Origin: Taibaiella soli
GTDB lineage: Bacteria; Bacteroidota; Bacteroidia; Chitinophagales; Chitinophagaceae
NCBI RefSeq assembly: GCF_003236175.1
Contig: NZ_QKTW01000002.1
Coordinates: 1-64,000, forward strand
Reading direction: 5' to 3'
Length of the DNA: 64,000 nucleotides
Part shown: positions 1 through 64,000 of the stretch, piece after piece
Position numbering within the stretch: the first letter of the stretch is position 1
Layout: each line of letters opens with the position of its first letter
Notes under the pieces: model-generated
What the model was told of the DNA's origin: nothing
Databases searched by the model: none
The model's input: the letters and a program-made list of their open reading frames with translations, nothing else
Made by a program: the position numbers and the translations under genes

Positions 1-185
1 TTCATAGAACGTTTGGAAGTAAAAACAACACGCCTGCCGGCGGCACCTATGCAGGAAATGACGTCTTTTGCAACAGCGAACATCTTTACTGCGTCATCAG
101 AAAAGACATCATCCCCCGCATAGGGAAGCAACCGCAAAACATGCCCGAACCTCTACTTTAGACATGTACGGTTTTGGGGAGGACG

Positions 186-494
186 TCAGTCATGGTGACG
201 AAGTGTGCCAAAAAAAAGATCATTGTTAATAAACGTGGGAGGAATCGGAGGTATTGGGCGTTTTAAAATATATTTGTCGTGCAGCGGCTTCATATTCTCT
301 TTGGCATAACCGTCTTTGTAAGGATTATTGTGATATCCGCAGTTTATTTCTCTATCGCATTTCCCGTATTGTTCGGGCAAATAATTGTCGGTTGTTCTGT
401 CGATATAACGCACAAATGATTTTTGTTCACCGCAATTTGGACATTTGAATTTTTTATGTGGCTTTCTGTTGTCTAGTGTGTATGTGTATGCCAT
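186..494 (-). CDS. DUF6371-like zinc-finger protein, truncated
   Basis: A short protein with an N-terminal zinc-binding module: CPNCG, then about 30 residues later CDREINCGYH, giving four cysteines in two pairs. Bacteroidota mobile-element proteins of the DUF6371 type begin this way and continue for a few hundred residues, probably acting in DNA replication or primase-like roles. Here the frame stops after about 100 residues, just past the segment FINNDLFFG, so most of the expected protein is missing. A start at 494 (MAYTYTLD) fits the family better than an in-frame ATG at 518 and leaves the inverted repeats at 512-605 intergenic. It is the last gene of the integrase-led minus-strand cluster. 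The truncation is inferred from my memory of the family, not from an alignment. Confidence 0.55.
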   Translation of the reverse strand: MAYTYTLDNRKPHKKFKCPNCGEQKSFVRYIDRTTDNYLPEQYGKCDREINCGYHNNPYKDGYAKENMKPLHDKYILKRPIPPIPPTFINNDLFFGTLRHHD

Positions 495-511
495 AGAAAA
501 GTTGTTTTGAA

Positions 512-605
512 GTTTCACTTTTTCACTTTTTCATTACCCTCAGTGTGGTCTAAGTATTTTGTCCGAGTAAAGTGAAAAGGTGAAAAAGTGAAAAATATTT
601 AGACC
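512..605. repeat. Nested inverted repeats with GTGAAAA iterons, possible origin
   Basis: The gap between the primase and the DUF6371-like gene is almost entirely inverted repeat. An arm of alternating TTTCAC/TTTTTCAC at 512-532 is mirrored by GTGAAAA repeats at 572-592. Inside and beyond it, GGTCTAAGTATTTT (547-560) is mirrored by AAAATATTTAGACC (592-605) with a single mismatch. Short iterated GTGAAAA units next to a primase-helicase suggest a replication origin of the excised element, though a terminator or regulator-binding site is also possible. The repeats are seen directly; the function is inferred. Confidence 0.6.
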
Positions 606-612
606 TATTGTT

Positions 613-2076
613 TTAAAAGGGCGGGGTTATTGTTTCTATAAGAAAGGCCGCCGCACCACCGCCAAGCCTTGTTTTTTCAAATCCCTTGCTTTCCAGCCTT
701 TTCGAGAATTTATGTTTGCTGAGATGCTTACATCCATCGTCATCGCAGAATTGCATATAATCTTTGAAGAGGTCGATGAGTGCAACTTTATTTGTGGATG
801 ACGGTTTATAGTAACGCTCAGCAATAAACAATGCAACGTTGTCTGATTGTTGCATGAATTGTTCAAGTGCAGTTTTGGATTTTTCGCTTTCGGTAAATCG
901 TTTTTGACCCAATATTCTTTTTAAACCAACCAGTAACCAGTTAAATACGCCCGCTAATTCGTTTTGAATGATATTATCAGCAAGGAAAATGTTTCGCCCG
1001 TCCTCAGGTATTTTTACGTTAAATGGAACTATCAAATATCTCCTGAAATATGCGTCCGTGTGTTCTGTTTCTTTAGGGAGTTCATTGGCATTGATTATAA
1101 ATTTGACCTTATTGTGTAAAGTGAAGCTTTTGCCATACGGTTCACGAGCTTGCAATGGCTCTCCTGTAACTAATGCCTTAAAGGTGTCATAATTTAAATC
1201 CGTTCCTTTTTCGCTGCTATAATTCAAAAGTACATTTGTCAGTTTTGCACGATTATACTCATGGGAAAATGAGTTCATAGTAAAATTCAATACATTTTCC
1301 CGACCCAACAGAGCGCATAAAATATTAAAAAATACACTTTTTCCGTTTGCTCCACTGCCTATCAAAAGGAGCATTTTCTCTAAATTGAGTGTAGTGAAAA
1401 TGTATCCCGAAAATTCCTGCAACACGTCTCGACTTTCTTTGTCCGGTAATACTTTTTTTAAATAGCTATCGAAGGTCGGACAGGTAGCATTTTCATCATA
1501 CGCAAAAGGAAGTTGGTAGGTTAAAAAATCTTTTGAGTTAAATTCTCTTAATCTGCTTCTTTCGTTTGTAACTTCAAAAGTTCCGTTTCGTAAATTGATG
1601 AGGATCTTTCCTTGAGTTGTTGGTGGTGGCGGCAGGTGGGCATCTGTTAAAAACTGTTTTAGTAATTTGTCCTTAAACTCGAAATGTCTTGATTCGTATT
1701 CAGGACTGCCCATTTTTATAGCAACCTTCCCCAAAAAAGATTTGATTTCTTCTTTGTCAAATTGTTGCCAATATGCGCCGTTGTATACATAGGTGTAATC
1801 GTAAACCTTAGATAGATTCCATTGGAATTTTGACGCGATCTCCAAAAGCCTTTTTATGATAGCTACTATTATATGCTTCTGCTTTACATCTTCATCTTCT
1901 GGTAATTCTAAATATTCTCTAAAATTTATTGGTTCGATTTGTTCGAGTAATTGGTTTAGAACGTCACTATGATTAATTGGCTTGGTCGAACCTTTTTCAA
2001 TACAGTTTTTTGCTTCTTTGTGAAAGTCATCCAAATTAAATTTGGGATTTAGCCCGTTTACATTCGCTTGTTCCAT
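613..2076 (-). CDS. P4/D5-family phage/plasmid primase-helicase
   Basis: A 487-residue protein resembling the C-terminal half of P4 alpha/D5-type proteins, the helicases that open replication origins of phages, plasmids and integrative elements. The D5_N-like region lies around residues 90-220, followed by a superfamily 3 helicase core. Walker A is GSGANGKS at about 240-247, a Walker B-like strand with acidic residues (NYSSEK) is near 285-290, sensor KFIINANELP is near 325-334, and an arginine-rich RRY segment is near 345. No primase (TOPRIM/AEP) domain is visible, so priming would need another protein. It starts 7 bases after the stop of the upstream HTH gene, so the two are probably co-transcribed. 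Confidence 0.85.
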   Translation of the reverse strand: MEQANVNGLNPKFNLDDFHKEAKNCIEKGSTKPINHSDVLNQLLEQIEPINFREYLELPEDEDVKQKHIIVAIIKRLLEIASKFQWNLSKVYDYTYVYNGAYWQQFDKEEIKSFLGKVAIKMGSPEYESRHFEFKDKLLKQFLTDAHLPPPPTTQGKILINLRNGTFEVTNERSRLREFNSKDFLTYQLPFAYDENATCPTFDSYLKKVLPDKESRDVLQEFSGYIFTTLNLEKMLLLIGSGANGKSVFFNILCALLGRENVLNFTMNSFSHEYNRAKLTNVLLNYSSEKGTDLNYDTFKALVTGEPLQAREPYGKSFTLHNKVKFIINANELPKETEHTDAYFRRYLIVPFNVKIPEDGRNIFLADNIIQNELAGVFNWLLVGLKRILGQKRFTESEKSKTALEQFMQQSDNVALFIAERYYKPSSTNKVALIDLFKDYMQFCDDDGCKHLSKHKFSKRLESKGFEKTRLGGGAAAFLIETITPPF

Positions 2077-2083
2077 TATGCGC

Positions 2084-2386
2084 TTACCGTTTTGTGGTTA
2101 TAATTTGCGATAACGCATTTTGGATATCAGCTTCCTTGTATAGGACTCTGTTGCCTATGCGATGAGCTATTATTTTCCCCGACTTTGTGTATTCGTTGAG
2201 GGTTGCAAGAGTAATGTTTAATCTTCGCGCTGTTTCCTTACGCGTGCAAAGCGCATCAGTCGTGGACTGTTGCTGCGTGGGTTGAGGAGGAGTGCTGATC
2301 TTGTGTTCTATATCAGCTATTTTTTTGAGCAATAGTGTAAGTCCGGCAGGAACTTGCTCCAACGATGTGATGTCTATATTTTCCAT
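2084..2386 (-). CDS. Excisionase-like helix-turn-helix protein
   Basis: A protein of about 100 residues with a C-terminal MerR/excisionase-type winged helix: CTRKETARRLNITLATL, then a wing ending HRIGNRVLYKEADI. The N-terminal half (LTLLLKKIADIEHKI) may form a short coiled coil. Such proteins in Bacteroidota elements usually act as excisionase or as a small regulator next to the integrase. I prefer the start at 2386 (MENIDITSL), because the extension to 2455 is cysteine-rich and unlike the family. It lies between a protein of unknown function and the primase, in one tight minus-strand cluster. Confidence 0.7.
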   Translation of the reverse strand: MENIDITSLEQVPAGLTLLLKKIADIEHKISTPPQPTQQQSTTDALCTRKETARRLNITLATLNEYTKSGKIIAHRIGNRVLYKEADIQNALSQIITTKR

Positions 2387-2461
2387 CTGAATGTGTCGGC
2401 TTTTGTCTTCGACACAACAAACGTAGGCGGGGCATTTTGGGGCATTTCGGGGCAATAGTCC

Positions 2462-3253
2462 CTATTTTGCCCTATTATAGTCTCGTTTCGCTTTCTCCAA
2501 ATATTGGTCGGCCGTATAACGCTCCTTCGGCTCGTTCGTATTGGAGCTGAGTACTCTAATATTTCCGCTAACTTCTCTCTCTGTGGAGCCAAGCCAGTTG
2601 GCAATCGCTTTATACATTGCACTTTTTGTCGCGAACACCTCGCTATCTAAATAGGCAATAAATCCTAAGAGATGAAACATCGCAATTTTATAGGGTAGCT
2701 TACTGTTTACTAATATTGACGGTAAATCAGCGCTATTTCTCATTTCCTTTACCATTGGTAAGTCGAAAAAGCGATGAATATCCAGGATTTCTTTTAGCTT
2801 CTCCGTATTAGTTTGTACGTGATCCTTTTCGGGTTCCTTGACTTTTGCTTCATCAAATGTGCTGTATTCTTTATGTTCTTTAACGTATTCAACAGTGTCG
2901 TTGATTTTTTTGAGTTGCCACTGAAAATCGTAGTCGTCGAACGGCCTTAGAAACTCGGACAACTGTCTTAAGCTGTGTTTTGCGTTTGCCAGAATCAGTA
3001 ATTTATTATTGTAAGCCGAAGTTTCGTCGACGCTTTTGAAGAAACCTTCTAATATTAAGTCTGCATAATAGTTAACGTGAAACTTTCTGCTCTCACCTGT
3101 GTCTTTTCTAGTGATCTCTATTAAATGTTCCTGAACACTATCACGAATGTCGGCAGGTATTTTTAGATATTCTTCCTCAGATAACGATGGGACAGGGTAT
3201 TTTTCTGAAATACTACCTGCTATAAAATCTGAATCACTTAGGTTCATCTTCAT
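2462..3253 (-). CDS. Unknown mobile-element protein
   Basis: A 263-residue soluble protein I do not recognise. It has no signal peptide, no membrane segment and no evident catalytic motif. Residues 1-60 are acidic, the centre is helical and charged, and the C-terminal 70 residues (hydrophobic YKIAMFHLLGFIAYLD, then a helical segment and YTADQYLEKAKRDYN) vaguely recall the C-terminus of RteC-type element regulators; that resemblance is weak. Its start codon overlaps the stop of the integrase by one base (TAATG), so translation is probably coupled. The position between integrase and excisionase-like gene suggests a role in excision, regulation or replication of the element. Confidence 0.6.
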   Translation of the reverse strand: MKMNLSDSDFIAGSISEKYPVPSLSEEEYLKIPADIRDSVQEHLIEITRKDTGESRKFHVNYYADLILEGFFKSVDETSAYNNKLLILANAKHSLRQLSEFLRPFDDYDFQWQLKKINDTVEYVKEHKEYSTFDEAKVKEPEKDHVQTNTEKLKEILDIHRFFDLPMVKEMRNSADLPSILVNSKLPYKIAMFHLLGFIAYLDSEVFATKSAMYKAIANWLGSTEREVSGNIRVLSSNTNEPKERYTADQYLEKAKRDYNRAK

Positions 3254-4572
3254 TAGATAGCAATTGTTTTAGGCAGATTGTCTTCTTGATCTTTCCACAT
3301 GGTTTGTAATATTTTAGCATGGTCGTCGGCGGCAACCTTTATATATTTCATAAAGGCACTTTCTGTTTGGTGTCCGGTGATAGCCATGATTGTTATCGCA
3401 GGTACTTTATTAAGGTACTGATTTGTAGCAAAGCTGCGGCGGGCTGTGTGTGTTGTTATCAGTTTATATTTCTCCAAAGATTGGGTCACTAGCTGACCAC
3501 CCTTAGTACCTTTAATACAGACTTTCTTTTTTAATGCATCTACCTTAGCGCAAAGGTCTTTTAGTGCTTCGTTGGTTTTTTGATTACTTTTCGCTGGAGG
3601 TAATTGACCGCTGTATTTTTCCATGATTTGCTTGACTGTTTTGTGGAGCGGTATTACCACCGTTTGACCCGTTTTTTGTGCGGTAATAGTAATCATGCCT
3701 TCATTGATATGTTCAGGGGTAAGAGTCGAAAGATCGCTAAATCTTAGTCCTGTATAACAGCCGATTAAAAACAAATCCCGTGTTGTGTCAAGACGGAGAT
3801 TATCAGCAAGGTCTAGGTCTGCTATCAGTTTTAGCTCATATTCTGCCAAATATACCGTGTCAGCATTTTCTTTGATAGTTATAAAATCGCTGCTCTTATA
3901 TGCTGGGTTCACAGCGATCCCGAAGTTATTTTCGGCATCCCGTAAAACAGTCTTAATTGTCTTTACGTGTTTGCCGATATAGTTGGTTGATAGTTTGAGC
4001 GTTAAAGTCAAATACTTTTTGAAATCAACGTAAAAAGCCATGTCAATATTCTCAAAGTCGACTTTCTTTTTACTGTGTGTCTGGTAATTTTCCAGACAGG
4101 TCTTTGTAGTTTCATATGTTCTAACCGTACCCGCGGTAATAGGTTGTCCTTTCTCGCTTAACCTCACGCCATTACTACTTCGTTCGATGAAATCGACAAA
4201 GAATTTAAAGAAGGTCATACGTTCAACATTGTCGCCTTGTTTGAGTGCAGAATCAAGTAATTGTTTCAGCACTTCAGGTGGCGGGTATGTGCTATTGTTG
4301 TCGTTGTAATATTTCCTGACCACATCCTCGATTGCTGAAATGTCATTTTTCAGGCGGTTGTTGAACTCAGGAAATTGGGGGAATTTTGAAGTTTCTTTTG
4401 CTTTATGATCCTTGCTATTCCAGTATTTAGGATTTATGGATTCGTCAAGGTAGTATTTCAGACGGTATCCGGCATAGCTAATACGGGCAAATATTGCAGT
4501 GTCATTTGGGGATACTGTTCGTTTTCCGTTTGTAATAACGGTCGGGCGTGCTAAATACAACTTCACCTTCAT
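3253..4572 (-). CDS. Tyrosine recombinase (integrase)
   Basis: A 439-residue phage-type integrase that cuts and joins DNA at attachment sites. Residues 1-100 form the arm-binding-like N-terminus, 115-215 the SAM-like core-binding domain and 240-420 the catalytic domain. All catalytic residues can be assigned: R277 in TGLRFSD, K300 in TAQKTGQ, H375 and R378 in HTARR, H401 in GHQ and Y410 in FMKYIK, so the enzyme looks intact. It is the first gene of the minus-strand cluster and begins about 180 bases inside a tRNA-3'-end-like sequence, the usual arrangement for an integrase next to its attachment site. The length fits Bacteroidota element integrases. Confidence 0.93.
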   Translation of the reverse strand: MKVKLYLARPTVITNGKRTVSPNDTAIFARISYAGYRLKYYLDESINPKYWNSKDHKAKETSKFPQFPEFNNRLKNDISAIEDVVRKYYNDNNSTYPPPEVLKQLLDSALKQGDNVERMTFFKFFVDFIERSSNGVRLSEKGQPITAGTVRTYETTKTCLENYQTHSKKKVDFENIDMAFYVDFKKYLTLTLKLSTNYIGKHVKTIKTVLRDAENNFGIAVNPAYKSSDFITIKENADTVYLAEYELKLIADLDLADNLRLDTTRDLFLIGCYTGLRFSDLSTLTPEHINEGMITITAQKTGQTVVIPLHKTVKQIMEKYSGQLPPAKSNQKTNEALKDLCAKVDALKKKVCIKGTKGGQLVTQSLEKYKLITTHTARRSFATNQYLNKVPAITIMAITGHQTESAFMKYIKVAADDHAKILQTMWKDQEDNLPKTIAI

Positions 4573-4754
4573 AGCTCTCGTTTTTTTTGACGCTGTAAAA
4601 ATAAAGCAATATTCAATTGTGGTACACTATGTGGTACACTTTTTTTATACCATTATATTTTTTTGTTCGCCTTTATACTTTTCATCTTTACGAAATACAA
4701 TACTGTAAAGCGTTTCAGTGTAAAATGGGGTATAGTCGAGAAAATGCAAATATA
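4573..4754. other. Upstream region of the integrase
   Basis: AT-rich non-coding DNA with a short direct repeat (GTGGTACAC near 4619, repeated near 4630) and several T-tracts. It probably holds the integrase promoter and arm-type binding sites of the recombinase. Beyond the terminator, 4818-4959 holds nothing I can identify. Confidence 0.35.
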
Positions 4755-4783
4755 GGTCGGTCGAATCCGTCCTCGACCTCAGC
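4755..4783 (+). other. Candidate attachment site (tRNA 3'-end-like)
   Basis: The sequence GGTCGGTCGAATCCGTCCTC followed by GACCTCA resembles the T-arm and 3' acceptor strand of a tRNA on the plus strand: a near-T-loop TCGAATC (one T short of TTCGAAT), then a possible acceptor strand CTCGACC and a T in discriminator position. No 5' half of a tRNA precedes it, and a strong terminator follows. This is what remains at one border when an element integrates into a tRNA gene. The T discriminator would suit tRNA-Cys, but that identity is a guess. Confidence 0.45.
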
Positions 4784-4817
4784 AAAAAAGCTTCAGATTT
4801 ATTTCTGAAGCTTTTTT
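4784..4817. terminator. Bidirectional intrinsic terminator
   Basis: AAAAAAGCTTCAGA pairs with TCTGAAGCTTTTTT around a short loop, giving a long stem with A-tract and T-tract on either side that works on both strands. It directly follows the tRNA-like sequence and is probably the original terminator of the target tRNA gene. Confidence 0.8.
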
Positions 4818-4959
4818 ATTTGTACCATGGCTGCTTTTACCCTTATTCCCTAAAGGAAAGTTCTATCGCGGGTCCGCTAATTGAGCGATTAGAAAGACGA
4901 CATCCGGCTGTATTATTTCTTTGTCAATTTTGTTGAAACTTCAGTGTTCATGAAACGTT

Positions 4960-5352
4960 TCATTTGTCGACTGTTCCCATCAACTGGTCGTCAGCTGAAG
5001 TATTGGTGTTTTTTTCTTCCTGGATAAAAAGAAACAGAAACATTTTTTTGCCGACGGTCAAAATCTCCGGATCGGAAAATTTTTTAGGTTCATCCAGCCT
5101 CAGATAATGATGCAGCTGTCCGATGAGTGCTTTTCCCTGCTCATAATCAGTAAGCGGAAAATAGTAAGTTTCGCCGTGACCATATAGTTGATAGTACCTT
5201 TCTTCTGCCGCCTCAATATTGGTTGTAATGATAAAGCGCAGTGAGAAAAATTGCTGTTGCAACAATTCGATGTTTGTCGTATTGCCGTAATCGGATTGTT
5301 TATCCCACGAACCAAAACTGATCTTATGCAATATGTCTAATAAGGCGACCAT
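4960..5352 (-). CDS. Hypothetical protein; decayed histidine-kinase fragment
   Basis: A 130-residue reading frame whose sequence upstream of the ATG stays open to about 5454 and encodes FSHKIRTPMVALLDIL. That matches the H-box of HisKA kinase domains (usual form SHEIRTPL), with the phospho-accepting histidine codon at 5368-5370. The upstream extension has no ATG, GTG, TTG or CTG start, and no ATP-binding domain follows, so neither a sensor nor a catalytic domain remains. The most likely reading is a fragment of a sensor kinase that lost both ends, possibly by rearrangement near the integrated element. If translated from the ATG, the product would lack the key histidine. Expression is doubtful. 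Confidence 0.45.
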   Translation of the reverse strand: MVALLDILHKISFGSWDKQSDYGNTTNIELLQQQFFSLRFIITTNIEAAEERYYQLYGHGETYYFPLTDYEQGKALIGQLHHYLRLDEPKKFSDPEILTVGKKMFLFLFIQEEKNTNTSADDQLMGTVDK

Positions 5353-5460
5353 GGGTGTTCTGATTTTATGTGAAAAATTCCAAATAATCGCGCCACTAAT
5401 AAATTGTTTTCGTTTTAAGGTTTGAGAAAAATTGTATTTACATAATGAAAGCGGTAGTAG

Positions 5461-6327
5461 TTATTTTATTTCAATTGTTGCCTCAGAAGCCTGCAAGGCA
5501 ATATCATCCTCTTGTGCGTCTACCACACCGGTTGCCGTGTATTTGCCCTTCGGAAGGTCGTCTGGCAATGTAAAGTCCATATATCTTTTCTGGTTTGGAA
5601 AGAGCGGAAATTCTATGCTCGGGATGGTAATGCTACTTCCCGTAGTCAAAGAACGCAGCTCAATAAAACTTTTGCATTCCAGTTGTGTTTCTCCCGTATT
5701 CTGCGCGAGAATCCTGTATTTATTCTTTTCGCCCGTTACCGAAGTAAAGCTGAGCATTTTTACGTCTTTTTTATCTGCGAGCGCTGGCGGTGTCTGCAGA
5801 ATATGAATGCCTACACGCATAATTGCACGCACATGTGCTCTGGATGAATCAGATGGTTTGTATGCTTTATTTTCTGCCACCGATTCTATAAATGCCAGAC
5901 ACCATTTCATCTCTTGTACGGCGCTGTCGTTGTCAGGCACCTTCATCCGTACCAGAAACTCACCGGTTTTACCCGGTTCTATTTCTATCAGATCTTTATT
6001 AAACGACATCCATTTGGCACAGGAGCGGGGGAATGTACCTGGCTCAGCATAGGTATGTCCGCCGGTACTGTCGCGCATCCAATCCATAAAGCGCGCCTTA
6101 AACTGCATCGTCGTGCTAAAATTGTTGGTTACATAGATCGGTTGATAAGCGGTTTCTCCTTTTACCAGATGAAAATCGATGCGTACTGGTTTCACTGCTA
6201 CGCCAATTGATCCCTTTTTTTTCGTGGTGTCTGTCGCTGGTGCATTCGATGGTGTCGGGGCTTGAGCGGCACAAATAGCAGTATTACATAGTAATGCCAC
6301 TATGGCCCAAAATTTTGCTTTTTTCAT
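5461..6327 (-). CDS. PapD/DUF916-like periplasmic chaperone
   Basis: A 288-residue exported protein: signal peptide MKKAKFWAIVALLCNTAIC with cleavage after AAQA, a short low-complexity linker, then two immunoglobulin-like domains. The first carries the pattern of PapD-type and DUF916-type proteins: KPVRIDFHLVKGETAYQPIYV (a strand plus 'N' turn), AKWMSF, then IEIEPGKTGEFLVRMKVPD and CLAFIES. The second begins near residue 190 and ends in a beta-rich PKGKYTATGVVDA segment. Such proteins cap the exposed strands of pilin subunits in the periplasm. It is divergently transcribed from two small pilin-like genes, which fits a subunit chaperone. The start at 6327 is preferred because it gives a normal signal peptide. 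The family assignment is by pattern only. Confidence 0.6.
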   Translation of the reverse strand: MKKAKFWAIVALLCNTAICAAQAPTPSNAPATDTTKKKGSIGVAVKPVRIDFHLVKGETAYQPIYVTNNFSTTMQFKARFMDWMRDSTGGHTYAEPGTFPRSCAKWMSFNKDLIEIEPGKTGEFLVRMKVPDNDSAVQEMKWCLAFIESVAENKAYKPSDSSRAHVRAIMRVGIHILQTPPALADKKDVKMLSFTSVTGEKNKYRILAQNTGETQLECKSFIELRSLTTGSSITIPSIEFPLFPNQKRYMDFTLPDDLPKGKYTATGVVDAQEDDIALQASEATIEIK

Positions 6328-6388
6328 GGGGGAATTATTTAATATATATAACAAAAATACATAATTTTGGGATGTAAAACCCACCATC
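6328..6388. promoter_or_regulatory. Divergent promoter region
   Basis: The gap of about 60 bases between the divergent chaperone and pilin-like genes contains a -7 box in each direction: TATTTTTG on the minus strand (6359-6352) and TAATTTTG on the plus strand (6362-6369). No good TTG -33 element is found at 19-21 bases for either, so these are weaker matches. The arrangement would allow joint control of chaperone and subunits. Confidence 0.4.
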
Positions 6389-6868
6389 ATGAAACGATTT
6401 ATAGCACTCTTATTAGTATTTTATTATTCGGGTAGTATTCTGGCTCAAAACAATTTGGACGACAATGCTATCACTGTTATGCCCAATAATAATATCAACT
6501 TTTCCTACCAGTCAATCGACGACGTTTTAACCGATAAAGTAATTGACAACGCCGTTTCTGTTTCTGTGAGTTCAAAGAAATCGAAATGTCTGATATATGC
6601 GCAGGTAGTTTTTACCGGTGCAGATCAAAGTGAAGCTATGGCCCGTCGCATTTGCCTGAAACTAAGAAATAGCACCTCTACCAATTTCAGTCCGGTCAAT
6701 TATGCCAGTCCGGTGGCTTTGTCGATTCAACCTGTATTGCTTTTTGAGCAAGACAAGGCAACTAATCTCAACTTATTCAATTACGATGTGGTCCTGAAAA
6801 AGCAAACAGGTTTTGATAAAACCGGCAGTCACAATTTTACGATCACTTTTTCCCTTGTTGAACCATGA
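6389..6868 (+). CDS. Small secreted pilin-like protein 1
   Basis: A 159-residue exported protein with signal peptide MKRFIALLLVFYYSGSILAQ. The mature part is predicted beta-rich: alternating VSVSVSSKKSKCLIYAQVVF, then two further cysteine/serine-containing strands, ending HNFTITFSLVEP. The alternating C-terminal strand is shared in pattern with the proteins at 6865 and 15561 and resembles DUF4402-type or pilin subunits, whose last strand is bound by a chaperone. The stop overlaps the next gene's start (ATGA). Its context with the chaperone suggests a fibre subunit or tip protein. No similarity to a named protein is recognised. Confidence 0.6.
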   Translation: MKRFIALLLVFYYSGSILAQNNLDDNAITVMPNNNINFSYQSIDDVLTDKVIDNAVSVSVSSKKSKCLIYAQVVFTGADQSEAMARRICLKLRNSTSTNFSPVNYASPVALSIQPVLLFEQDKATNLNLFNYDVVLKKQTGFDKTGSHNFTITFSLVEP

Positions 6869-7350
6869 AAGCCTGCATCTTTTTACTTTCCTGTTTATGC
6901 GCCGGATATTTTGCCGCCGGCCAAAAAACGCTTACCGCTTCAGTGGCGGGCAGTGTAGATACGCCTCCGCTGCAATCGCTCACCATTACTATGCTCAATG
7001 AGCATCTCGTCAATTTTGGAAACCTGGAAGATTATAAAACGGGCAAGGTTGTTCCGTCTTACTGCGAGCTGCGGGTGCGATGTAATTTTCCCTGGCAGGT
7101 GACTGCGGCGCTCAATGGAAATTCTGTGTACGATGTATATCAAAATGCATCGCCAACGGGTTTTATTAGCATAAAGCCAGCCAACAGCAGTAATTATATT
7201 CCGCTGACTAATTCGCCTGTAAAAATACTCCAGAGTGATAATGTCAATATTGAAAACACTTACCGGATGGATGTGAAAGTGTTGCCAGATCTGAATTTCA
7301 AGGATGGTGTTTACGATATCAATTTGTCGTTTGTGCTCAGTGCGCAGTAA
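6865..7350 (+). CDS. Small secreted pilin-like protein 2
   Basis: A 161-residue exported protein with signal peptide MKACIFLLSCLCAGYFAAGQ. The mature part has the layout of the other two small secreted proteins: an N-terminal alternating hydrophobic segment (TLTASVAG, LTITML), a pair of cysteines in YCELRVRCNFPWQVTAA that may form a disulphide, a polar middle and the final strand GVYDINLSFVLSAQ. In pilins of the chaperone-usher type, the N-terminal extension fills the groove of the neighbouring subunit. That is inferred here from the alternating pattern only. Overlap with the preceding gene by four bases implies one operon and equal expression. Confidence 0.6.
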   Translation: MKACIFLLSCLCAGYFAAGQKTLTASVAGSVDTPPLQSLTITMLNEHLVNFGNLEDYKTGKVVPSYCELRVRCNFPWQVTAALNGNSVYDVYQNASPTGFISIKPANSSNYIPLTNSPVKILQSDNVNIENTYRMDVKVLPDLNFKDGVYDINLSFVLSAQ

Positions 7351-7409
7351 CTGGTCAGGAGTTTTTAAGTATATAACGTCCATCCATTTTGTCAATATGG
7401 AAATAAAAA

Positions 7410-7438
7410 ATAGAGTCGCGTCAGCGGCTCTTTTTTTT
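7410..7438 (+). terminator. Intrinsic terminator
   Basis: AGAGTCGC and GCGGCTCT form an 8-bp stem (one G-T pair) around GTCA, followed by eight Ts. It ends the two-gene pilin-like operon. From 7439 to 7741 I see no gene; it is presumably the 5' region of the next gene, but no convincing promoter box was found. Confidence 0.75.
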
Positions 7439-7741
7439 GCGCTTCTCTCTCAAAGGCGCATAATAAGGTTGTACTGCTCACTATACTGAAGTGTGGAGGT
7501 CTTTCAATTGATTCGTATCGAATGTTTCATTGGCTTTTGATTGTAAAGGGAAAATAGCGTCCACGATGAATATGTCTAATTGGATGCTTTCTATGTCTTT
7601 TTGGACCCTTAAAAAAAAGTATTCAATGTGAATTTTGCCATACAAATCTCAGCAATGAATCAGGCTAGCTAATGACAAGGTTAAGCTGCATGATCATCGT
7701 CAGGTTTTAATGATGTATGGTTTAATTTTTAAATAACGTTT

Positions 7742-10345
7742 ATGACAATTACCAATTTTTTTAAAGGCAAGTGCAAAAATGCTTTATCCTTTCGAACGAT
7801 GACCAAATTCAGCGGTTTGGCAGCGTGTCTTTTACTCGCTGATTATGGTGCTAATGCACAAATTAATTTGTCCGACATTACACCAGGAAGCGTTACGGTG
7901 GATGTTTCAGGTACGGGAACAACAACCAGCAGCTCAACGCCTGTAGACAATAGCGCTACAACAAGTCAGGTACTCAATGCCAATGGTACTATCACGATTG
8001 ATCTTGGTTCTGCCAAGGTAGTTCAGGGGTATAGTCTTACTAACGGTGGCTGGATAAATTATCCTTCTGATTGGACTATTCAGGGATCTAATAATGCTAC
8101 CAGCGGTTTTGTGACATTAGATACGCATACAGGCAATACCTGGGAAATGGATGGCTCCCGCAAGTTTTTTGCTGCCAACAATAGCACCGCCTACAGATAT
8201 TATCGTTTTGTAAATAATGCGAGTACGCAGGTGGGTATATACGAGATCGAGTTATTTCAGAATTTCTCAATCCGGGGTACAGTGTTTCAGGACTACAATC
8301 TGAATGATGTACAAGATGCAGGTGAGCCAGCTGTTGTCGGCACTACGGTATGGCTGAAGCAGCTTTCTAATGCGACGCCGATCAGTACCACTGTGACAGA
8401 CGCCACTGGCGCTTTTCAGTTTCCTGGCAGCGCAATTGACGGACAGGAACGTTTTTCTGTAATCGTACAACCGCAGGGAAATCTCCTGCCAAGATCAGAG
8501 CGCTTAGCATACACCTGGCCTAAAAGCTGGGCAGACGGTGTTGTTATGTTTGCGAATATATATCCTTTGCAGGATGCAAACCCTTATTCTCAAAGTGGCG
8601 TAGTGAATTTTGGTCTTTTGCCTAATACGTCTTCCTATGTGAGCGAGGTAACGCATGCTAATCCTAACCTGATCACCAATGAGCATAATGGCACTTTTGG
8701 TACTTCGGATTCTACTGGTACAGGATTTATGGACTTGCACCCGAATGCTATTTCCTTCAATTATTACGATCCTAGACCAGATATGTTCCCTAATGTAACG
8801 GATTATGTGATGGGGAGTGATTATTCCTACGAGAATTCAATTGCCAGCGGCAGTATGTTACAGGCAGAGGCAACTTATACGGTTACTGATATGCGCGGAA
8901 CTACAATACTGGAAACCCTGGACGGTGGTTCCGGTTCACAGAGTATGACTCAAATTTTGAACAGTACTTCCTGGGGATGGCGCTATTCGGTTGGTGCTAC
9001 TAACGGTGCATGGAATGATCGTTTTATGGCATTGAACGGTAATGCTGCAGCGCCGATAAGCTCTGCCGAAAATATATTCTCTGATACAGTAACGCTGGTG
9101 CAAAATAAAAACTATTCATTTGGTCTTTATGGAAAGGGCGCAAACAAAACTTATCAGGGTGCACAGTTTGCAGTACCTACTAAATTGCGTTATTCCCTGA
9201 TTAATTTAGCAACGGGCGATACTGCAGCGATAGGCTATATGGTAGTACAAACCACTACTTCAAACGCATCAGATAGTATCAACCTCGGTTGGAACAGGGT
9301 TGTTACCAACTTTACGGCAACTGCAGCGGGCAATTATGGTGTTTATTATCAAACTTATGCTAATGGTACTGCAGGAAATGACGCTTATCTGGATAATTTC
9401 TTTTTGCGTCAGGCTTCTTATCAGATTTCGGGTACTGTTTACAATGATGCTAATGGAATGAGTAATGGTGTTATTGATGGTACGCCTATGAATGCAATGG
9501 CCGGAACGCCAGTATACGCTTATCTGCTGGATCCGTCAACAAATCAGGTAGCAGGTATTTCCAATGTTGCCAGTGATGGTACTTATATGTTGTTTGCACC
9601 GGATGTTGACAAGTCTTACCAGGTTGTCATAAGTACACAGGTGCTGAATAGTGGCGATATTTATGGTACAATGAATACGCCGTCCGGCTGGAATTTTGTA
9701 GGAAGTAACACCGGTGTGAATAATACTTCGGGCAATAATGTGAGCAGCGCTGCTACCAGTGTAACTGTCTTTGCGGTTAATCCGTCCAGTGATGTTACCA
9801 ATGTGAATTTTGGTTTTATACAAGGTGCTCCTTTGCCAATAATTCTTAAAGATTTTACTGCTTCAAAAAATGGCTGTGCCGCACGCCTGGATTGGAATAC
9901 AGCTTCTGAAGTAAACGTGAAAAATATCCAGATTGAAAGAAGCAGCAACGGCGGTGATTTTGCTACTATTGCTACTGTACAGCCAAATGGCGGTGGACAT
10001 TATACCTACGCAGATGATCTGGGAACAGGACGCTATGGTTACCGTCTGAAGGTTAATGATTATGACGGAACTTACTTTAATAGCTGGGTTGCTACAGTAA
10101 CGCTCGCTTGTGATCAGCATGTTCAGGTATATCCTACCAGCACAAGTGGTATCGTTTACGTAACAGGTGCGAATGCAGGTGCGGTGATTAATGTTTATGA
10201 CGCTGCAGGCCGCACTGTAATTACTACAAAAGCTAACAGTCAGAAAACGACGTTGTCGCTGAGCGGTCTCCCTTCCGGAACCTATTTTGTAGCGCTTATT
10301 GATGGCAATCAACTGGTGAAACAAACAACTATAATAAAGGAATAG
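7742..10345 (+). CDS. T9SS-exported adhesin-like protein with discoidin and SdrD-B-like domains
   Basis: An 867-residue surface or secreted protein. After the signal peptide (…LAACLLLADYGANAQ; a second ATG at 7799 would give a shorter one) comes a discoidin/F5-8C-like domain at about 30-175 (ITIDLGSAKVVQGYSL … YRYYRFVNNAS). Then an SdrD-B-like domain follows (GTVFQDYNLNDVQDAGEP, about 180-270), then a beta-sandwich region with another SdrD-like repeat (SGTVYNDANGMSNG, about 560-650). The end has the Ig-like LDWNTASE/IERSSNGG module and a T9SS sorting domain (about 790-867). Discoidin domains usually bind carbohydrate or surfaces, so an adhesive role is inferred. It stands alone between two terminators. 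Confidence 0.8.
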   Translation: MTITNFFKGKCKNALSFRTMTKFSGLAACLLLADYGANAQINLSDITPGSVTVDVSGTGTTTSSSTPVDNSATTSQVLNANGTITIDLGSAKVVQGYSLTNGGWINYPSDWTIQGSNNATSGFVTLDTHTGNTWEMDGSRKFFAANNSTAYRYYRFVNNASTQVGIYEIELFQNFSIRGTVFQDYNLNDVQDAGEPAVVGTTVWLKQLSNATPISTTVTDATGAFQFPGSAIDGQERFSVIVQPQGNLLPRSERLAYTWPKSWADGVVMFANIYPLQDANPYSQSGVVNFGLLPNTSSYVSEVTHANPNLITNEHNGTFGTSDSTGTGFMDLHPNAISFNYYDPRPDMFPNVTDYVMGSDYSYENSIASGSMLQAEATYTVTDMRGTTILETLDGGSGSQSMTQILNSTSWGWRYSVGATNGAWNDRFMALNGNAAAPISSAENIFSDTVTLVQNKNYSFGLYGKGANKTYQGAQFAVPTKLRYSLINLATGDTAAIGYMVVQTTTSNASDSINLGWNRVVTNFTATAAGNYGVYYQTYANGTAGNDAYLDNFFLRQASYQISGTVYNDANGMSNGVIDGTPMNAMAGTPVYAYLLDPSTNQVAGISNVASDGTYMLFAPDVDKSYQVVISTQVLNSGDIYGTMNTPSGWNFVGSNTGVNNTSGNNVSSAATSVTVFAVNPSSDVTNVNFGFIQGAPLPIILKDFTASKNGCAARLDWNTASEVNVKNIQIERSSNGGDFATIATVQPNGGGHYTYADDLGTGRYGYRLKVNDYDGTYFNSWVATVTLACDQHVQVYPTSTSGIVYVTGANAGAVINVYDAAGRTVITTKANSQKTTLSLSGLPSGTYFVALIDGNQLVKQTTIIKE

Positions 10346-10392
10346 TTATAGAAAAAAAGAACCGGATATTAGATATATAGATTGGATAGAGC

Positions 10393-10424
10393 GGTCCCGG
10401 CAATTTGCCGGGACCTTATTTTTA
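10393..10424 (+). terminator. Intrinsic terminator
   Basis: A perfect 11-bp inverted repeat (GGTCCCGGCAA / TTGCCGGGACC, 10393-10415) is followed by TTATTTTTATTTT. It closes the large T9SS gene. Confidence 0.85.
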
Positions 10425-10491
10425 TTTTAACGTTTTCTTGCAAAATCCGGCATTGTCCTTGTTTTACTCATTTGTATCAAAACACATCAAT

Positions 10492-10992
10492 ATGAGTAAA
10501 TTCCTCAAAGAACCAATTCCGTCCGCAATCTTTAACAGTGCAATGACTGACATTAGCGCGCTGAAAGTGCAGGTTATGCAGTATTCCGTAGCCCTTGCAT
10601 CTTCTGAAAAGCAGCGGATGCGCGTAATGGCGGAAGGACGCGAAGGTTATGTCCGTTTGTTATCGCGGATTGCGTTGTCACATGTCGACAGCCTTTCTCG
10701 AAATGATGATCCTGCCCAACTGATTGCCGCCCTCGATTATGACCAGCAGTTGGAGGATCTTCGTCAGTTGCTCATGAGTGTCTCGGAACAGATCAGCAAT
10801 ATACAGGCTGCAAACAGCAATGACATTATGATCCTCTCCGATCGCTATACCGCATCATTGCAGGCCGGACGCACCACCAACAGTGCACTTGATACGGCGA
10901 TGCATGAAATTGATGACTGGAATAAACGCTATGGCTCTCGTAAAGCTGACGATAATCCGACTCCGGATACACCGGCAAGTACGCCACAGTAA
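10492..10992 (+). CDS. Hypothetical helical cytoplasmic protein
   Basis: A 166-residue protein without signal peptide or membrane segment; I do not recognise it. Almost the whole length is predicted helix (MTDISALKVQVMQYSVALAS, then DQQLEDLRQLLMSVSEQISN), ending in a disordered proline/threonine tail. The heptad-like spacing suggests a coiled coil or helical bundle. The start at 10492 is preferred over one 87 bases upstream, because the extension would overlap the upstream terminator's T-tract and looks non-coding. It is flanked by terminators on both sides, so it is probably a single transcription unit. Confidence 0.55.
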   Translation: MSKFLKEPIPSAIFNSAMTDISALKVQVMQYSVALASSEKQRMRVMAEGREGYVRLLSRIALSHVDSLSRNDDPAQLIAALDYDQQLEDLRQLLMSVSEQISNIQAANSNDIMILSDRYTASLQAGRTTNSALDTAMHEIDDWNKRYGSRKADDNPTPDTPASTPQ

Positions 10993-11014
10993 TCTGAATA
11001 AATACCTGGCCTGG

Positions 11015-11043
11015 GCCTCCGCAGTTTGCGGGGGCTTTTTTTT
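11015..11043 (+). terminator. Intrinsic terminator
   Basis: GCCTCCGCA and TGCGGGGGC pair around GTT, followed by eight to nine Ts. It ends the helical-protein gene. Confidence 0.8.
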
Positions 11044-11059
11044 GCTCCGCCTAGTGAAT

Positions 11060-11350
11060 CACGAAGTGGACCTTATGCTGTAAGTAGGTAGACCTCGTGA
11101 ATCAGTAGGTCGACCTCGTAAAACACAAGGTCGACCTGGTATCTAAACAAAGTGGACCTCGTGAATCAGTAGGTCGACTTCGTAAAATACAAGGTCGACC
11201 TGGTATCTAAACAAAGTGGACCTCGTGATTCGGTAGGTCGACTTCGTAAAATACAAGGTCGACCTGGTATCGGGACAAGGTGTACTTAGTGATTTAGTAT
11301 GTCGACCAGATAAATCACGAGATCGATTTCGTAAAAGGCTAGCTCGCCTT
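11060..11350. repeat. 64-bp tandem repeat array rich in AGGTCGACCT
   Basis: Non-coding tandem repeats. The block beginning GACCTCGTGAATCAGTAGGT recurs at 11091, 11155 and 11219 with an exact 64-base period, and a decayed copy starts near 11282. Each 64-base unit is built of three related segments of about 21 bases, each containing GGTCGAC or GGTGGAC followed by CTCGT or CTGGT, so the array has two levels of repetition. The core AGGTCGACCT is a perfect palindrome. The period is not a multiple of three, and no reading frame runs through it. There is no cas gene and no unique spacers, so it is not a CRISPR. Confidence 0.85.
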
Positions 11351-11456
11351 ATAGATCAATAAGTTCGGCAATCGGAATCTTAAAATCCGCCCTTTTGGAT
11401 TATTATTATGCCTGTTTAGACTGTTTAGTTGAATTGATTAGAATGAATTTTACATC

Positions 11457-12056
11457 ATGAGAAAGCAAATGAATTTAGTCGGAAGTTTGGGCTTGCAGAT
11501 TGTATTCTTCTTATTCGCCAGCTACATTGCCAATGGGCAAGGGAAGACAACGATTCTGAATTTTACAGCGGCGGCCAACGGCTGCGACACTCATTTGGAC
11601 TGGAATACGGCGTCTGAAACGAATGTGAAAGATATTCAGATCGAAAGAAGCAGCAACGGCGGCAAGTTTGTAACGGTAGCCACCGTACAGGCATCCGGCG
11701 GCGGGCACTACGCGTATTCGGAAGATGGTCTTGGTACAGGACGTTATGAATACCGGTTGAAACTTAACGGGAAAGACGGGAAATTTTTAAATAGTCAGAC
11801 TGCTGCAGTTTCGCTGACCTGTGACCGCAATGTTCAGATAGCTCCGCTGCGCACCACAGGTTTTATATCTATCTCTGGCGGAAATGTGGGTAATGTAATC
11901 CATGTTTATGATTCTGCCGGTCGTAGTGTGCTGAAAGCGGAAGTCACCGGTCCGAGAACGGAAATGTCGTTGAAGTCATTGGCTCCGGGTACCTATTTTA
12001 TTGCCGTTATTGAAGGTGATCAGATATTGAAACAGGAGACGATCACTAAGGAGTAA
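11457..12056 (+). CDS. Secreted protein consisting only of a T9SS tail module
   Basis: A 199-residue protein with signal peptide (…LQIVFFLFASYIANGQ) followed directly by the Ig-like LDWNTASETNVKDIQIERSS module and a T9SS sorting domain ending GTYFIAVIEGDQILKQ. These two modules closely match the last 200 residues of the protein at 7742, often residue for residue, but there is no effector domain in front of them. It looks like a duplication of the tail of that neighbour fused to its own signal peptide. It could be a surface-anchored spacer protein or a relic on its way to decay. The reading frame is intact. Confidence 0.75.
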   Translation: MRKQMNLVGSLGLQIVFFLFASYIANGQGKTTILNFTAAANGCDTHLDWNTASETNVKDIQIERSSNGGKFVTVATVQASGGGHYAYSEDGLGTGRYEYRLKLNGKDGKFLNSQTAAVSLTCDRNVQIAPLRTTGFISISGGNVGNVIHVYDSAGRSVLKAEVTGPRTEMSLKSLAPGTYFIAVIEGDQILKQETITKE

Positions 12057-12126
12057 GTCAAAACCTTTGTCATGGGCTTTGCTTGTGTTGCTACCGTGGT
12101 GAGTGGAGTCGAATCATTGTTTATTG

Positions 12127-12156
12127 CTCCTCCATCGAGTGTTAGAGGAGGTTTTT
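12127..12156 (+). terminator. Probable intrinsic terminator
   Basis: CTCCTC and GAGGAG form a 6-bp stem around a 12-base loop, followed by GTTTTT. It lies 70 bases after the T9SS-tail gene. The rest of the gap to 12469 shows no gene, repeat or clear promoter. Confidence 0.5.
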
Positions 12157-12469
12157 GAAAGTTGGGCTAAGACTAACCCAACTGTGTTTGCCTTAGGAAT
12201 TAGCCAGGAATAGCTTCCAAAGTCAAACCCCCGATTCTTAAAATAGAAAGCTAGGTTGTAGTCAGCTATTGTTATGTTATTTATTGAATGTTAATGCCAG
12301 GATATGTTGGAGTGCTCATAGAGTCGAAGTGGTGATCTGATATCGCGTTTGACGTACTTGCTGTGGGAGGCTGTAGCAAGAAATTAATAAGGCCGGCTAA
12401 GATTAGTCAGCCCTGTTACGAAAGCTAAAATTCTATAACATTATATAAACCCACACCTCAAGTGATCAG

Positions 12470-15247
12470 TTATTTTTCGTTATTGATGTTCGATTTGATC
12501 TTGTTTACTTTCCTTGCCTTTTGCTTCACATGAAAAATGATATTAGCAGTCGGATTGTGCACCAGATCGGCAGAGTAGGACATTTGCACCGGTTTGAAAT
12601 TATCGTCGAAAGCTTCCGGATTCATGCTCACTACATAAGTGTTTTCTGGTACGGTCAGAATATAATTGCCATCCTCGTCAGTAAGCGTCGTAAATTTTTC
12701 TCCTGCAGAATCTATAGCGGTAATGCGTAGCCTGTCTTTGGTAAAAGTGCTGCTGCTGAGGCTGTCAAATGTGATGTATACATAGCCTTTGATCACTTTC
12801 CCCTTGTTGAATGGAATTTCATATTGCGTGTTGCCCGCCACAGTTACCGTTTGCCGGAAACCGCGCGATGGAATAAGTCCGTTGGCGCTATTGGCCAGGT
12901 TATGGAAATCCAGTGTATAAGTGCCTTTCTCAACATTTCTGTATACGGCAATTCCTTTATTATTCGAAAGGAAAGACATCGCGTCGATATCTACACGCGC
13001 GTCCTGCACCACCGGGTCGCCTTCATCTTTTTTACCATTACCGTTTTTGTCTTCAAATATGATCATTGAAAGGTCGTAATACTTGCGCTGCGTGATAATC
13101 GGCACATTCAACATTTTGCGCACTGTGAGCGTACCGTAATTGGAGGTGATACTTTCGGTATTCAGAAAATAATTGCCGTAGAGCAGTATATCTAGTCCGT
13201 GCGATGGATTGGAATAAGAAAGGGATAATAAAAATGATTCGGTAAGGTTAAGGTTTTTTAGCTGCGTTGCTTTGTAATAGTTGAACTGCAGTCTTGCCTG
13301 CAGTTTCTGGTGCAGAAAAGAATGATAGACATAAGGTGAAAACGAAACAACATCGCGATAGCCCATTAGATACAGGCTGTCCTGGTTTTCGAAATTAGGC
13401 AGATAGGGCATTTTATTTAGCATGAGATTGAGGCCGCCCCAGCGTGTCTGGAAGCTTGCACGATTAGCGTAGTAGAGTACTTTTTCGTGATAAAGGCCAA
13501 AATTATCATTGTAGTTAAGGATCGAATTGATACTGATGGAGCCGACATTTTTCAAGCGGTAGTTCAGATCCAGCGTGCCTGATTTATAGAGTGGGAGATT
13601 GGCTGAAATAAGTCCTGTAGCCGTTGAATAGCCGCCGCCTACTGCTATTCCAAACGATTTATAAGAATATGCCAGTCTTCCGCCGAAATTGGTATTGTTA
13701 TACAGAAAACGGTTGTCATAATACACACTGTCGATAAAATAAGTCTGCCGGGTAAAATTGGAATTATAGTAGCCCGAGATTGTAAGATTGCGACGCAGGT
13801 TGTAGCTCAGCACGTGCGACTGGCTTCGCCAGCCTTTATAAATGCCCGGATAACTGCTGCTGTTCATCAGCACATCTGATGTAAATGACCATTTGCGGCG
13901 TATATACGCAAAGTTGTATCCGGCGGAATAGCCAGGCTGATCGTTCGCTGCTTTTTCAAGAACATTGGTAAAATGATCGATGCCGATGCCGCCGGTTACC
14001 CGAAAATGTATACGTTCCGTATTGATCAGATTAGCAGTGTTGAGAAACAGGTAACTGTTCACTTTCGCTACCTGATCCTGGTTTACAGCGGCGAGTGTGC
14101 TGAGTAAAACTTTTTTCACCTTGTAGCGGATTTCACCCGTAAGCAGTTGGCCGCGTTGTGCACCCGGAATGGATTGCCAGTTGGTAATAGCCATTACAGA
14201 TACACCTTCATAGTCGTTTTTGTGGTAAGTCACCTGCGCACCGAGCCCGTTGGTGTAAAAATTTCTAAAGTCAGAAAGCTGACCTACCATCATGTCCCAT
14301 TTGTTGTGTTTGTAATACACAGAAAATACATCGCGCTGTATACCGGCTATGCCGTATTGCCGGCTGTGGTAGTTTACGTTCAGGGAATTGTTGTTGTCAA
14401 ACTGGTAGGCTGCATTAAAGCCCCAGTAGTACGAATGCTGCATGCCGCTGGAAATATAGCCCGCCTCCAGCATCACAGGGAAAGTGGCGAATGCATTCTG
14501 GTGCATCATTTTATGATTGGTCACTTTGCTGATAGAAAATGAGTACGACTGGTAATTGGTATCGTTACCGATGCGGCTGATAATGCGCTCGGTGCTGATA
14601 TCGTGGAGCAAAATCAGCGGAACAGTGTATTTAAAATAGACAATTGTGTCTTTGAGCGGAGGTAAAGACAGTTTTATTTTCTTGTCTAGCTGAAAGAAGC
14701 GGCTGGAATAAGCGATGTAAAAATTATTGGTGATGTTGCCTGTATTTTTGATGCGCAGGCCCATATTTACTTCACGGTCATCTTTGGAAACGACAAAATC
14801 ACGTTGTACGGGCACAATAATCAATTGCTGTACCGGTAATATTTTCACCCAGAAATTATAGGAAAAGACGGCTGCCGGATTTTTGAGCCTGATATCCAGC
14901 TTTACTTCTTTCATGTCGGCCAAAGTAGTTTTGTCTACACCGAGTGTTATCGGAACGACCTGATTTTCGCCCGGGTTGAGTTCTACTACTACATCGTTCT
15001 GGGAAATGAGATTAATACCTTTGGGAACGTCAAGATGCAATACCAGGCTGAGGCGTCTGTTGTAAATATTGACGATAGTGATGTTGTTGCGCATGAAAGC
15101 GTTTTTCTCTGCGCTCACAACATACTCTTTGTAATCAAGATGCACATATGGGTTTTCCTGTGCAGCGAAACAAGGTATATTGAAACACAGAAGAACGGTG
15201 ATAGCATAAACTATCAACCACTTTTGACATGGTGGGGGCGCTTTCAT
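12470..15247 (-). CDS. Usher-like outer-membrane protein
   Basis: A 925-residue exported protein (signal peptide ending …CFNIPCFAA). Residues 30-240 form two Ig-like domains with the pattern of NEW3/DUF916 domains (VELNPGENQVVPITLGV; MGLRIKNTGNITNNFYI). Residues about 250-715 are a long run of amphipathic, tyrosine- and asparagine-rich strands typical of an outer-membrane beta-barrel. Two further Ig-like domains follow: an SdrD-B-like one at about 725-815 (EDKNGNGKKDEGDPVVQDA) and a CNA-B/carboxypeptidase-regulatory-like one at about 818-900 (LTDEDGNYILTVPE). Periplasmic domain, barrel, then two C-terminal Ig domains is the order found in fimbrial ushers. No sequence motif of classical FimD/PapC is recognised, so the usher role is inferred from architecture and from nearby chaperone and pilin-like genes. 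Confidence 0.6.
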   Translation of the reverse strand: MKAPPPCQKWLIVYAITVLLCFNIPCFAAQENPYVHLDYKEYVVSAEKNAFMRNNITIVNIYNRRLSLVLHLDVPKGINLISQNDVVVELNPGENQVVPITLGVDKTTLADMKEVKLDIRLKNPAAVFSYNFWVKILPVQQLIIVPVQRDFVVSKDDREVNMGLRIKNTGNITNNFYIAYSSRFFQLDKKIKLSLPPLKDTIVYFKYTVPLILLHDISTERIISRIGNDTNYQSYSFSISKVTNHKMMHQNAFATFPVMLEAGYISSGMQHSYYWGFNAAYQFDNNNSLNVNYHSRQYGIAGIQRDVFSVYYKHNKWDMMVGQLSDFRNFYTNGLGAQVTYHKNDYEGVSVMAITNWQSIPGAQRGQLLTGEIRYKVKKVLLSTLAAVNQDQVAKVNSYLFLNTANLINTERIHFRVTGGIGIDHFTNVLEKAANDQPGYSAGYNFAYIRRKWSFTSDVLMNSSSYPGIYKGWRSQSHVLSYNLRRNLTISGYYNSNFTRQTYFIDSVYYDNRFLYNNTNFGGRLAYSYKSFGIAVGGGYSTATGLISANLPLYKSGTLDLNYRLKNVGSISINSILNYNDNFGLYHEKVLYYANRASFQTRWGGLNLMLNKMPYLPNFENQDSLYLMGYRDVVSFSPYVYHSFLHQKLQARLQFNYYKATQLKNLNLTESFLLSLSYSNPSHGLDILLYGNYFLNTESITSNYGTLTVRKMLNVPIITQRKYYDLSMIIFEDKNGNGKKDEGDPVVQDARVDIDAMSFLSNNKGIAVYRNVEKGTYTLDFHNLANSANGLIPSRGFRQTVTVAGNTQYEIPFNKGKVIKGYVYITFDSLSSSTFTKDRLRITAIDSAGEKFTTLTDEDGNYILTVPENTYVVSMNPEAFDDNFKPVQMSYSADLVHNPTANIIFHVKQKARKVNKIKSNINNEK

Positions 15248-15516
15248 TGTTTCGTTTCAATAAGGGTAACGGCTGGCGTTGCTTTCGTTCGATTGCTTTC
15301 TGGCTGAATTGCCGATGTCTGATTTTTCGGGCTACTGTTATGCCTCCGGAGTTATAAAAAGCAGCGTGTTTTGATCCCAGGCTGCTTAAACGTCTTACAA
15401 CTTTACGATTGCACAACTTTACAAATCCTAAAAATCAGACATCAGAAATCAGTTAATAAAAACTGTGATAGGAGGGAATGTTTCTTAATGAGGGAGAAGG
15501 GAATGTATCAAGAGAA

Positions 15517-15550
15517 ATAAAGCGCTCCTGCTTTCAGGGAGCGCTTTATT
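15517..15550. terminator. Bidirectional intrinsic terminator
   Basis: AATAAAGCGCTCC pairs with GGAGCGCTTTATT around an 8-base loop, with T-tracts on both sides. It ends the minus-strand gene at 15561. Between 15248 and 15516 lie two short ATCAGACATCAG-type repeat copies (near 15312 and 15431) and no gene. Confidence 0.85.
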
Positions 15551-15560
15551 TTTTAAATCC

Positions 15561-16151
15561 TTATTGTTGAATGGCTACATAAACTACGTCGATATTGTAA
15601 TCACCGTTTGGAGTGCCTACAGGAATTGGACCAGTGCTCAGTTTTACTTTTGCCTGGTGTGTTAAGAGGCTTGCAGGGCAGTTTTGGATGATTTTTGTAC
15701 CTGCAGTAGCTGTAGTGTTACCAGTTCTTTGACCTACGCTTAAACCTGGAGCTGCGCTAAATCCTGATACGATAGAGCTACCAACGCCCATGTTGTTCAG
15801 TGTTACTTGTTCTTTGAGCAAGCTTGCAGGAATAGAACCGCCGCCGCCAACTCTTGTCAGATTTGCGCCAATAGTACCGCTCCAAATGTCAAATGCTTTA
15901 GTTGATGCGATAGAAAAAGTAGATTCGCCAAGAGAAAGTCCACCTGCCCAGTCAGCAATAGTGTTTGCACACACTTGCATGTCATTGCAGTTATCGCAGT
16001 GCATTTCGAGCACATTTGCGAGACTAACGGTTACGTGAGTAGTACAGTAGTCATAAGTGTTTGCTGTACAGCCTGTACATTGTCCAGCTTGAGCGTTTGC
16101 GGCAGATACGCCTGCTACAGCGATAAGCGCTGTAAGGATAAGTTGTTTCAT
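15561..16151 (-). CDS. Small secreted cysteine-rich pilin-like protein 3
   Basis: A 196-residue exported protein with signal peptide MKQLILTALIAVAGVSAANA. The mature N-terminus has cysteines at GQCTGC, YDYC, MHCDNC and MQVC, enough for three disulphides, and an alternating segment THVTVSLANVLEMHC. The remainder is beta-rich and ends DYNIDVVYVAIQQ, matching in pattern the final strands of the proteins at 6389 and 6865. It is the most likely main fibre subunit: it has its own promoter and a strong terminator, and lies upstream of the usher-like gene on the same strand. The terminator separates the two, so they are probably not one transcript. Confidence 0.6.
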   Translation of the reverse strand: MKQLILTALIAVAGVSAANAQAGQCTGCTANTYDYCTTHVTVSLANVLEMHCDNCNDMQVCANTIADWAGGLSLGESTFSIASTKAFDIWSGTIGANLTRVGGGGSIPASLLKEQVTLNNMGVGSSIVSGFSAAPGLSVGQRTGNTTATAGTKIIQNCPASLLTHQAKVKLSTGPIPVGTPNGDYNIDVVYVAIQQ

Positions 16152-16182
16152 GTTTCAATAGTTTTGGTTAAACAATGAGATA

Positions 16183-16215
16183 CAAACATACAAACTTTTT
16201 AATATGTGATATCAA
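16183..16215 (-). promoter_or_regulatory. Bacteroidota-type promoter for pilin-like gene 3
   Basis: On the minus strand TATGTTTG (16190-16183) matches the -7 consensus TAnnTTTG, with TTG 22 bases further upstream (16215-16213). The spacing is slightly long. The box lies 32 bases before the start codon. Confidence 0.5.
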
Positions 16216-16365
16216 TTGTACCTCATTTAGTTACTAACAGGAAACATGTAGCTACAGGCTTTGTAATCATTTGTGTACGAGGCTACTACCCGGATCGTAA
16301 AATATAGATGGAATTTATCGAAATTTTACGATTAACGACTGGTTAACCAAATGAGAAGCTAAAAA

Positions 16366-17064
16366 TTACCGTTTCGTATCAAAAAACTGTGTGAGCGTCG
16401 CACTATACTTCCATGCGGAGGCCTCGTAACTGATGTCGAAATATGGAGAAGAATAGTAGTAGGCGTTCTTCGGTTTCTTCATTTTATAACCTGGATTTTC
16501 CGTTGATCCATAAGCCTTAAAGGGGTAGCCAGAGCGAAGTACTTCAAATTCATGATTCATCACATAAAATGAAGGTGTTTGGGTTGCAACATCCTGATGC
16601 TGTTTGTATTGCTCCGTATTAGAGTAGATAGTTGTTGTATCCGGTGTATTGGTCATGATACCATAGCAACCTACGAAAAAGCCAGTGTCTCCTGCATGCA
16701 AAACAGAATTGGACACAGGCTTGAATGAACTGTCGAGTAAAACGCCTTCAAATTGAAGCGCTTCTATTTTTGACTGGTTGGTGTCTACGAAAAAATAAAC
16801 GGGACAAAAATGGAAATTATCAGTAAAATCTACAACGATTTTGTGCTGCACTTTTGTCACCGCGTCCTGAAGCAAAGAAAGCCTTTTCTGGTCGTGTGCG
16901 GCAATCAGGGCTTTCTTACGATTTGTCTCGGAAGGAATGATTACCAGTAATGCTTTCGGAGGAACCTCATTCTTGGCATGTTTGCGGGTAAATATTTTGT
17001 CCTGCGCAAAAGTTGGTGCCGGAAAAAGAAGTAGGGTTACGATCAGAAAGCAATACCGGATCAT
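16366..17064 (-). CDS. Secreted protein, DFTDNF-motif paralogue A
   Basis: A 232-residue exported protein with signal peptide MIRYCFLIVTLLLFPAPTFA. I do not recognise the family. It shares with its upstream neighbour the motif DFTDNFHFCPVYFFVDTNQSK and a later SSPYFDISYEASAW segment, so the two are tandem duplicates. A region after the signal peptide (residues about 35-75) is helical and charged. The mature protein is predicted mixed alpha/beta with few cysteines. It begins 7 bases after the stop of the paralogue, so the pair forms an operon. A periplasmic or surface role follows from the signal peptide; nothing more can be said. Confidence 0.65.
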   Translation of the reverse strand: MIRYCFLIVTLLLFPAPTFAQDKIFTRKHAKNEVPPKALLVIIPSETNRKKALIAAHDQKRLSLLQDAVTKVQHKIVVDFTDNFHFCPVYFFVDTNQSKIEALQFEGVLLDSSFKPVSNSVLHAGDTGFFVGCYGIMTNTPDTTTIYSNTEQYKQHQDVATQTPSFYVMNHEFEVLRSGYPFKAYGSTENPGYKMKKPKNAYYYSSPYFDISYEASAWKYSATLTQFFDTKR

Positions 17065-17071
17065 AAGCGAG

Positions 17072-17782
17072 TTATTTTTTAGGTATGTAATAATCGAAAA
17101 ACAGGTGATTCAATGATTTGGCTGAGCGAACATAATCGATCGAAAAGTCGCTGGAACTGTAATTATATCTTGCGTCGCGGAGCGAACCGATGAAAACATT
17201 CATATCCCGGTTACGACCAACAAAAAAACGCTGTATTTCACGCTCATCGCTGGTAGTTACCACAAAGCCGGTTGCGGTTGCCGTGCTTTTGGCATGGCCG
17301 TAAGAAGTACCGTATACTTTATCGTATTGCAATGAAGCAGGCGCATTTGGATCATCGGTCTTAACTGGCTGATATTTAGCCAGACCTGTAAACCCAAAAT
17401 AGCCGATAAAATAATTACCGCTTACAGAAGCCAGTTTTTCACTATTTACCGGTTTGTGGTGGGCATCCATCAATACACTCAGGTCGCCGTCTTTCAAACG
17501 GTTCAGGTTACTGTCGGCGAAATAATAAACCGGGCAGAATTTAAAATTGTCAGTGAAATCATTCATCATGACCTGTGCTGCGTTGCCAGAGGCATTTTGC
17601 AGTCGGAAGAGGCCACTGGTATCGCCTTTCTTTTTCAGATAACCTTCGCGTACCATTTCTGTATTCAACTGAATAAACAGTGCAGCCGGGGCTACACGCG
17701 GACTTTTTGTTTTGGCAAAAATATTGTCAGAAAAAAGGAATAAAGTGCAGAACAGCGCCATTGCGCTTAGACGGAAATTCAT
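17072..17782 (-). CDS. Secreted protein, DFTDNF-motif paralogue B
   Basis: A 236-residue exported protein with signal peptide MNFRLSAMALFCTLFLFSDN. It contains DFTDNFKFCPVYYFADSN near residue 75 and SSSDFSIDYVRSAKSLNHLF near the C-terminus, both mirrored in the paralogue downstream. The family is not known to me. It is first in the two-gene unit. The motif combination (acidic-aromatic stretch with one conserved cysteine) is the best handle for finding relatives. Whether these proteins belong to the fibre locus next to them or merely neighbour it cannot be told from sequence. Confidence 0.65.
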   Translation of the reverse strand: MNFRLSAMALFCTLFLFSDNIFAKTKSPRVAPAALFIQLNTEMVREGYLKKKGDTSGLFRLQNASGNAAQVMMNDFTDNFKFCPVYYFADSNLNRLKDGDLSVLMDAHHKPVNSEKLASVSGNYFIGYFGFTGLAKYQPVKTDDPNAPASLQYDKVYGTSYGHAKSTATATGFVVTTSDEREIQRFFVGRNRDMNVFIGSLRDARYNYSSSDFSIDYVRSAKSLNHLFFDYYIPKK

Positions 17783-17795
17783 AATGCAATATTAT

Positions 17796-17829
17796 AAAAA
17801 AAACATCTCCGGCGGATACCGGAGATGTT
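17796..17829 (-). terminator. Intrinsic terminator
   Basis: On the minus strand AACATCTCCGG pairs with CCGGAGATGTT around six bases, followed by a T-tract. It ends the DUF2723 gene. Confidence 0.85.
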
Positions 17830-17863
17830 GCAGAATTGTCAAAAATTGCTTGTGCAGCGGCTT

Positions 17864-20800
17864 TTATTGGCCTTGTTGCTGCTGTTGCTGCTGGAACGCC
17901 TGCATATTGATTTGCTTGCTTACTTTCTGAGCCAGCATATTTACTTTTTGTTCCAGTTCTGTAGCTGTGGCGTTATCGCCGGAACCTTTTGCCATATTAC
18001 CCAGCATGCTCATGATGCTGATATCGCGTTGTACATCGCTGGCCATAGATTCTTTCGCATCATCTTTCAGCGTCAGGATCCAGTTAACGTCAGCTTCCAG
18101 GTTTTTCACCAGCTTCATTGTGATTTCGCGGCCTTTTTTCACATAACCGATCTGGTAACAACCACCTGCCATGAAGTAAGCAGAAGGATCGAAACCTTGC
18201 AGCAAATACGGGTTGTACGCGTAAGCAGCCTGCGTGATGTTTTTATCTACCACATCCATTACAGCTTCTGCATCTTTCTGACGGTTCTGTCTGGAAAGTT
18301 CAGCTGCAATGCGGGAAACGTTATTGCGGTAAGACGTAAACATGATTTTGTTTTTCTCATCGAAGTAAACGTCGTTACGTTCGCCGCCGCCCCAGCGGTA
18401 AGTTTTAGTAAAGAGATTAAAGCTCTTGTCTGCATCAACGAAGCCCATTTCGCCACGTTGCGCAGAAGCCGCAGCATTTGCAGGATCGACCACCTTGTAC
18501 GGAACGAGACGGTAAACCATACCTTCCATTTTCAGATAATCCTGCATGCCCTGATAGTTATCACCCGGAAGACCACCACCGAAGTAAATCGGACGAGTCC
18601 AGCCTTGCTGTGCGATTGCCGCAACGATGTTCAGTACGGTCAGATCACTTTTATCAGCATAATCTTTACCCATTGTAAACTTCATTTCGTTTGTGATACG
18701 AGCTGTATCTTCTGCTTTCGCCATGCCGTTTTTCACGAGCTCAGCTTTGGAAAGCGTCGGTACATAGAAGTTTTTAGTCGGGATATAGTTGGATGTTTCG
18801 CCATCGGCAGATACCTGTACTTTACTGTTCGGATCATCGCTGATCATGAATTTACAGATATCGGTCAGGTTGATGTACTGATTTTGCGGGATCTGCGGAT
18901 TTGGCATTACGCGGAGGAAGTTTCTGCGATCTCCTACATAATGTTGTTTTTGCCACATCATCGGCACCACATCTGCTTTATTAATTTTATAATTCAGTTG
19001 GTCAATGTACCAGTCAATACCGAGGAGACTCAGGTTTACGATACGGACATCGGAGCGTACGCCTTCAATTTCCTGAAGATACCACAACGGATAAGTATCG
19101 TTATCACCGAATGTAAACAGGATTGCATTTGGTTCGCAGGATTCCAGCACGTTGTAGGCGCTGTCGCGAGCCAGGTATTTTTTAGAACGGTCGTGATCAT
19201 CCCATTCTTTTGCAGCCATCAGCACAGGAACGGTCAGTAAACACAGACCAGTTGCGAGATACGCAGAAGAAGCACCTTTTACTGCACGTTGCATCCATTC
19301 TGCCACCATCAGCACACCCAGACCAATCCAGATTGCATAAGCGTAAGTAGAACCGGCATAAGCGTAGTCACGTTCACGCGGCTGCAGCGGAGTATTGTTG
19401 AGGTAAAGCACCACGGCAATACCAGTAAAGAAGAACAGCAGGAATACAATGATACCATCTTTGCGGTTGCGGTTGAACTGGTAAACCAGACCGAGAATAC
19501 CCAGGATGAATGGCAGGAAGTAGAGCTCGTTACGTGCTTTGTTGTTGCTCATGCCATCGCCCATTTTGTCGATATCGCCACGGCCGAAGAACTGATCGAT
19601 TGGTTTGATACCGGAAATCCAGTTGCCGGCGCGCGCGTCACCCTGGCCTTCCACATCATTTTCACGACCTACGTAGTTCCACATAAAGTAGCGCCACCAC
19701 ATCCAGTTCAGCTGATAATTAAAGAAGAATTTAAAGTTATCGGCAGAAGAAGGATCATCATTTGGACCAAGACCGAGATAATTCCGGTAGAACTGTACGT
19801 GGCTTGGGTCGTTATTATCCCAGATACGCGGGAAGAAACGGCCACCGTCAAACTTAGGTTCGATTTTTTTACCTACAGCTTCGTAGTAGTCTTTACCGTT
19901 CTTTTTAGATTTATCGTAAGTGTTACCTTTTTTGTCATAGCCAGTAACCGGCGTATTAAAATCAGGGCCGAAAAGGAGCGGCTGCTGACCAAACTGATCG
20001 CGGGAAATGTATGAAGTAAGGCTCATTGCGTTGTCCGGATTCGTCATGTCGATAGGTACATCGGCGCGGGAACGGATGATGGCAGTGAGGTAAGAAGAGA
20101 AACCAATAATTACGAAAGTGATACAAAGCACTCCCGTATGCAACAGGTAGTGACCTTTTCTTTTTGCCCAGATGAGCAGCCATACCAGCAGCGCAACGAT
20201 GAGGAGGATCAGGAATACAGCGCCGGTATCGAACGGCAGACCGAAGCCATTTACAAACATCAGATCGAACTTGGAAGCCAGTACAGGGATACCTTGCAGG
20301 ATACCGAACTGAACGAGTGCCAGGAACACACAACCAATCAGGAATGCACCGATAGCGCCTGTTGTGGTTGGTTTGTAACGTTTGAAATAGTATACCATTG
20401 CCAATGCCGGGATCGTCAGGAGGTTGAGCAAGTGCACGCCTACGGAGAGACCCATCATATAGCAAATCAGTACCAGCCAGCGATCGGAGTATCTTTTATC
20501 AGCAATGTTTTCCCATTTCATGATCGCCCAGAATACAAAGGCAGTAAAGAAGGAAGACGTCGCGTAAACCTCTGCTTCAACGGCAGAAAACCAGAAAGTA
20601 TCAGAGAAAGTATAGGCCAGTGCACCTACCATACCAGCGCCCATAATGAGCGCGATATTCTTGCCATCCGGTTCGTCACCTTCTTTTACCATCAGCTTTT
20701 TAGCGAGGTGAGTGATCGTCCAGAACAGAAAGAGGATCGTTAATCCACTTGTGAGTGCAGAGAATGAGTTAATGAGTACTACCGCTTTGGCAGAAGGTTG

Positions 20801-21019
20801 AGCTGTCATAGCACCTCCAGTAAACAAACTGAAGAAACGTTGCAGTAACATGAAGAAAGGTGCGCCCGGTGAGTGACCTACTTCTACCTTATAGGCACAG
20901 GAAGCGAATTCGCCACAATCCCAAAAGCTGGTTGTGGGTTCCATAGTAAGTAGGTAAACAATGTAAGCAATAGCGCCTGTAAGCCAACCCATAAGGTTGT
21001 TAATCTTGCGATAGTTCAT
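17864..21019 (-). CDS. DUF2723 (GT117-type) membrane protein
   Basis: A 1051-residue polytopic inner-membrane protein. The N-terminus (GAIAYIVYLLTMEPTTSFWD, then CGEFASCAYKVEVGHSPGAP) is the hallmark of DUF2723 proteins, with the acidic D-x-GEF motif in the first periplasmic loop as in protein O-mannosyltransferase-like enzymes. About ten or more transmembrane segments span residues 10-620; the remaining 430 residues are soluble and end in a glutamine-rich tail (QQQQQQQGQ). The family is widespread in Bacteroidota and thought to transfer sugars to exported proteins or lipids using a lipid-linked donor. That function is by family. It is a single gene with its own terminator. Confidence 0.88.
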   Translation of the reverse strand: MNYRKINNLMGWLTGAIAYIVYLLTMEPTTSFWDCGEFASCAYKVEVGHSPGAPFFMLLQRFFSLFTGGAMTAQPSAKAVVLINSFSALTSGLTILFLFWTITHLAKKLMVKEGDEPDGKNIALIMGAGMVGALAYTFSDTFWFSAVEAEVYATSSFFTAFVFWAIMKWENIADKRYSDRWLVLICYMMGLSVGVHLLNLLTIPALAMVYYFKRYKPTTTGAIGAFLIGCVFLALVQFGILQGIPVLASKFDLMFVNGFGLPFDTGAVFLILLIVALLVWLLIWAKRKGHYLLHTGVLCITFVIIGFSSYLTAIIRSRADVPIDMTNPDNAMSLTSYISRDQFGQQPLLFGPDFNTPVTGYDKKGNTYDKSKKNGKDYYEAVGKKIEPKFDGGRFFPRIWDNNDPSHVQFYRNYLGLGPNDDPSSADNFKFFFNYQLNWMWWRYFMWNYVGRENDVEGQGDARAGNWISGIKPIDQFFGRGDIDKMGDGMSNNKARNELYFLPFILGILGLVYQFNRNRKDGIIVFLLFFFTGIAVVLYLNNTPLQPRERDYAYAGSTYAYAIWIGLGVLMVAEWMQRAVKGASSAYLATGLCLLTVPVLMAAKEWDDHDRSKKYLARDSAYNVLESCEPNAILFTFGDNDTYPLWYLQEIEGVRSDVRIVNLSLLGIDWYIDQLNYKINKADVVPMMWQKQHYVGDRRNFLRVMPNPQIPQNQYINLTDICKFMISDDPNSKVQVSADGETSNYIPTKNFYVPTLSKAELVKNGMAKAEDTARITNEMKFTMGKDYADKSDLTVLNIVAAIAQQGWTRPIYFGGGLPGDNYQGMQDYLKMEGMVYRLVPYKVVDPANAAASAQRGEMGFVDADKSFNLFTKTYRWGGGERNDVYFDEKNKIMFTSYRNNVSRIAAELSRQNRQKDAEAVMDVVDKNITQAAYAYNPYLLQGFDPSAYFMAGGCYQIGYVKKGREITMKLVKNLEADVNWILTLKDDAKESMASDVQRDISIMSMLGNMAKGSGDNATATELEQKVNMLAQKVSKQINMQAFQQQQQQQGQ

Positions 21020-21217
21020 TCAGCTTTTATTTGACGGCAACAAAAATAGAAAAATCACGCTATGCGCAAAACTTTTATTAGAGGCTTATTTCAGGGCAAT
21101 AATGAGCGGATAATCAATATTGGGGATAATAGTGGTGAATGCTCAAAAAAGGCTAATATATTGTATTGGGTATTCTTGAAATTTAAACCCCGTGATTTGC
21201 TCCGGCTGTTTTGAAAT

Positions 21218-21778
21218 CTACAAATCGTCATCTTCCTTTGTATATCCTTCGTAGTAGTAAGATTGTTCAATGCCTTTGAAAATGATTTCGCGGTTGTCCA
21301 CTTCATCTGTCAAATGCGCAAAAAGCAGGGTCCTTAATTCCAGATCATTGACGGGGCTGCGTTCCACTGCCTGTAAATAAAGTGTCTTGTCTACAAATTG
21401 CCAGTTGACTAGCTTTTTCAGACTTGCTTTTAATATCATGTCGAGCCAGATGCGCATCGTCCGTCCGTTACCTTCCATAAACGGATGCGCAATGTTCATT
21501 TCCACGTATTTCGCAATTATCTCTTCAAAGGTGTTTTCCGGCATCAATTCAATTTTTGCCAGGATTTCATTTAGATATAAAACCGTTGCAAACCTGAATC
21601 CGCCCTTTGAAATATTTTGTGCACGTATTTTTCCCGCAAAATCATAGAGCCCGTCAAACAGATATTTGTGTAACTGCTGTAAGCCCTTCGTTGTTCCCGT
21701 TTTTATATGATTGATGTCGCCGCTTTCAAATAAACGATACGCATTTTCCAGGCTTTTTTTGTCTATGTTATTTTGCAT
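21218..21778 (-). CDS. fic: Class III Fic protein (AMPylase), NmFic-like
   Basis: A 186-residue Fic-domain enzyme that transfers AMP from ATP to target proteins. The catalytic motif [12 protein letters not shown] lies at residues 98-109 (catalytic H98). The self-inhibitory helix is at the C-terminus: SYYYEG, residues 173-178, matches the [S/T]xxxE[G/N] pattern, with E177 the obstructing glutamate. That position makes it class III. From memory the sequence closely resembles Neisseria meningitidis NmFic ([35 protein letters not shown]), which modifies DNA gyrase in that family. No antitoxin gene adjoins it, as expected for a self-inhibited class III protein. It stands alone between housekeeping genes, which suggests horizontal gain. 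Confidence 0.93.
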
Positions 21779-21816
21779 GTAAATTCAAAATTGAGATTTC
21801 GGTAGCATATTTTCCC

Positions 21817-22257
21817 TTACACCAAAAGGTGGTTCAAATTCTTTAGCCGATCCAAAGTAATGATTTGCGCCAGCTGTACTTCTGGGAAATTGCGGAGATG
21901 CTGGGTGTAAATGCCTGCATCTTCATCGGCTGAGTTGCTTTGGATGAGCCAGAGATAATCCAGTTGTTTTACCTCAGGCAGCAGAACTTCTTTATTGTGT
22001 TTCAGCTTATATAAGAGATGGCGGGTACCGTTGAGCGGCACGCAATATTGGTAGATATTAAAATAGTGGAGCAGTCCGTCGGCACGTTGCAGACATATAT
22101 CGAGATCTATTTCGCGGCTGAATTGTAAAGTAAACCGTTGGTTGAGCGTCCAGCACAGGCGATAGGCAGGGAGCGCACTCACGATTCCGATCAATACGGA
22201 ATCGCTAAAGAAATCCTCCTGCATTGCAGCCATATCCAACGTCCATTTCGGCGACAT
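21817..22257 (-). CDS. IPExxxVDY-family-like protein
   Basis: A protein of 146 residues with no signal peptide. The C-terminal half carries LLPEVKQLDYLWLIQ, the LPExxxxDYxL pattern typical of the Bacteroidota IPExxxVDY family, whose function is unknown. The N-terminal half is a predicted alpha/beta segment with hydrophobic strands (YRLCWTLNQRFTLQFSREID). A longer frame begins at 22344 but would run into the promoter and start of the divergent gene, so I take the ATG at 22257. It stands alone on its strand. Confidence 0.65.
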   Translation of the reverse strand: MSPKWTLDMAAMQEDFFSDSVLIGIVSALPAYRLCWTLNQRFTLQFSREIDLDICLQRADGLLHYFNIYQYCVPLNGTRHLLYKLKHNKEVLLPEVKQLDYLWLIQSNSADEDAGIYTQHLRNFPEVQLAQIITLDRLKNLNHLLV

Positions 22258-22335
22258 CCTATTTGCGTTTTTTAAAAAACTCCCCGCCCCAAAATTCGGT
22301 GTTCTTTGTATATTTCCAAACAAAATGAAAGAACT

Positions 22336-23250
22336 ATGGTTCAAATATCAGTTTTATTTGTTGTTGTCCTTATCCTGATCTTGCTTGCCGTAACCACCGT
22401 TCGTCAGGGAACCGTAGCCGTTATCACCGTTTTCGGAAAATTTCAACGTATTCTTCGTCCCGGGTTAAACTTCAAAATACCGTTCATTGAGCGTATTTAT
22501 ATGCGGGTTTCTTACCAAAACCGTTCCATGGAGTTGAAATTTCAGGCCATTACGCAAGATCAGGCCAATGTCAATTTTTCCGCCATGATGCTTTATGCCG
22601 TGCTTAACCAGGAAAGCGAAACCATTCAAAACGTAGCGTTCAAGTTTGTGGACGACCGAAGCTTTATGCAGGCACTGATTCGCTCGGTAGAAGGTTCAGT
22701 ACGGGCATTCGTAGCTACCAAAAAGCAATCAGAAATACTGCAGTTGCGCATGGAAATTATCCATCATGTAAAGGAACAGCTTGATAAACAGCTGGAAGAC
22801 TGGGGTTATCACTTGCTTGACCTTCAGATGAACGATATTTCTTTTGACGAAGTGATCCTGCAATCAATGGCAAAAGTGGTTGCTTCGAATAATCTGAAAG
22901 CTGCTGCCGAAAACGAAGGTCAGGCGTTATTGATCACCAAAACCAAAGCTGCCGAAGCGGAGGGTAATGCGATCAAGATCTCTGCTGAGGCCGAAAAACT
23001 GGCTTCGCAACTGAGAGGACAGGGTGTGGCACTTTTCCGTGAAGAAGTAGCTCGTGGTATGGCAATTGCCGCAAGAGAAATGGAAAATGCCAATCTGGAT
23101 GCGTCTTTTATCCTGTTTTCGATGTGGACCGACGCAATTAAGCATTTTGCAGAAAACGGCAAAGGGAATACGATCTTTCTGGATGGATCTGCCGAAAATA
23201 TGCAGCGTACATTACAACAATTACAGTCAACTTTGCAGAAGAAGAACTAA
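22336..23250 (+). CDS. SPFH/band-7 (stomatin/prohibitin-like) membrane protein
   Basis: A 304-residue protein with one N-terminal membrane segment (VQISVLFVVVLILILLAVTT), a band-7/SPFH domain at about 20-190 (GTVAVITVFGKFQRILRPGL, FKIPFIERI) and a C-terminal alanine/glutamate-rich coiled coil (KTKAAEAEGNAIKISAEAEK). These proteins assemble into large rings on the membrane and organise proteases and lipid domains. The frame could start at a TTG at 22306, but the ATG at 22336 places the membrane segment at the N-terminus. The next gene follows after 25 bases and probably shares its transcript. Confidence 0.85.
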   Translation: MVQISVLFVVVLILILLAVTTVRQGTVAVITVFGKFQRILRPGLNFKIPFIERIYMRVSYQNRSMELKFQAITQDQANVNFSAMMLYAVLNQESETIQNVAFKFVDDRSFMQALIRSVEGSVRAFVATKKQSEILQLRMEIIHHVKEQLDKQLEDWGYHLLDLQMNDISFDEVILQSMAKVVASNNLKAAAENEGQALLITKTKAAEAEGNAIKISAEAEKLASQLRGQGVALFREEVARGMAIAAREMENANLDASFILFSMWTDAIKHFAENGKGNTIFLDGSAENMQRTLQQLQSTLQKKN

Positions 23251-23275
23251 CCACTAACTTCACACCAACGAGCCT

Positions 23276-23863
23276 ATGTTACGGCGAATTCTGGCATATA
23301 GCATTTTTGCGTTAGGGATACTCACCATTCTGTTTTTCCGGTCTTATGAAGGGGAAATGATCCCTTATCCTGTCGTTTTTATCGTTTTGGGCGTTTTTAT
23401 GCTTATTGTGGCCTACATCATTTTACGCAGGCTGCCTTTGATAAAAGCCCAGCTGGAACATCTGAAACGGCTGCACGATGTATCAGATCTGAAAGCAAAC
23501 GGAATTATGATTGATGTAAATCTTGCGGATTGCGAGATCAGGGATAATTCTTATCAGGCAATTCCTGAAGCCGATGCAGGTACAGGTTTTCCGGAGGGAA
23601 TCGGCGATCTGGAAAAATATTTCGAAGTGATAGATGCTTTAAAAAATCCGGTGAGGGACCGTAAACTAGCGGAGATTCACCAGAGTATCCTGATTTTTAA
23701 AACAAAGTATAATAACCGGAACATGCGCTTTATAAGCCGCGTACTGACGAAAGACAAGGCAACTATTTCTTTTTTACTCGATAATCAGAAACATACCGCA
23801 TTGTACGTTGACAAAACAGACCCGACACGGTATTTTTTCGACCTGGATTTTCTGAATAAATAA
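23276..23863 (+). CDS. Two-helix membrane protein of unknown function
   Basis: A 195-residue protein with two transmembrane segments (LAYSIFALGILTILFF and YPVVFIVLGVFMLIVAYIIL) at residues 5-55 and a soluble C-terminal domain of about 140 residues that is mixed alpha/beta. I recognise no family. It follows the band-7 gene closely and ends before a terminator, so it may work with that protein at the membrane. That link is by position only. Confidence 0.65.
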   Translation: MLRRILAYSIFALGILTILFFRSYEGEMIPYPVVFIVLGVFMLIVAYIILRRLPLIKAQLEHLKRLHDVSDLKANGIMIDVNLADCEIRDNSYQAIPEADAGTGFPEGIGDLEKYFEVIDALKNPVRDRKLAEIHQSILIFKTKYNNRNMRFISRVLTKDKATISFLLDNQKHTALYVDKTDPTRYFFDLDFLNK

Positions 23864-23898
23864 TCATTATTTCTCAAACGAAGCCAGTCCGCTTATTA

Positions 23899-23937
23899 TC
23901 CGACTTTTCTTTTTTAAAGTCAAGTCGGATTTTTTAT
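23899..23937 (+). terminator. Intrinsic terminator
   Basis: ATCCGACTT (23899-23907) pairs with AAGTCGGAT (23922-23930), followed by six Ts. It ends the band-7 operon upstream of purA. Confidence 0.85.
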
Positions 23938-23972
23938 TGGAATCAATTAATTTTACGCGCCAATTTTAATTT

Positions 23973-25238
23973 ATGATAGATGTATTGCTTGGGTTACAGT
24001 GGGGAGACGAAGGGAAAGGAAAAATTGTGGATTTCCTCGCCGCTCAGTACGATATTATTGCCCGTTTTCAGGGCGGACCTAATGCAGGTCACACGCTGTA
24101 TGTAAACGGGAACAAGGTGGTATTGCATACCATTCCTTCCGGAGTATTCCAGACACATTGCCTGAACCTTATCGGTAATGGTGTGGTAATTGATCCGGTA
24201 ACATTGCAAAAAGAAATAACAACCATCAAAGCTTTGCAGCCGGATCTGCTGGAAAGATTGTTCGTTTCTCACCGCGCTCACCTCATCCTGCCTACGCACC
24301 GTGCGCTGGATGCGGCATCTGAAGCTGCGAAAGGAAAAGAAAAAATCGGTTCTACGCTGAAAGGTATCGGCCCTGCATACATGGACAAAACAGGTCGTAA
24401 CGGTCTGCGTGTTGGTGATGTGCTGAGCAAAGATTTTGAAAAAAGATACAATGCACTGAAAGAAAAGCATCTTCAGATGCTCGGTCAGTACGAAAATGTT
24501 GTGAACTGGCAGGAATGGGAACCTGCGTTTTTCGAGGCTATTGAACATCTGCGTTCACTGACCATCGTAAATGCGGAATACTGGCTGGAAAATCATCTGA
24601 AAGGCGGTAAAAAAGTACTGGCAGAAGGCGCTCAGGGCAGCATGCTGGATATCGACTTCGGTACTTATCCGTTCGTAACCTCATCTAATACCATTGCAGG
24701 TGGTGTTTGTAGCGGTCTGGGTGTGGCTCCGTCATGGATTGGCGAAGTATACGGCATTACAAAAGCTTACTGTACCCGCGTAGGTGGTGGTCCTTTTCCT
24801 ACCGAACTGCTTGATGAAACAGGTGAAGAACTGCGTAAAGCAGGCCATGAATTTGGCGCTACTACAGGCCGTCCGCGTCGTTGTGGCTGGATTGACCTCG
24901 TTGCACTGCGTTACACAGTAATGCTGAGTGGTGTTACTAAGTTAATCATGACAAAAGCAGACGTGCTGGATCAGTTTAATCCGATCAGAGCTGCAGTTGC
25001 CTACAAGATCGATGGCGTAGAAACAAAAGAGCTTCCTTACGATCTTTGCAGTGTGGAGGTAGAGCCTGTTTACGACACATTTGCGGGCTGGGAAACACCA
25101 GTAAGCACTTGCACTACATACGATGAACTTCCGCAGACTTTTAAAGACTATTGTCACTTTGTAGAGCAGTACATCGGAACGAAAATCAGTCACGTTTCCA
25201 ACGGTACCGGAAGAGAACAATTATTAATAATTTCTTAG
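23973..25238 (+). CDS. purA: Adenylosuccinate synthase
   Basis: A 421-residue full-length enzyme that joins IMP and aspartate using GTP, the first step from IMP to AMP. The start is clear: IDVLLGLQWGDEGKGKIVDF, with the GDEGKGK phosphate loop and catalytic Asp, followed by GGPNAGHT containing the catalytic histidine. Further family blocks are GSTLKGIGPAYMDK, EGAQGSMLDIDFGTYPFVTS, TTGRPRRCGWIDLVALRY and LIMTKADVLD. It is a cytoplasmic purine-pathway enzyme. It lies between terminated units; the acidic protein follows 79 bases later. Confidence 0.97.
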   Translation: MIDVLLGLQWGDEGKGKIVDFLAAQYDIIARFQGGPNAGHTLYVNGNKVVLHTIPSGVFQTHCLNLIGNGVVIDPVTLQKEITTIKALQPDLLERLFVSHRAHLILPTHRALDAASEAAKGKEKIGSTLKGIGPAYMDKTGRNGLRVGDVLSKDFEKRYNALKEKHLQMLGQYENVVNWQEWEPAFFEAIEHLRSLTIVNAEYWLENHLKGGKKVLAEGAQGSMLDIDFGTYPFVTSSNTIAGGVCSGLGVAPSWIGEVYGITKAYCTRVGGGPFPTELLDETGEELRKAGHEFGATTGRPRRCGWIDLVALRYTVMLSGVTKLIMTKADVLDQFNPIRAAVAYKIDGVETKELPYDLCSVEVEPVYDTFAGWETPVSTCTTYDELPQTFKDYCHFVEQYIGTKISHVSNGTGREQLLIIS

Positions 25239-25317
25239 TAGAAAAAATAATATTTTTTAAAACAAAAAAAAATTTGGCAATTTCCGCAAACAATTAAAAT
25301 TTTACGGCAATAACGGT

Positions 25318-25797
25318 ATGAGCGCTATGAAATCAAATACTGGAAAAAACGAAGCAGCAAGCAAGAAGAGCGCAACGCCAAGCGCTAAATCAACAACGAA
25401 GAAAGAGTCTACTAAACCTGCGAAAAGCACGGAGGATGATGACGATGATGATTTAGAAGATGAGGCGGAAACTCCTAAGAAAAAAACAGCTGCCAAAAAG
25501 ACGACCACGACGGCCAGCAAAGCTAAGAGCCGCGATGAAGACGACGAAGATGATGATGCGGATGATGAAGATGATGACTTCGGCGACGATGAAGATGATG
25601 ACTTTGGAAAAGGTGAGGATGATGACTATGACATGGACAAAGACTTTGAAGAATTTGACATGCCAAAATCAAAGAAATCTACAGGAGGCAAAAAGTCTTC
25701 TAAATCTGATGATTTTGACGTAGACGACGAATTTAAAGATCTTGGTTTCTTTAACGAAGGTGGTGGTTTTGATGATGACGATGACGACGATTTCTAA
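25318..25797 (+). CDS. Acidic low-complexity protein
   Basis: A 159-residue disordered protein. Residues 1-40 are lysine/serine/threonine-rich, with SAKSTTKKES-type repeats like histone-H1-like tails. The rest alternates runs of aspartate (DDDDDD, DDEDDDFGDDEDDDFG) with short lysine blocks (PKKKTAAKKTTTT). No folded domain is visible. Such polyampholytes in Bacteroidota may bind nucleic acid or basic proteins, but no function is established here. The real frame is supported by a sensible start and stop and by acidic codons throughout, though repeats of GAT/GAC make it prone to length change. Confidence 0.7.
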   Translation: MSAMKSNTGKNEAASKKSATPSAKSTTKKESTKPAKSTEDDDDDDLEDEAETPKKKTAAKKTTTTASKAKSRDEDDEDDDADDEDDDFGDDEDDDFGKGEDDDYDMDKDFEEFDMPKSKKSTGGKKSSKSDDFDVDDEFKDLGFFNEGGGFDDDDDDDF

Positions 25798-25814
25798 AAC
25801 CAGGTAGCGCGCGC

Positions 25815-27119
25815 TTGCTGAGAAAGAAAGCTACATACCTGCTTCTGGAAAATGACGCAGAATCTATAAAATTAAGGATGCTGAATTGGATACAACAGTT
25901 CAGCATCCTTCTTTTTCTGGATAACAACGGCTATAATGCGCCTGTTGGCAATTACGAATGCCTGGCCGGCATCGGTGGTCAGGAAGTGGTGCGTCCTTCC
26001 GACGGAGATGCACTGATCCATTTGCAGGAATGGCATGATACGCGCCAGGATTGGCTTTTCGGGCATATTTGTTATGACTACAAAAACAAGCTGGAATCAA
26101 AGCTCTCCAGTAATCACACGGCGAATACGCATTTTCCGGATATCAGTTTCTTTCAGCCGGAAATAGTCGTGTATATCAACAGAGACCGTACCAAACTCTG
26201 CATTGAATCGCTGAAACTAACTCCAGATGAGGTCTATGATCAGATTTTGCAATCGTCGGAGATTAAAGAAACAGCACTTCCGCAAATTAATTTTCAACAA
26301 AGAATTTTACAGCAGGAATACCTTGGTATCATCGATACTTTGCGCAAGCATATCGAAGATGGCGATTGTTATGAAATCAATTTCTGCAATGAAGGTTTCT
26401 GCGAAAATGTAACGATCGATCCTGTAACTGTTTTCCATAAGCTAAATACAATCTCACCTGCGCCATTTGCGGCCTACTACAGATTAGAAGATAAACATCT
26501 GATGTCTGCAAGTCCGGAGCGTTATTTGATGAAGCAGGGAAGTAAGGTGCTTTCGCAGCCAATCAAAGGCACAGCTAAAAGAGGAACGAGCGCCGCAGAA
26601 GATGAACAGCGCAAAACCGAACTGCAAACCAGCATTAAAGAGCGCGCCGAAAACGTGATGATTGTGGATCTGGTGCGCAATGATCTGGCGCGTTGTTGTG
26701 AAGTCGGTAGCATTGCGGTCGATGAGTTGTTTAAGATCTATACTTTTCCGCAAGTGCATCAGATGATTTCAACAGTAAGCGGCCAATTGCAGACCGGCAA
26801 GCCTTTTACTGATGCCATCCGTTATTCTTTTCCGATGGGAAGTATGACCGGTGCACCGAAGATTATGGTGATGCAGTTGATCGAGAAATACGAAAAGGCA
26901 CGACGAGAGCTATTTTCAGGAACGGTAGGTTATATCACGCCCGATGGTGATTTTGATTTTAATGTGGTTATCCGCAGTTTATTTTATAACGCCGGCACAC
27001 AATACCTTTCTTACCAGACCGGTGGCGCCATTACCTACGACAGCGATCCGCAACAGGAATACGATGAAATGCGGTTGAAAGCATGGGCGCTTGAGCGAAG
27101 CTTTATGCTTAAAGCTTAA
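25815..27119 (+). CDS. pabB: Aminodeoxychorismate synthase component I
   Basis: A chorismate-binding enzyme that aminates chorismate to aminodeoxychorismate for folate synthesis. The C-terminal catalytic domain has the family blocks PIKGTAKRGTS, KERAENVMIVDLVRNDLARC, FPMGSMTGAPKIMVMQLIE and the terminal GGAITYDSDPQQEYDE. PIKGT in place of the tryptophan-type motif suits PabB over TrpE. Residues 1-120 form the shorter N-terminal lobe. The frame begins at a TTG at 25815. The first ATG (25878) would delete residues ATYLLLENDAESIKLRML, which align with conserved N-termini of this family as I recall it, so a TTG or CTG start is likely. It is 17 bases after the acidic protein gene and probably co-transcribed. 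Confidence 0.88.
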   Translation: MLRKKATYLLLENDAESIKLRMLNWIQQFSILLFLDNNGYNAPVGNYECLAGIGGQEVVRPSDGDALIHLQEWHDTRQDWLFGHICYDYKNKLESKLSSNHTANTHFPDISFFQPEIVVYINRDRTKLCIESLKLTPDEVYDQILQSSEIKETALPQINFQQRILQQEYLGIIDTLRKHIEDGDCYEINFCNEGFCENVTIDPVTVFHKLNTISPAPFAAYYRLEDKHLMSASPERYLMKQGSKVLSQPIKGTAKRGTSAAEDEQRKTELQTSIKERAENVMIVDLVRNDLARCCEVGSIAVDELFKIYTFPQVHQMISTVSGQLQTGKPFTDAIRYSFPMGSMTGAPKIMVMQLIEKYEKARRELFSGTVGYITPDGDFDFNVVIRSLFYNAGTQYLSYQTGGAITYDSDPQQEYDEMRLKAWALERSFMLKA

Positions 27120-27187
27120 AGCTGCTCATTTTTTGACTTAAGTATTAGTATGGGGAAGTTTTATGCTTTAAGCTTTGTGCTTTTGGC

Positions 27188-27391
27188 TTACTCAGGATCT
27201 CCCAAAATCTCGGTCACTCTCCCAATCTGTCCATCTTCTAATCTTACTTTAATGCCTCTGGAATGATACAGTGAACTCGTCAGCAAATCTTTTACGATAC
27301 CGATTGTTTTCTTGCCGGTGCGTTGATCTTTCTTAAGGATAATAGCCACTTCCAGGCCAGGATAAATATCTTCACGTCGTTGTCCACTCAT
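27188..27391 (-). CDS. YwbE family protein
   Basis: A 67-residue protein fully matching the small YwbE family: SGQRREDIYPGLEVAIILKK, DQRTGKKTIGIVKDLLTSS, then RGIKVRLEDGQIGRV. The fold is a small beta-barrel-like domain, possibly nucleic-acid-binding; its role is not known. A longer frame begins at 27484, but it overlaps the upstream acylphosphatase gene and looks unlike the family. It is last in a minus-strand cluster, 25 bases after acylphosphatase. Confidence 0.85.
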   Translation of the reverse strand: MSGQRREDIYPGLEVAIILKKDQRTGKKTIGIVKDLLTSSLYHSRGIKVRLEDGQIGRVTEILGDPE

Positions 27392-27416
27392 GCTGCAAAA
27401 ATAATTTGAAAACTGA

Positions 27417-27695
27417 TTAAGACACAATTTCAAAAGAAGCAGCTGTAAGTAATGCCGTGTTGTCTTTGGTTGCAACCTGCACACTGCTTACCTGAGCACC
27501 ATCCGGACCTTTTTTACACCAGGCGATAAAACGGTTGATGATGTCCTGATCACCCTGTAGCAGTGCTTCTACATTGCCATCTGGCGTATTGCGTATCCAG
27601 CCTTTCACACCAAGCTGATCCGCCATTTTTTTTGCAGATATACGATAAAAAACGCCTTGTACTTTTCCGGAGATGAGCAGATGGGTTGTTGTCAT
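27417..27695 (-). CDS. acyP: Acylphosphatase
   Basis: A 92-residue enzyme that hydrolyses acyl phosphates. Both signature stretches are present: GKVQGVFYRISAKKMADQLG with the phosphate-binding arginine of GVFYR, and VKGWIRNTPDGNVEALLQG with the catalytic asparagine. The length is typical and it is cytoplasmic. It sits 16 bases downstream of the MORN/TonB-type gene and 25 bases upstream of ywbE, suggesting a shared transcript without obvious functional link. Confidence 0.95.
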   Translation of the reverse strand: MTTTHLLISGKVQGVFYRISAKKMADQLGVKGWIRNTPDGNVEALLQGDQDIINRFIAWCKKGPDGAQVSSVQVATKDNTALLTAASFEIVS

Positions 27696-27711
27696 CTGGT
27701 AAAGTTAGGAT

Positions 27712-29286
27712 TTAAGGATTATTAGAATAAGTTACCTTGATATGCGCAGGATCTTTTTTATAGACGAACGTCATGTAGCAAACTGATTCAGTAGGTAAGC
27801 CATTATAATAAGCTGGATTCCATTTCGGCATTTCATTTACGAAACGAAGGGCATTTTCATCCCAAAGTAAACCGATACCATCCACTAATTTTGTATCGCT
27901 AATACCACCGTCTTCCGCTATCGTGAATTTAATTTTTACTTTTCCTTCGTTCATGATGAGTGTAGAGGGCGGATAAACGAGATAAGTTTCTTTATACTCG
28001 TCGAATTCACCTGGAAAAGATGCATTAATCGCGGAAGGTTTATACTCTGTTTCTTTGCCATCGTTGGTATAGCTTTTTCCGTTTGTCATCTGGGTATAGA
28101 TATTGTAATGTTCGCTTGTTTTTATTTTTCCATTAGGATAATAATACTCCTGAGGACCCACCAGATGTCCAGATAGATAACTCTTTTTGGCCAGTAGGGT
28201 TAGTGTTTTAGGATCCCAGTATTGCCATACACCTGTCTTTTCACCACTAGCATAATAGCCTTTCGATAATATATTTTCAAGAGAATCGTAGGATGTGTAA
28301 CCCTTATCTAGCTTGCCATTTACGTAATAAGAAATGCTTTTTACTGCGCCGTTAGGATAATATCTGTACCATGTACTGTCGTTTTGCGTATGTATGCAGT
28401 TACCCTCACTGGATTTGTAAGTTCTTCCATTAAGTGTATCGTAAAATACAGTCCAAAAACGTATTGTATCTGAGCCGTGTCTTTGTGTTGATCTTAGGAT
28501 GTTTGTTCCTTTGCGATAATATGTCCAGATGCTATCGGGAATATTGTTTGTGAAATGTCCGGTTGAACGGAGCTTGCCGCTTAAAGAGTCAAAACTATAG
28601 GTGTTGCCGGTATAGAAATGGCCAAAGCGATGTATCTGGGAAACTTTTTTTGTGCCCCGAAAATAAACTGTACGATATGATGTGTCTGCTTTTGGATCGT
28701 AGTCATATATATTTATTGGAAAGCCGCTTGCTGAATCATATATTCTTTGGCTAAGTATTGTGTCTTTACGTAGGATGTTTTTATAGTGCAGTGTTTTTCC
28801 ATCAGCGAAATAAGCTAGCGATTCACCATTCTTTTTTCCATTTTTATATTCAATCCGATTATACATTTTTCCGGTCGCTGCATGGTAATAGTGGAATACG
28901 CCTTCGGCGGAGTCTTTCCTGAAAAGGCCAGTATATTTAAGTTTGTCGGAGTTAGAATAATAGAATTTCCAAAAACCATTGCGCTTATTGTTTCGATAGT
29001 CACCTTCATCCTCTTTATGTCCAAGCGAATCATAATAAGTAAAATATCCTTCCTTCACTTCACTGTCAATTTGGGAAAACGTGCCTACCATTTGCGGAAT
29101 GCCACTTATGTAATAATCCGTTACATGATACAGCCCATTCTCTGCTTTTGGCTTTAAACGGAAATAAGCAGCACTGTCACGGCTTGTGGTCGGTTTCCAT
29201 GATTTATTAAAAAAAATGGTATCGTTTTGTGCAAAAGAGTAGAGGCTGCAAAGAAGAAGGCAGACGAGGATAGCGGTATACTTCAT
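27712..29286 (-). CDS. MORN-repeat (YwqK-like) protein with TonB C-terminal domain
   Basis: A 524-residue exported protein with signal peptide MKYTAILVCLLLCSLYSFAQ (start at 29286; a frame from 29307 adds seven residues before it). Residues 40-430 hold a series of MORN-like/YwqK repeats of the form G-K-x-G-x-W-x-Y-Y (EDEGDYRNNKRNGFWKFYY, NGKKNGESLAYF, SGEKTGVWQYW). The last 100 residues match a TonB C-terminal domain (MNEGKVKIKFTIAEDGGISD … LRFVNEMPKWNPAYYNG). Such Bacteroidota proteins are often named YwqK-family or TonB-like; the actual role is unknown. There is no N-terminal membrane anchor of a true TonB, so energy transduction is unlikely. Confidence 0.75.
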   Translation of the reverse strand: MKYTAILVCLLLCSLYSFAQNDTIFFNKSWKPTTSRDSAAYFRLKPKAENGLYHVTDYYISGIPQMVGTFSQIDSEVKEGYFTYYDSLGHKEDEGDYRNNKRNGFWKFYYSNSDKLKYTGLFRKDSAEGVFHYYHAATGKMYNRIEYKNGKKNGESLAYFADGKTLHYKNILRKDTILSQRIYDSASGFPINIYDYDPKADTSYRTVYFRGTKKVSQIHRFGHFYTGNTYSFDSLSGKLRSTGHFTNNIPDSIWTYYRKGTNILRSTQRHGSDTIRFWTVFYDTLNGRTYKSSEGNCIHTQNDSTWYRYYPNGAVKSISYYVNGKLDKGYTSYDSLENILSKGYYASGEKTGVWQYWDPKTLTLLAKKSYLSGHLVGPQEYYYPNGKIKTSEHYNIYTQMTNGKSYTNDGKETEYKPSAINASFPGEFDEYKETYLVYPPSTLIMNEGKVKIKFTIAEDGGISDTKLVDGIGLLWDENALRFVNEMPKWNPAYYNGLPTESVCYMTFVYKKDPAHIKVTYSNNP

Positions 29287-29343
29287 AGCATGATACGAAT
29301 GCCGCAAAAGTAACCGAATGAAAACAAATCAAATAATGAATAT

Positions 29344-29766
29344 TTACTTTTTCTCTTTTACCGCTTCTAGGCTGTCTTTTTTGATGGCGTGGAAATCTTT
29401 GTTGAGGGTACGGTCATCCTGAGAGATGGCTTTTTCATTTTTGTGCAAATCTGATTTTGTAGTATGCACATCCGTACGAATTGCCTTTAGATCAGATTTG
29501 TCCTGGTGAACATAAGATGAGTCTTTGTGCGTGGATTTATCTTCGTAATACAATTCATTGGCATAATGCCGGGATTTTTTCTCTTTATCGAGATTGTTTT
29601 CATTTTGTTTTTTATGGGTGATGTCGTCAGTTCTTTTCTTTTCATCCGACATCTCTTTCTGACTGAGCGAATCCTTTTTTGTTGGTACCTGAACGGAAAG
29701 TGTTTGGGCACGCAATGATCCAAAGGAAACCACCCCACAAAATGCTATAAAAATGAACCGTTTCAT
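29344..29766 (-). CDS. Exported charged coiled-coil protein
   Basis: A 140-residue exported protein with signal peptide MKRFIFIAFCGVVSFGSLRA. The mature part is rich in K, D, S, T and H, with irregular repeats of the type SDLKAIRTDVHTTKSDLHKN. It contains no hydrophobic core, so it is a coiled coil or disordered. It is not recognised. It lies 57 bases upstream of the MORN-type gene on the same strand. Confidence 0.55.
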   Translation of the reverse strand: MKRFIFIAFCGVVSFGSLRAQTLSVQVPTKKDSLSQKEMSDEKKRTDDITHKKQNENNLDKEKKSRHYANELYYEDKSTHKDSSYVHQDKSDLKAIRTDVHTTKSDLHKNEKAISQDDRTLNKDFHAIKKDSLEAVKEKK

Positions 29767-29903
29767 AACGAATATTTTTAGTTCATGTTATAAAATTAGG
29801 TTATTTGTGCGTGTGATTATGTTAAAGCTTAGCTTTTATAATCAGCTTCTTAAACTGCAGATACTGTGGATAAGTAAAGACAATATTCAGCCCCGTTTTT
29901 TGT

Positions 29904-29911
29904 TAATTTTG
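29904..29911 (+). promoter_or_regulatory. Possible -7 box before dnaE
   Basis: TAATTTTG matches TAnnTTTG 46 bases before the dnaE start. No TTG -33 element is present at the right distance, so this is a weak candidate. Confidence 0.3.
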
Positions 29912-29956
29912 TAGGCTCGCTACAGGTTCAAAATACCCACAAATAAGCCGGACAAG

Positions 29957-32900
29957 ATGAAGTTTTCCCATTTACACAATCATACCCAGTTTTCGCTTCT
30001 GGACGGTGCTTCGAGCATCGGCCGTCTCTATGAAAAAGCTATGAAAGACGAAATGCCAGCCGTGGCTATTACAGATCACGGTAATATGTTTGGCGCGTTT
30101 CAGTTTGTATCGGAAGCATGGAAGAATAAAAAGGTAGTGGGGCAGACGCCGGAAGGGAAAGATATCATGGAGCCGGTGGTAAAACCGATTGTGGGTTGTG
30201 AATTTTACCTCGTAGAGAATCGTCATAAACGTCAGTTCTCTAAAGACGATAAAGACGTTCGTTGTCATCAGCTTTTCCTGGCCAAAGATGAAGTAGGGTA
30301 TAAAAATCTGGTGAAACTCTGTTCGCTGGGTTACATGGAAGGGATGTACGGTAAATATCCGCGTATCGACAAGGAACTGGTGTTGAAATATCACGAAGGC
30401 CTGATCGCTACGACTTGTTGTCTTGGCGCGTCCGTGCCGCGTGCGATTCTGAAAAAAGGCGAGGAAGCGGGCGAGATAGAATTTAAATGGTGGCTGGATC
30501 TGTTTGGTGATGATTATTACGTAGAGTTTCAGCGACACGATATCCCAGAGCAGATTACAGTCAACAATGTTCTTGTAAAATTTGCACGTAAATACAACGT
30601 GCCCATCATTGCATCCAACGACTCTCACTATGTAGAGCGCGATGATTATAATGCCCACGATATCCTGCTTTGTATCAACACAGGTGAAAAGCAGGCTACG
30701 CCTACAATGAAGGATTTCAGCGATGACGATGTGTCGATGAAAGACCGCCGGTTTGCGTTTTACAACGATCAGTTCTATTTCAAAACAACGCAGGAAATGT
30801 CCACGTTGTTTGCCGATTTGCCGGAGGCGATCGACAATACCAACCGTATTGTAGAGAAGGTAAAGCCGCTGAAACTGGAACGTGAAATCCTGCTGCCGCA
30901 CTTTAAAGTGCCAACAGAATTTAACGATGATCAGGATGCATTTCTCGAACATCTTACCTGGACGGGCGCCAAAGAACGTTATAAAGAAATCACACCGGAA
31001 ATTGAAGAGCGTATCAAATTTGAGCTCTTCACTATTCGTACGATGGGTTTCGCGGGTTACTTCTTAATCGTATCAGACTTTATTGCAGCTGGTCGTAATC
31101 TAGGCGTGTTCATTGGCCCGGGACGTGGTTCTGCGGCGGGTTCTGCAGTTGCTTACTGTACAGGTATTACCAATATTGACCCGATTAAATATAATCTTCT
31201 GTTTGAACGTTTCTTAAATCCGGAACGTAAAAGTATGCCCGATATCGATACAGATTTTGACGATACTGGTCGTCAGAAAGTAATCGATTATGTGGTCGAT
31301 AAATACGGTAAAACCCAGGTGGCGCACATTGTTACTTATGGTACAATGGCTGCCAAAATGAGTATCAAAGACGTTGCCCGTGTATTGGATCTTCCTTTGC
31401 CGGAGGCGAACGGATTAGCAAAACTGGTGCCGGAAAAACCGGGTATTTCTCTGAAACGTGTATTGCACGCACCCTTGAAAGGGGAGAAAAGTCTGGAGGA
31501 AAAAGAAGGTCTCGGTGGTGAAGATATTGAGAACGTAAATAAGATCCGTGAAATCTATCAGATGACGGATACGCTGCCGGGGCGTGTTCTGCACGAAGCG
31601 GAAAAGCTGGAAGGCTCTGTGCGCGGCACGGGTATTCACGCAGCGGGTATCATCATTGCGCCAAAAGACCTGACTGAATTACTTCCTGTTTGCGCGAATA
31701 AGGATGTAAACCTTCTCATTACGCAGTTTGAAGGCAAAATCATTGAAGACGCAGGTGTAATCAAAATGGATTTTCTGGGTCTGAAAACCCTTTCCATCAT
31801 TAAGGATGCGCTTGATCTGATTAAAAGAAACCACGGTATCACCATCGATATCGACTACATTCCGCTTGATGATTTGGCTACTTATGAGCTATATCAGCGC
31901 GGTGATACGAATGGTACGTTTCAGTTTGAAAGTCCCGGGATGCAGAAATATCTGCGCGAACTGAAGCCCGATAAATTTGCCGATCTCATTGCGATGAACG
32001 CCTTGTATCGTCCGGGTCCGCTCGAGTATATCCCAAACTTTATCAAGCGTAAACACGGGGAAGAGGCAATCGTATATGACGTTCCGGAAATGGAAGAGTA
32101 CCTGGCCGACACGTACGGTATTACGGTATATCAGGAACAGGTAATGTTGCTCTCGCAAAAGCTTGCAGGTTTCTCTAAAGGAGATGCCGACGTATTGCGT
32201 AAAGCGATGGGTAAAAAGCAGATTGCCATTCTGAATAAAATGAAAAGCCAGTTTGTGGAAGGAGCTACTAAAAAGGGGCATCCTGAAGACAAACTGAATA
32301 AAATATGGGCCGACTGGGAAGCATTTGCCCAGTATGCGTTCAATAAATCGCACTCTACCTGTTATGCATTCGTAGCGTATCAGACCGCTTATCTGAAAGC
32401 GCATTATCCTTCAGAATACATGGCTGCGGTAATGAACAACGCCAACAGTATTGAGAAGATTACCTTTTTCATGGAAGAATGTCAGCGCATCAATCTGGCA
32501 GTATTAGGACCGGATGTGAATGAGTCGCTGAAAGGTTTCTCCGTAAATAAAAAAGGGGTTATCCGCTTTGGTATGAACTCCATCAAAGGGGTAGGTGAAG
32601 CTGCAGTAGAAGATATTATCTCTGAAAGAGAAAACGGCGGACCATACACTACAGTATTTGATTTTATCTGCCGTGTCAATCAGCGTACGGTCAATAAAAA
32701 ATCGCTGGAAAGCCTGGTGCTGGCAGGTGCTATGGACAACTTCAAAGAAATGCACCGTGCGCAGTACTTCTTTGCGCCGCCGACAGATCCGGTAACGGGT
32801 ATGGAGCGTCTCGTACGTTTCGGTAATCAGTTTCAGGCAAGTACTTCCGTTGCTACCAACAGTCTTTTTGGTGCAACAACAATGCCTGATGTAAAACCGC

Positions 32901-33574
32901 CGGTAATGCCGGAATGCGATACCTGGGCGCTACCGGAATTGCTCAACAAAGAGAAAGATGTAATTGGTATCTATCTCAGCGCGCACCCGTTAGATGGTTT
33001 CCGTTTTGAGATGGACAACTATGGCATGATGCCGATCAGCGAGCTGGAAAATAATAAAGGCAGAACGGTGCGCATTGCAGGTTTTATCACTGATGCTGCA
33101 CATATGGTGACCAAGAAGGGTAGTAAGTTTGGTAAGATGGTAATCAACGATTACAGCGGTAATCAGGAGCTTCTTTTCTGGGAAAACAACTACGTGCAGT
33201 ACAATAATTTTATCGACAACGGTCAGACGATTATGGTGCAGGGTTCTTACAAAGAGCACCGTTTCCGCCCCGGTGTCATGGAATTTGAGATTCAGAATAT
33301 CATGCTGCTCGATCAGGTGCGTAAAACCATGACGAAAAAGCTGCACCTGCTGTTGCCCTTACATAAGCTGGATGAACCAATGGTGGCTTTCTTTATGGAC
33401 AATGTAAAGCGTTATCCTGGTTCGACGGATGTTATTTTCAGGGTAGTAGATCACGCTGCGCAAATGGATATTCGCCTTAAAACCCTCAATATGAGGCTGG
33501 AATTGAACGATGAACTGATTCAGTTTTTGCAGGGTAGCGAAGATGTTAAATATTCGCTGGAGATTACGAATTAA
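29957..33574 (+). CDS. dnaE: DNA polymerase III subunit alpha
   Basis: A 1205-residue replicative polymerase. The N-terminal PHP domain starts SHLHNHTQFSLLDGAS and retains metal-binding histidines (HLHNH; ITDHGN). The catalytic palm has GPGRGSAAGS near residue 390 and the acidic triad motif MPDIDTDFDDTGR near 430. The family block YAFNKSHSTCYAFVAYQTAY lies near 795, followed by helix-hairpin-helix and an OB-fold near 1040-1120 (GRTVRIAGFITDAAHMVTKK). The length suits a Bacteroidota DnaE. It is a stand-alone gene in the chromosome-replication machinery. Confidence 0.97.
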   Translation: MKFSHLHNHTQFSLLDGASSIGRLYEKAMKDEMPAVAITDHGNMFGAFQFVSEAWKNKKVVGQTPEGKDIMEPVVKPIVGCEFYLVENRHKRQFSKDDKDVRCHQLFLAKDEVGYKNLVKLCSLGYMEGMYGKYPRIDKELVLKYHEGLIATTCCLGASVPRAILKKGEEAGEIEFKWWLDLFGDDYYVEFQRHDIPEQITVNNVLVKFARKYNVPIIASNDSHYVERDDYNAHDILLCINTGEKQATPTMKDFSDDDVSMKDRRFAFYNDQFYFKTTQEMSTLFADLPEAIDNTNRIVEKVKPLKLEREILLPHFKVPTEFNDDQDAFLEHLTWTGAKERYKEITPEIEERIKFELFTIRTMGFAGYFLIVSDFIAAGRNLGVFIGPGRGSAAGSAVAYCTGITNIDPIKYNLLFERFLNPERKSMPDIDTDFDDTGRQKVIDYVVDKYGKTQVAHIVTYGTMAAKMSIKDVARVLDLPLPEANGLAKLVPEKPGISLKRVLHAPLKGEKSLEEKEGLGGEDIENVNKIREIYQMTDTLPGRVLHEAEKLEGSVRGTGIHAAGIIIAPKDLTELLPVCANKDVNLLITQFEGKIIEDAGVIKMDFLGLKTLSIIKDALDLIKRNHGITIDIDYIPLDDLATYELYQRGDTNGTFQFESPGMQKYLRELKPDKFADLIAMNALYRPGPLEYIPNFIKRKHGEEAIVYDVPEMEEYLADTYGITVYQEQVMLLSQKLAGFSKGDADVLRKAMGKKQIAILNKMKSQFVEGATKKGHPEDKLNKIWADWEAFAQYAFNKSHSTCYAFVAYQTAYLKAHYPSEYMAAVMNNANSIEKITFFMEECQRINLAVLGPDVNESLKGFSVNKKGVIRFGMNSIKGVGEAAVEDIISERENGGPYTTVFDFICRVNQRTVNKKSLESLVLAGAMDNFKEMHRAQYFFAPPTDPVTGMERLVRFGNQFQASTSVATNSLFGATTMPDVKPPVMPECDTWALPELLNKEKDVIGIYLSAHPLDGFRFEMDNYGMMPISELENNKGRTVRIAGFITDAAHMVTKKGSKFGKMVINDYSGNQELLFWENNYVQYNNFIDNGQTIMVQGSYKEHRFRPGVMEFEIQNIMLLDQVRKTMTKKLHLLLPLHKLDEPMVAFFMDNVKRYPGSTDVIFRVVDHAAQMDIRLKTLNMRLELNDELIQFLQGSEDVKYSLEITN

Positions 33575-33671
33575 AAAGATTGATAATCAGCTTTCGAAGT
33601 TGATAATTTCCGGAATGGGGAAAACTTGTCAATAATGTCCCTGTCAACTATTTGCGAATAATCGTCTTCTA

Positions 33672-33702
33672 TTGTGTTGAATCAATATTGGTGGTACATT
33701 TG
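33672..33702 (+). promoter_or_regulatory. Bacteroidota promoter for thioredoxin
   Basis: TTG at 33672-33674, a 20-base spacer, and TACATTTG at 33695-33702 match the TTG-N19-21-TAnnTTTG consensus exactly. Transcription would start about 35 bases before the start codon. Confidence 0.8.
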
Positions 33703-33741
33703 CTATTCATAATTGAGAAATTAATAAAAAAATAAACAATC

Positions 33742-34059
33742 ATGGCAGCAGTATACACCGATGCTAACTTCGATCAGGAAGTGATCAGTGCAGATAAATT
33801 GACAGTAGTAGATTTCTGGGCTCCATGGTGCGGCCCGTGTCTCGCGCTCGGCCCAACCATCGACGCTCTTGCTAAAGAATACGAAGGAAAAATCAATGTA
33901 GGTAAAGTAAACGTTGACGAAAATCCTACGCTTTCTGTAAACTACGGTATCACAAGCATCCCTTGTGTACTTTTCATCAAAGATGGCAAAGTAGTAGACA
34001 AACAAGTTGGTGCAGCTCCACGTGGTGCTTTCGAAAAGAAAATCCAACAACACATCTAA
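33742..34059 (+). CDS. trxA: Thioredoxin
   Basis: A 105-residue thioredoxin. The redox site is WCGPC with cysteines at residues 30 and 33, in VVDFWAPWCGPCLALGPTID. The fold is complete through the final helix (GAAPRGAFEKKIQQHI). The cis-proline loop reads TSIPCVLFI, so a cysteine follows the proline where threonine is usual; this third cysteine might affect specificity or regulation. It has its own promoter and terminator. Confidence 0.95.
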   Translation: MAAVYTDANFDQEVISADKLTVVDFWAPWCGPCLALGPTIDALAKEYEGKINVGKVNVDENPTLSVNYGITSIPCVLFIKDGKVVDKQVGAAPRGAFEKKIQQHI

Positions 34060-34080
34060 AATCCTCTTGATTTTAAATAC

Positions 34081-34113
34081 AAAGGGCCGGCGTTTGTCGG
34101 TCCTTTTCGTTTT
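34081..34113 (+). terminator. Intrinsic terminator
   Basis: AAAGGGCCG pairs with CGGTCCTTT around eight bases, followed by a T-rich run. It ends trxA. Confidence 0.75.
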
Positions 34114-34224
34114 TCGGGGTTTCCCGCAAAGATGCTAAGATGTAAAGTCGCAAACTAGTTATCCCGAGCGAACGAACGGGGAGACACTAATCGTTAATGC
34201 TTTAACCCTTTAATCCACGATACC

Positions 34225-35184
34225 TTAATAAAGCAGTCCGGCCGTTTTTAATGCTTTCAACTGCATCGCGAGTCGTTCGCTAAACAGACGGGCGCCTTCG
34301 CGATTCAGGTGCGTATAATTGTAGAAATACTCTTTGTGGTTGCAGAGCGGGTCTTTAGAAAAATCCAGAAAGATTGCATTGTATTTGGCCGCCAATTCCC
34401 GGAGCATATCCAGATAGCCTTCCCGCAGCAGCACTGTTTTTTGAAATGGCGTATACTCGGGCGGTAATACCATAACCATCCGTATAGAATCGTTTTTACA
34501 GGATTGCAGATAAGTTTCAAACTGGTGGAATACAAACGGATCGAAATCTGGAATATAACGCGGGTATTTTTGGCGGAACGATGCCACTACGTCTGTTTGC
34601 CAGGCGTAATCGTTGGGGCCGAATCCCTTATTTACTTTGAAGTCATCCGCTTCAGGTTTGCCTAAACTACTGCGAATGCCTGCTACTACTGCGTTTGGTT
34701 CACCCTGCCATTTCAGAAACGGAAAATATTTTGTGTAAAATGGAATATCAATTCTCGTTGCCATCTGAAATAAATCCGGATTGCTGAGAAAGGGCAGATA
34801 TTGTTCCCGGTTATATTGCGCGCTCGATATTCCGAAGAAAACGTAATCCACTACCTGAATAATCATTTTAGGTTTGCGGTTGTATCGCGCGTAAAAAAGA
34901 TAACGAGCGTACTGCACATCAAAACAAATTCCGTCGGAGCCAATATTGAAACTATTACTGCCGATCGCCGAATCAATGACGAATGGGTCGATCTGCACAC
35001 GCGCATGCGAATTGCCCTGTATCAGCACATCGGTATTGATTGTTCCGTTTTCCATCCCGTTCAGGACGCTGTATCGAGGATAATTTCCATTCTTGAAACC
35101 ACGCTCTGTCACAAATGAAACCGCAATCAGCACAATGATGCAGATTGCCAGAAAGCCTATGAAGTCAAGCAAGAATTTTTTCAT
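34225..35184 (-). CDS. SGNH/GDSL-like O-acetylation partner protein
   Basis: A 319-residue protein with an N-terminal membrane anchor (LLDFIGFLAICIIVLIAVSF) and a periplasmic SGNH-hydrolase-like domain. Block I is TDVLIQGNSHARVQID (S as the candidate nucleophile in GNSH), and the C-terminal block has YNYTHLNREGARLFSERL with the catalytic-type histidine in THLN. It lies 2 bases after the MBOAT gene, so they are certainly coupled. In alginate and similar O-acetylation systems, an MBOAT protein moves acyl groups across the membrane and an SGNH protein places them on a polymer. The start at 35184 is preferred, because the longer frame adds a non-family extension. Confidence 0.8.
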   Translation of the reverse strand: MKKFLLDFIGFLAICIIVLIAVSFVTERGFKNGNYPRYSVLNGMENGTINTDVLIQGNSHARVQIDPFVIDSAIGSNSFNIGSDGICFDVQYARYLFYARYNRKPKMIIQVVDYVFFGISSAQYNREQYLPFLSNPDLFQMATRIDIPFYTKYFPFLKWQGEPNAVVAGIRSSLGKPEADDFKVNKGFGPNDYAWQTDVVASFRQKYPRYIPDFDPFVFHQFETYLQSCKNDSIRMVMVLPPEYTPFQKTVLLREGYLDMLRELAAKYNAIFLDFSKDPLCNHKEYFYNYTHLNREGARLFSERLAMQLKALKTAGLLY

Positions 35185-35186
35185 CG

Positions 35187-36626
35187 TTAAAATTGAAAAT
35201 AGATAAAGGTTTGTTGAGCGGCGCCGTAAACAAATATGATCAGGAATACAGCGAGATAAATACTCCAGCGCAGTGGTTTCGACGCGAAATGATCCATTTG
35301 TAATCCGTGCTGCTTGGTACGTTGTGCCCATTCTACCAATAACATCAGAGCGATGAATACCGGCGTCATCAGGCTAAAATCCAGCGTGCGGTTGAACGGA
35401 AGAAACGGCGTTTTAAACATCCCGGCAATGTATCCGAAGGCACTATGAATGTCCTTTGACCGGAAAAAGATTAATGCGAAACTGACCAGGGCAAATGTGC
35501 TCAGCATTTGTATCAATTCTTTCAGGCTGGGGAAGGTCCGGCCGGCTGCAACTATTTCAAGATTGTTGCGGTTTCTTTTCATGAGTACCAGCGGCAAAAG
35601 ATAGACCGCATGTAAAAATCCCCAGGCAACATAAGTCCAGTTGGCGCCATGCCAGAGCCCGCTGAGCACAAAAATCACAAACGTGTTGCGCAATACTTTA
35701 TAGGTAGAAACTCGGCTGCCACCAAGTGGAATATACACGTAATCGCGAAACCAGTTGGAAAGCGAAATATGCCATCGTCGCCAGAATTCAGCAATATCAC
35801 GCGAGAAATAAGGATAAGCGAAGTTGCGGATCAGATCGAATCCGAATAAACGGGCAGAGCCGATGGCGATATCTGAGTAACCGGAAAAATCACCGTAGAT
35901 CTGGAACGTAAATAAGATAGAACCGGCTATCAATGCCGAGGATGTCTGGTGCTGATAATCGCCGAAAATCTGACCGACCCATTTGGCACAGTTATCGGCC
36001 ACAACCATTTTTTTGAAAAATCCCCAAAGCATTTGACGCAGTCCATCTCTGGCTTTTTGTGAATCAAAATGCCGTTGGTGTTGAAATTGCGGCAGCAGAT
36101 GTGTGGCCCGTTCAATTGGGCCTGCAACCAGTTGCGGGAAGAAACTCACAAATGCGAAAAACACCACTGGGTCTTTTTCGGCAGAAAGTTTTCGCCGGTA
36201 CACATCAATGGTATAACTCAGCGTTTGGAACGTGTAAAAACTAATGCCCACCGGTAATATAATGTAGAGCGTTGTTGGATCAAGATGAACACCGAGGCGC
36301 GCAAATGATGCTGTAAGGCTTTCAGCGAAGAAATTATAGTATTTAAAAAATCCGAGAAATCCGAGATTGGTCAGGTAACTTAAACTGAAAAATACTTTTC
36401 GCCACCGCGGGTCTTCAATAGCGTCGAGCCGGAGACCTACCCAGAAGTCAAGCGAAGAGCTGAACAACACCAGAAAAAGAAAGCGCCAGTCCCACCAGCC
36501 GTAAAAAAGATAGCTGACGAGAATGATGAATAAATTTTGCAAACGCAGGCTTTTCTGAAAGGCAAACCAATAGAGTATAAAAACTAATGGCAGAAATATG
36601 GCAAATTCATAGGAATTAAATAACAT
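35187..36626 (-). CDS. MBOAT family O-acyltransferase (AlgI-like)
   Basis: A 479-residue polytopic inner-membrane enzyme (about ten membrane segments). Family features include the N-terminal FNSYEFAIFLPLVFILYW, the conserved FWRRWHISLSNWFRDYVYIP block, and GLWHGANWTYVAWG with the catalytic-type histidine. MBOAT proteins of the AlgI/DltB branch carry acyl groups across the membrane for O-acetylation of polysaccharides or peptidoglycan-like polymers. The SGNH protein follows immediately. No polysaccharide biosynthesis gene is next to the pair, so the acceptor is unknown. Confidence 0.92.
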   Translation of the reverse strand: MLFNSYEFAIFLPLVFILYWFAFQKSLRLQNLFIILVSYLFYGWWDWRFLFLVLFSSSLDFWVGLRLDAIEDPRWRKVFFSLSYLTNLGFLGFFKYYNFFAESLTASFARLGVHLDPTTLYIILPVGISFYTFQTLSYTIDVYRRKLSAEKDPVVFFAFVSFFPQLVAGPIERATHLLPQFQHQRHFDSQKARDGLRQMLWGFFKKMVVADNCAKWVGQIFGDYQHQTSSALIAGSILFTFQIYGDFSGYSDIAIGSARLFGFDLIRNFAYPYFSRDIAEFWRRWHISLSNWFRDYVYIPLGGSRVSTYKVLRNTFVIFVLSGLWHGANWTYVAWGFLHAVYLLPLVLMKRNRNNLEIVAAGRTFPSLKELIQMLSTFALVSFALIFFRSKDIHSAFGYIAGMFKTPFLPFNRTLDFSLMTPVFIALMLLVEWAQRTKQHGLQMDHFASKPLRWSIYLAVFLIIFVYGAAQQTFIYFQF

Positions 36627-36783
36627 GTAGTGTGTTTGATAATGAAACCTTACCTTTCAGATTGGGCAAATATATTATCCCTGTACTAAAAACGGTGAAA
36701 TAAACGTTTTAAACGTTGCATTTGTCGAATCACTCAACGATATTACAGTCGATTGAAAACTATAGTAGCATTAAATTCTTTCT

Positions 36784-37872
36784 ATGAAATCATTTACTCA
36801 GATTACAGATCCAGTGTACACGCCTCGGGAGTTGAGTGCTACAGACCGCTTTTTCATGAAATTCATCCGCGATGAGCGCGATCTTCCATTTGTCTACCTC
36901 ACGGTAAAAATTACATTTACCATGCTGCCGGTTGCAGTTCTTTTATACATGCCGTTTATTAATGGCTGGACATTTGCACTGCTGGCTGTTTTATATCAGT
37001 TCATGAACAATTTCAGCTATAAAGGTCCTTTCGGATTGATGCTGCATTGTACCAGTCACAGATCGCTCTTTAAAAAGGAGTATGAATTTCTGAATCATTA
37101 TTTGCCTTGGGTGATTGCGCCATTCTTCGGTCATTCTCCGGAAACTTACTACACGCACCATATAGGCATGCACCATGCCGAAAATAATCTTGAAAACGAT
37201 GAAAGTACCACCATGCCATATCAGCGCGATTCATTCCGCGGTTTTGGCCATTATTTTGGTGTATTTTTCTTCGCCGGTATTTACCATTTGTGCGCTTATT
37301 TCGTCCGCAAAAAACGCAAAAAATTATTGTATCGTTCCGTGCGTGGCGAACTGTCGTTTATACTTTTCTGTGTAGGGATGAGTTTCGTAAATTTTCCTGC
37401 TACGCTCATCGTTTTTATTATTCCATTTGTATTGTATCGTCTGATAGCAATGATGGGCAACTGGGCGCAGCACGCGTTTGTAGCGGCAGAAGATCCGGGA
37501 AATGACTACAAGAACAGTATTACCTGTATCAATACCAAATACAACCATAAATGCTGGAATGATGGCTATCACATCAGCCATCACGAAAAACAAACCATGC
37601 ATTGGACAGAACATCCGGTTTATTTCCAAAAGACAATTGATAAATACATTGATAACGATGCCATCGTTTTTGATGGTATTCACTTCCTGCACGTTTTTGT
37701 GTACCTGATGCGCAAGCGTTACGATCTGCTCGCCAAAAATTTTGTCAACATCGGCGATCGCTTTGCTTCAGACGAAGAAATTATCGTATTTCTGAAAAAA
37801 CGGACATTGAAAATTGATCTGGCTACTATTGCCGCTACCGCTCGGCCAGTGCCTGTTGCAGTGGAGCCGTAA
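36784..37872 (+). CDS. Fatty-acid desaturase-family membrane protein
   Basis: A 362-residue membrane protein with four or more membrane segments and the three histidine boxes of membrane di-iron desaturases or hydroxylases: HCTSHRS near residue 90, THHIGMHHAENN near 120-135, and CWNDGYHISHHEKQTMHW near 260. The segment HAFVAAEDPGNDYKNSITC lies between. Such enzymes introduce double bonds or hydroxyl groups into lipids; the substrate cannot be inferred. It is a single gene, divergent from the MBOAT operon. Confidence 0.82.
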   Translation: MKSFTQITDPVYTPRELSATDRFFMKFIRDERDLPFVYLTVKITFTMLPVAVLLYMPFINGWTFALLAVLYQFMNNFSYKGPFGLMLHCTSHRSLFKKEYEFLNHYLPWVIAPFFGHSPETYYTHHIGMHHAENNLENDESTTMPYQRDSFRGFGHYFGVFFFAGIYHLCAYFVRKKRKKLLYRSVRGELSFILFCVGMSFVNFPATLIVFIIPFVLYRLIAMMGNWAQHAFVAAEDPGNDYKNSITCINTKYNHKCWNDGYHISHHEKQTMHWTEHPVYFQKTIDKYIDNDAIVFDGIHFLHVFVYLMRKRYDLLAKNFVNIGDRFASDEEIIVFLKKRTLKIDLATIAATARPVPVAVEP

Positions 37873-38121
37873 AGTTTTAAGTTGAATGTTTTAAGTGCTA
37901 CGTTTTAGGTCGTTTTGTCGTTCATCGCGTTACTTATAACTTAAAACGTACAACTTATAACTTATAACTCATACCGTTAGCTCATAACTCAAATAGCTGT
38001 TTATACATCTATATTTTTTATTGTTACCGCTATTTTTAATAAATAGTAGGTTAAGCTTTTGTCTTATCGTAATATGTAAATTAATTCATTAATTTTCGTA
38101 CTATTAAAGATCAAATCGCTG
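37873..38121. other. AT-rich intergenic region with short direct repeats
   Basis: Contains runs of the form ACTTATAACTTATAACTCATA and related TTAAAAC repeats (37900-37995). No gene or promoter was identified. This simple-sequence type recurs in other intergenic gaps of the window. Confidence 0.35.
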
Positions 38122-38166
38122 ATGTTAGCGTCTGCGATACAAGCCTGCTATTTTTATCCACGAGCG

Positions 38167-40428
38167 ATGTTATCAACAGAATTTAGAGACCTGCCGGATT
38201 ACGAACTACTGCAGGAAGTAGTTAATATGATCAATGAAGGGTTGATCATCAAAGATCTGAATGGACAGATTATCACATTCAATCAGCAGGCGCTGAATTT
38301 GCTCGATTTGCCGGCGGAACAATGTCGTGGTAAAAACTGCGCCGATCTTTTTATTTCCTTTTGTCATTCTGATTTGCGGCTTTACGAATTTGAAGAAGTA
38401 CCTTCTGTAGTTACGATGCGCACAGGAAAAGCGGTGCAGGATGCGGTGATCGGAATTAAAACAGAGAAAGCGCTCAACTGGGTTTCACTCAGCTCAAAAG
38501 TTATTTCTATTGGTGGAACGCCTTATGTGTTGATTTCATTTTTTGATATTTCCAATATCATCGAAGCGAACCGGAAGCTGGCCGAGAAAGAACGTCATCT
38601 GCAGCTCATCGTTTCTTCCATTGACGATATGGTTTTTGAAATAACCGCAGGCGGTAATATTCTTAATTACTGGACGAATGATACACAACAGTTATTTTAT
38701 AATCCTGATTTCTTTTTAGATAGAAATATAGGCGAATTATTTCCGCCTGAGCTTTCAAAGCCTTTTCTGGAGCTAATTACGAAGTCGCTGCAGGAAAATA
38801 TGCCTTGTGGCATGGAGTATCAGTCGCCATTTGATTCGCACAAAGATAGCTGGTACTACATGCATGTGCGGCCCATTCATACGCTGGAAGGAAAAGTTGC
38901 GGTGGTCATTTCTGATATTACAGAGGAACGCAAAACGCAACAGAAACTGGCCGAAATGGACCGTCGCTGGAAGTTCGTGTTAGAATCGTCGGGACAGGCG
39001 CTCTGGGATTTTGATTTTCCTACCCGATCTGTCTACTATACCGATGTCTGGAAAACCATGTTAGGGTACAATCCGGATGAGATCGGCATGGGGCGTAATG
39101 AGTGGGAGTCGAGAGTACACCCGGAAGATGTAAAGCTCATGAATGATGCCGTGCAATTGCATGTGGAAGGTAAAATACCTTATTGCGAAGTGGAGCATCG
39201 GCTGATGCATAAAGACGGAGCATATCGGTGGATATTGTCGAAATCGGTTATTACAGAACGCGATGTCGCGGGCAATCCATTGCGTATGCTGGGTATCAAT
39301 ATGGATATAACGGAACGCATTCATAATATGGAGCAAATCCGTATCAGCGAACAAAAATTCAATCAGGCATTTCAATATTCCGCTATTGGTATGGCTTTGG
39401 TGGAAATGGACGGTCACTGTATGGAGGTAAATGAGACGTTTTGCAAAATGCTCGGTTATACCGCGGAAGAACTTCGTTCCATGACGTTTCATCAGTTCAC
39501 GCATCCGGATGATTTATCGGAAGATGTGGCCAATATGGACAAACTGGTCAAAGGAGAATTCCGGAGTTATACGTTGGAAAAACGATACATACATAAACAA
39601 GGCCATTTTATCTGGAGTCTTTTGACGGTTTCACTGGTGCGCGATAGCAATGGTGAGCCTATTTTTTGCATTGGTCAGGTGCAGGATATCTCTGCCAGTA
39701 AAGTGCTTATCGACGCATTGGCGCGGCAAAATGCGCAGCTGGAGCTGACAACACTTGATCTGGAGCAAAAAATTAATCAGCTGGAAGAATTCAATCAGAT
39801 CGTGGCGCATAATTTACGTAGCCCGGCCGGCAACATTCAGATGCTGATTCATGAAATTGAAAACGCTACCAGCGAAGCGGACCGGGATGAATATCTTGAT
39901 CTGCTAAAATTGAGCAGCACGGCACTTATCGAAACGTTACAAGAATTGATTGACATTCTGGAAATCCGCGTAAATAATTGCCTGCCGTTTGAAAGCTGCC
40001 ATTTTACTGATATCACAGATAAAGTAATCAAGCAGTTGTTGGCCGGTATTCAGCATAAAAACGCATCCGTTGTAACCAATTTTGGTGTACAGGATATTTT
40101 TTATCCGAAAGTATATCTTGAAAGCATTATTCAGAATCTTGTAAGCAATGCATTAAAATATTCGTCGCCCGAACGACCACCACAAATCAATATAGAAACC
40201 TATTTACATAAAGGAACCGTGTGCCTGAGCGTTCGTGACAACGGCCTCGGTATAGATCTTAATAAATATGGTTCGCAGATATTTAAATTCCGGAAAATAT
40301 TTCACCGCGGGTTTGACAGTCGTGGAGTAGGGCTTTTCATGACGCGTAACCAAATAGAGACCCTTGGTGGAAAAATTACGGTAGAAAGCGAGCCGGACAT
40401 TGGAACGACATTCACAATTAAATTTTAG
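38167..40428 (+). CDS. Multi-PAS sensor histidine kinase
   Basis: A protein of about 753 residues without membrane segments, so a cytoplasmic sensor. It holds about four PAS domains in series, at roughly 10-140, 145-270, 275-400 (PAS_3-type with EWESRVHPEDV) and 405-530, linked by PAC-like segments (YRWILSKSVITERDVAGNPL). The kinase core follows: H-box FNQIVAHNLRSPAGNIQ near 560, then the ATP-binding domain with NLVSNALKYSS (N box), VRDNGLGIDLN (G1) and GVGLFMTRNQIE. The start at 38167 is preferred over one at 38122, whose extension is not PAS-like. The partner response regulator follows 28 bases later. Confidence 0.88.
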   Translation: MLSTEFRDLPDYELLQEVVNMINEGLIIKDLNGQIITFNQQALNLLDLPAEQCRGKNCADLFISFCHSDLRLYEFEEVPSVVTMRTGKAVQDAVIGIKTEKALNWVSLSSKVISIGGTPYVLISFFDISNIIEANRKLAEKERHLQLIVSSIDDMVFEITAGGNILNYWTNDTQQLFYNPDFFLDRNIGELFPPELSKPFLELITKSLQENMPCGMEYQSPFDSHKDSWYYMHVRPIHTLEGKVAVVISDITEERKTQQKLAEMDRRWKFVLESSGQALWDFDFPTRSVYYTDVWKTMLGYNPDEIGMGRNEWESRVHPEDVKLMNDAVQLHVEGKIPYCEVEHRLMHKDGAYRWILSKSVITERDVAGNPLRMLGINMDITERIHNMEQIRISEQKFNQAFQYSAIGMALVEMDGHCMEVNETFCKMLGYTAEELRSMTFHQFTHPDDLSEDVANMDKLVKGEFRSYTLEKRYIHKQGHFIWSLLTVSLVRDSNGEPIFCIGQVQDISASKVLIDALARQNAQLELTTLDLEQKINQLEEFNQIVAHNLRSPAGNIQMLIHEIENATSEADRDEYLDLLKLSSTALIETLQELIDILEIRVNNCLPFESCHFTDITDKVIKQLLAGIQHKNASVVTNFGVQDIFYPKVYLESIIQNLVSNALKYSSPERPPQINIETYLHKGTVCLSVRDNGLGIDLNKYGSQIFKFRKIFHRGFDSRGVGLFMTRNQIETLGGKITVESEPDIGTTFTIKF

Positions 40429-40456
40429 GGAGAACACAACACATTAAATCACGCAC

Positions 40457-40879
40457 ATGACCACAAGACCTTTACGCGTATCCTTAATTGACGACGATCC
40501 CATTTTCCGTTTAACGACCGGTAAAATGTTGCGCTCTTTTGAAGAAAGCCCTGTTGAAATAATGAATTTCGAAAACGGATTGGAAGCCATCGAATATTTC
40601 CGGATCCATCAAAACGATCCTGAAAAACTGCCGGATGTCATGTTTATTGATATAAACATGCCGTTTATGAGCGGCTGGGAATTGCTGAATGTACTTACCG
40701 AAGAAAATATTGGTTTTGTACATGATATTCCGGTTTATATGCTCAGCTCGTCTACAAGCAAGATAGACCAGAAGCAGGCAGACAATTATAGTTTTTTGAA
40801 AGAATACCTGGTAAAACCGGTAAAAAAGGAGCAGTTTTTTGAAATGCTGCGCCTGCAAATAAATGAATTACAAAAGTAA
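40457..40879 (+). CDS. Single-domain response regulator
   Basis: A 140-residue receiver domain with no output domain. Acidic pocket residues are at 12-14 (IDDDP), the phospho-accepting aspartate is D65 in VMFIDINMP, and the conserved lysine is K120 in EYLVKP. The switch serine lies in YMLSSSTS. It is the obvious target of the preceding PAS kinase, acting through protein contact or phosphorelay since it has no DNA-binding domain. The pair is co-transcribed. Confidence 0.92.
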   Translation: MTTRPLRVSLIDDDPIFRLTTGKMLRSFEESPVEIMNFENGLEAIEYFRIHQNDPEKLPDVMFIDINMPFMSGWELLNVLTEENIGFVHDIPVYMLSSSTSKIDQKQADNYSFLKEYLVKPVKKEQFFEMLRLQINELQK

Positions 40880-40925
40880 TTGGGTGTCTTTAAATTCTCC
40901 TGCATAAATACAGCCAGGGTTTTTA

Positions 40926-40933
40926 TATTTTTG
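40926..40933 (+). promoter_or_regulatory. Possible -7 box before ffh
   Basis: TATTTTTG matches TAnnTTTG 28 bases before the ffh start. No TTG element lies at 19-21 bases upstream, so confidence is low. Confidence 0.3.
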
Positions 40934-40960
40934 CATTCCAATTGAAAGGATTACGATTTT

Positions 40961-42298
40961 ATGTTTGATAATCTTAGTGAGCGGCTTGAGTCCGCGTTTA
41001 AGCAGTTGAAAGGCGAAGGCCGTATCTCTGAAATCAATGTTGCCAGTACGATCAAAGAAATTCGTCGGGCGTTGGTAGATGCGGACGTGAACTTTAAAAT
41101 AGCTAAAGAATTTACCGATAAAGTAAAAGAAAAAGCAACCGGCGAAAAGGTAATTACAGCTGTATCTCCGGGGCAGTTGATGGTAAAGATCGTGAAAGAC
41201 GAACTGGCCGAACTGATGGGCGGTACAGAGTCGGAGATCAACCTTAATAATAAGCCTACTATTATCCTGATCGCAGGTTTGCAAGGTTCTGGTAAAACAA
41301 CTTTCTCCGGTAAACTGGCAAATTTCCTGAAATCTAAAAAAGGCCGCAATCCATTGCTCGTGGCTGCCGACATCTATCGTCCGGCGGCGATCGATCAGTT
41401 GAAAGTACTCGGAGAACAGATCAAAGTACCGGTGTACAGCGAGCCTGAAAATAAAGATGCGGTAGCCATTGCGCAGAATGCCATCGCGGAAGCGAAGAAA
41501 AATGGCAATGGTGTTGTGATCATCGATACTGCCGGTCGTTTGGCGATCGATGAGGTAATGATGACCGAAGTAGCGAACGTAAAAGCTGCCGTTCAGCCAC
41601 ATGAAATCCTCTTTGTAGTGGATTCCATGACCGGTCAGGATGCGGTGAATACAGCTAAAGCCTTCAATGATCGTCTCAATTTTACCGGTGTTGTACTTAC
41701 CAAACTTGACGGTGATACACGCGGTGGTGCGGCACTCTCCATCCGTTATACTGTTGACAAGCCGATTAAGTTTGTGAGCATGGGTGAAAAACTCGATACA
41801 CTCGATGTTTTCTATCCGGAACGTATGGCGCAGCGTATTCTCGGCATGGGTGACATTACGACGCTCGTAGAACGCGCACAGGCGCAGTTTGACGAAGCGC
41901 AGGCTAAAAAGCTCGAGAAGAAAATCCGCAATAACAAATTTGATTTCGAAGACTTTAAGGAACAACTTGGCCAGATCAAGAAGATGGGTAACATCAAAGA
42001 TTTGCTGGCAATGATTCCGGGCGTCGGAAAAGCAATTAAGGATATCGATATCAGCGACGATGCATTTAAAGGTATCGAAGCGATCATCAACTCTATGACC
42101 CCGTACGAGCGTCAGAATCCGGATGTTATTGATCCGAACCGCCGCCGCCGTATTGCAAAAGGGTGTGGCAAAGATATTTCTGACGTAAACGCGTTTATGA
42201 AGCAATTTGAACAGATGCGCCAGATGATGGGGCAGATGGGCAAAATGCGCGGCATGATGCCTGGTATGGGCATGGGTATGCCATTCGGAAAACGTTAA
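40961..42298 (+). CDS. ffh: Signal recognition particle protein
   Basis: A 445-residue SRP54 homologue that binds signal sequences and 4.5S RNA and hands nascent membrane proteins to FtsY. The N domain occupies about 1-85, and the G domain carries GLQGSGKTTFSGKLA (P-loop), DTAGRLAID and TKLDGDTRGGAALS. The methionine-rich M domain ends FEQMRQMMGQMGKMRGMMPG with a short GMGMP tail. Full length and typical; it is followed 153 bases later by rpsP. Confidence 0.97.
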   Translation: MFDNLSERLESAFKQLKGEGRISEINVASTIKEIRRALVDADVNFKIAKEFTDKVKEKATGEKVITAVSPGQLMVKIVKDELAELMGGTESEINLNNKPTIILIAGLQGSGKTTFSGKLANFLKSKKGRNPLLVAADIYRPAAIDQLKVLGEQIKVPVYSEPENKDAVAIAQNAIAEAKKNGNGVVIIDTAGRLAIDEVMMTEVANVKAAVQPHEILFVVDSMTGQDAVNTAKAFNDRLNFTGVVLTKLDGDTRGGAALSIRYTVDKPIKFVSMGEKLDTLDVFYPERMAQRILGMGDITTLVERAQAQFDEAQAKKLEKKIRNNKFDFEDFKEQLGQIKKMGNIKDLLAMIPGVGKAIKDIDISDDAFKGIEAIINSMTPYERQNPDVIDPNRRRRIAKGCGKDISDVNAFMKQFEQMRQMMGQMGKMRGMMPGMGMGMPFGKR

Positions 42299-42451
42299 AA
42301 AAGAACATTTTTTATACTGAAAATCAACGTTTTTTGATTTGTTGAAAAAACTCTTTAAAAAAAATGCAGTTTCAGTTTTTGTAATTTACATTTTTAACTA
42401 TCTTCGCATTCCTAAAAAAATTATTTTAAACACGAATAATTTCTATTATTT

Positions 42452-42955
42452 ATGTCAGTAAAGATCCGCCTGCAACGTCATGGCTCTAAGAAACGCCCTT
42501 TTTACTTTATCGTAGTAGCGAACAGCACTGCTCCACGTGACGGTAAATTCATTGAAAAACTGGGTACTTACAACCCACTTTCAGTTCCAGCTACAGTTCG
42601 TATCAACCGTGAACGCGCACTGCATTGGCTGCAACGTGGCGCTGAGCCAACTAACACATGTCGCCGCATTTTGTCTTTCAAAGGCGTGCTGTACATGAAA
42701 CACCTTATGCGTGGTGTTACTCTGGGTCTTTTTGACGAAAAGACAGCTTGGGAAAAATTCGAAAAGTGGAACGGAGAGCATGAACAACTCGTTGCAAAAC
42801 GTGAAGAAGCTCACCGCGCACACAAACAAGAAAAACGCCATAGCACAATGCGTGATTCAGTTCGTCGTGTTGAAGAGAAAATGGCTGCTAAAGCTGCTGC
42901 TCAACAACCAACTGAAGGAGCTGAAGAAGCTGCTGGTGAACAACAGGAAGGTTAA
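42452..42955 (+). CDS. rpsP: 30S ribosomal protein S16 with extended tail
   Basis: A 167-residue S16. The N-terminal 80 residues are the conserved protein ([31 protein letters not shown]). The rest is a charged, helical and finally alanine/glutamate-rich tail ([20 protein letters not shown]) that roughly doubles the length of E. coli S16. Such extensions are common in Bacteroidota S16. Its 5' region has a possible -7-like TATCTTCG box with one mismatch. Confidence 0.96.
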
Positions 42956-42979
42956 TACTGGCATTTTACCAAGAGATAT

Positions 42980-43012
42980 AAATGGTCTCCACAATTTTGT
43001 GGAGACCATTTT
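42980..43012 (+). terminator. Intrinsic terminator
   Basis: AAATGGTCTCCACAA pairs almost perfectly with TTGTGGAGACCATTT, followed by TGTTTAAA. It ends rpsP. Confidence 0.8.
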
Positions 43013-43046
43013 GTTTAAATGATAATCTGCATTAAAAAACGGGTTA

Positions 43047-43077
43047 TTGTTTTTTTGAATGCACTACTATACTTTTG
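43047..43077 (+). promoter_or_regulatory. Bacteroidota promoter for T9SS paralogue 1
   Basis: TTG at 43047-43049, 20-base spacer, TACTTTTG at 43070-43077: an exact fit to the phylum consensus, about 15 bases before the start codon, so the leader is very short. Confidence 0.8.
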
Positions 43078-43091
43078 CCTAAAATTTTTTA

Positions 43092-44219
43092 ATGAAACCG
43101 ATATCCTATTTGGCGATAGCAGCCATTGCATTGTTTAACAGCATTAATGCTAAAGCTCAGTTTTCAACGTCCTGTCTCACCGATAGCATTAATATCAGTA
43201 CCGGGATTGATTATGCGACTGGTAATCCTTATGCAGCTTCGCCCTCAAGCGCTAGTCCGGTATTGGATAAATACTGGCAGATTACCGGAATGCCAACCAA
43301 CACTACAGGTCTTACAGCGCCTGCCTGTGCACAAATGTTGCTTAGTTCTTTGCTCAGCACAAATATTACTCCCAACGATAGCAATAGCCGTTGGATTGCA
43401 GTTGTGGCAAATGCTTATGAGACAAACACCGCACAACTGTCGCCGCTGGGAAGCTTTTTCTGGAATTGCTCTCCCAACATGCCATACAATCCAACCAGCA
43501 CACCTACGACTTTTACCAGAAGTTTTTATGTTCAGTCGACTAATGCAAGCGAATCCATCACTATTGACCTGACGAAAGTTTGGGGTGATGATTATGTAAC
43601 CTTATATTTAGATCATAATACAGTAATCTATAAAGACCAGACAACTTCCCAAACCGGCGGTGTTGCAGGTCCAAGCGCCTCATTTAACGTAACTCCCGGT
43701 TTGCACACGATTGAAGCGCGCCTCTGGGACATTTCAGGAAACACAAGTTGTATGCGTCTTCGTGCAAGCATTAAATCAGCGAACAATGTTCTGGTAAGCA
43801 ATAGCTGTTTCGGTTTAACAGACAGCGCCTGTCATCTTATTCCGGTACCGGTTGATACTACTAGTACGGGTACAACGGATACAACCGGCACAACTGGTAC
43901 GGACACAACCGGAACTGGTGGTACAGGTACAACGGGACAAGAAGGTGTTGTTTCTGTAAACCAGGTTCAGGCAAGCATTTACACTTATCCGAATCCGGTA
44001 AAAGATCAATTGTTTATTCAGGTTTCGAAAGCAATTCCAACTGCAGTTACTGTTTATATCTACAACACTAACGGACAACTGGTATCGCAACGTCAGCTTA
44101 AATCAATGTCTGCAAACCAGAGCACTGCTATCGACGTACAGTCATTGCCAGCAGGTATGTATTTTATGAAGCTTTACAGTGACAAGCAGGAGTTAATTTC
44201 CCGCTTCGCGAAATATTAA
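43092..44219 (+). CDS. T9SS-exported protein, tandem paralogue 1
   Basis: A 375-residue protein with signal peptide MKPISYLAIAAIALFNSINAKA, a globular domain of about 230 residues (starting STSCLTDSINISTGIDYATG and containing KVWGDDYVTLYLDHNTVIY, then SFNVTPGLHTIEARLWDISG), a linker rich in threonine/glycine (TTDTTGTTGTDTTGTGGTG), and a T9SS sorting domain (TYPNPVKDQLFIQV … GMYFMKLYSDKQE). The globular domain resembles a lectin-like or calcium-binding beta sandwich but matches no family I can name. The downstream gene encodes a protein that matches most of it. Confidence 0.8.
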   Translation: MKPISYLAIAAIALFNSINAKAQFSTSCLTDSINISTGIDYATGNPYAASPSSASPVLDKYWQITGMPTNTTGLTAPACAQMLLSSLLSTNITPNDSNSRWIAVVANAYETNTAQLSPLGSFFWNCSPNMPYNPTSTPTTFTRSFYVQSTNASESITIDLTKVWGDDYVTLYLDHNTVIYKDQTTSQTGGVAGPSASFNVTPGLHTIEARLWDISGNTSCMRLRASIKSANNVLVSNSCFGLTDSACHLIPVPVDTTSTGTTDTTGTTGTDTTGTGGTGTTGQEGVVSVNQVQASIYTYPNPVKDQLFIQVSKAIPTAVTVYIYNTNGQLVSQRQLKSMSANQSTAIDVQSLPAGMYFMKLYSDKQELISRFAKY

Positions 44220-44241
44220 AACAGAGCATTTGCTCGAAAAA

Positions 44242-44285
44242 TAGAAATGGCCTCCCCAGTATTGGGGAGGCCATTTCTATTTTTG
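44242..44285 (+). terminator. Intrinsic terminator
   Basis: TAGAAATGGCCTCCCC pairs with GGGGAGGCCATTTCTA, followed by TTTTT. It isolates paralogue 1 from paralogue 2. Confidence 0.85.
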
Positions 44286-44315
44286 AACGTTCTCTCGAAT
44301 AGTTTTTTATGTGTG

Positions 44316-44346
44316 TTGATTTTGTGAATGTGTTACTATAGTTTTG
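44316..44346 (+). promoter_or_regulatory. Bacteroidota promoter for T9SS paralogue 2
   Basis: TTG at 44316-44318, 20-base spacer, TAGTTTTG at 44339-44346: an exact fit, 15 bases before the start codon, the same distance as for paralogue 1. Confidence 0.8.
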
Positions 44347-44360
44347 TTCAAAATTTATTT

Positions 44361-45449
44361 ATGAAAAAACCTATATCTTATCTGGCGGTGTCCGCTATTG
44401 CTTTGTTTAGCGGTATTTCTGCCCACGCGCAGTATGCTGCATCCTGCCTCTCCGATAGTATTAATATCAGTACGGGAATTGATTACACTACTGGTAATGC
44501 TTATCCGGCTTCCACCTCAAGCGCCAGTCCGGTTTTGGATAAATACTGGCGGATTACCGGTATTCCTTCAAATACGACGGGCCTTACAGCGCCGACCTGT
44601 TCTCAAATGCTACTTGGTTCTTTGTTGAGCACCGGTATCGAGAATAATGACCTTGAAAGTCGCTGGATCGCCGTTGTGGCAAATGCCTACGAAACAAATA
44701 CAACGCAGCTGGACCCGACAGGAAACTTTTTCTGGAATTGTCCACCGAGCACGCCGTATGCGCCTACCACTACACCTACGACTTTTACCAGGAGTTTTTA
44801 TGTACAGTCTACAGCGCCGGCTGAGCCTATCACGATCAATCTGACTAAGGTTTGGGGCGATGATTATGTAACGCTGTATCTGGATCACACGACACCGATT
44901 TATGCGCCGGGTTTTTCTGAGACTTACGGTGTTACAGGGCCAAATGTTTCTTTTAATGTGCCACCGGGTCTGCATACCATTGAGGCTCGTTTGTGGGATG
45001 TTTCCGGAAAAACAACCTGTGTTCGTTTTCATGCAAATATTACCGCTGCAAATAATGTACTTGTAAGTAATACCTGCTTCGGTATTACTGACGAATCATG
45101 TAATCTTATTGTTCCGATAGGTACCGATACAACTACAGGTAACCAGTCCAGCGGTATTCATCATGCGCCTACGAGTGTAAATACGGTTAATCAGGTTCCT
45201 TTAACTGTGTACACTTATCCTAATCCAGCGAAAGATCAGTTATTTGTTCAGGTTTCTGATGATATATCAACAGCGGTGTCTGTTTTGATATATAACGCCA
45301 ATGGGCAAATGGTGTCTCAGCAAGAGTTTAAAACCATGTCTGCAGGGCAAAGCACACCGGTTGACGTAACGTCGCTGGCGCCTGGTATGTATTTCATGAA
45401 ACTTTATAGTGGTAAGCAAGAATTAATCTCTCGCTTCGCTAAGTATTAA
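44361..45449 (+). CDS. T9SS-exported protein, tandem paralogue 2
   Basis: A 362-residue paralogue of the preceding protein: signal peptide MKKPISYLAVSAIALFSGISAHA, globular domain with DSINISTGIDYTTGNAY, TKVWGDDYVTLYLDHTTPIY and SFNVPPGLHTIEARLWDVSG, then a shorter linker (TTTGNQSSGIHHAP) lacking the threonine-glycine expansion, and a closely similar T9SS domain. The two domains share most positions, so the duplication is recent on an evolutionary scale. The start at 44361 gives a proper signal peptide; a longer frame from 44328 runs back into the promoter. Confidence 0.8.
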   Translation: MKKPISYLAVSAIALFSGISAHAQYAASCLSDSINISTGIDYTTGNAYPASTSSASPVLDKYWRITGIPSNTTGLTAPTCSQMLLGSLLSTGIENNDLESRWIAVVANAYETNTTQLDPTGNFFWNCPPSTPYAPTTTPTTFTRSFYVQSTAPAEPITINLTKVWGDDYVTLYLDHTTPIYAPGFSETYGVTGPNVSFNVPPGLHTIEARLWDVSGKTTCVRFHANITAANNVLVSNTCFGITDESCNLIVPIGTDTTTGNQSSGIHHAPTSVNTVNQVPLTVYTYPNPAKDQLFVQVSDDISTAVSVLIYNANGQMVSQQEFKTMSAGQSTPVDVTSLAPGMYFMKLYSGKQELISRFAKY

Positions 45450-45469
45450 TTCTGAACTTTATTATTTTT

Positions 45470-45502
45470 AGGGCCCTCTGGATACAGAGGGCCTGTTTTT
45501 TA
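45470..45502 (+). terminator. Intrinsic terminator
   Basis: AGGGCCCTCTG pairs with CAGAGGGCCT around GATA, followed by a T-tract. It ends paralogue 2. Confidence 0.85.
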
Positions 45503-45520
45503 TTAGTACACATAACAATT

Positions 45521-46261
45521 ATGGATAAGAATTACGAGTCAATATATCATGATGAAGAAGAGCGGAACTGGTGGTTTAAGGGGCGCAGGGATGCGGTAAA
45601 AGACATGATACGTCGCTACAACATTCCTAAAGATGCCCGCATTATTGATATTGGTTGTGCAGGTGGCGCTTTGCTGGTGGAATTGAAAGAATTAGGCTAT
45701 GAGAATCTCTATGCGCTCGATTACAGTGCGGAGGCGATTGAATTATGTAAAAAACGCGGTATCGAACATGCCTATCAGATGGACGGACATGATCCGCAAT
45801 TTCCAGAAGGTACTTTCGATCTGATTATTGCTTCGGATTCATTAGAGCATCTGGAGGATGATAATAAGGCGCTGAAAAACTGGTATAAAATTCTGAAGGC
45901 AGGCGGAAAAGTTTTCATTTATGTGCCTGCTTACGAATTTCTCTGGAGTGAGCATGACGAAGTGAACTTTCACTATCGTCGTTATACCCGTACCAATCTT
46001 TCTGCCAAGGTGAAGGCAAACGGTTTTAAAATTATCAAAGCAGGTTATTGGAATAATCTGATTTTGCTGCCGACGATGACAGTGCGTTTGCTGAGCAAGC
46101 TGAAACCAAAGCGCAAAAAAGAAGAAATGAAAAGTGATTTGCTACAGCTGTCCGATCCGGTAAATAATATGCTGACGAGTTGGCTGAAGCTGGAAAACAG
46201 TATGAACAAAGTTTTGCATTTGCCGTTTGGTGTGTCTACTTATGTAATCGTTTCAAAATAA
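45521..46261 (+). CDS. Class I SAM-dependent methyltransferase
   Basis: A 246-residue methyltransferase: motif I IIDIGCAGGALLVELKELGY, acidic residue at ALDYS ending strand 2, motif II/III region FDLIIASDSLEHLEDDNKAL, then an extended C-terminus with YRRYTRTNLSAKV, typical of the type-11 family acting on lipids or quinone-like substrates. The substrate is unknown. It shares a transcript with the membrane glycosyltransferase-like gene 24 bases downstream, which suggests modification of a lipid-linked compound. Confidence 0.87.
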   Translation: MDKNYESIYHDEEERNWWFKGRRDAVKDMIRRYNIPKDARIIDIGCAGGALLVELKELGYENLYALDYSAEAIELCKKRGIEHAYQMDGHDPQFPEGTFDLIIASDSLEHLEDDNKALKNWYKILKAGGKVFIYVPAYEFLWSEHDEVNFHYRRYTRTNLSAKVKANGFKIIKAGYWNNLILLPTMTVRLLSKLKPKRKKEEMKSDLLQLSDPVNNMLTSWLKLENSMNKVLHLPFGVSTYVIVSK

Positions 46262-46285
46262 AAATTCTTCCAAAGAAAATAATTT

Positions 46286-48232
46286 ATGTCTCAATCTGTT
46301 TCGTTGCAACCGGCAGAAAATAAAAACTGGAGAAACATATTTATCCTGTTCAGTATCCTTATTCTGATCATCATGCCTGCGCTGAGTCACAGCTATGGGC
46401 AAACGGGTGATGAATGGATACAGATCGATTACGGGCAGTTTATCTGGGACTATTTCTTCAAAGGAGATAAACAAGCCCTTGATTTTACGAACAAGCAGTT
46501 TCAGTATTCGCATCAGGAATATTACGGCGGCGTATTTGATTTTCCGATGACGGTGCTGCACCATTGGTTTCCTTCAATTGGTCTGCTGGCACTCCGGCAT
46601 TTTTTCAATTCGATACTCGGGGCCTTGCTCATGGTCTTTACCGGCCTTTTAGGTTTCCGGTTGACGAAAAGATGGTCTGTTGGTGTGATTGCGTTGTTGT
46701 TTATCATCTTCTCCCCACGCATTTTTGGCGAAGGCATGAACAATCCGAAGGACATTCCTTTTGCAACGGGCTTTACCATCGCCATGTTTTTCCTTATTAG
46801 TCTGCTGGAGCAAATGCCGCGTAAGTTCTGGAGAAATGTGATTGGGCTTGGACTTGGCTGGGGACTTGCATTTGGTTTGCGTGCTGCCGGGGGCGTGTTG
46901 TTTGTAGCTTATCTCGTGTTGTTTACGGCATTGTATTATATCCTCAATAAGGATTGGAAAGAGACTTTGCAGAAAGACAATAAAAAACTGCTTAAGAAAC
47001 TGGTGCTGGGTCTTTTTGTGGGTGTGGCAATAGGCTATATCATTGGCTTGAGTACATGGCCCTGGGGAATGCAGTCGCCAATCAGTAATCCGCTGGAGTC
47101 GCTGAAAGGAATGGCGAATCGCGAAGTGTCGATCCGCGTGCTTTTTGAAGGGCAATATTTTCGCAGTGATCGTATGCCGTGGTATTACGAATTGAAATGG
47201 ATCTTTATTTCTAATCCGGTAATCGTATTGCTTGGTGCTGTTCTGTTTGTTGTTTTATCGTTGCAGATCAGAAAGCGCTACGGAACTTTTGTTGTGATTG
47301 TGTTGCTGTTTAGTGCACTGTTTCCGTTGCTGTACATGATCTATAAACACTCTACTGTATACGATTCGTGGCGTCACGTATTTTTCGTGTATCCTTACTG
47401 GGTGGTGATGGGGGCTATCGGCATCGACATGATCGGAACGTTTATTAAAAATCCGAAGCTGAATTGGGTACCGCCGGCGATTGCGATTGTTGGTTTATTG
47501 CCAGCTATTGTCTGGACGATCAGAAGCCATCCGAATCAGGTTGTTTATTTTAATGAACTCCAGGGTGGGGTAAAGGGTGCCTACGGCAAATATGATCTTG
47601 ACTACTATCAGAATTCCGGTTATCAGGCGGCGCAGTGGATTGAGCAAAATGCGAAGCCGGTCCCTGGACGAAAAATAGTGGTGCTCACGAACCTCTCCGG
47701 TGTCAACAGGTACTTTGAAAAAGACAGTAGCTGGATAGCTGCGGATTATCAACGCTGGAACAATCGCCATGTTCGTGCTTATGATTATTACATAGCTTAT
47801 CCCCGTTTCATCTCTGTTGAACAATTAGAAAGTGGAACCTGGCCTCCTGCGGGTGCTACCGTGCACAAGGTAGAAGTAGATGGTGTGCCGTTATGCGTGG
47901 TTGTGGAACAGAAAAATAAGGACGGTATTTTAGCCGCCGAGGCGTTTGAGAAAAAGGATTATGCTACTGCTGCGCAGAAATACGCAAGTTTTGTTCAGAC
48001 AGATAATTCAGATGAAAATGCTTATATGAATTATGCGATTTCTCTCGCTTCCATTGGGCAGATTGATGCGGGGATTCAGGCAATTCAGCGCGCTGCGCAG
48101 ATTGATCCGTCCAGACCAGAGTTTTTCCAGATTATGGCACAGCTATATCAGGCAAAGGGTGACACGAATGCCGCTCAGAATGCGATGAACCAGGCGCAGT
48201 CAATTATGATGAAAGAGCCGGAAGAAGAATAA
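46286..48232 (+). CDS. GT39-like membrane protein with TPR tail
   Basis: A 648-residue protein with about ten membrane segments in residues 15-420 (NIFILFSILILIIMPALSHS, LLALRHFFNSILGALLMVFT, and others) and the acidic loop QTGDEWIQIDYGQF that in PMT/ArnT-like enzymes carries the catalytic aspartate. After a soluble region, residues about 540-640 hold two or three tetratricopeptide repeats (EKKDYATAAQKYASFVQ, SIGQIDAGIQAIQRAAQIDP). The combination suggests a lipid-linked sugar transferase with a protein-interaction tail. It follows the methyltransferase in one operon. Sugar and acceptor cannot be inferred. Confidence 0.75.
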   Translation: MSQSVSLQPAENKNWRNIFILFSILILIIMPALSHSYGQTGDEWIQIDYGQFIWDYFFKGDKQALDFTNKQFQYSHQEYYGGVFDFPMTVLHHWFPSIGLLALRHFFNSILGALLMVFTGLLGFRLTKRWSVGVIALLFIIFSPRIFGEGMNNPKDIPFATGFTIAMFFLISLLEQMPRKFWRNVIGLGLGWGLAFGLRAAGGVLFVAYLVLFTALYYILNKDWKETLQKDNKKLLKKLVLGLFVGVAIGYIIGLSTWPWGMQSPISNPLESLKGMANREVSIRVLFEGQYFRSDRMPWYYELKWIFISNPVIVLLGAVLFVVLSLQIRKRYGTFVVIVLLFSALFPLLYMIYKHSTVYDSWRHVFFVYPYWVVMGAIGIDMIGTFIKNPKLNWVPPAIAIVGLLPAIVWTIRSHPNQVVYFNELQGGVKGAYGKYDLDYYQNSGYQAAQWIEQNAKPVPGRKIVVLTNLSGVNRYFEKDSSWIAADYQRWNNRHVRAYDYYIAYPRFISVEQLESGTWPPAGATVHKVEVDGVPLCVVVEQKNKDGILAAEAFEKKDYATAAQKYASFVQTDNSDENAYMNYAISLASIGQIDAGIQAIQRAAQIDPSRPEFFQIMAQLYQAKGDTNAAQNAMNQAQSIMMKEPEEE

Positions 48233-48312
48233 ATTTTAGCCTAATACGCAATGCCTGACGCCTAAAGCTGTTTATGACATTGACAGTTTTGGGCGTTAAG
48301 CTTTAGGCCATA

Positions 48313-48350
48313 AAAAGAAGAACCCCGACGATCGTCGGGGTTCTTCTTTT
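48313..48350. terminator. Bidirectional intrinsic terminator
   Basis: AAAAGAAGAACCCCGACG and CGTCGGGGTTCTTCTTTT form an 18-bp perfect stem with almost no loop. It lies between the convergent GT39-like gene and the small membrane-protein gene. Confidence 0.9.
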
Positions 48351-48358
48351 TATATCGT

Positions 48359-48541
48359 TTAAGATTTATCTGGTTGAATATGCCTTATGGTGGTTTTGCT
48401 GTTGATACTCGTTTCCAGAAAGCCAGATTTGGCATGAACATTAAGGAATAACAATATGGCGATGATTGCAATATAGAAACTTACTAGAATTGCAGTCGTC
48501 CATTTAGCCTTACTTTCCGATTTCCGTAAACCGTAGATCAT
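48359..48541 (-). CDS. Small membrane protein (hypothetical)
   Basis: A 60-residue frame encoding one convincing membrane segment (TTAILVSFYIAIIAILLFLN), preceded by a lysine-rich cytoplasmic N-terminus and followed by a short polar tail. It ends at a strong shared terminator. No relatives are recognised. The hydrophobic composition and terminator support a real gene, but a chance frame cannot be excluded. Confidence 0.45.
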   Translation of the reverse strand: MIYGLRKSESKAKWTTAILVSFYIAIIAILLFLNVHAKSGFLETSINSKTTIRHIQPDKS

Positions 48542-48790
48542 CTAAAGAGGTAGTTTTGTCTGAATATGCTATAGTTATTGGGTGACAATAATACATGTTT
48601 AAAACGTTGGAATAAGTTTTTTATTGTGAGATTTTTGTCAAATAATTTTTGATAAATAATTATGAAAATAATAAGAGTTTATTTATCTGTTTAATTGATT
48701 AATAGGTAAATAGTTATTTGAGTTTGTTGCCACAGAGACAGGAATTGGAAAAATATTATTTTCTTTAATTTGGAACTTTTGGAATAAATT

Positions 48791-48821
48791 TTGATAATTA
48801 TTTTTTCTCTCCGTATATTTG
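48791..48821 (+). promoter_or_regulatory. Bacteroidota promoter for rpoBC
   Basis: TTG at 48791-48793, 20-base spacer, TATATTTG at 48814-48821: an exact consensus fit. It implies a leader of about 140 bases before rpoB containing TGCAGGGGGGCTAGCACGTG and a possible CCTG…CAGG hairpin near 48899-48930. The remainder of the gap from 48542 holds AT-rich sequence with no gene. Confidence 0.8.
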
Positions 48822-48967
48822 CAGTCCCTTTTTGCAGGGGGGCTAGCACGTGCAAAATTATTTATTGACCAACAAAGCTTATTAATACAGCATCTGACCT
48901 GTACTGAAAGATAATCTCTTTTAGGGCAGGATTTTCTTGTTTGCGTAAACTGGAGTTTTAATATATT

Positions 48968-51900
48968 ATGGCTATAACACAAAAAAGAACCGCTTCTGGT
49001 CGCATCAACTTTGGTAAAATCCATGATGTTGCCGATACGCCTGATCTGCTTGGTATTCAGCTACAGTCCTTCCAGGACTTCTTCCAGCTGGAAACTACGC
49101 CTGATAAGCGTAATAACGAAGGGTTGTTCCGGGTATTTAAGGAAAATTTTCCGATCACCGACACCCGTAACATCTTCGTTCTTGAGTTTCTTGATTATTT
49201 CGTTGATCCGCCACGCTATACAATCGATGAGTGTATGGAGCGCGGACTCACGTATTCCGTTCCTCTTAAAGCCAAATTGCGACTGAGCTGTAACGATGAA
49301 GAACACGTAGATTTCGAAACGATTGTGCAGGATGTATTCCTCGGAAATATCCCGTACATGACTCCGCGTGGTACTTTCGTTATTAACGGCGCTGAGCGTG
49401 TGGTTGTATCTCAGCTTCACCGCTCTCCGGGTGTATTCTTCGGACAAAGTGTGCATCCAAACGGTACCAAAATCTATTCTGCCCGTGTGATTCCTTTCAA
49501 AGGTGCATGGATGGAATTTGCTACCGATATCAACAACGTGATGTATGCGTACATCGACCGTAAGAAGAAATTCCCGGTAACAACGTTGCTCCGTGCTATT
49601 GGCTACGAAACAGATAAGGATATCCTCCAGCTGTTTGGTATGGCTGATGAAGTGAAATGTGACCGTAAGAGCCTGGAAGCTAACATCGGCCGTCGCCTGG
49701 CTGCCCGTGTACTGCGTAGCTGGACTGAAGATTTCGTGGATGAGGATACCGGTGAAGTAGTTTCTATCGAACGTAATGAAATCGTTCTGGACCGTGACAA
49801 TGTGCTTGATGAAGAAAATGCTGCGATGATCCAGGAAATGGGTATCAAAACTGTATTCCTTCAGAAAGAAGAAGTAAGCGGCGATTATTCCATCATCTAC
49901 AATACTTTAAATAAAGATACTTCTAACTCAGAACTGGAAGCCGTTCAGCATATCTACCGCCAACTCCGTGGTAGCGATGCTCCGGATGACGAAACAGCGC
50001 GTGGTATCATTGAGAAATTGTTCTTCAGTGATAAACGTTATGATCTGGGTGAAGTAGGTCGTTATAAAATCAACCGTAAACTGGGTCTGGATGTTTCTCT
50101 GGATTCTAAAGTACTCAGCAAGGAAGATATCATTTCGATCATTAAATATCTGGTAAGACTGACGAACGGTAAAGCGGAAATCGATGATATCGATCACCTG
50201 AGCAACCGTCGTGTACGTACTGTAGGTGAACAATTGTTCGCTCAGTTCGGTGTAGGTCTGGCTCGTATGGCCCGTACCATCCGCGAACGTATGAATGTAC
50301 GTGACAACGAGGTGTTCACGCCAATCGATCTGATCAATGCCCGTACGTTGTCTTCTGTTATCAACTCATTCTTTGGTACTTCTCAGCTTTCTCAGTTCCT
50401 TGATCAGACCAATCCGCTGTCTGAAATCACGCACAAGCGTCGTATTTCTGCCCTCGGTCCCGGCGGTCTGAGTCGTGAACGTGCAGGCTTCGAGGTTCGT
50501 GACGTACACTATAGCCACTACGGTCGTCTTTGTACCATCGAAACTCCGGAAGGTCCGAACATTGGTCTGATCTCTACACTTTGCGTACACGCGAAGATCA
50601 ACGAGATGGGCTTTATCGAAACTCCTTACCGTAAGGTAAAAGAAGGTAAAGTAGACCTGAAACACGAAATTTACCTGAGTGCAGAAGAAGAAGATCTGGC
50701 TAAGATCGCGCAGGCCAACGTGCCGCTCGATGAAAAAGGCCATTTCGCTGAAGAAAAAGTAAAATCACGTCAGACAGGCGACTTCCCGATCCTGGATCGC
50801 GAAGAAGTGGAATACATGGACGTTGCACCAAACCAGATTGTAGGTTTGTCTGCATCCCTGATTCCGTTCCTGGAGCACGATGATGCCAACCGTGCATTGA
50901 TGGGATCAAACATGCAACGTCAGGCAGTACCATTGTTACGTCCGCAAACGCCGATCGTAGGTACAGGCCTGGAAGCAAAAGCTGCCCGTGATGCGCGTAT
51001 CCAGATTCATGCTGAAGGTAAAGGTGTGATCGAATACGTTGATGCTAAAGAAATCCATGTTCGTTACGACCGTAATGACAAAGATCGTCTGGTATCATTC
51101 GAAGATGATCTGAAAGTTTACACACTTACTAAGTATAAAAAGACCAACCAAAGTACCAATATCACATTGCACCCTTGCGTACGCAAAGGCCAGAAAGTAG
51201 TAGAAGGCGACTTCCTGACTGAAGGTTATGCAACACAAGGCGGTGAGCTGGCACTGGGCCGTAACCTGAAAGTGGCGTTCATGCCTTGGAAAGGTTACAA
51301 CTTTGAGGATGCGATCGTAATCAACGAAAAAGTAGTGCGCGAAGACTGGTTCACATCTGTTCACATTGATGAATACGAACTGGAAGTACGTGACACTAAA
51401 CTCGGTGAAGAAGAACTGACTCCAGATATCCCGAACGTTTCTGAAGAAGCAACCAAAGACCTCGATGAAAACGGTATTATCCGCATCGGTGCACACGTTG
51501 GTGAAGGTGATATCCTGATCGGCAAGATCACTCCGAAAGGTGAAACAGATCCGACTCCGGAAGAAAAACTGCTCCGCGCGATCTTCGGTGATAAAGCCGG
51601 CGACGCGAAAGATGCTTCTCTGAAAGCTCCGAGTGGTACTGAAGGTATCGTGATCAACAAACAATTGTTCCAACGCGCTAAAAAAGATAAAAACTCTAAG
51701 GTTCGTGAAAAAGCTCAGCTTGAAAAAATTGAAGCGACACACGAGAAAAACCTGGAAGCGCTGAAAACATTGTTGCTGGATAAACTGATGACTTTGCTGA
51801 AAGACAAATCATCTACTGGTATTACCAACAACTTCGGTGAACTGGTAATCAGTAAAGGTGGCAAGTTCAATAGCAAAACACTGGGTTCTATCGACTACGC

Positions 51901-52780
51901 AAACGTTAATCCACTGGGTTGGACCGGCGATGCTGAAATCGATGGTTCTATCAACCAACTGTTGCACAACTACAATATCAAGTATAACGAAGAACTCGGC
52001 CGTTACAAACGTGAGAAATTCAACCTCAGCATCGGTGATGAATTGCCAGCTGGCGTACTGAAACTTGCTAAAGTGTATCTCGCGAGCAAACGTAAACTGA
52101 AAGTAGGTGATAAGATGGCCGGTCGTCACGGTAACAAAGGTATCGTTGCCCGTATTACACGTGCGGAAGACATGCCGTTCCTCGAAGACGGTACTCCGGT
52201 AGATATCGTACTGAACCCACTTGGTGTACCTTCCCGTATGAACCTTGGTCAGATCTATGAAACGATCCTGGGCTGGGCTGGTGAAAAACTGGGTGTGAAA
52301 TTCGCTACGCCAATCTTTGACGGTGCTGCAGTTTCTGAAATTGAAGAACTGATCGGTGATGCGAAATTGCCTGAGTTCGGTCACACTTACCTGTTTGATG
52401 GTGAAACCGGTGAACGTTTCCACCAGAAAGCAACCGTAGGTATTATCTATATGATCAAACTGCACCACATGGTTGATGATAAAATGCACGCGCGTTCTAT
52501 CGGACCATACTCGCTCATCACACAACAGCCGTTGGGTGGTAAAGCACAGTTCGGTGGTCAGCGTTTTGGTGAAATGGAGGTTTGGGCGCTGGAAGCATAT
52601 GGTGCTGCCAACATCCTGCAAGAGCTCCTCACACTGAAATCAGATGATATCATGGGTCGTGCGAAGACTTACGAAGCCATCGTAAAAGGTGATAACGTGC
52701 CAAAAGCCGGTATCCCTGAATCATTCAACGTATTGGTGAATGAATTACGTGGTCTGGGTCTGGAACTCAAATTCGAATAG
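48968..52780 (+). CDS. rpoB: RNA polymerase subunit beta
   Basis: A 1270-residue catalytic subunit of RNA polymerase. The rifampicin-binding cluster reads [20 protein letters not shown] then [14 protein letters not shown], all wild-type at the usual resistance positions, so the organism should be sensitive unless efflux intervenes. The block [12 protein letters not shown] and the C-terminal segment [20 protein letters not shown] followed by the QMRELQ-like clamp region are in place. It starts at 48968 with its own promoter. Subunits L10 and L7/L12 are not encoded upstream, unlike in most bacteria. Confidence 0.97.
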
Positions 52781-53007
52781 TATTCTTATAGTAGAAGCAT
52801 CAGGTAGCAGTTTGTTACCTGGTTCTTCTTACGAAATGGAAACAAATTATTGTAAGTAGTTAGCTCGGGTATCTTGATGAGAATAGATTTAGAATTGTCA
52901 GGATTGATTACCGAAGACAGAGAATGATAAACGGATTAAGCAAAAAGCTAGCTTGATACTTGATACTTGCTACTTAATACTAAAACAAAAAACACGTCTT
53001 TTTCAAT
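52781..53007. other. rpoB-rpoC intergenic region
   Basis: 227 bases between rpoB and rpoC, longer than usual. It contains a small hairpin CAGGTA…TACCTG (52801-52821) followed by GTTCTTCTT, a possible partial terminator or processing site, and near 52955 the simple repeat TTGATACTTGATACTTGCTA. No promoter consensus was found, so rpoC probably reads through from rpoB. Confidence 0.4.
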
Positions 53008-56000
53008 ATGGCTATTAAAAAGGATAACCGTCCGAAATCTGGCTTTAATAAAATCACCATCAGTCTGGCATCTCCTGATGCTATCCTGGACCGTTCTTAC
53101 GGTGAGGTGCTGAAGCCTGAGACAATTAACTATCGTACGTACAAACCGGAACGTGATGGTTTGTTCTGCGAAAAAATATTCGGCCCTGTAAAGGACTATG
53201 AATGTTACTGTGGTAAGTACAAACGTATCCGTTATAAGGGTATCGTGTGTGACCGTTGTGGTGTAGAAGTAACTGAAAAGAAAGTGCGTCGCGAGCGCAT
53301 GGGTCACATCAAACTGGTTGTACCTATCGTACATATCTGGTATTTCAAGAGCTTACCAAACAAAATTGGTTACCTCCTGGGTACTGGTTCTAAAAGACTC
53401 GAAAGCATTGTTTACTACGAACGTTATGTAGTAATTCAAGGTGGTGAGGCTGAAGATCTGATCCGTCAGAAACTGAACCTGCGCGATTCTGAAAAAACAG
53501 AACTGCAGCAGCTCACAGAAGATGAATATCTGGAAATCCTGGATAGCATCTCTAAAGAAAATCAGCATTTACCAGAAGAAGATCCAAACAAATTCATCGC
53601 TAAGATGGGTGCCGAGGCAGTTCACACAATGCTGTCCCGCATCGATCTGGATCAATTGTCTTACGATCTTCGTAATGCTGCGGCAAACGAAACTTCTCAG
53701 CAACGTAAACAAGAGGCGCTGAAACGCCTGAGCGTTGTAGAAGCTTTCCGTGATGCCAACACACGTGTAGAAAACCGCCTGGAATGGATGGTAATGCAGT
53801 ATCTGCCGGTTATTCCACCGGAACTGCGTCCACTCGTACCTCTGGATGGTGGCCGTTTTGCGTCTTCTGATCTGAATGACCTCTACCGTCGTGTAATTAT
53901 CCGTAACAACCGTCTGAAACGTCTCATTGAGATCAAGGCTCCGGAAGTAATCTTACGTAACGAAAAGCGTATGTTGCAGGAAGCAGTTGACTCTCTGTTT
54001 GACAACTCACGTAAATCAAACGCTGTAAAAGCTGAAGGTGGTCGTGCGCTGAAATCACTTTCAGATGTATTGAAAGGTAAACAAGGTCGTTTCCGTCAAA
54101 ACTTGCTTGGTAAACGTGTTGACTACTCCGGTCGTTCTGTAATCGTAGTAGGTCCTGAAATGAAACTGCACGAATGTGGTCTTCCAAAAGACATGGCTGC
54201 AGAGCTTTTCAAACCGTTTATCATCCGTAAGCTGATTGAACGCGGTATTGTAAAAACCGTTAAGAGTGCGAAGAAACTGGTAGAACGTAAAGAAAGTGTG
54301 GTTTGGGATATCCTGGAAAATGTGCTGAAAGGCCATCCGGTTCTCCTCAACCGTGCCCCGACGCTCCACCGTCTTTCAATCCAGGCATTCCAGCCCCGCC
54401 TCATCGAAGGTAAAGCGATCCAACTGCACCCGCTCGTGTGTTCTGCGTTCAACGCCGATTTCGATGGTGACCAGATGGCCGTTCACGTTCCGTTGAGTCA
54501 CGCAGCAATCCTGGAAGCACAATTGCTGATGCTTGCTTCTCACAATATCCTTAACCCGCAAAACGGTACGCCGATCACGCTTCCTTCTCAGGACATGGTG
54601 CTTGGTCTGTATTACATCTCCAAAGGCAAGAAAACTATGGGTGATGTTGTGGTGAAAGGTGAGGGCAAAGCATTCTATAGCGCAGAAGAAGTTATCATTG
54701 CACATAACGAAGGCCGCGTTGATCTGCATGCGTGGATCAAAGTAAAAGCTGACGTTCGTACCAAAGATGGTTCTCTGGAAAGACAACTGATCGAAACTAC
54801 AGTAGGTCGTGTGTTGTTTAACCAGTTCGTACCGAAAACAAATGGTTACGTAAACGCATTGCTGACTAAGAAATCACTGCGTGAAATCATCGGTAACATC
54901 CTGAAAAATACCAACATCCCACAAACTGTACAGTTCCTTGATGATATCAAAACATTAGGTTTCCGTACGGCGTTCCGTGGTGGTCTGTCGTTTAACCCTG
55001 CGGATCTTACCATCCCAGAAGTTAAAGAAGAACTGATCGCAGCAGCGCAAGGTGAAGTGGAAGAAGTATGGGATAACTATAACATGGGTCTGATCACGAA
55101 TAACGAACGTTATAACCAGATCATCGATATCTGGTCACGTGTGGATACTCGTGTAACAGAAACGCTGATCCGTGAAATGGCAAATGATAAACAAGGTTTC
55201 AACTCTGTTTACATGATGCTGGATTCCGGTGCCCGTGGTTCTAAACAACAGGTAAAACAGCTCGCAGGTCTTCGTGGTCTGATGGCGAAACCTCGTCGTT
55301 CTGGTTCTACTGGTTCAGAGATCATCGAAAACCCGATCCTTTCCAACTTTAAAACAGGTCTGTCAGTACTTGAGTACTTCATCTCTACGCACGGTGCGCG
55401 TAAAGGTCTTGCCGATACCGCCCTTAAAACAGCGGATGCCGGTTACCTGACTCGTCGTCTCGTAGACGTTGCACAAGATGTGGTAATCAATGATGAAGAC
55501 TGTGGTACACTTCGTGGTATTGCAACTTCTGCACTGAAAGACAACGAAGAAATCGTAGAACCGCTGTACGATCGTATCCTCGGCCGTACTTCCCTCCACG
55601 ATGTATTCGATCCGCATACAGATGAATTGCTGGTAGCAGCTGGTTCTGAAATCACTGAAGATATCGCGAAAGCTATTGAAGACAGTGCAATCGATACAGT
55701 TGAAATCCGTTCCGTACTGACGTGTGAAGCCCGTCGTGGTGTATGTTCTAAGTGTTATGGTAAAAACCTGGCAACCGGTTACATGGCACAGAGAGGTGAT
55801 GCAGTTGGTATCATCGCGGCACAGTCGATCGGTGAACCAGGTACACAGCTGACACTCCGTACCTTCCACGTGGGTGGTGTGGCGAGCTCTTCAGCTACCG
55901 ATTCTAACCTCGCTGCTCGTTTCGACGGTACTATCCAGTTCGATGGTCTGCGTACTACTAAGTACACTGATGTTGAAGGCGAAGAACAAGTAATGGTTAT

Positions 56001-57330
56001 CGGTCGTACCGGTGAGGTGCGTATCGTAGACGTTACCAACGATCGTCTGATGATCACAAACAACATTCCTTACGGTTCTATCCTGAAAGTAAAAGACGGA
56101 CAGAAAGTAGCGAAAGGCGATGTGCTTTGTACATGGGATCCGTTTAACGCGATTATCCTTTCTGAAATCAGCGGTAACGTTCGTTTCGAAAACGTAATCG
56201 AAGGTGTTACTTACCGTGAAGAAGCGGATGAACAAACAGGTCACCGTGAGAAAGTGGTAATTGAAACCAAAGACAAAACTAAAATCCCTGCGATCCTCGT
56301 TGAAGGCAAGGAAATCAAGTCATATAACCTTCCGGTAGGTTCACACATCGTTGTAGAAGACGGTGAAGGTGTACACAACGGTCAGGTACTCGTTAAGATC
56401 CCACGTGTGATGGGTCGTAGCCGAGATATCACGGGTGGTCTGCCTCGCGTAACAGAATTGTTTGAGGCACGTAACCCAAGTAACCCAGCTGTAGTAGCAG
56501 AAATCGACGGTGTAGTTTCTTTCGGTAACATTAAACGTGGTAACCGTGAAATCATCGTAGAAAGCCGCGAAGGCCTGGTGAAAAAATATCTCGTTCCGCT
56601 GACACGCCACATCATGGTTCAGGACGGTGACTTCGTAAAAGCTGGTACTTCATTGTCTGATGGTGCTACAACTCCGAGCGATATCCTTTCTATTAAAGGT
56701 CCGTTCGCTGTACAAGAGTACCTGGTAAATGAGATCCAGGAAGTTTACCGCTTACAGGGTGTAAAAATCAACGATAAGCACATTGAGGTGATTGTTCGCC
56801 AGATGATGCGTAAGGTAACAATCATCGATCCGGGAGACACTAAATTCCTCGAAGACGATACAGTTGATAAATTCGATTTCATGATCGAAAACGACTGGAT
56901 CTTCGACAAGAAAGTGATTACCGATGCTGGTGATTCTGAAAGACTGCATCCGGGCCAGATCGCAATGCTGCGTGAAATCCGCGAAGAAAACAGTATCCTC
57001 CGTCGTTCTGATAAGAATCCGATCCAATACCGCGACGCACAATCAGCTACATCAGCTCCGTTGCTGCAAGGTATCACGAAGGCTTCACTCGGTACGCACA
57101 GCTGGATCTCTGCTGCTTCGTTCCAGGAAACAACGAAAGTATTGTCTCAGGCGTCGATCAACGGTAAATCAGATGATCTGATGGGCTTGAAAGAAAACGT
57201 TATCACAGGTAACCTGATCCCAGCTGGTACTGGTATGCGTGAACTGAACGACGTTGTCGTAGGCTCTAAAGAAGAATTTGAACTGTTGCTCGCAAGCAAA
57301 GACGTACTGCAGTTTGACGAAGAAGAATAG
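53008..57330 (+). CDS. rpoC: RNA polymerase subunit beta prime
   Basis: A 1440-residue subunit. The N-terminal zinc ribbon is [20 protein letters not shown], the catalytic magnesium loop is [13 protein letters not shown], and the second zinc site is [13 protein letters not shown]. The trigger-loop region has [20 protein letters not shown] and TLRTFHVGG. The C-terminal [20 protein letters not shown] is standard. Length fits Bacteroidota. It follows rpoB after 227 bases and is terminated by a hairpin near 57355. Confidence 0.97.
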
Positions 57331-57354
57331 TAATAATAATTGGACTTACATAGT

Positions 57355-57380
57355 GAAAGGCTGCCTTAGGGTAGCCTTTC
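57355..57380 (+). terminator. Terminator-like hairpin after rpoC
   Basis: GAAAGGCT pairs with AGCCTTTC around GCCTTAGGGT; the following bases are GTCGTT with no good T-run, so it may need Rho or act as a processing site. Confidence 0.5.
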
Positions 57381-57399
57381 GTCGTTAATAGGTTAATAA

Positions 57400-57740
57400 G
57401 TTGATACGTCGCGATGGTCAGAAATAACCATAACAGTCGTTGTCTGGAATCGTTGTGTACAACGTTTCATAGCGAGATACGAAGCAATCTGCACGTATTT
57501 GAGTGCAGCTCGTGTTATGGTGCAGGCTGCTTCCTCCGTCGCAGTGACGCCCGTGTTATGAATAAAAACAGGGGCGTGTTAAATAGTAGCAGTGACGATG
57601 AAATGTGCGACGCAACTCAGGTCTGATCGGAGTAGAAATGTTGGTGGCAAAGAAAAGTTATTAAATCTCATGAGCATTGACGTTTGACTTTTCACGTTTC
57701 ACGAAACGTGACCATTCATCATTGACCATTGACTATTCAC
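57400..57740. repeat. Decayed intergenic repeats
   Basis: The gap between rpoC and the LytS gene (57331-57863) holds no convincing gene. It contains a degenerate copy of the widespread motif GCGAGATACGAAGCAATCTG (57470-57490), a sequence around 57590-57660 that recurs near 59660-59735, and TTGACGTTTGACTTTTCACG near 57680, which recurs near 62128. These are dispersed non-coding repeats. Confidence 0.55.
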
Positions 57741-57863
57741 CGTAAAAGTCGCAGGAATCCGCCCCTTCGCCGTTATTATCGTTCTGTACATATTGTCATC
57801 GCGGATATTTGCTTGAAAATATTGTAGCTTAAAGGAAAGCTATTCTGCTAAACTGAAAACAAA

Positions 57864-58898
57864 ATGAAAAGCAAGCCTTGGTTGATAGTGGTACTGCATG
57901 TACTGTGCTGGTTGCTTTACCTGTCACTGCCGTTTATGTTCCGTCCGTCGCATAATTTTCATCATGGACCGGGTGCAATGCCGCCAATGCCGCACCGGGA
58001 TGAAGGTTTCAATTATTTGTCGATTGCGACGAATGGGTTGTTGATACCGTTGTTTTATTTAAACCTCAATTGGCTGCTGCCGAAATTTTTGACGACGAGA
58101 AAATACGGAGCATTTTGGGTTTCGCAGCTGGCGCTGCTTGGCGTTTATTTCGGATCAGTGGAATTAATACTTTGGATTGCAAATCCGATTCGGCACGCAC
58201 CGTTTTTTATGCAGCTCATTAATTATTTTACCGTGACGATGGTAGCGATCTGTTATCGTTTGCTGGTAGATAATGCAGAGCGGGAGCGTGTTCAGAAAGA
58301 CAAAGAAACGGAGCATCTGAAATCGGAATTATTGTTTCTGCGCTGGCAGATCAGTCCCCATTTTTTGTTTAACGTGCTGAACAATCTGGTGGCTCTTGCG
58401 CGTATGAAATCAGAGAAGATGGAGCCGATGCTGCTGCAGCTTTCTACGCTGATGCGATACATGCTTTATGAAACCGATGATCGCAAAGTGCAGCTTTATC
58501 GCGAAGCCGAATACCTGCAAAGTTATATTGCGCTGCAGAGTCTGCGTTTTGGAAACGATGTAAAAGCACATGTGCATATTGACGTACCGGAGCAAACTGT
58601 TTATCATATAGAACCGATGCTGCTGATTCCATTCGTCGAAAATGCGTTCAAACATGGTACTGGACTCGTTGATAATCCCGAAATTTATGTAGAGATGATC
58701 CTTAAAGACAGTCTTTTGTTTTTTGAGGTGAAAAATAAATACATGCCGCGTCCGCAGGACAGCAAGGACGAAACGCATGGTGTGGGCCTGATGAATGTGC
58801 AGAGAAGGCTTAACTTGTTGTATGAAGACAAGTACGACCTCAATGTACGTATTGCAGACGGCTGGTTTGTGTCACTTTTAAAAATTGATCTTGCCTGA
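57864..58898 (+). CDS. LytS-type sensor histidine kinase
   Basis: A 344-residue membrane kinase. Four membrane segments fill residues 5-150, with a histidine-rich loop HNFHHGPGAMPPMPHR after the first. A coiled coil follows (ERERVQKDKETEHLKSELLF), then the His_kinase domain with WQISPHFLFNVLNNLVAL carrying the phospho-accepting histidine, and the ATP-binding part IPFVENAFKHG and GVGLMNVQRRL. It controls the LytTR regulator, whose start overlaps its stop (TGATG). The histidine-rich loop might sense metal ions; that is a guess. Confidence 0.9.
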   Translation: MKSKPWLIVVLHVLCWLLYLSLPFMFRPSHNFHHGPGAMPPMPHRDEGFNYLSIATNGLLIPLFYLNLNWLLPKFLTTRKYGAFWVSQLALLGVYFGSVELILWIANPIRHAPFFMQLINYFTVTMVAICYRLLVDNAERERVQKDKETEHLKSELLFLRWQISPHFLFNVLNNLVALARMKSEKMEPMLLQLSTLMRYMLYETDDRKVQLYREAEYLQSYIALQSLRFGNDVKAHVHIDVPEQTVYHIEPMLLIPFVENAFKHGTGLVDNPEIYVEMILKDSLLFFEVKNKYMPRPQDSKDETHGVGLMNVQRRLNLLYEDKYDLNVRIADGWFVSLLKIDLA

Positions 58899-59629
58899 TG
58901 TTAAGTTGTATAATAGTTGATGACGAGCCGCTGGCACTTGATTTGCTCGAAGACAATATTGGTAAAATTCCGTTTCTGGAATTGAAGGGTCGTTGTAAAT
59001 CGGCAACCGAAGCGTTGACAGTTTTACAGAACGATAGCATCGATCTGGTGTTTTGCGATATTCAGATGCCAGGCTTAAATGGTTTGCAGCTGATCCGTTC
59101 ATTGGTGACACCACCGATGTTTATTATGATCACAGCATATGAAAATTATGCGGTAGAAGGTTTCAATCTTGATGTGGTAGATTATCTGCTCAAGCCTGTT
59201 TCCTTTGATCGTTTTCTGCGTGCCTGCAATAAGGCGCTGGAGAAAAGTAATAGTCGCAATGCGGTGAAAGCTGCACCAGTAAGCAAATCTGAAGAAATAC
59301 CGACGCCTGGTTATATTTTTCTGCCGGTTGATTATAGCATGGTGAAAATTATGCTGAGTGAAGTCCGTATGATAGAAGCACTGAAAGACTACATCAAAAT
59401 ACATTTTACAAATCATGCCAAACGCCCGCTGCTGGTGCGCATGAGTATGAAAGCAATGGAAGAGATGCTGCCGGGTGCAGCCTTTATCCGTATTCATAAA
59501 TCGTACATTGTAAGTATTGGTGAAATATCCGCCATCCGGAAAAATGCGCTTTATATCAATGAACTGGAATTACCGATTGGTGAACAGTACAAAGATGCGG
59601 TGCTGAAACTTACTTCGCGTCCTATATAA
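58898..59629 (+). CDS. LytTR-family response regulator
   Basis: A 243-residue regulator. Receiver domain residues 1-120 have D8/D9, phospho-accepting D54 in VFCDIQMPGLNG and K99 in DYLLKPV. The LytTR DNA-binding domain fills about 145-240 (DYSMVKIMLSEVRMIEALKDY, then FIRIHKSYIVSIGEISAIRKN). It binds DNA as a dimer at repeated sites. It overlaps the kinase gene by one base, so the pair is translationally coupled. Target genes are unknown; no LytTR-like repeats were evident nearby. Confidence 0.93.
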   Translation: MLSCIIVDDEPLALDLLEDNIGKIPFLELKGRCKSATEALTVLQNDSIDLVFCDIQMPGLNGLQLIRSLVTPPMFIMITAYENYAVEGFNLDVVDYLLKPVSFDRFLRACNKALEKSNSRNAVKAAPVSKSEEIPTPGYIFLPVDYSMVKIMLSEVRMIEALKDYIKIHFTNHAKRPLLVRMSMKAMEEMLPGAAFIRIHKSYIVSIGEISAIRKNALYINELELPIGEQYKDAVLKLTSRPI

Positions 59630-59639
59630 TTATAATTGT

Positions 59640-59740
59640 GAGTGCGCATATGACTTCATTATGGTAATACTGGCGATGAAGTGTGCGACGCAAGGATGCT
59701 AAACCGGAGTGGTAGTGCTGGTGGCAAAAGTTTGTTAGTT
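59640..59740. repeat. Dispersed non-coding repeat copy
   Basis: The segment GGCGATGAAGTGTGCGACGC (59672-59691) through CTGGTGGCAAAAG matches, with substitutions, the sequence GACGATGAAATGTGCGACGC (57594-57613) through TTGGTGGCAAAG. The two copies flank the LytS/LytTR pair. No reading frame is shared between them. Confidence 0.6.
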
Positions 59741-59883
59741 TCTATAAATTGGAATATAGTGTCGTCGTGACGCCGTGAGAAAATCCGCTACAATAAACAT
59801 CGCGGAAATCGGGTATTTTGTCGCAATACGCGAAAATCGCGCTGCGCTTGCATTTAGTTTTGGACGCATCACATCATTCCGAA

Positions 59884-60675
59884 ATGAAACCGTTCATCAC
59901 TTTGCTTTGCGCAGCCGTTTGTTTTTCATCCATATCATTTGCAAAGTCTAAAAAAAATACCGCAGGAATCTGGCAGTCGACATCAATACGCATTGATGGA
60001 AATAATGACGACTGGCCGCTTTCTTATCCATGGTATAGTTCACAGGGAGCGCTTGCGTATAGCGTGAGCAACGACGATTCATCTCTTTATGTTACCGTGA
60101 AAAGCGGTAGCTGGAGCCAGATAAGAATGCTTAATGCCGGTTTTTCTTTAAAAATAGATACTTCAGGAAAGCGAAATCCTGCAACTGCAATTCATTTTCC
60201 GGTAACACCAAAAGCACAGCCAGACACCGTTTGGCGGATTGTTCCGCCTTCAGAAGATCAGCTCGTTTTGCGTGAAGATGTGATGCTTGAAGGTTTTAAA
60301 GACTGTAATGGCATGACTTTTATTAAAGAGAAGAATAGCTGTGGAATTGAGATTGCGCTTGGGTTTGACGCCTATCACGAATTAGTTTGGGAAGCCAGGA
60401 TACCGTTCAGTGCATTTTACAAAAATCATTTGGCGCCCGCTGATGCAGGTAAAAAAATAATGCTGTGCCTGGAATTGAATTCCATGAAAATGGCGCTGCA
60501 TCCTGACGGAGAAATACCGCCACTTCCGCCAGGTGGTGGGGAAATGGGCGAAATGCCTCCTGGTGGCGGTCCTGATGGCGGCGGTGGTATGGGGTTTCCA
60601 CCACCCGATATGAATCTGCGTGCTCAGTTTCCGATTAAAATCTGGCAACCAATTACACTGGCTTTTAAAGAATGA
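59884..60675 (+). CDS. Secreted CBM9-like protein
   Basis: A 263-residue exported protein (signal peptide MKPFITLLCAAVCFSSISFA). The mature part begins STSIRIDGNNDDWPLSYPWY, the 'DGxxDDW' start seen in CBM9/DOMON-like domains, followed by LAYSVSNDDSSLYVTVKSG and GFSLKIDTSGKRNPAT, a pattern shared with carbohydrate- or heme-binding beta sandwiches. The C-terminus is a glycine/proline/methionine-rich tail (PPGGGEMGEMPPGGGPDGGG) and a last strand. The start at 59884 is supported by the signal peptide; a frame from 59818 is non-coding in character. It is not otherwise recognised. Confidence 0.65.
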   Translation: MKPFITLLCAAVCFSSISFAKSKKNTAGIWQSTSIRIDGNNDDWPLSYPWYSSQGALAYSVSNDDSSLYVTVKSGSWSQIRMLNAGFSLKIDTSGKRNPATAIHFPVTPKAQPDTVWRIVPPSEDQLVLREDVMLEGFKDCNGMTFIKEKNSCGIEIALGFDAYHELVWEARIPFSAFYKNHLAPADAGKKIMLCLELNSMKMALHPDGEIPPLPPGGGEMGEMPPGGGPDGGGGMGFPPPDMNLRAQFPIKIWQPITLAFKE

Positions 60676-60703
60676 TCCTTTCGTTCATTTGGTTAATAAG
60701 CAG

Positions 60704-60731
60704 GCGGAGCAATATTTTGCTCCGTTTTTTT
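60704..60731 (+). terminator. Intrinsic terminator
   Basis: CGGAGCAA pairs with TTGCTCCG around TATTT, followed by seven Ts. Confidence 0.85.
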
Positions 60732-60749
60732 ATAGTGTATCTTTAGTAG

Positions 60750-61364
60750 ATGGATGAAGCAATGAAACAACACTGGGAAAAAGTGTATGCAACCAAGACG
60801 CCTGAAGAAGTAAGCTGGACGCAGGCTAAGCCGGAAACTTCACTTCGTTTTATACACAGCTTTAATGTGCAGAAGGATGCTGCGATTATAGATATTGGCG
60901 GTGGTGACAGTAAGCTGGTAGATTTTTTGCTAGAAGAGGGATATAGTAATATTACTGTACTGGATATTTCGGAACAAGCTGTAATCCGTGCCCAGAAAAG
61001 GTTAGGGGAGCATGCTGGTAAGGTGAAATGGATCGTGAGTGATATCGTTGATTTCGTTCCCGACACTACTTATGATATATGGCATGATAGGGCTGCATTT
61101 CATTTTATGAATACGGATGAGATGGTGGCGCGTTATATACAGAATATGAAACAAGCAGTGAAAAATGGTTATGCTGTTATTGGTACATTTTCCGAACAAG
61201 GACCTAAGAAGTGCAGTGGGATAGAGATACGGCAATACAATCAGCAGCGTTTGTCTACAATTTTACAACCAGAATTTAGCAATATAGCGTGCGTTATTGA
61301 AGACCATACAACACCATTTCAAACACAACAAAATTTCCTTTTTTGCAGTTTTAAAAGGGGGTGA
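60750..61364 (+). CDS. Class I SAM-dependent methyltransferase
   Basis: A 204-residue methyltransferase starting HWEKVYATKTPEEVSWTQ, with motif I IIDIGGGDSKLVDFLLEEGY, strand-2 acidic residue at TVLDIS, and DIVDFVPDTTYDIWHDRAAF in motifs II-III. These proteins in Bacteroidota are often linked to thiopurine/tellurite-type detoxification or small-molecule methylation; no substrate can be named. It stands alone between the CBM9-like gene and HU. Confidence 0.85.
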   Translation: MDEAMKQHWEKVYATKTPEEVSWTQAKPETSLRFIHSFNVQKDAAIIDIGGGDSKLVDFLLEEGYSNITVLDISEQAVIRAQKRLGEHAGKVKWIVSDIVDFVPDTTYDIWHDRAAFHFMNTDEMVARYIQNMKQAVKNGYAVIGTFSEQGPKKCSGIEIRQYNQQRLSTILQPEFSNIACVIEDHTTPFQTQQNFLFCSFKRG

Positions 61365-61440
61365 TACCCCTGAAAACCCCGTTTTTAGGCACTTTTTATC
61401 CACAGAATGTATTTTTATTGTGAATTATTGCACGAAAAAC

Positions 61441-61471
61441 TTGACAGTTTGAAAAAATGAATTAATTTTTG
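61441..61471 (+). promoter_or_regulatory. Probable promoter for HU
   Basis: TTG at 61441-61443, 19-base spacer, then TAATTTTTG (61463-61471), which is the -7 box with one extra base. It lies 40 bases before the HU start. Confidence 0.5.
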
Positions 61472-61511
61472 TCTCGAAATCATTTTTAATTAAAACAAAA
61501 CATTAAAAATT

Positions 61512-61805
61512 ATGAATAAGGCAGAACTGGTAGAACAGATTTCCAAAGATGCTGGTATTACTAAAGCACAAGCTAACGACGCTCTGGATGCTTTCACTGA
61601 CGCGGTAATGGGTACCTTGAAAAAAGGTGACAAAGTTACGCTGGTAGGTTTCGGTACTTTCTCTGTAACTCAAAGAGCAGCTCGTAACGGTCGTAACCCA
61701 CAGACTGGCGAAGTGATCAAAATCAAGGCTTCAAAAAGCCCTAAATTCAAAGCAGGTAAAGACTTCGCTGAGAAAATCGCTGGTGCGAAAAAAGCTAAAA
61801 AATAG
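61512..61805 (+). CDS. hup: HU-family DNA-binding protein
   Basis: A 97-residue nucleoid protein: [20 protein letters not shown], then [20 protein letters not shown], and the beta arm [20 protein letters not shown] with the intercalating proline. The C-terminal [20 protein letters not shown] is slightly longer and more basic than E. coli HU. Abundant architectural protein that bends DNA. It has its own promoter and terminator. Confidence 0.96.
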
Positions 61806-61827
61806 TAGCACACTATAAGAGATGGAA

Positions 61828-61856
61828 AAAGCAAGGCTGATGGCCTTGCTTTTTTT
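61828..61856 (+). terminator. Intrinsic terminator
   Basis: AGCAAGGC pairs with GGCCTTGCT around TGAT, followed by seven Ts. It ends the HU gene. Confidence 0.85.
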
Positions 61857-62225
61857 ATGTACGATAATTAAAAGTCAAAATTCAAAATTCAAAAATCAAA
61901 ACCAGTATAACCGCGAGCAGTGACTTTTTTGTCGTGTGTAGAAATGAAACGTCTGATGTTTCATTTCTTTGAGTTGAGGGATTTGTTTTCCAGGTCGTTT
62001 CATTCTTCTTCGCTACGACGCAATTAACGCCTCTGCTACTCGCGTTTGTCTCGCTGAGTTCTGATGGCATAGGACCTAAAACAATACTTTCCGTTGAGCG
62101 GTATTAAAAACAGGTGGCGGGGATTATTGACGTTTGACTTTTCACGTTTGACCATTCACCACGTTCAAAATCAGCCATCAGGAAATCAGCCCTCCGCGAT
62201 TTTGTCAAATCAGTATCTTTAATTT
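61857..62225. other. Intergenic region with dispersed repeats
   Basis: About 370 bases without a gene. It holds runs of CAAAATTCAAAATTCAAAAA type (61876-61900), a hairpin AGAAATGAAAC…GTTTCATTTCT near 61940-61970, the GACGTTTGACTTTTCACGTT sequence that also occurs near 57680, and an ATCAGCCATCAGGAAATCAG element (62170-62190). No promoter box was found upstream of the next gene. Confidence 0.4.
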
Positions 62226-63206
62226 ATGAAACACGTATCTATACTGGTTCCGCACGGACATACGAGTTTATCCAACATTGAAGGAACACACCAGATTCTT
62301 TCCGAGGTAAATAAACAAATGGCAGCGATGGATCGTTCGCCGCTATTCCAGATACAGCTCGTGGGGCTTGAAAAGGCTACAACGCAGACCAATGGCTTGT
62401 TTACCGTTAATCCAGACGTGCTTGTCGGAGCTGTTGCGAAAACAGATCTCATCATCATTCCCGCGATTCACGGCAATCCGCAGGTGGCAGTTGAAAACAA
62501 CAAAGCATTTCTTCCGTGGATTGTAAGCCAATACCGTGGCGGAGCAGAAGTGGCCAGCTTTTGTATCGGTGCATTTTTTCTTGCAGCTACCGGATTGTTG
62601 CACGGTAAACAATGCGCCACGCATTGGGTTGCAGCGAATGAATTTCGTCAGATGTTTCCGGAAGTGAATCTCGTGGATCATAAAATCATGACCGAAGAAG
62701 ACGGGATTTATACCAGCGGTGGTGCGTATTCTTACCTTAATTTACTCATCTATCTTATAGAGAAATTTGCAGGCCGTGATGTGGCCATTCTTATTTCCAA
62801 GGCTTTTATGATTGATATCGACCGGCTGAGTCAGTCGCCGTTTATCATTTTCCAGGGGCAGAAAGAACATGAAGATGAACAAATCAAAAAAGCGCAGGAT
62901 TTTATCGAACATAATTTTCAGGAGCGCATTACGGTAGATCAGCTGGCAGATATGCTGGCATTGGGTCGCAGAAGTCTGGAGCGCCGTTTCAAAAAAGCAA
63001 CCAGTAATACGGTGAGTGAATATATTCAACGTGTAAAAGTAGAAGCCGCGAAAAAAAATCTGGAAAGCGGCCGCAAGAATATTAATGAAGTGATGTACGA
63101 AGTTGGCTATTCTGATGTAAAAGCATTTCGTACCGTCTTCCGCAAAACAACAGGCCTTTCACCATTAGAGTACCGGAATAAATACAATAAGATGTCTGCT
63201 GTCTGA
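62226..63206 (+). CDS. GlxA-type AraC-family transcriptional regulator
   Basis: A 326-residue regulator with an N-terminal DJ-1/PfpI-type sensor domain (residues 1-190) and a C-terminal AraC helix-turn-helix domain (about 215-320). The sensor has VASFCIGAFFLAATGLLHGK, where the cysteine sits at the nucleophile elbow of the DJ-1 fold, and ATHWVAANEFRQMFPEVN. The DNA-binding part has RITVDQLADMLALGRRSLER and a second helix at YEVGYSDVKAFRTVFRKTTG. The ligand is unknown. It is a single gene. Confidence 0.9.
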   Translation: MKHVSILVPHGHTSLSNIEGTHQILSEVNKQMAAMDRSPLFQIQLVGLEKATTQTNGLFTVNPDVLVGAVAKTDLIIIPAIHGNPQVAVENNKAFLPWIVSQYRGGAEVASFCIGAFFLAATGLLHGKQCATHWVAANEFRQMFPEVNLVDHKIMTEEDGIYTSGGAYSYLNLLIYLIEKFAGRDVAILISKAFMIDIDRLSQSPFIIFQGQKEHEDEQIKKAQDFIEHNFQERITVDQLADMLALGRRSLERRFKKATSNTVSEYIQRVKVEAAKKNLESGRKNINEVMYEVGYSDVKAFRTVFRKTTGLSPLEYRNKYNKMSAV

Positions 63207-63287
63207 TCGCCGATTTTCTGATTTTACGAAGTGTTTTGGTTTGTTTTCTATTTCCATCAGGAAATCAGAAATCGAAAAAGACAGCGA

Positions 63288-63662
63288 TTATCTGCATTGT
63301 GCTGCTTCTGCAATTGGATTGGCACCATTAGAATCAAGATACGTGTACCCTGCCAGAACCGTGTCTGCAACGCCAGAAACAGATATACTTATCGTGCCGC
63401 CTTTCTGCACGGGAATTAATAATTGCCAGGGAGAAGTAGGATTGTTGACCGTCACAGATCCACTTGCGCCGTAATAAGTAACGGAGTTTATTTTGCTATT
63501 GTTTCCCAACGCCTTTGCTGTGTAAATAATATTGCCACCTGCCGGGGCGGTTTGCGTATTGGCAGTGGCCGTGCAACCATTGTTGTCATCATTCTTATGG
63601 CAGGCCACAATCAATCCGCATAAACAAAACATCGCGATAACCCTTAGTGAGGAAGATTTCAT
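63288..63662 (-). CDS. Small lipoprotein with Ig-like domain
   Basis: A 124-residue protein with a lipoprotein signal: VIAMFCLCGLIVACHKNDDN, where C21 would be lipidated (lipobox LIVAC) and the following acidic residues suit surface or outer-membrane retention. The remaining 95 residues are beta-rich with the pattern of a small Ig-like fold (GGNIIYTAKALGNNSKINSV … GGTISISVSGVADTVLAGY). Not otherwise recognised. The neighbouring short palindromic repeats near 63204, 63256 and 63695 flank it. Confidence 0.7.
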   Translation of the reverse strand: MKSSSLRVIAMFCLCGLIVACHKNDDNNGCTATANTQTAPAGGNIIYTAKALGNNSKINSVTYYGASGSVTVNNPTSPWQLLIPVQKGGTISISVSGVADTVLAGYTYLDSNGANPIAEAAQCR

Positions 63663-63850
63663 GAAAGGTGTTTTTGGATTCTTTAAGATACGTAAAATCG
63701 CTGATGTCCGATTTTAGGATCGCTGATTTATGATGAGTTATCAGTTGTGTTCCTGATCGCTCCTTCGTCGGGATGGCAAATACAGCAAACACATTTCAAA
63801 TTCATGGACTTTACACATTTTCCTGCCGACTGATTTAACCATTTAACTCT

Positions 63851-64000
63851 TTAATCGAATGCCTGAGTAAGCATAGTGATGTCCAGCTTCTTCATTTTAA
63901 ACATAGCTTCCATAACACGTTTGGTCTTCTCCGTGTCTTTGTCTCTCAGCATTTCACCTAACACATTTGGAACGATTTGCCAGGATACGCCGTATTTATC
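63851..64000 (-). CDS. PhnB-type VOC/glyoxalase-fold protein (partial)
   Basis: The last 49 codons of a gene that runs past the window edge, ending at 63851. The end reads DKYGVSWQIVPNVLGEML, then DKDTEKTKRVMEAMFKMKKL and DITMLTQAF, which is the typical C-terminus of PhnB/3-demethylubiquinone methyltransferase-like VOC proteins. Only this tail is present, so the full length and start are unknown. Confidence 0.8.
   Translation of the reverse strand, partial: DKYGVSWQIVPNVLGEMLRDKDTEKTKRVMEAMFKMKKLDITMLTQAFD

Follow-up and report, generated by a model that had tools for sequence, protein, structure and literature searches.

The window analysed here, a 64,000-nucleotide stretch of the Taibaiella soli genome (contig NZ_QKTW01000002.1), carries a gene for a small, predicted all-helical protein, here called A167, followed by an intrinsic-terminator-like stem-loop and an intergenic tandem array of near-palindromic cores (Table 1). 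The original prediction placed the array between a terminated gene and a T9SS gene; its intergenic position and the terminator-like stem hold, but the downstream neighbour matches Por_Secre_tail at only 24.6 bits, below the Pfam cut-off of 27. The upstream partner gene and the dispersal of the repeat were both overlooked in that prediction.

Table 1 Features of the A167 gene and array in the window.
Feature	Coordinates	Strand	Basis or detail
166-aa all-helical protein gene, array-associated family (A167)	10492..10992	+	Translation, alignments, AF2 model; no known family
Intrinsic-terminator-like stem-loop and T run	11013..11043	+	Stem 11013-11037, between gene and array
Tandem array of near-palindromic cores, 12 of them clear and a few decayed	11060..11350	.	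Spacing 21/21/22 bp
Higher-order repeat, 64 bp, 3.4 copies, 90% matches	11091..11307	.	TRF
Perfect palindromic core AGGTCGACCT	11107..11116	.	Others begin 11128, 11192, 11256

TRF confirmed that the array is real: the 64-bp period was recovered without indels, together with a period of 21 (8.8 copies, 11083-11269), the regular tandem repetition expected of a bacterial satellite. Twelve near-palindromic cores, with AGGTCGACCT as the best form, lie between 11064 and 11308 at successive steps of 22, 21, 21, 22, 21, 21, 22, 21, 21, 22 and 21 bp, and past 11308 decayed cores go on to about 11350. The predicted build of three 21-base segments per 64-bp unit, centred on GGTCGAC or GGTGGAC, is correct as to the three segments, but the third core of each unit reads AGTGGAC; likewise, the cores had been described as perfect palindromes, and the perfect form does exist, but in only four of them. 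The units carry the GTAGGTCGACC reading in some cases and not in others. With at most one mismatch, AGGTCGACCT occurs seven times in the 64-kb window, always inside the array, against a chance expectation of 1.04, and this count was reached in none of 100 shuffles. A coding repeat (21 bp being seven codons) was rejected for this array because of the 21/22 alternation and the stops present in all six frames; since a 22-bp step falls at every third unit, no frame is kept across it, in agreement with the predicted absence of protein-coding potential. Nor is the array CRISPR-like, since its spacers recur with the 64-bp unit instead of being unique. Some other 21-bp arrays may be coding, with parts open in one frame (L209, L308, L317 and L318); at L209:13762-14274 and from L207:8467 onward, one frame runs without a stop for as many as 170 codons and would yield heptad-like peptides. 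The window also holds heptanucleotide repeats (ACTTATA and AATTCAA) at 37932-37973 and 61866-61901.

The AF2 model of A167 (pLDDT 88.5, pTM 0.68) has five predicted helices (residues 11-29, 37-42, 51-63, 74-127 and 131-151), one of them 54 residues long. Searches of Pfam, NCBIfam, PADLOC and PHROGs returned no family matched by more than one of 25 members of the protein family at E <= 0.01; sporadic Pfam matches to Gag_p15 and Barstar were confined to one member each. Among the Pfam matches of these 25 members (E <= 0.01) there was no transposase family, Y1/HUH included, and among their Pfam and NCBIfam matches no site-binding adaptor (RHH, ParB-like or Rep). A profile search of PDB sequences (best E 0.066) and Foldseek searches of the PDB (best E 2.8) and of a viral library (best E 0.29) found no relative, and the best VIA-align score (Z 6.2 over 81 residues) is helical-bundle background; we caution that failure to find a fold match is no proof of a new fold. 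Of the 25 proteins, 18 carry a net negative charge, including all nine of the A167 subfamily, and the fold searches recognized no DNA-binding fold, so direct DNA binding by the helical protein is doubtful.

Two close paralogues of A167 in the same genome (on contigs C10 and C18, 58 and 57% identical) each have a AGGTNNACCT array behind them, and a divergent fourth member was recovered in the second profile round (L193, E 5.7e-20). Matches were found in 7 of 394 genomes of the organism's family, at 10 loci outside this genome, and a profile run over 395 genomes of the class had matches in 11 genomes, the source included, and added 15 further loci. Members of the A167 subfamily are 22-58% identical to the window protein, and the set used for counting linkage comprises 29 distinct loci in 17 genomes. 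With A167 as query, 50,697 phage records gave no relative, and three scans of viral contigs gave none either. In 72,556 plasmid records searched with three family proteins, A167 and the L317 protein had no match and the L309 protein had one, partial (62% of the query); its relative on a Thiodictyon plasmid record is 31% identical and has no array.

Several family loci have neighbours that we record as observed. At L129 (C18:43069-46516), the order is an XRE gene, an ATPase-like gene, a gene that we take to be RloB-like, the A167 gene and the array, the names being our presumptive ones, and this is possibly a cargo or defence cassette. At L123 (C10:33831-36879), the array, the A167 gene, a gene that looks by eye like a P-loop NTPase and an XRE gene stand in mixed orientation. 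The L315 family gene, which has no TRF array, is followed from about 2350 onward by a gene that is cas9-like by eye, and at L276 an ORF on the minus strand, beyond the array and some 500-868 bp past the family gene, has by eye the look of an HxlR-type winged-helix regulator.

Across the 29 loci, an array with a 21-22-bp period lies downstream of the family gene in 23 cases and upstream in none, as scored by TRF within 1 kb of the gene for periods of 20-23 bp and their multiples (four of the 58 flanks, including the upstream flank of L316, were shortened to 499-631 bp by contig ends). The window locus had been picked for its array; when the four own-genome loci are dropped, 19 of 25 loci have a downstream array. 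The 23 positive loci span 13 of the 17 genomes and nine families of Bacteroidia. Some positives are weak (L274, 2.8 copies; L283, 3.5 copies and 588 bp off; L316, an 84-bp unit repeated 1.9 times), and the array-negative loci are L275, where the gene is broken, L278, L279, L282, L313 and L315. Autocorrelation of the downstream 400 bp, which is independent of TRF, gave a pooled z of 29.5 at lag 21, followed by lags 42, 63, 43, 22, 65, 44, 64 and 66, all multiples of 21-22 bp, and only then, weakly, by lag 11; the repeats are thus spaced by whole helical turns (pooled lags 21, 42, 63 and 22, 43-44, 64-66). Upstream flanks reached a maximum z of 2.5, and flanks of XRE control genes 5.3 at lag 33. 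By this measure L313, L282 and L278, all missed by TRF, show the 21/42/63 lags, and L275, L315, L279, L283 and L317 give no clear 21-bp signal. When the 29 XRE control loci were scored by TRF in the same way, 3 had a marginal row (3.2, 1.9 and 2.0 copies).

In 17 of the 23 loci, a distance of 19-118 bp separates the stop codon from the beginning of the array, and a terminator-like site separates gene and array in 21 of 23 (40 mononucleotide shuffles: mean 12.5, maximum 17). Array periods of 21.3, 21.5, 21.7 and 22 bp keep no reading frame. Arrays are found apart from the gene as well, which counts against treating the two as one module: in G196, a genome with a family gene, 21-bp arrays also occur in stretches where no family gene is present, and such stretches contain an array of period 21 bp with 17 copies as well as two of period 41 bp (L286:3579-3940, L289:11065-11286 and L290:16186-16355). 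The background sample from G403 contained one non-coding row of 2.9 copies. The linkage count covers 29 loci, with the background of the gene-carrying genomes sampled in part.

These counts bear on the origin of the array by slippage from a single ancestral site, which the original prediction held to be equally possible and which now appears much weaker. A functionless minisatellite of this kind would account for the higher-order units of 43-129 bp and the homogenized copies, both of which are marks of slippage or unequal exchange. It would not account for one period recurring in differing sequences, and always downstream of homologous genes, across nine families, nor for half-sites that several genera, and the gene subfamily, have in common (below), and we therefore judge a neutral origin to be very improbable.

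The shared half-sites concern the subfamily of the window gene. The motif AGGTN1-3ACCT occurs three to six times each in six of the nine arrays of this subfamily (the three own-genome loci, L281 and L283 in G196, and L277 in G403), and a looser form, AGGN3-5CCT, occurs three times in a seventh (L274, in G226); L276 and L280 have neither. Neither form was present in any of the 14 other gene-linked arrays, where shuffles lead one to expect about 0-0.25. Calculated by hand, the hypergeometric chance is 1.5e-4 for seven of nine and 8e-4 for the strict six of nine, or 1.0e-3 (loose) and 6e-3 (strict) when a single own-genome locus is kept. We caution that the loose form and the wider L283 stretch were chosen after the arrays had been viewed; the four positive arrays outside this genome were found via the gene, not via the core. 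A more general coevolution of protein and array was tried and is not claimed, because in Mantel tests on 6-mers the arrays gave r 0.41, but the upstream flanks 0.21, and with one own-genome locus 0.21 for arrays versus 0.29 for upstream flanks; since flanks can be as strong as arrays, we claim only the half-site count.

Palindromy is frequent and not confined to one sequence. A palindromic unit was detected (P < 0.05, uncorrected, column permutation) in 11 of the 23 gene-linked arrays and was not significant in the other 12; palindromes at other loci include CTAAACCGGTTTAG at L310 and CCAGATAAAATCTGG at L307. Such symmetry could also belong to RNA, with the array transcribed as a string of hairpins acting on the transcript of its own gene or on other RNAs. 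The predicted single-strand folding of the window array is strong (DNA parameters, z -6.75), and at L306, L307 and L320 the array reaches to within about 20 bp of the start codon of an HTH gene, of which it may therefore be the leader. The arms, however, do not covary: own-genome arrays have 854 Watson-Crick cells against 857.9 expected (sd 10.1), and the 11 palindromic gene-linked arrays 360 against 358.3 (sd 5.5). This speaks against hairpins and indicates that half-sites of sequence, rather than base pairs, have been kept. Moreover, the terminator-like site usually parts gene and array, Rfam returned nothing at gathering score in 14 array loci, among them that of the window (L001), and sub-threshold matches only in the window stretch, and RNA leaves the two-turn period unexplained. 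An RNA function is thus, in our judgement, improbable.

A genome-wide search for clusters of the core, as suggested in the original prediction, found them at 10 loci of this genome: the pattern AGGTNNACCT-N9-14-AGGTNNACC had 49 matches and the reversed-pattern control none. At sequence level, the 306-bp window array matches three contigs (C10, C18 and C29) of the 5.38-Mb genome at E < 0.02. Scatter with random spacing had been named as an observation that would tell against a binding array; the repeat is indeed scattered, but its spacing stays at 21 or 22 bp in the core chains at these loci, with one 23-bp step as the single exception. A stricter core pattern hit 1 of 394 genomes of the organism's family, the source genome itself. 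Palindromy in this genome extends beyond the window's core: 22 arrays were examined, of which two could not be tested, and 14 of the remaining 20 have a palindromic unit (P < 0.05, uncorrected, column permutation), eight of these with other cores; the array on C31 was cut wide for this test, which probably diluted its signal. Eighteen of the 22 have no family gene beside them, which again counts against the module. Gaps of this genome also contain tandem repeats of about 100-203 bp (L137:1300-1809, of the type GGTCAT..GAGGAG..CTGATTTCGCG, and L193:5830-6607 and 8407-8782).

Dispersal of this kind is what a selfish repeat would produce, comparable to REP sequences and their RAYTs, with the helical protein or another factor spreading or expanding palindromic arrays in safe sites behind terminators. 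Consistent with this, palindromic copies of one core lie at 10 dispersed loci and the A167 gene at just three of them, a terminator-like site precedes 21 of the 23 gene-linked arrays, and TRF, for periods of 20-22 and no fewer than 3 copies, returned 14 rows representing 13 arrays from 1.264 Mb of this genome but none from 0.8 Mb of four relatives. Against it stand the Pfam matches of the 25 members, which include no transposase family, the constant position of the array downstream of the gene (23 of 23 cases), and the absence of A167 relatives from the plasmid and phage collections and the viral contigs. We consider a selfish repeat unlikely.

The core was also sought among named genomes (63 stretches), where several of the matches are coding repeats. 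Stops interrupt all six frames of the window-core arrays of Porphyromonas gulae, Tannerella, Epilithonimonas, Chryseobacterium, a Chitinophagales MAG and Kiritimatiellae, and an array with this core is also present in Treponema. In stretches of 8 kb or less around them, the same-core arrays of Porphyromonas, Tannerella, Chryseobacterium, Treponema and others have no family gene, which likewise counts against the module. Porphyromonas gulae (L022:1389-3087) and Tannerella forsythia (L071:5615-7336) have a 1.7-kb stretch in common; the two copies are 93.7% identical and contain a 22-bp AGGWCGACCT array, so that transfer is suggested.

Genes for HTH proteins adjoin several arrays, and the array might then be the operator of an XRE-type protein whose paralogues stand beside it. 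This genome has five close XRE paralogues, each no more than 3.2 kb away from a AGGTNNACCT array; two follow an array at a distance of 88-110 bp, and an HTH/coiled-coil gene directly follows the array at L306, L307 and L320 (3 of 23). Between the L306 and L307 proteins, the HTH_3 match is above cut-off for L307 and below it for L306; the L307 protein and the XRE paralogue on C11 are not closely related (E 0.036). An XRE operator as a general rule is opposed by the 29 XRE homologue loci in relatives, which have no comparable arrays (three marginal rows), and by XRE promoters without the core: three of the five XRE genes have no AGGTN1-2ACCT, with one mismatch allowed, in the 420 bp upstream. 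In addition, for the remaining 20 of 23 arrays, no gene of this type follows the array in the ORF listing (L129 and L309 end at the contig end). We regard an XRE operator as having little probability; because homologue loci elsewhere do without comparable arrays, the HTH protein is at most an optional partner. On C25, a distant XRE paralogue (gene at 757 of L139) is closely preceded by a 22-bp array of other sequence (L139:261-574), which has 14.3 copies and a higher unit of 66 bp.

Taken together, the fixed two-turn period, the changing sequence, the symmetric half-sites without covariation and the co-inheritance with a gene make a cooperative protein-binding array the best reading, whereas slippage and RNA hairpins are disfavoured because neither predicts the period or the side. 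The multi-site protein-binding array of the original prediction thus remains the preferred interpretation, with binding itself deduced from sequence. We propose a two-part module in which the helical protein gene, the terminator and a phased array of symmetric, putative protein-binding sites are inherited together, and we put the chances of this proposal at about even. Our confidence is moderate in the mechanism that would join the observations of linkage, period, frequent palindromy, subfamily half-sites and dispersal of the core in this genome. Each unit would be recognized as a symmetric site by a dimeric DNA-binding protein. With a spacing of 21-22 bp the sites would share one face of the helix, so that bound dimers could cooperate in building a local nucleoprotein complex, of which the helical protein would be a component or partner, binding directly or via an HTH protein such as the HTH/coiled-coil neighbours. 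Recombination or slippage would change the array length by several units at a time (43, 64-66 and 105 bp) with the spacing held. Partition-like, insulating and self-spreading roles would all fit such an array.

The proposed module can be set beside known systems. REP sequences with their REP-associated tyrosine transposases (RAYTs) are characterized by regular spacing, a GTAG or CGTC tag at the foot of the palindrome and a Y1/HUH transposase. REP/BIME elements are reported to be short, palindromic, intergenic repeats that are dispersed, with the cognate gene adjoining some copies (PMC2817692, PMC3116915, PMC3733652). The arrays described here are likewise short, palindromic, intergenic, regularly spaced and dispersed, with related copies beside a gene. 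Unlike REP/RAYT systems, however, the gene belongs to an all-helical family that has no transposase match, the period is fixed at 21-22 bp, the arrays occur on the downstream side only (23 cases) and their sequence varies by lineage. Iteron and plasmid centromere arrays (ParR-parC, SopB-sopC) consist of tandem sites about two helical turns apart that adjoin the gene of their binder. The present arrays resemble them as two-turn tandem sites beside a gene, here with putative binding, but differ in that the family has no recognized partition NTPase or RHH/ParB-type adaptor, and in the many arrays per genome; in the plasmid records, the three family proteins searched yielded one partial match.

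Bacterial satellites, in the available part of the survey by Subirana and Messeguer (2019, PMC6749651), are at least 4 tandem copies of 10-200 nt in families dispersed in the genome, with transposed families of non-coding long-repeat satellites given for Leptospira interrogans and Methanocella conradii only. Our arrays are satellite-like in copies and dispersal, but gene linkage and helical period do not figure in that survey's account, so far as it was available (PMC6749651). BrickBuilt of Porphyromonas gingivalis is another case of short tandem repeats in Bacteroidota; its 23-nt unit AGAYCATARTATCCTCTCRTRTG lies within a MITE with IS-like ends, and the 21/22-bp window unit differs from it in sequence and period (PMC4596501). 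We found no published description of the gene-array pair in open PMC papers, using partly narrow searches, and one may exist elsewhere.

More tentatively, and with somewhat less than even confidence, we suggest that these loci represent a nucleoprotein system of Bacteroidia: a helical protein family, most of whose members have their own phased array behind the gene, with lineage-specific recognition sequences and dispersed cognate copies. In design, such a system would resemble a partition centromere or REP/RAYT, with unrelated proteins. The rule observed in nine bacterial families (23 of 29 loci) ties a nameless protein family to one kind of DNA element and provides a direct experimental handle on which protein binds and what the complex does. 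It also offers a candidate explanation for a class of intergenic minisatellites otherwise dismissed as slippage. If the complex is centromere-like, insulating or spreading, bacteria would have a chromosome organizer or selfish repeat of a new kind.
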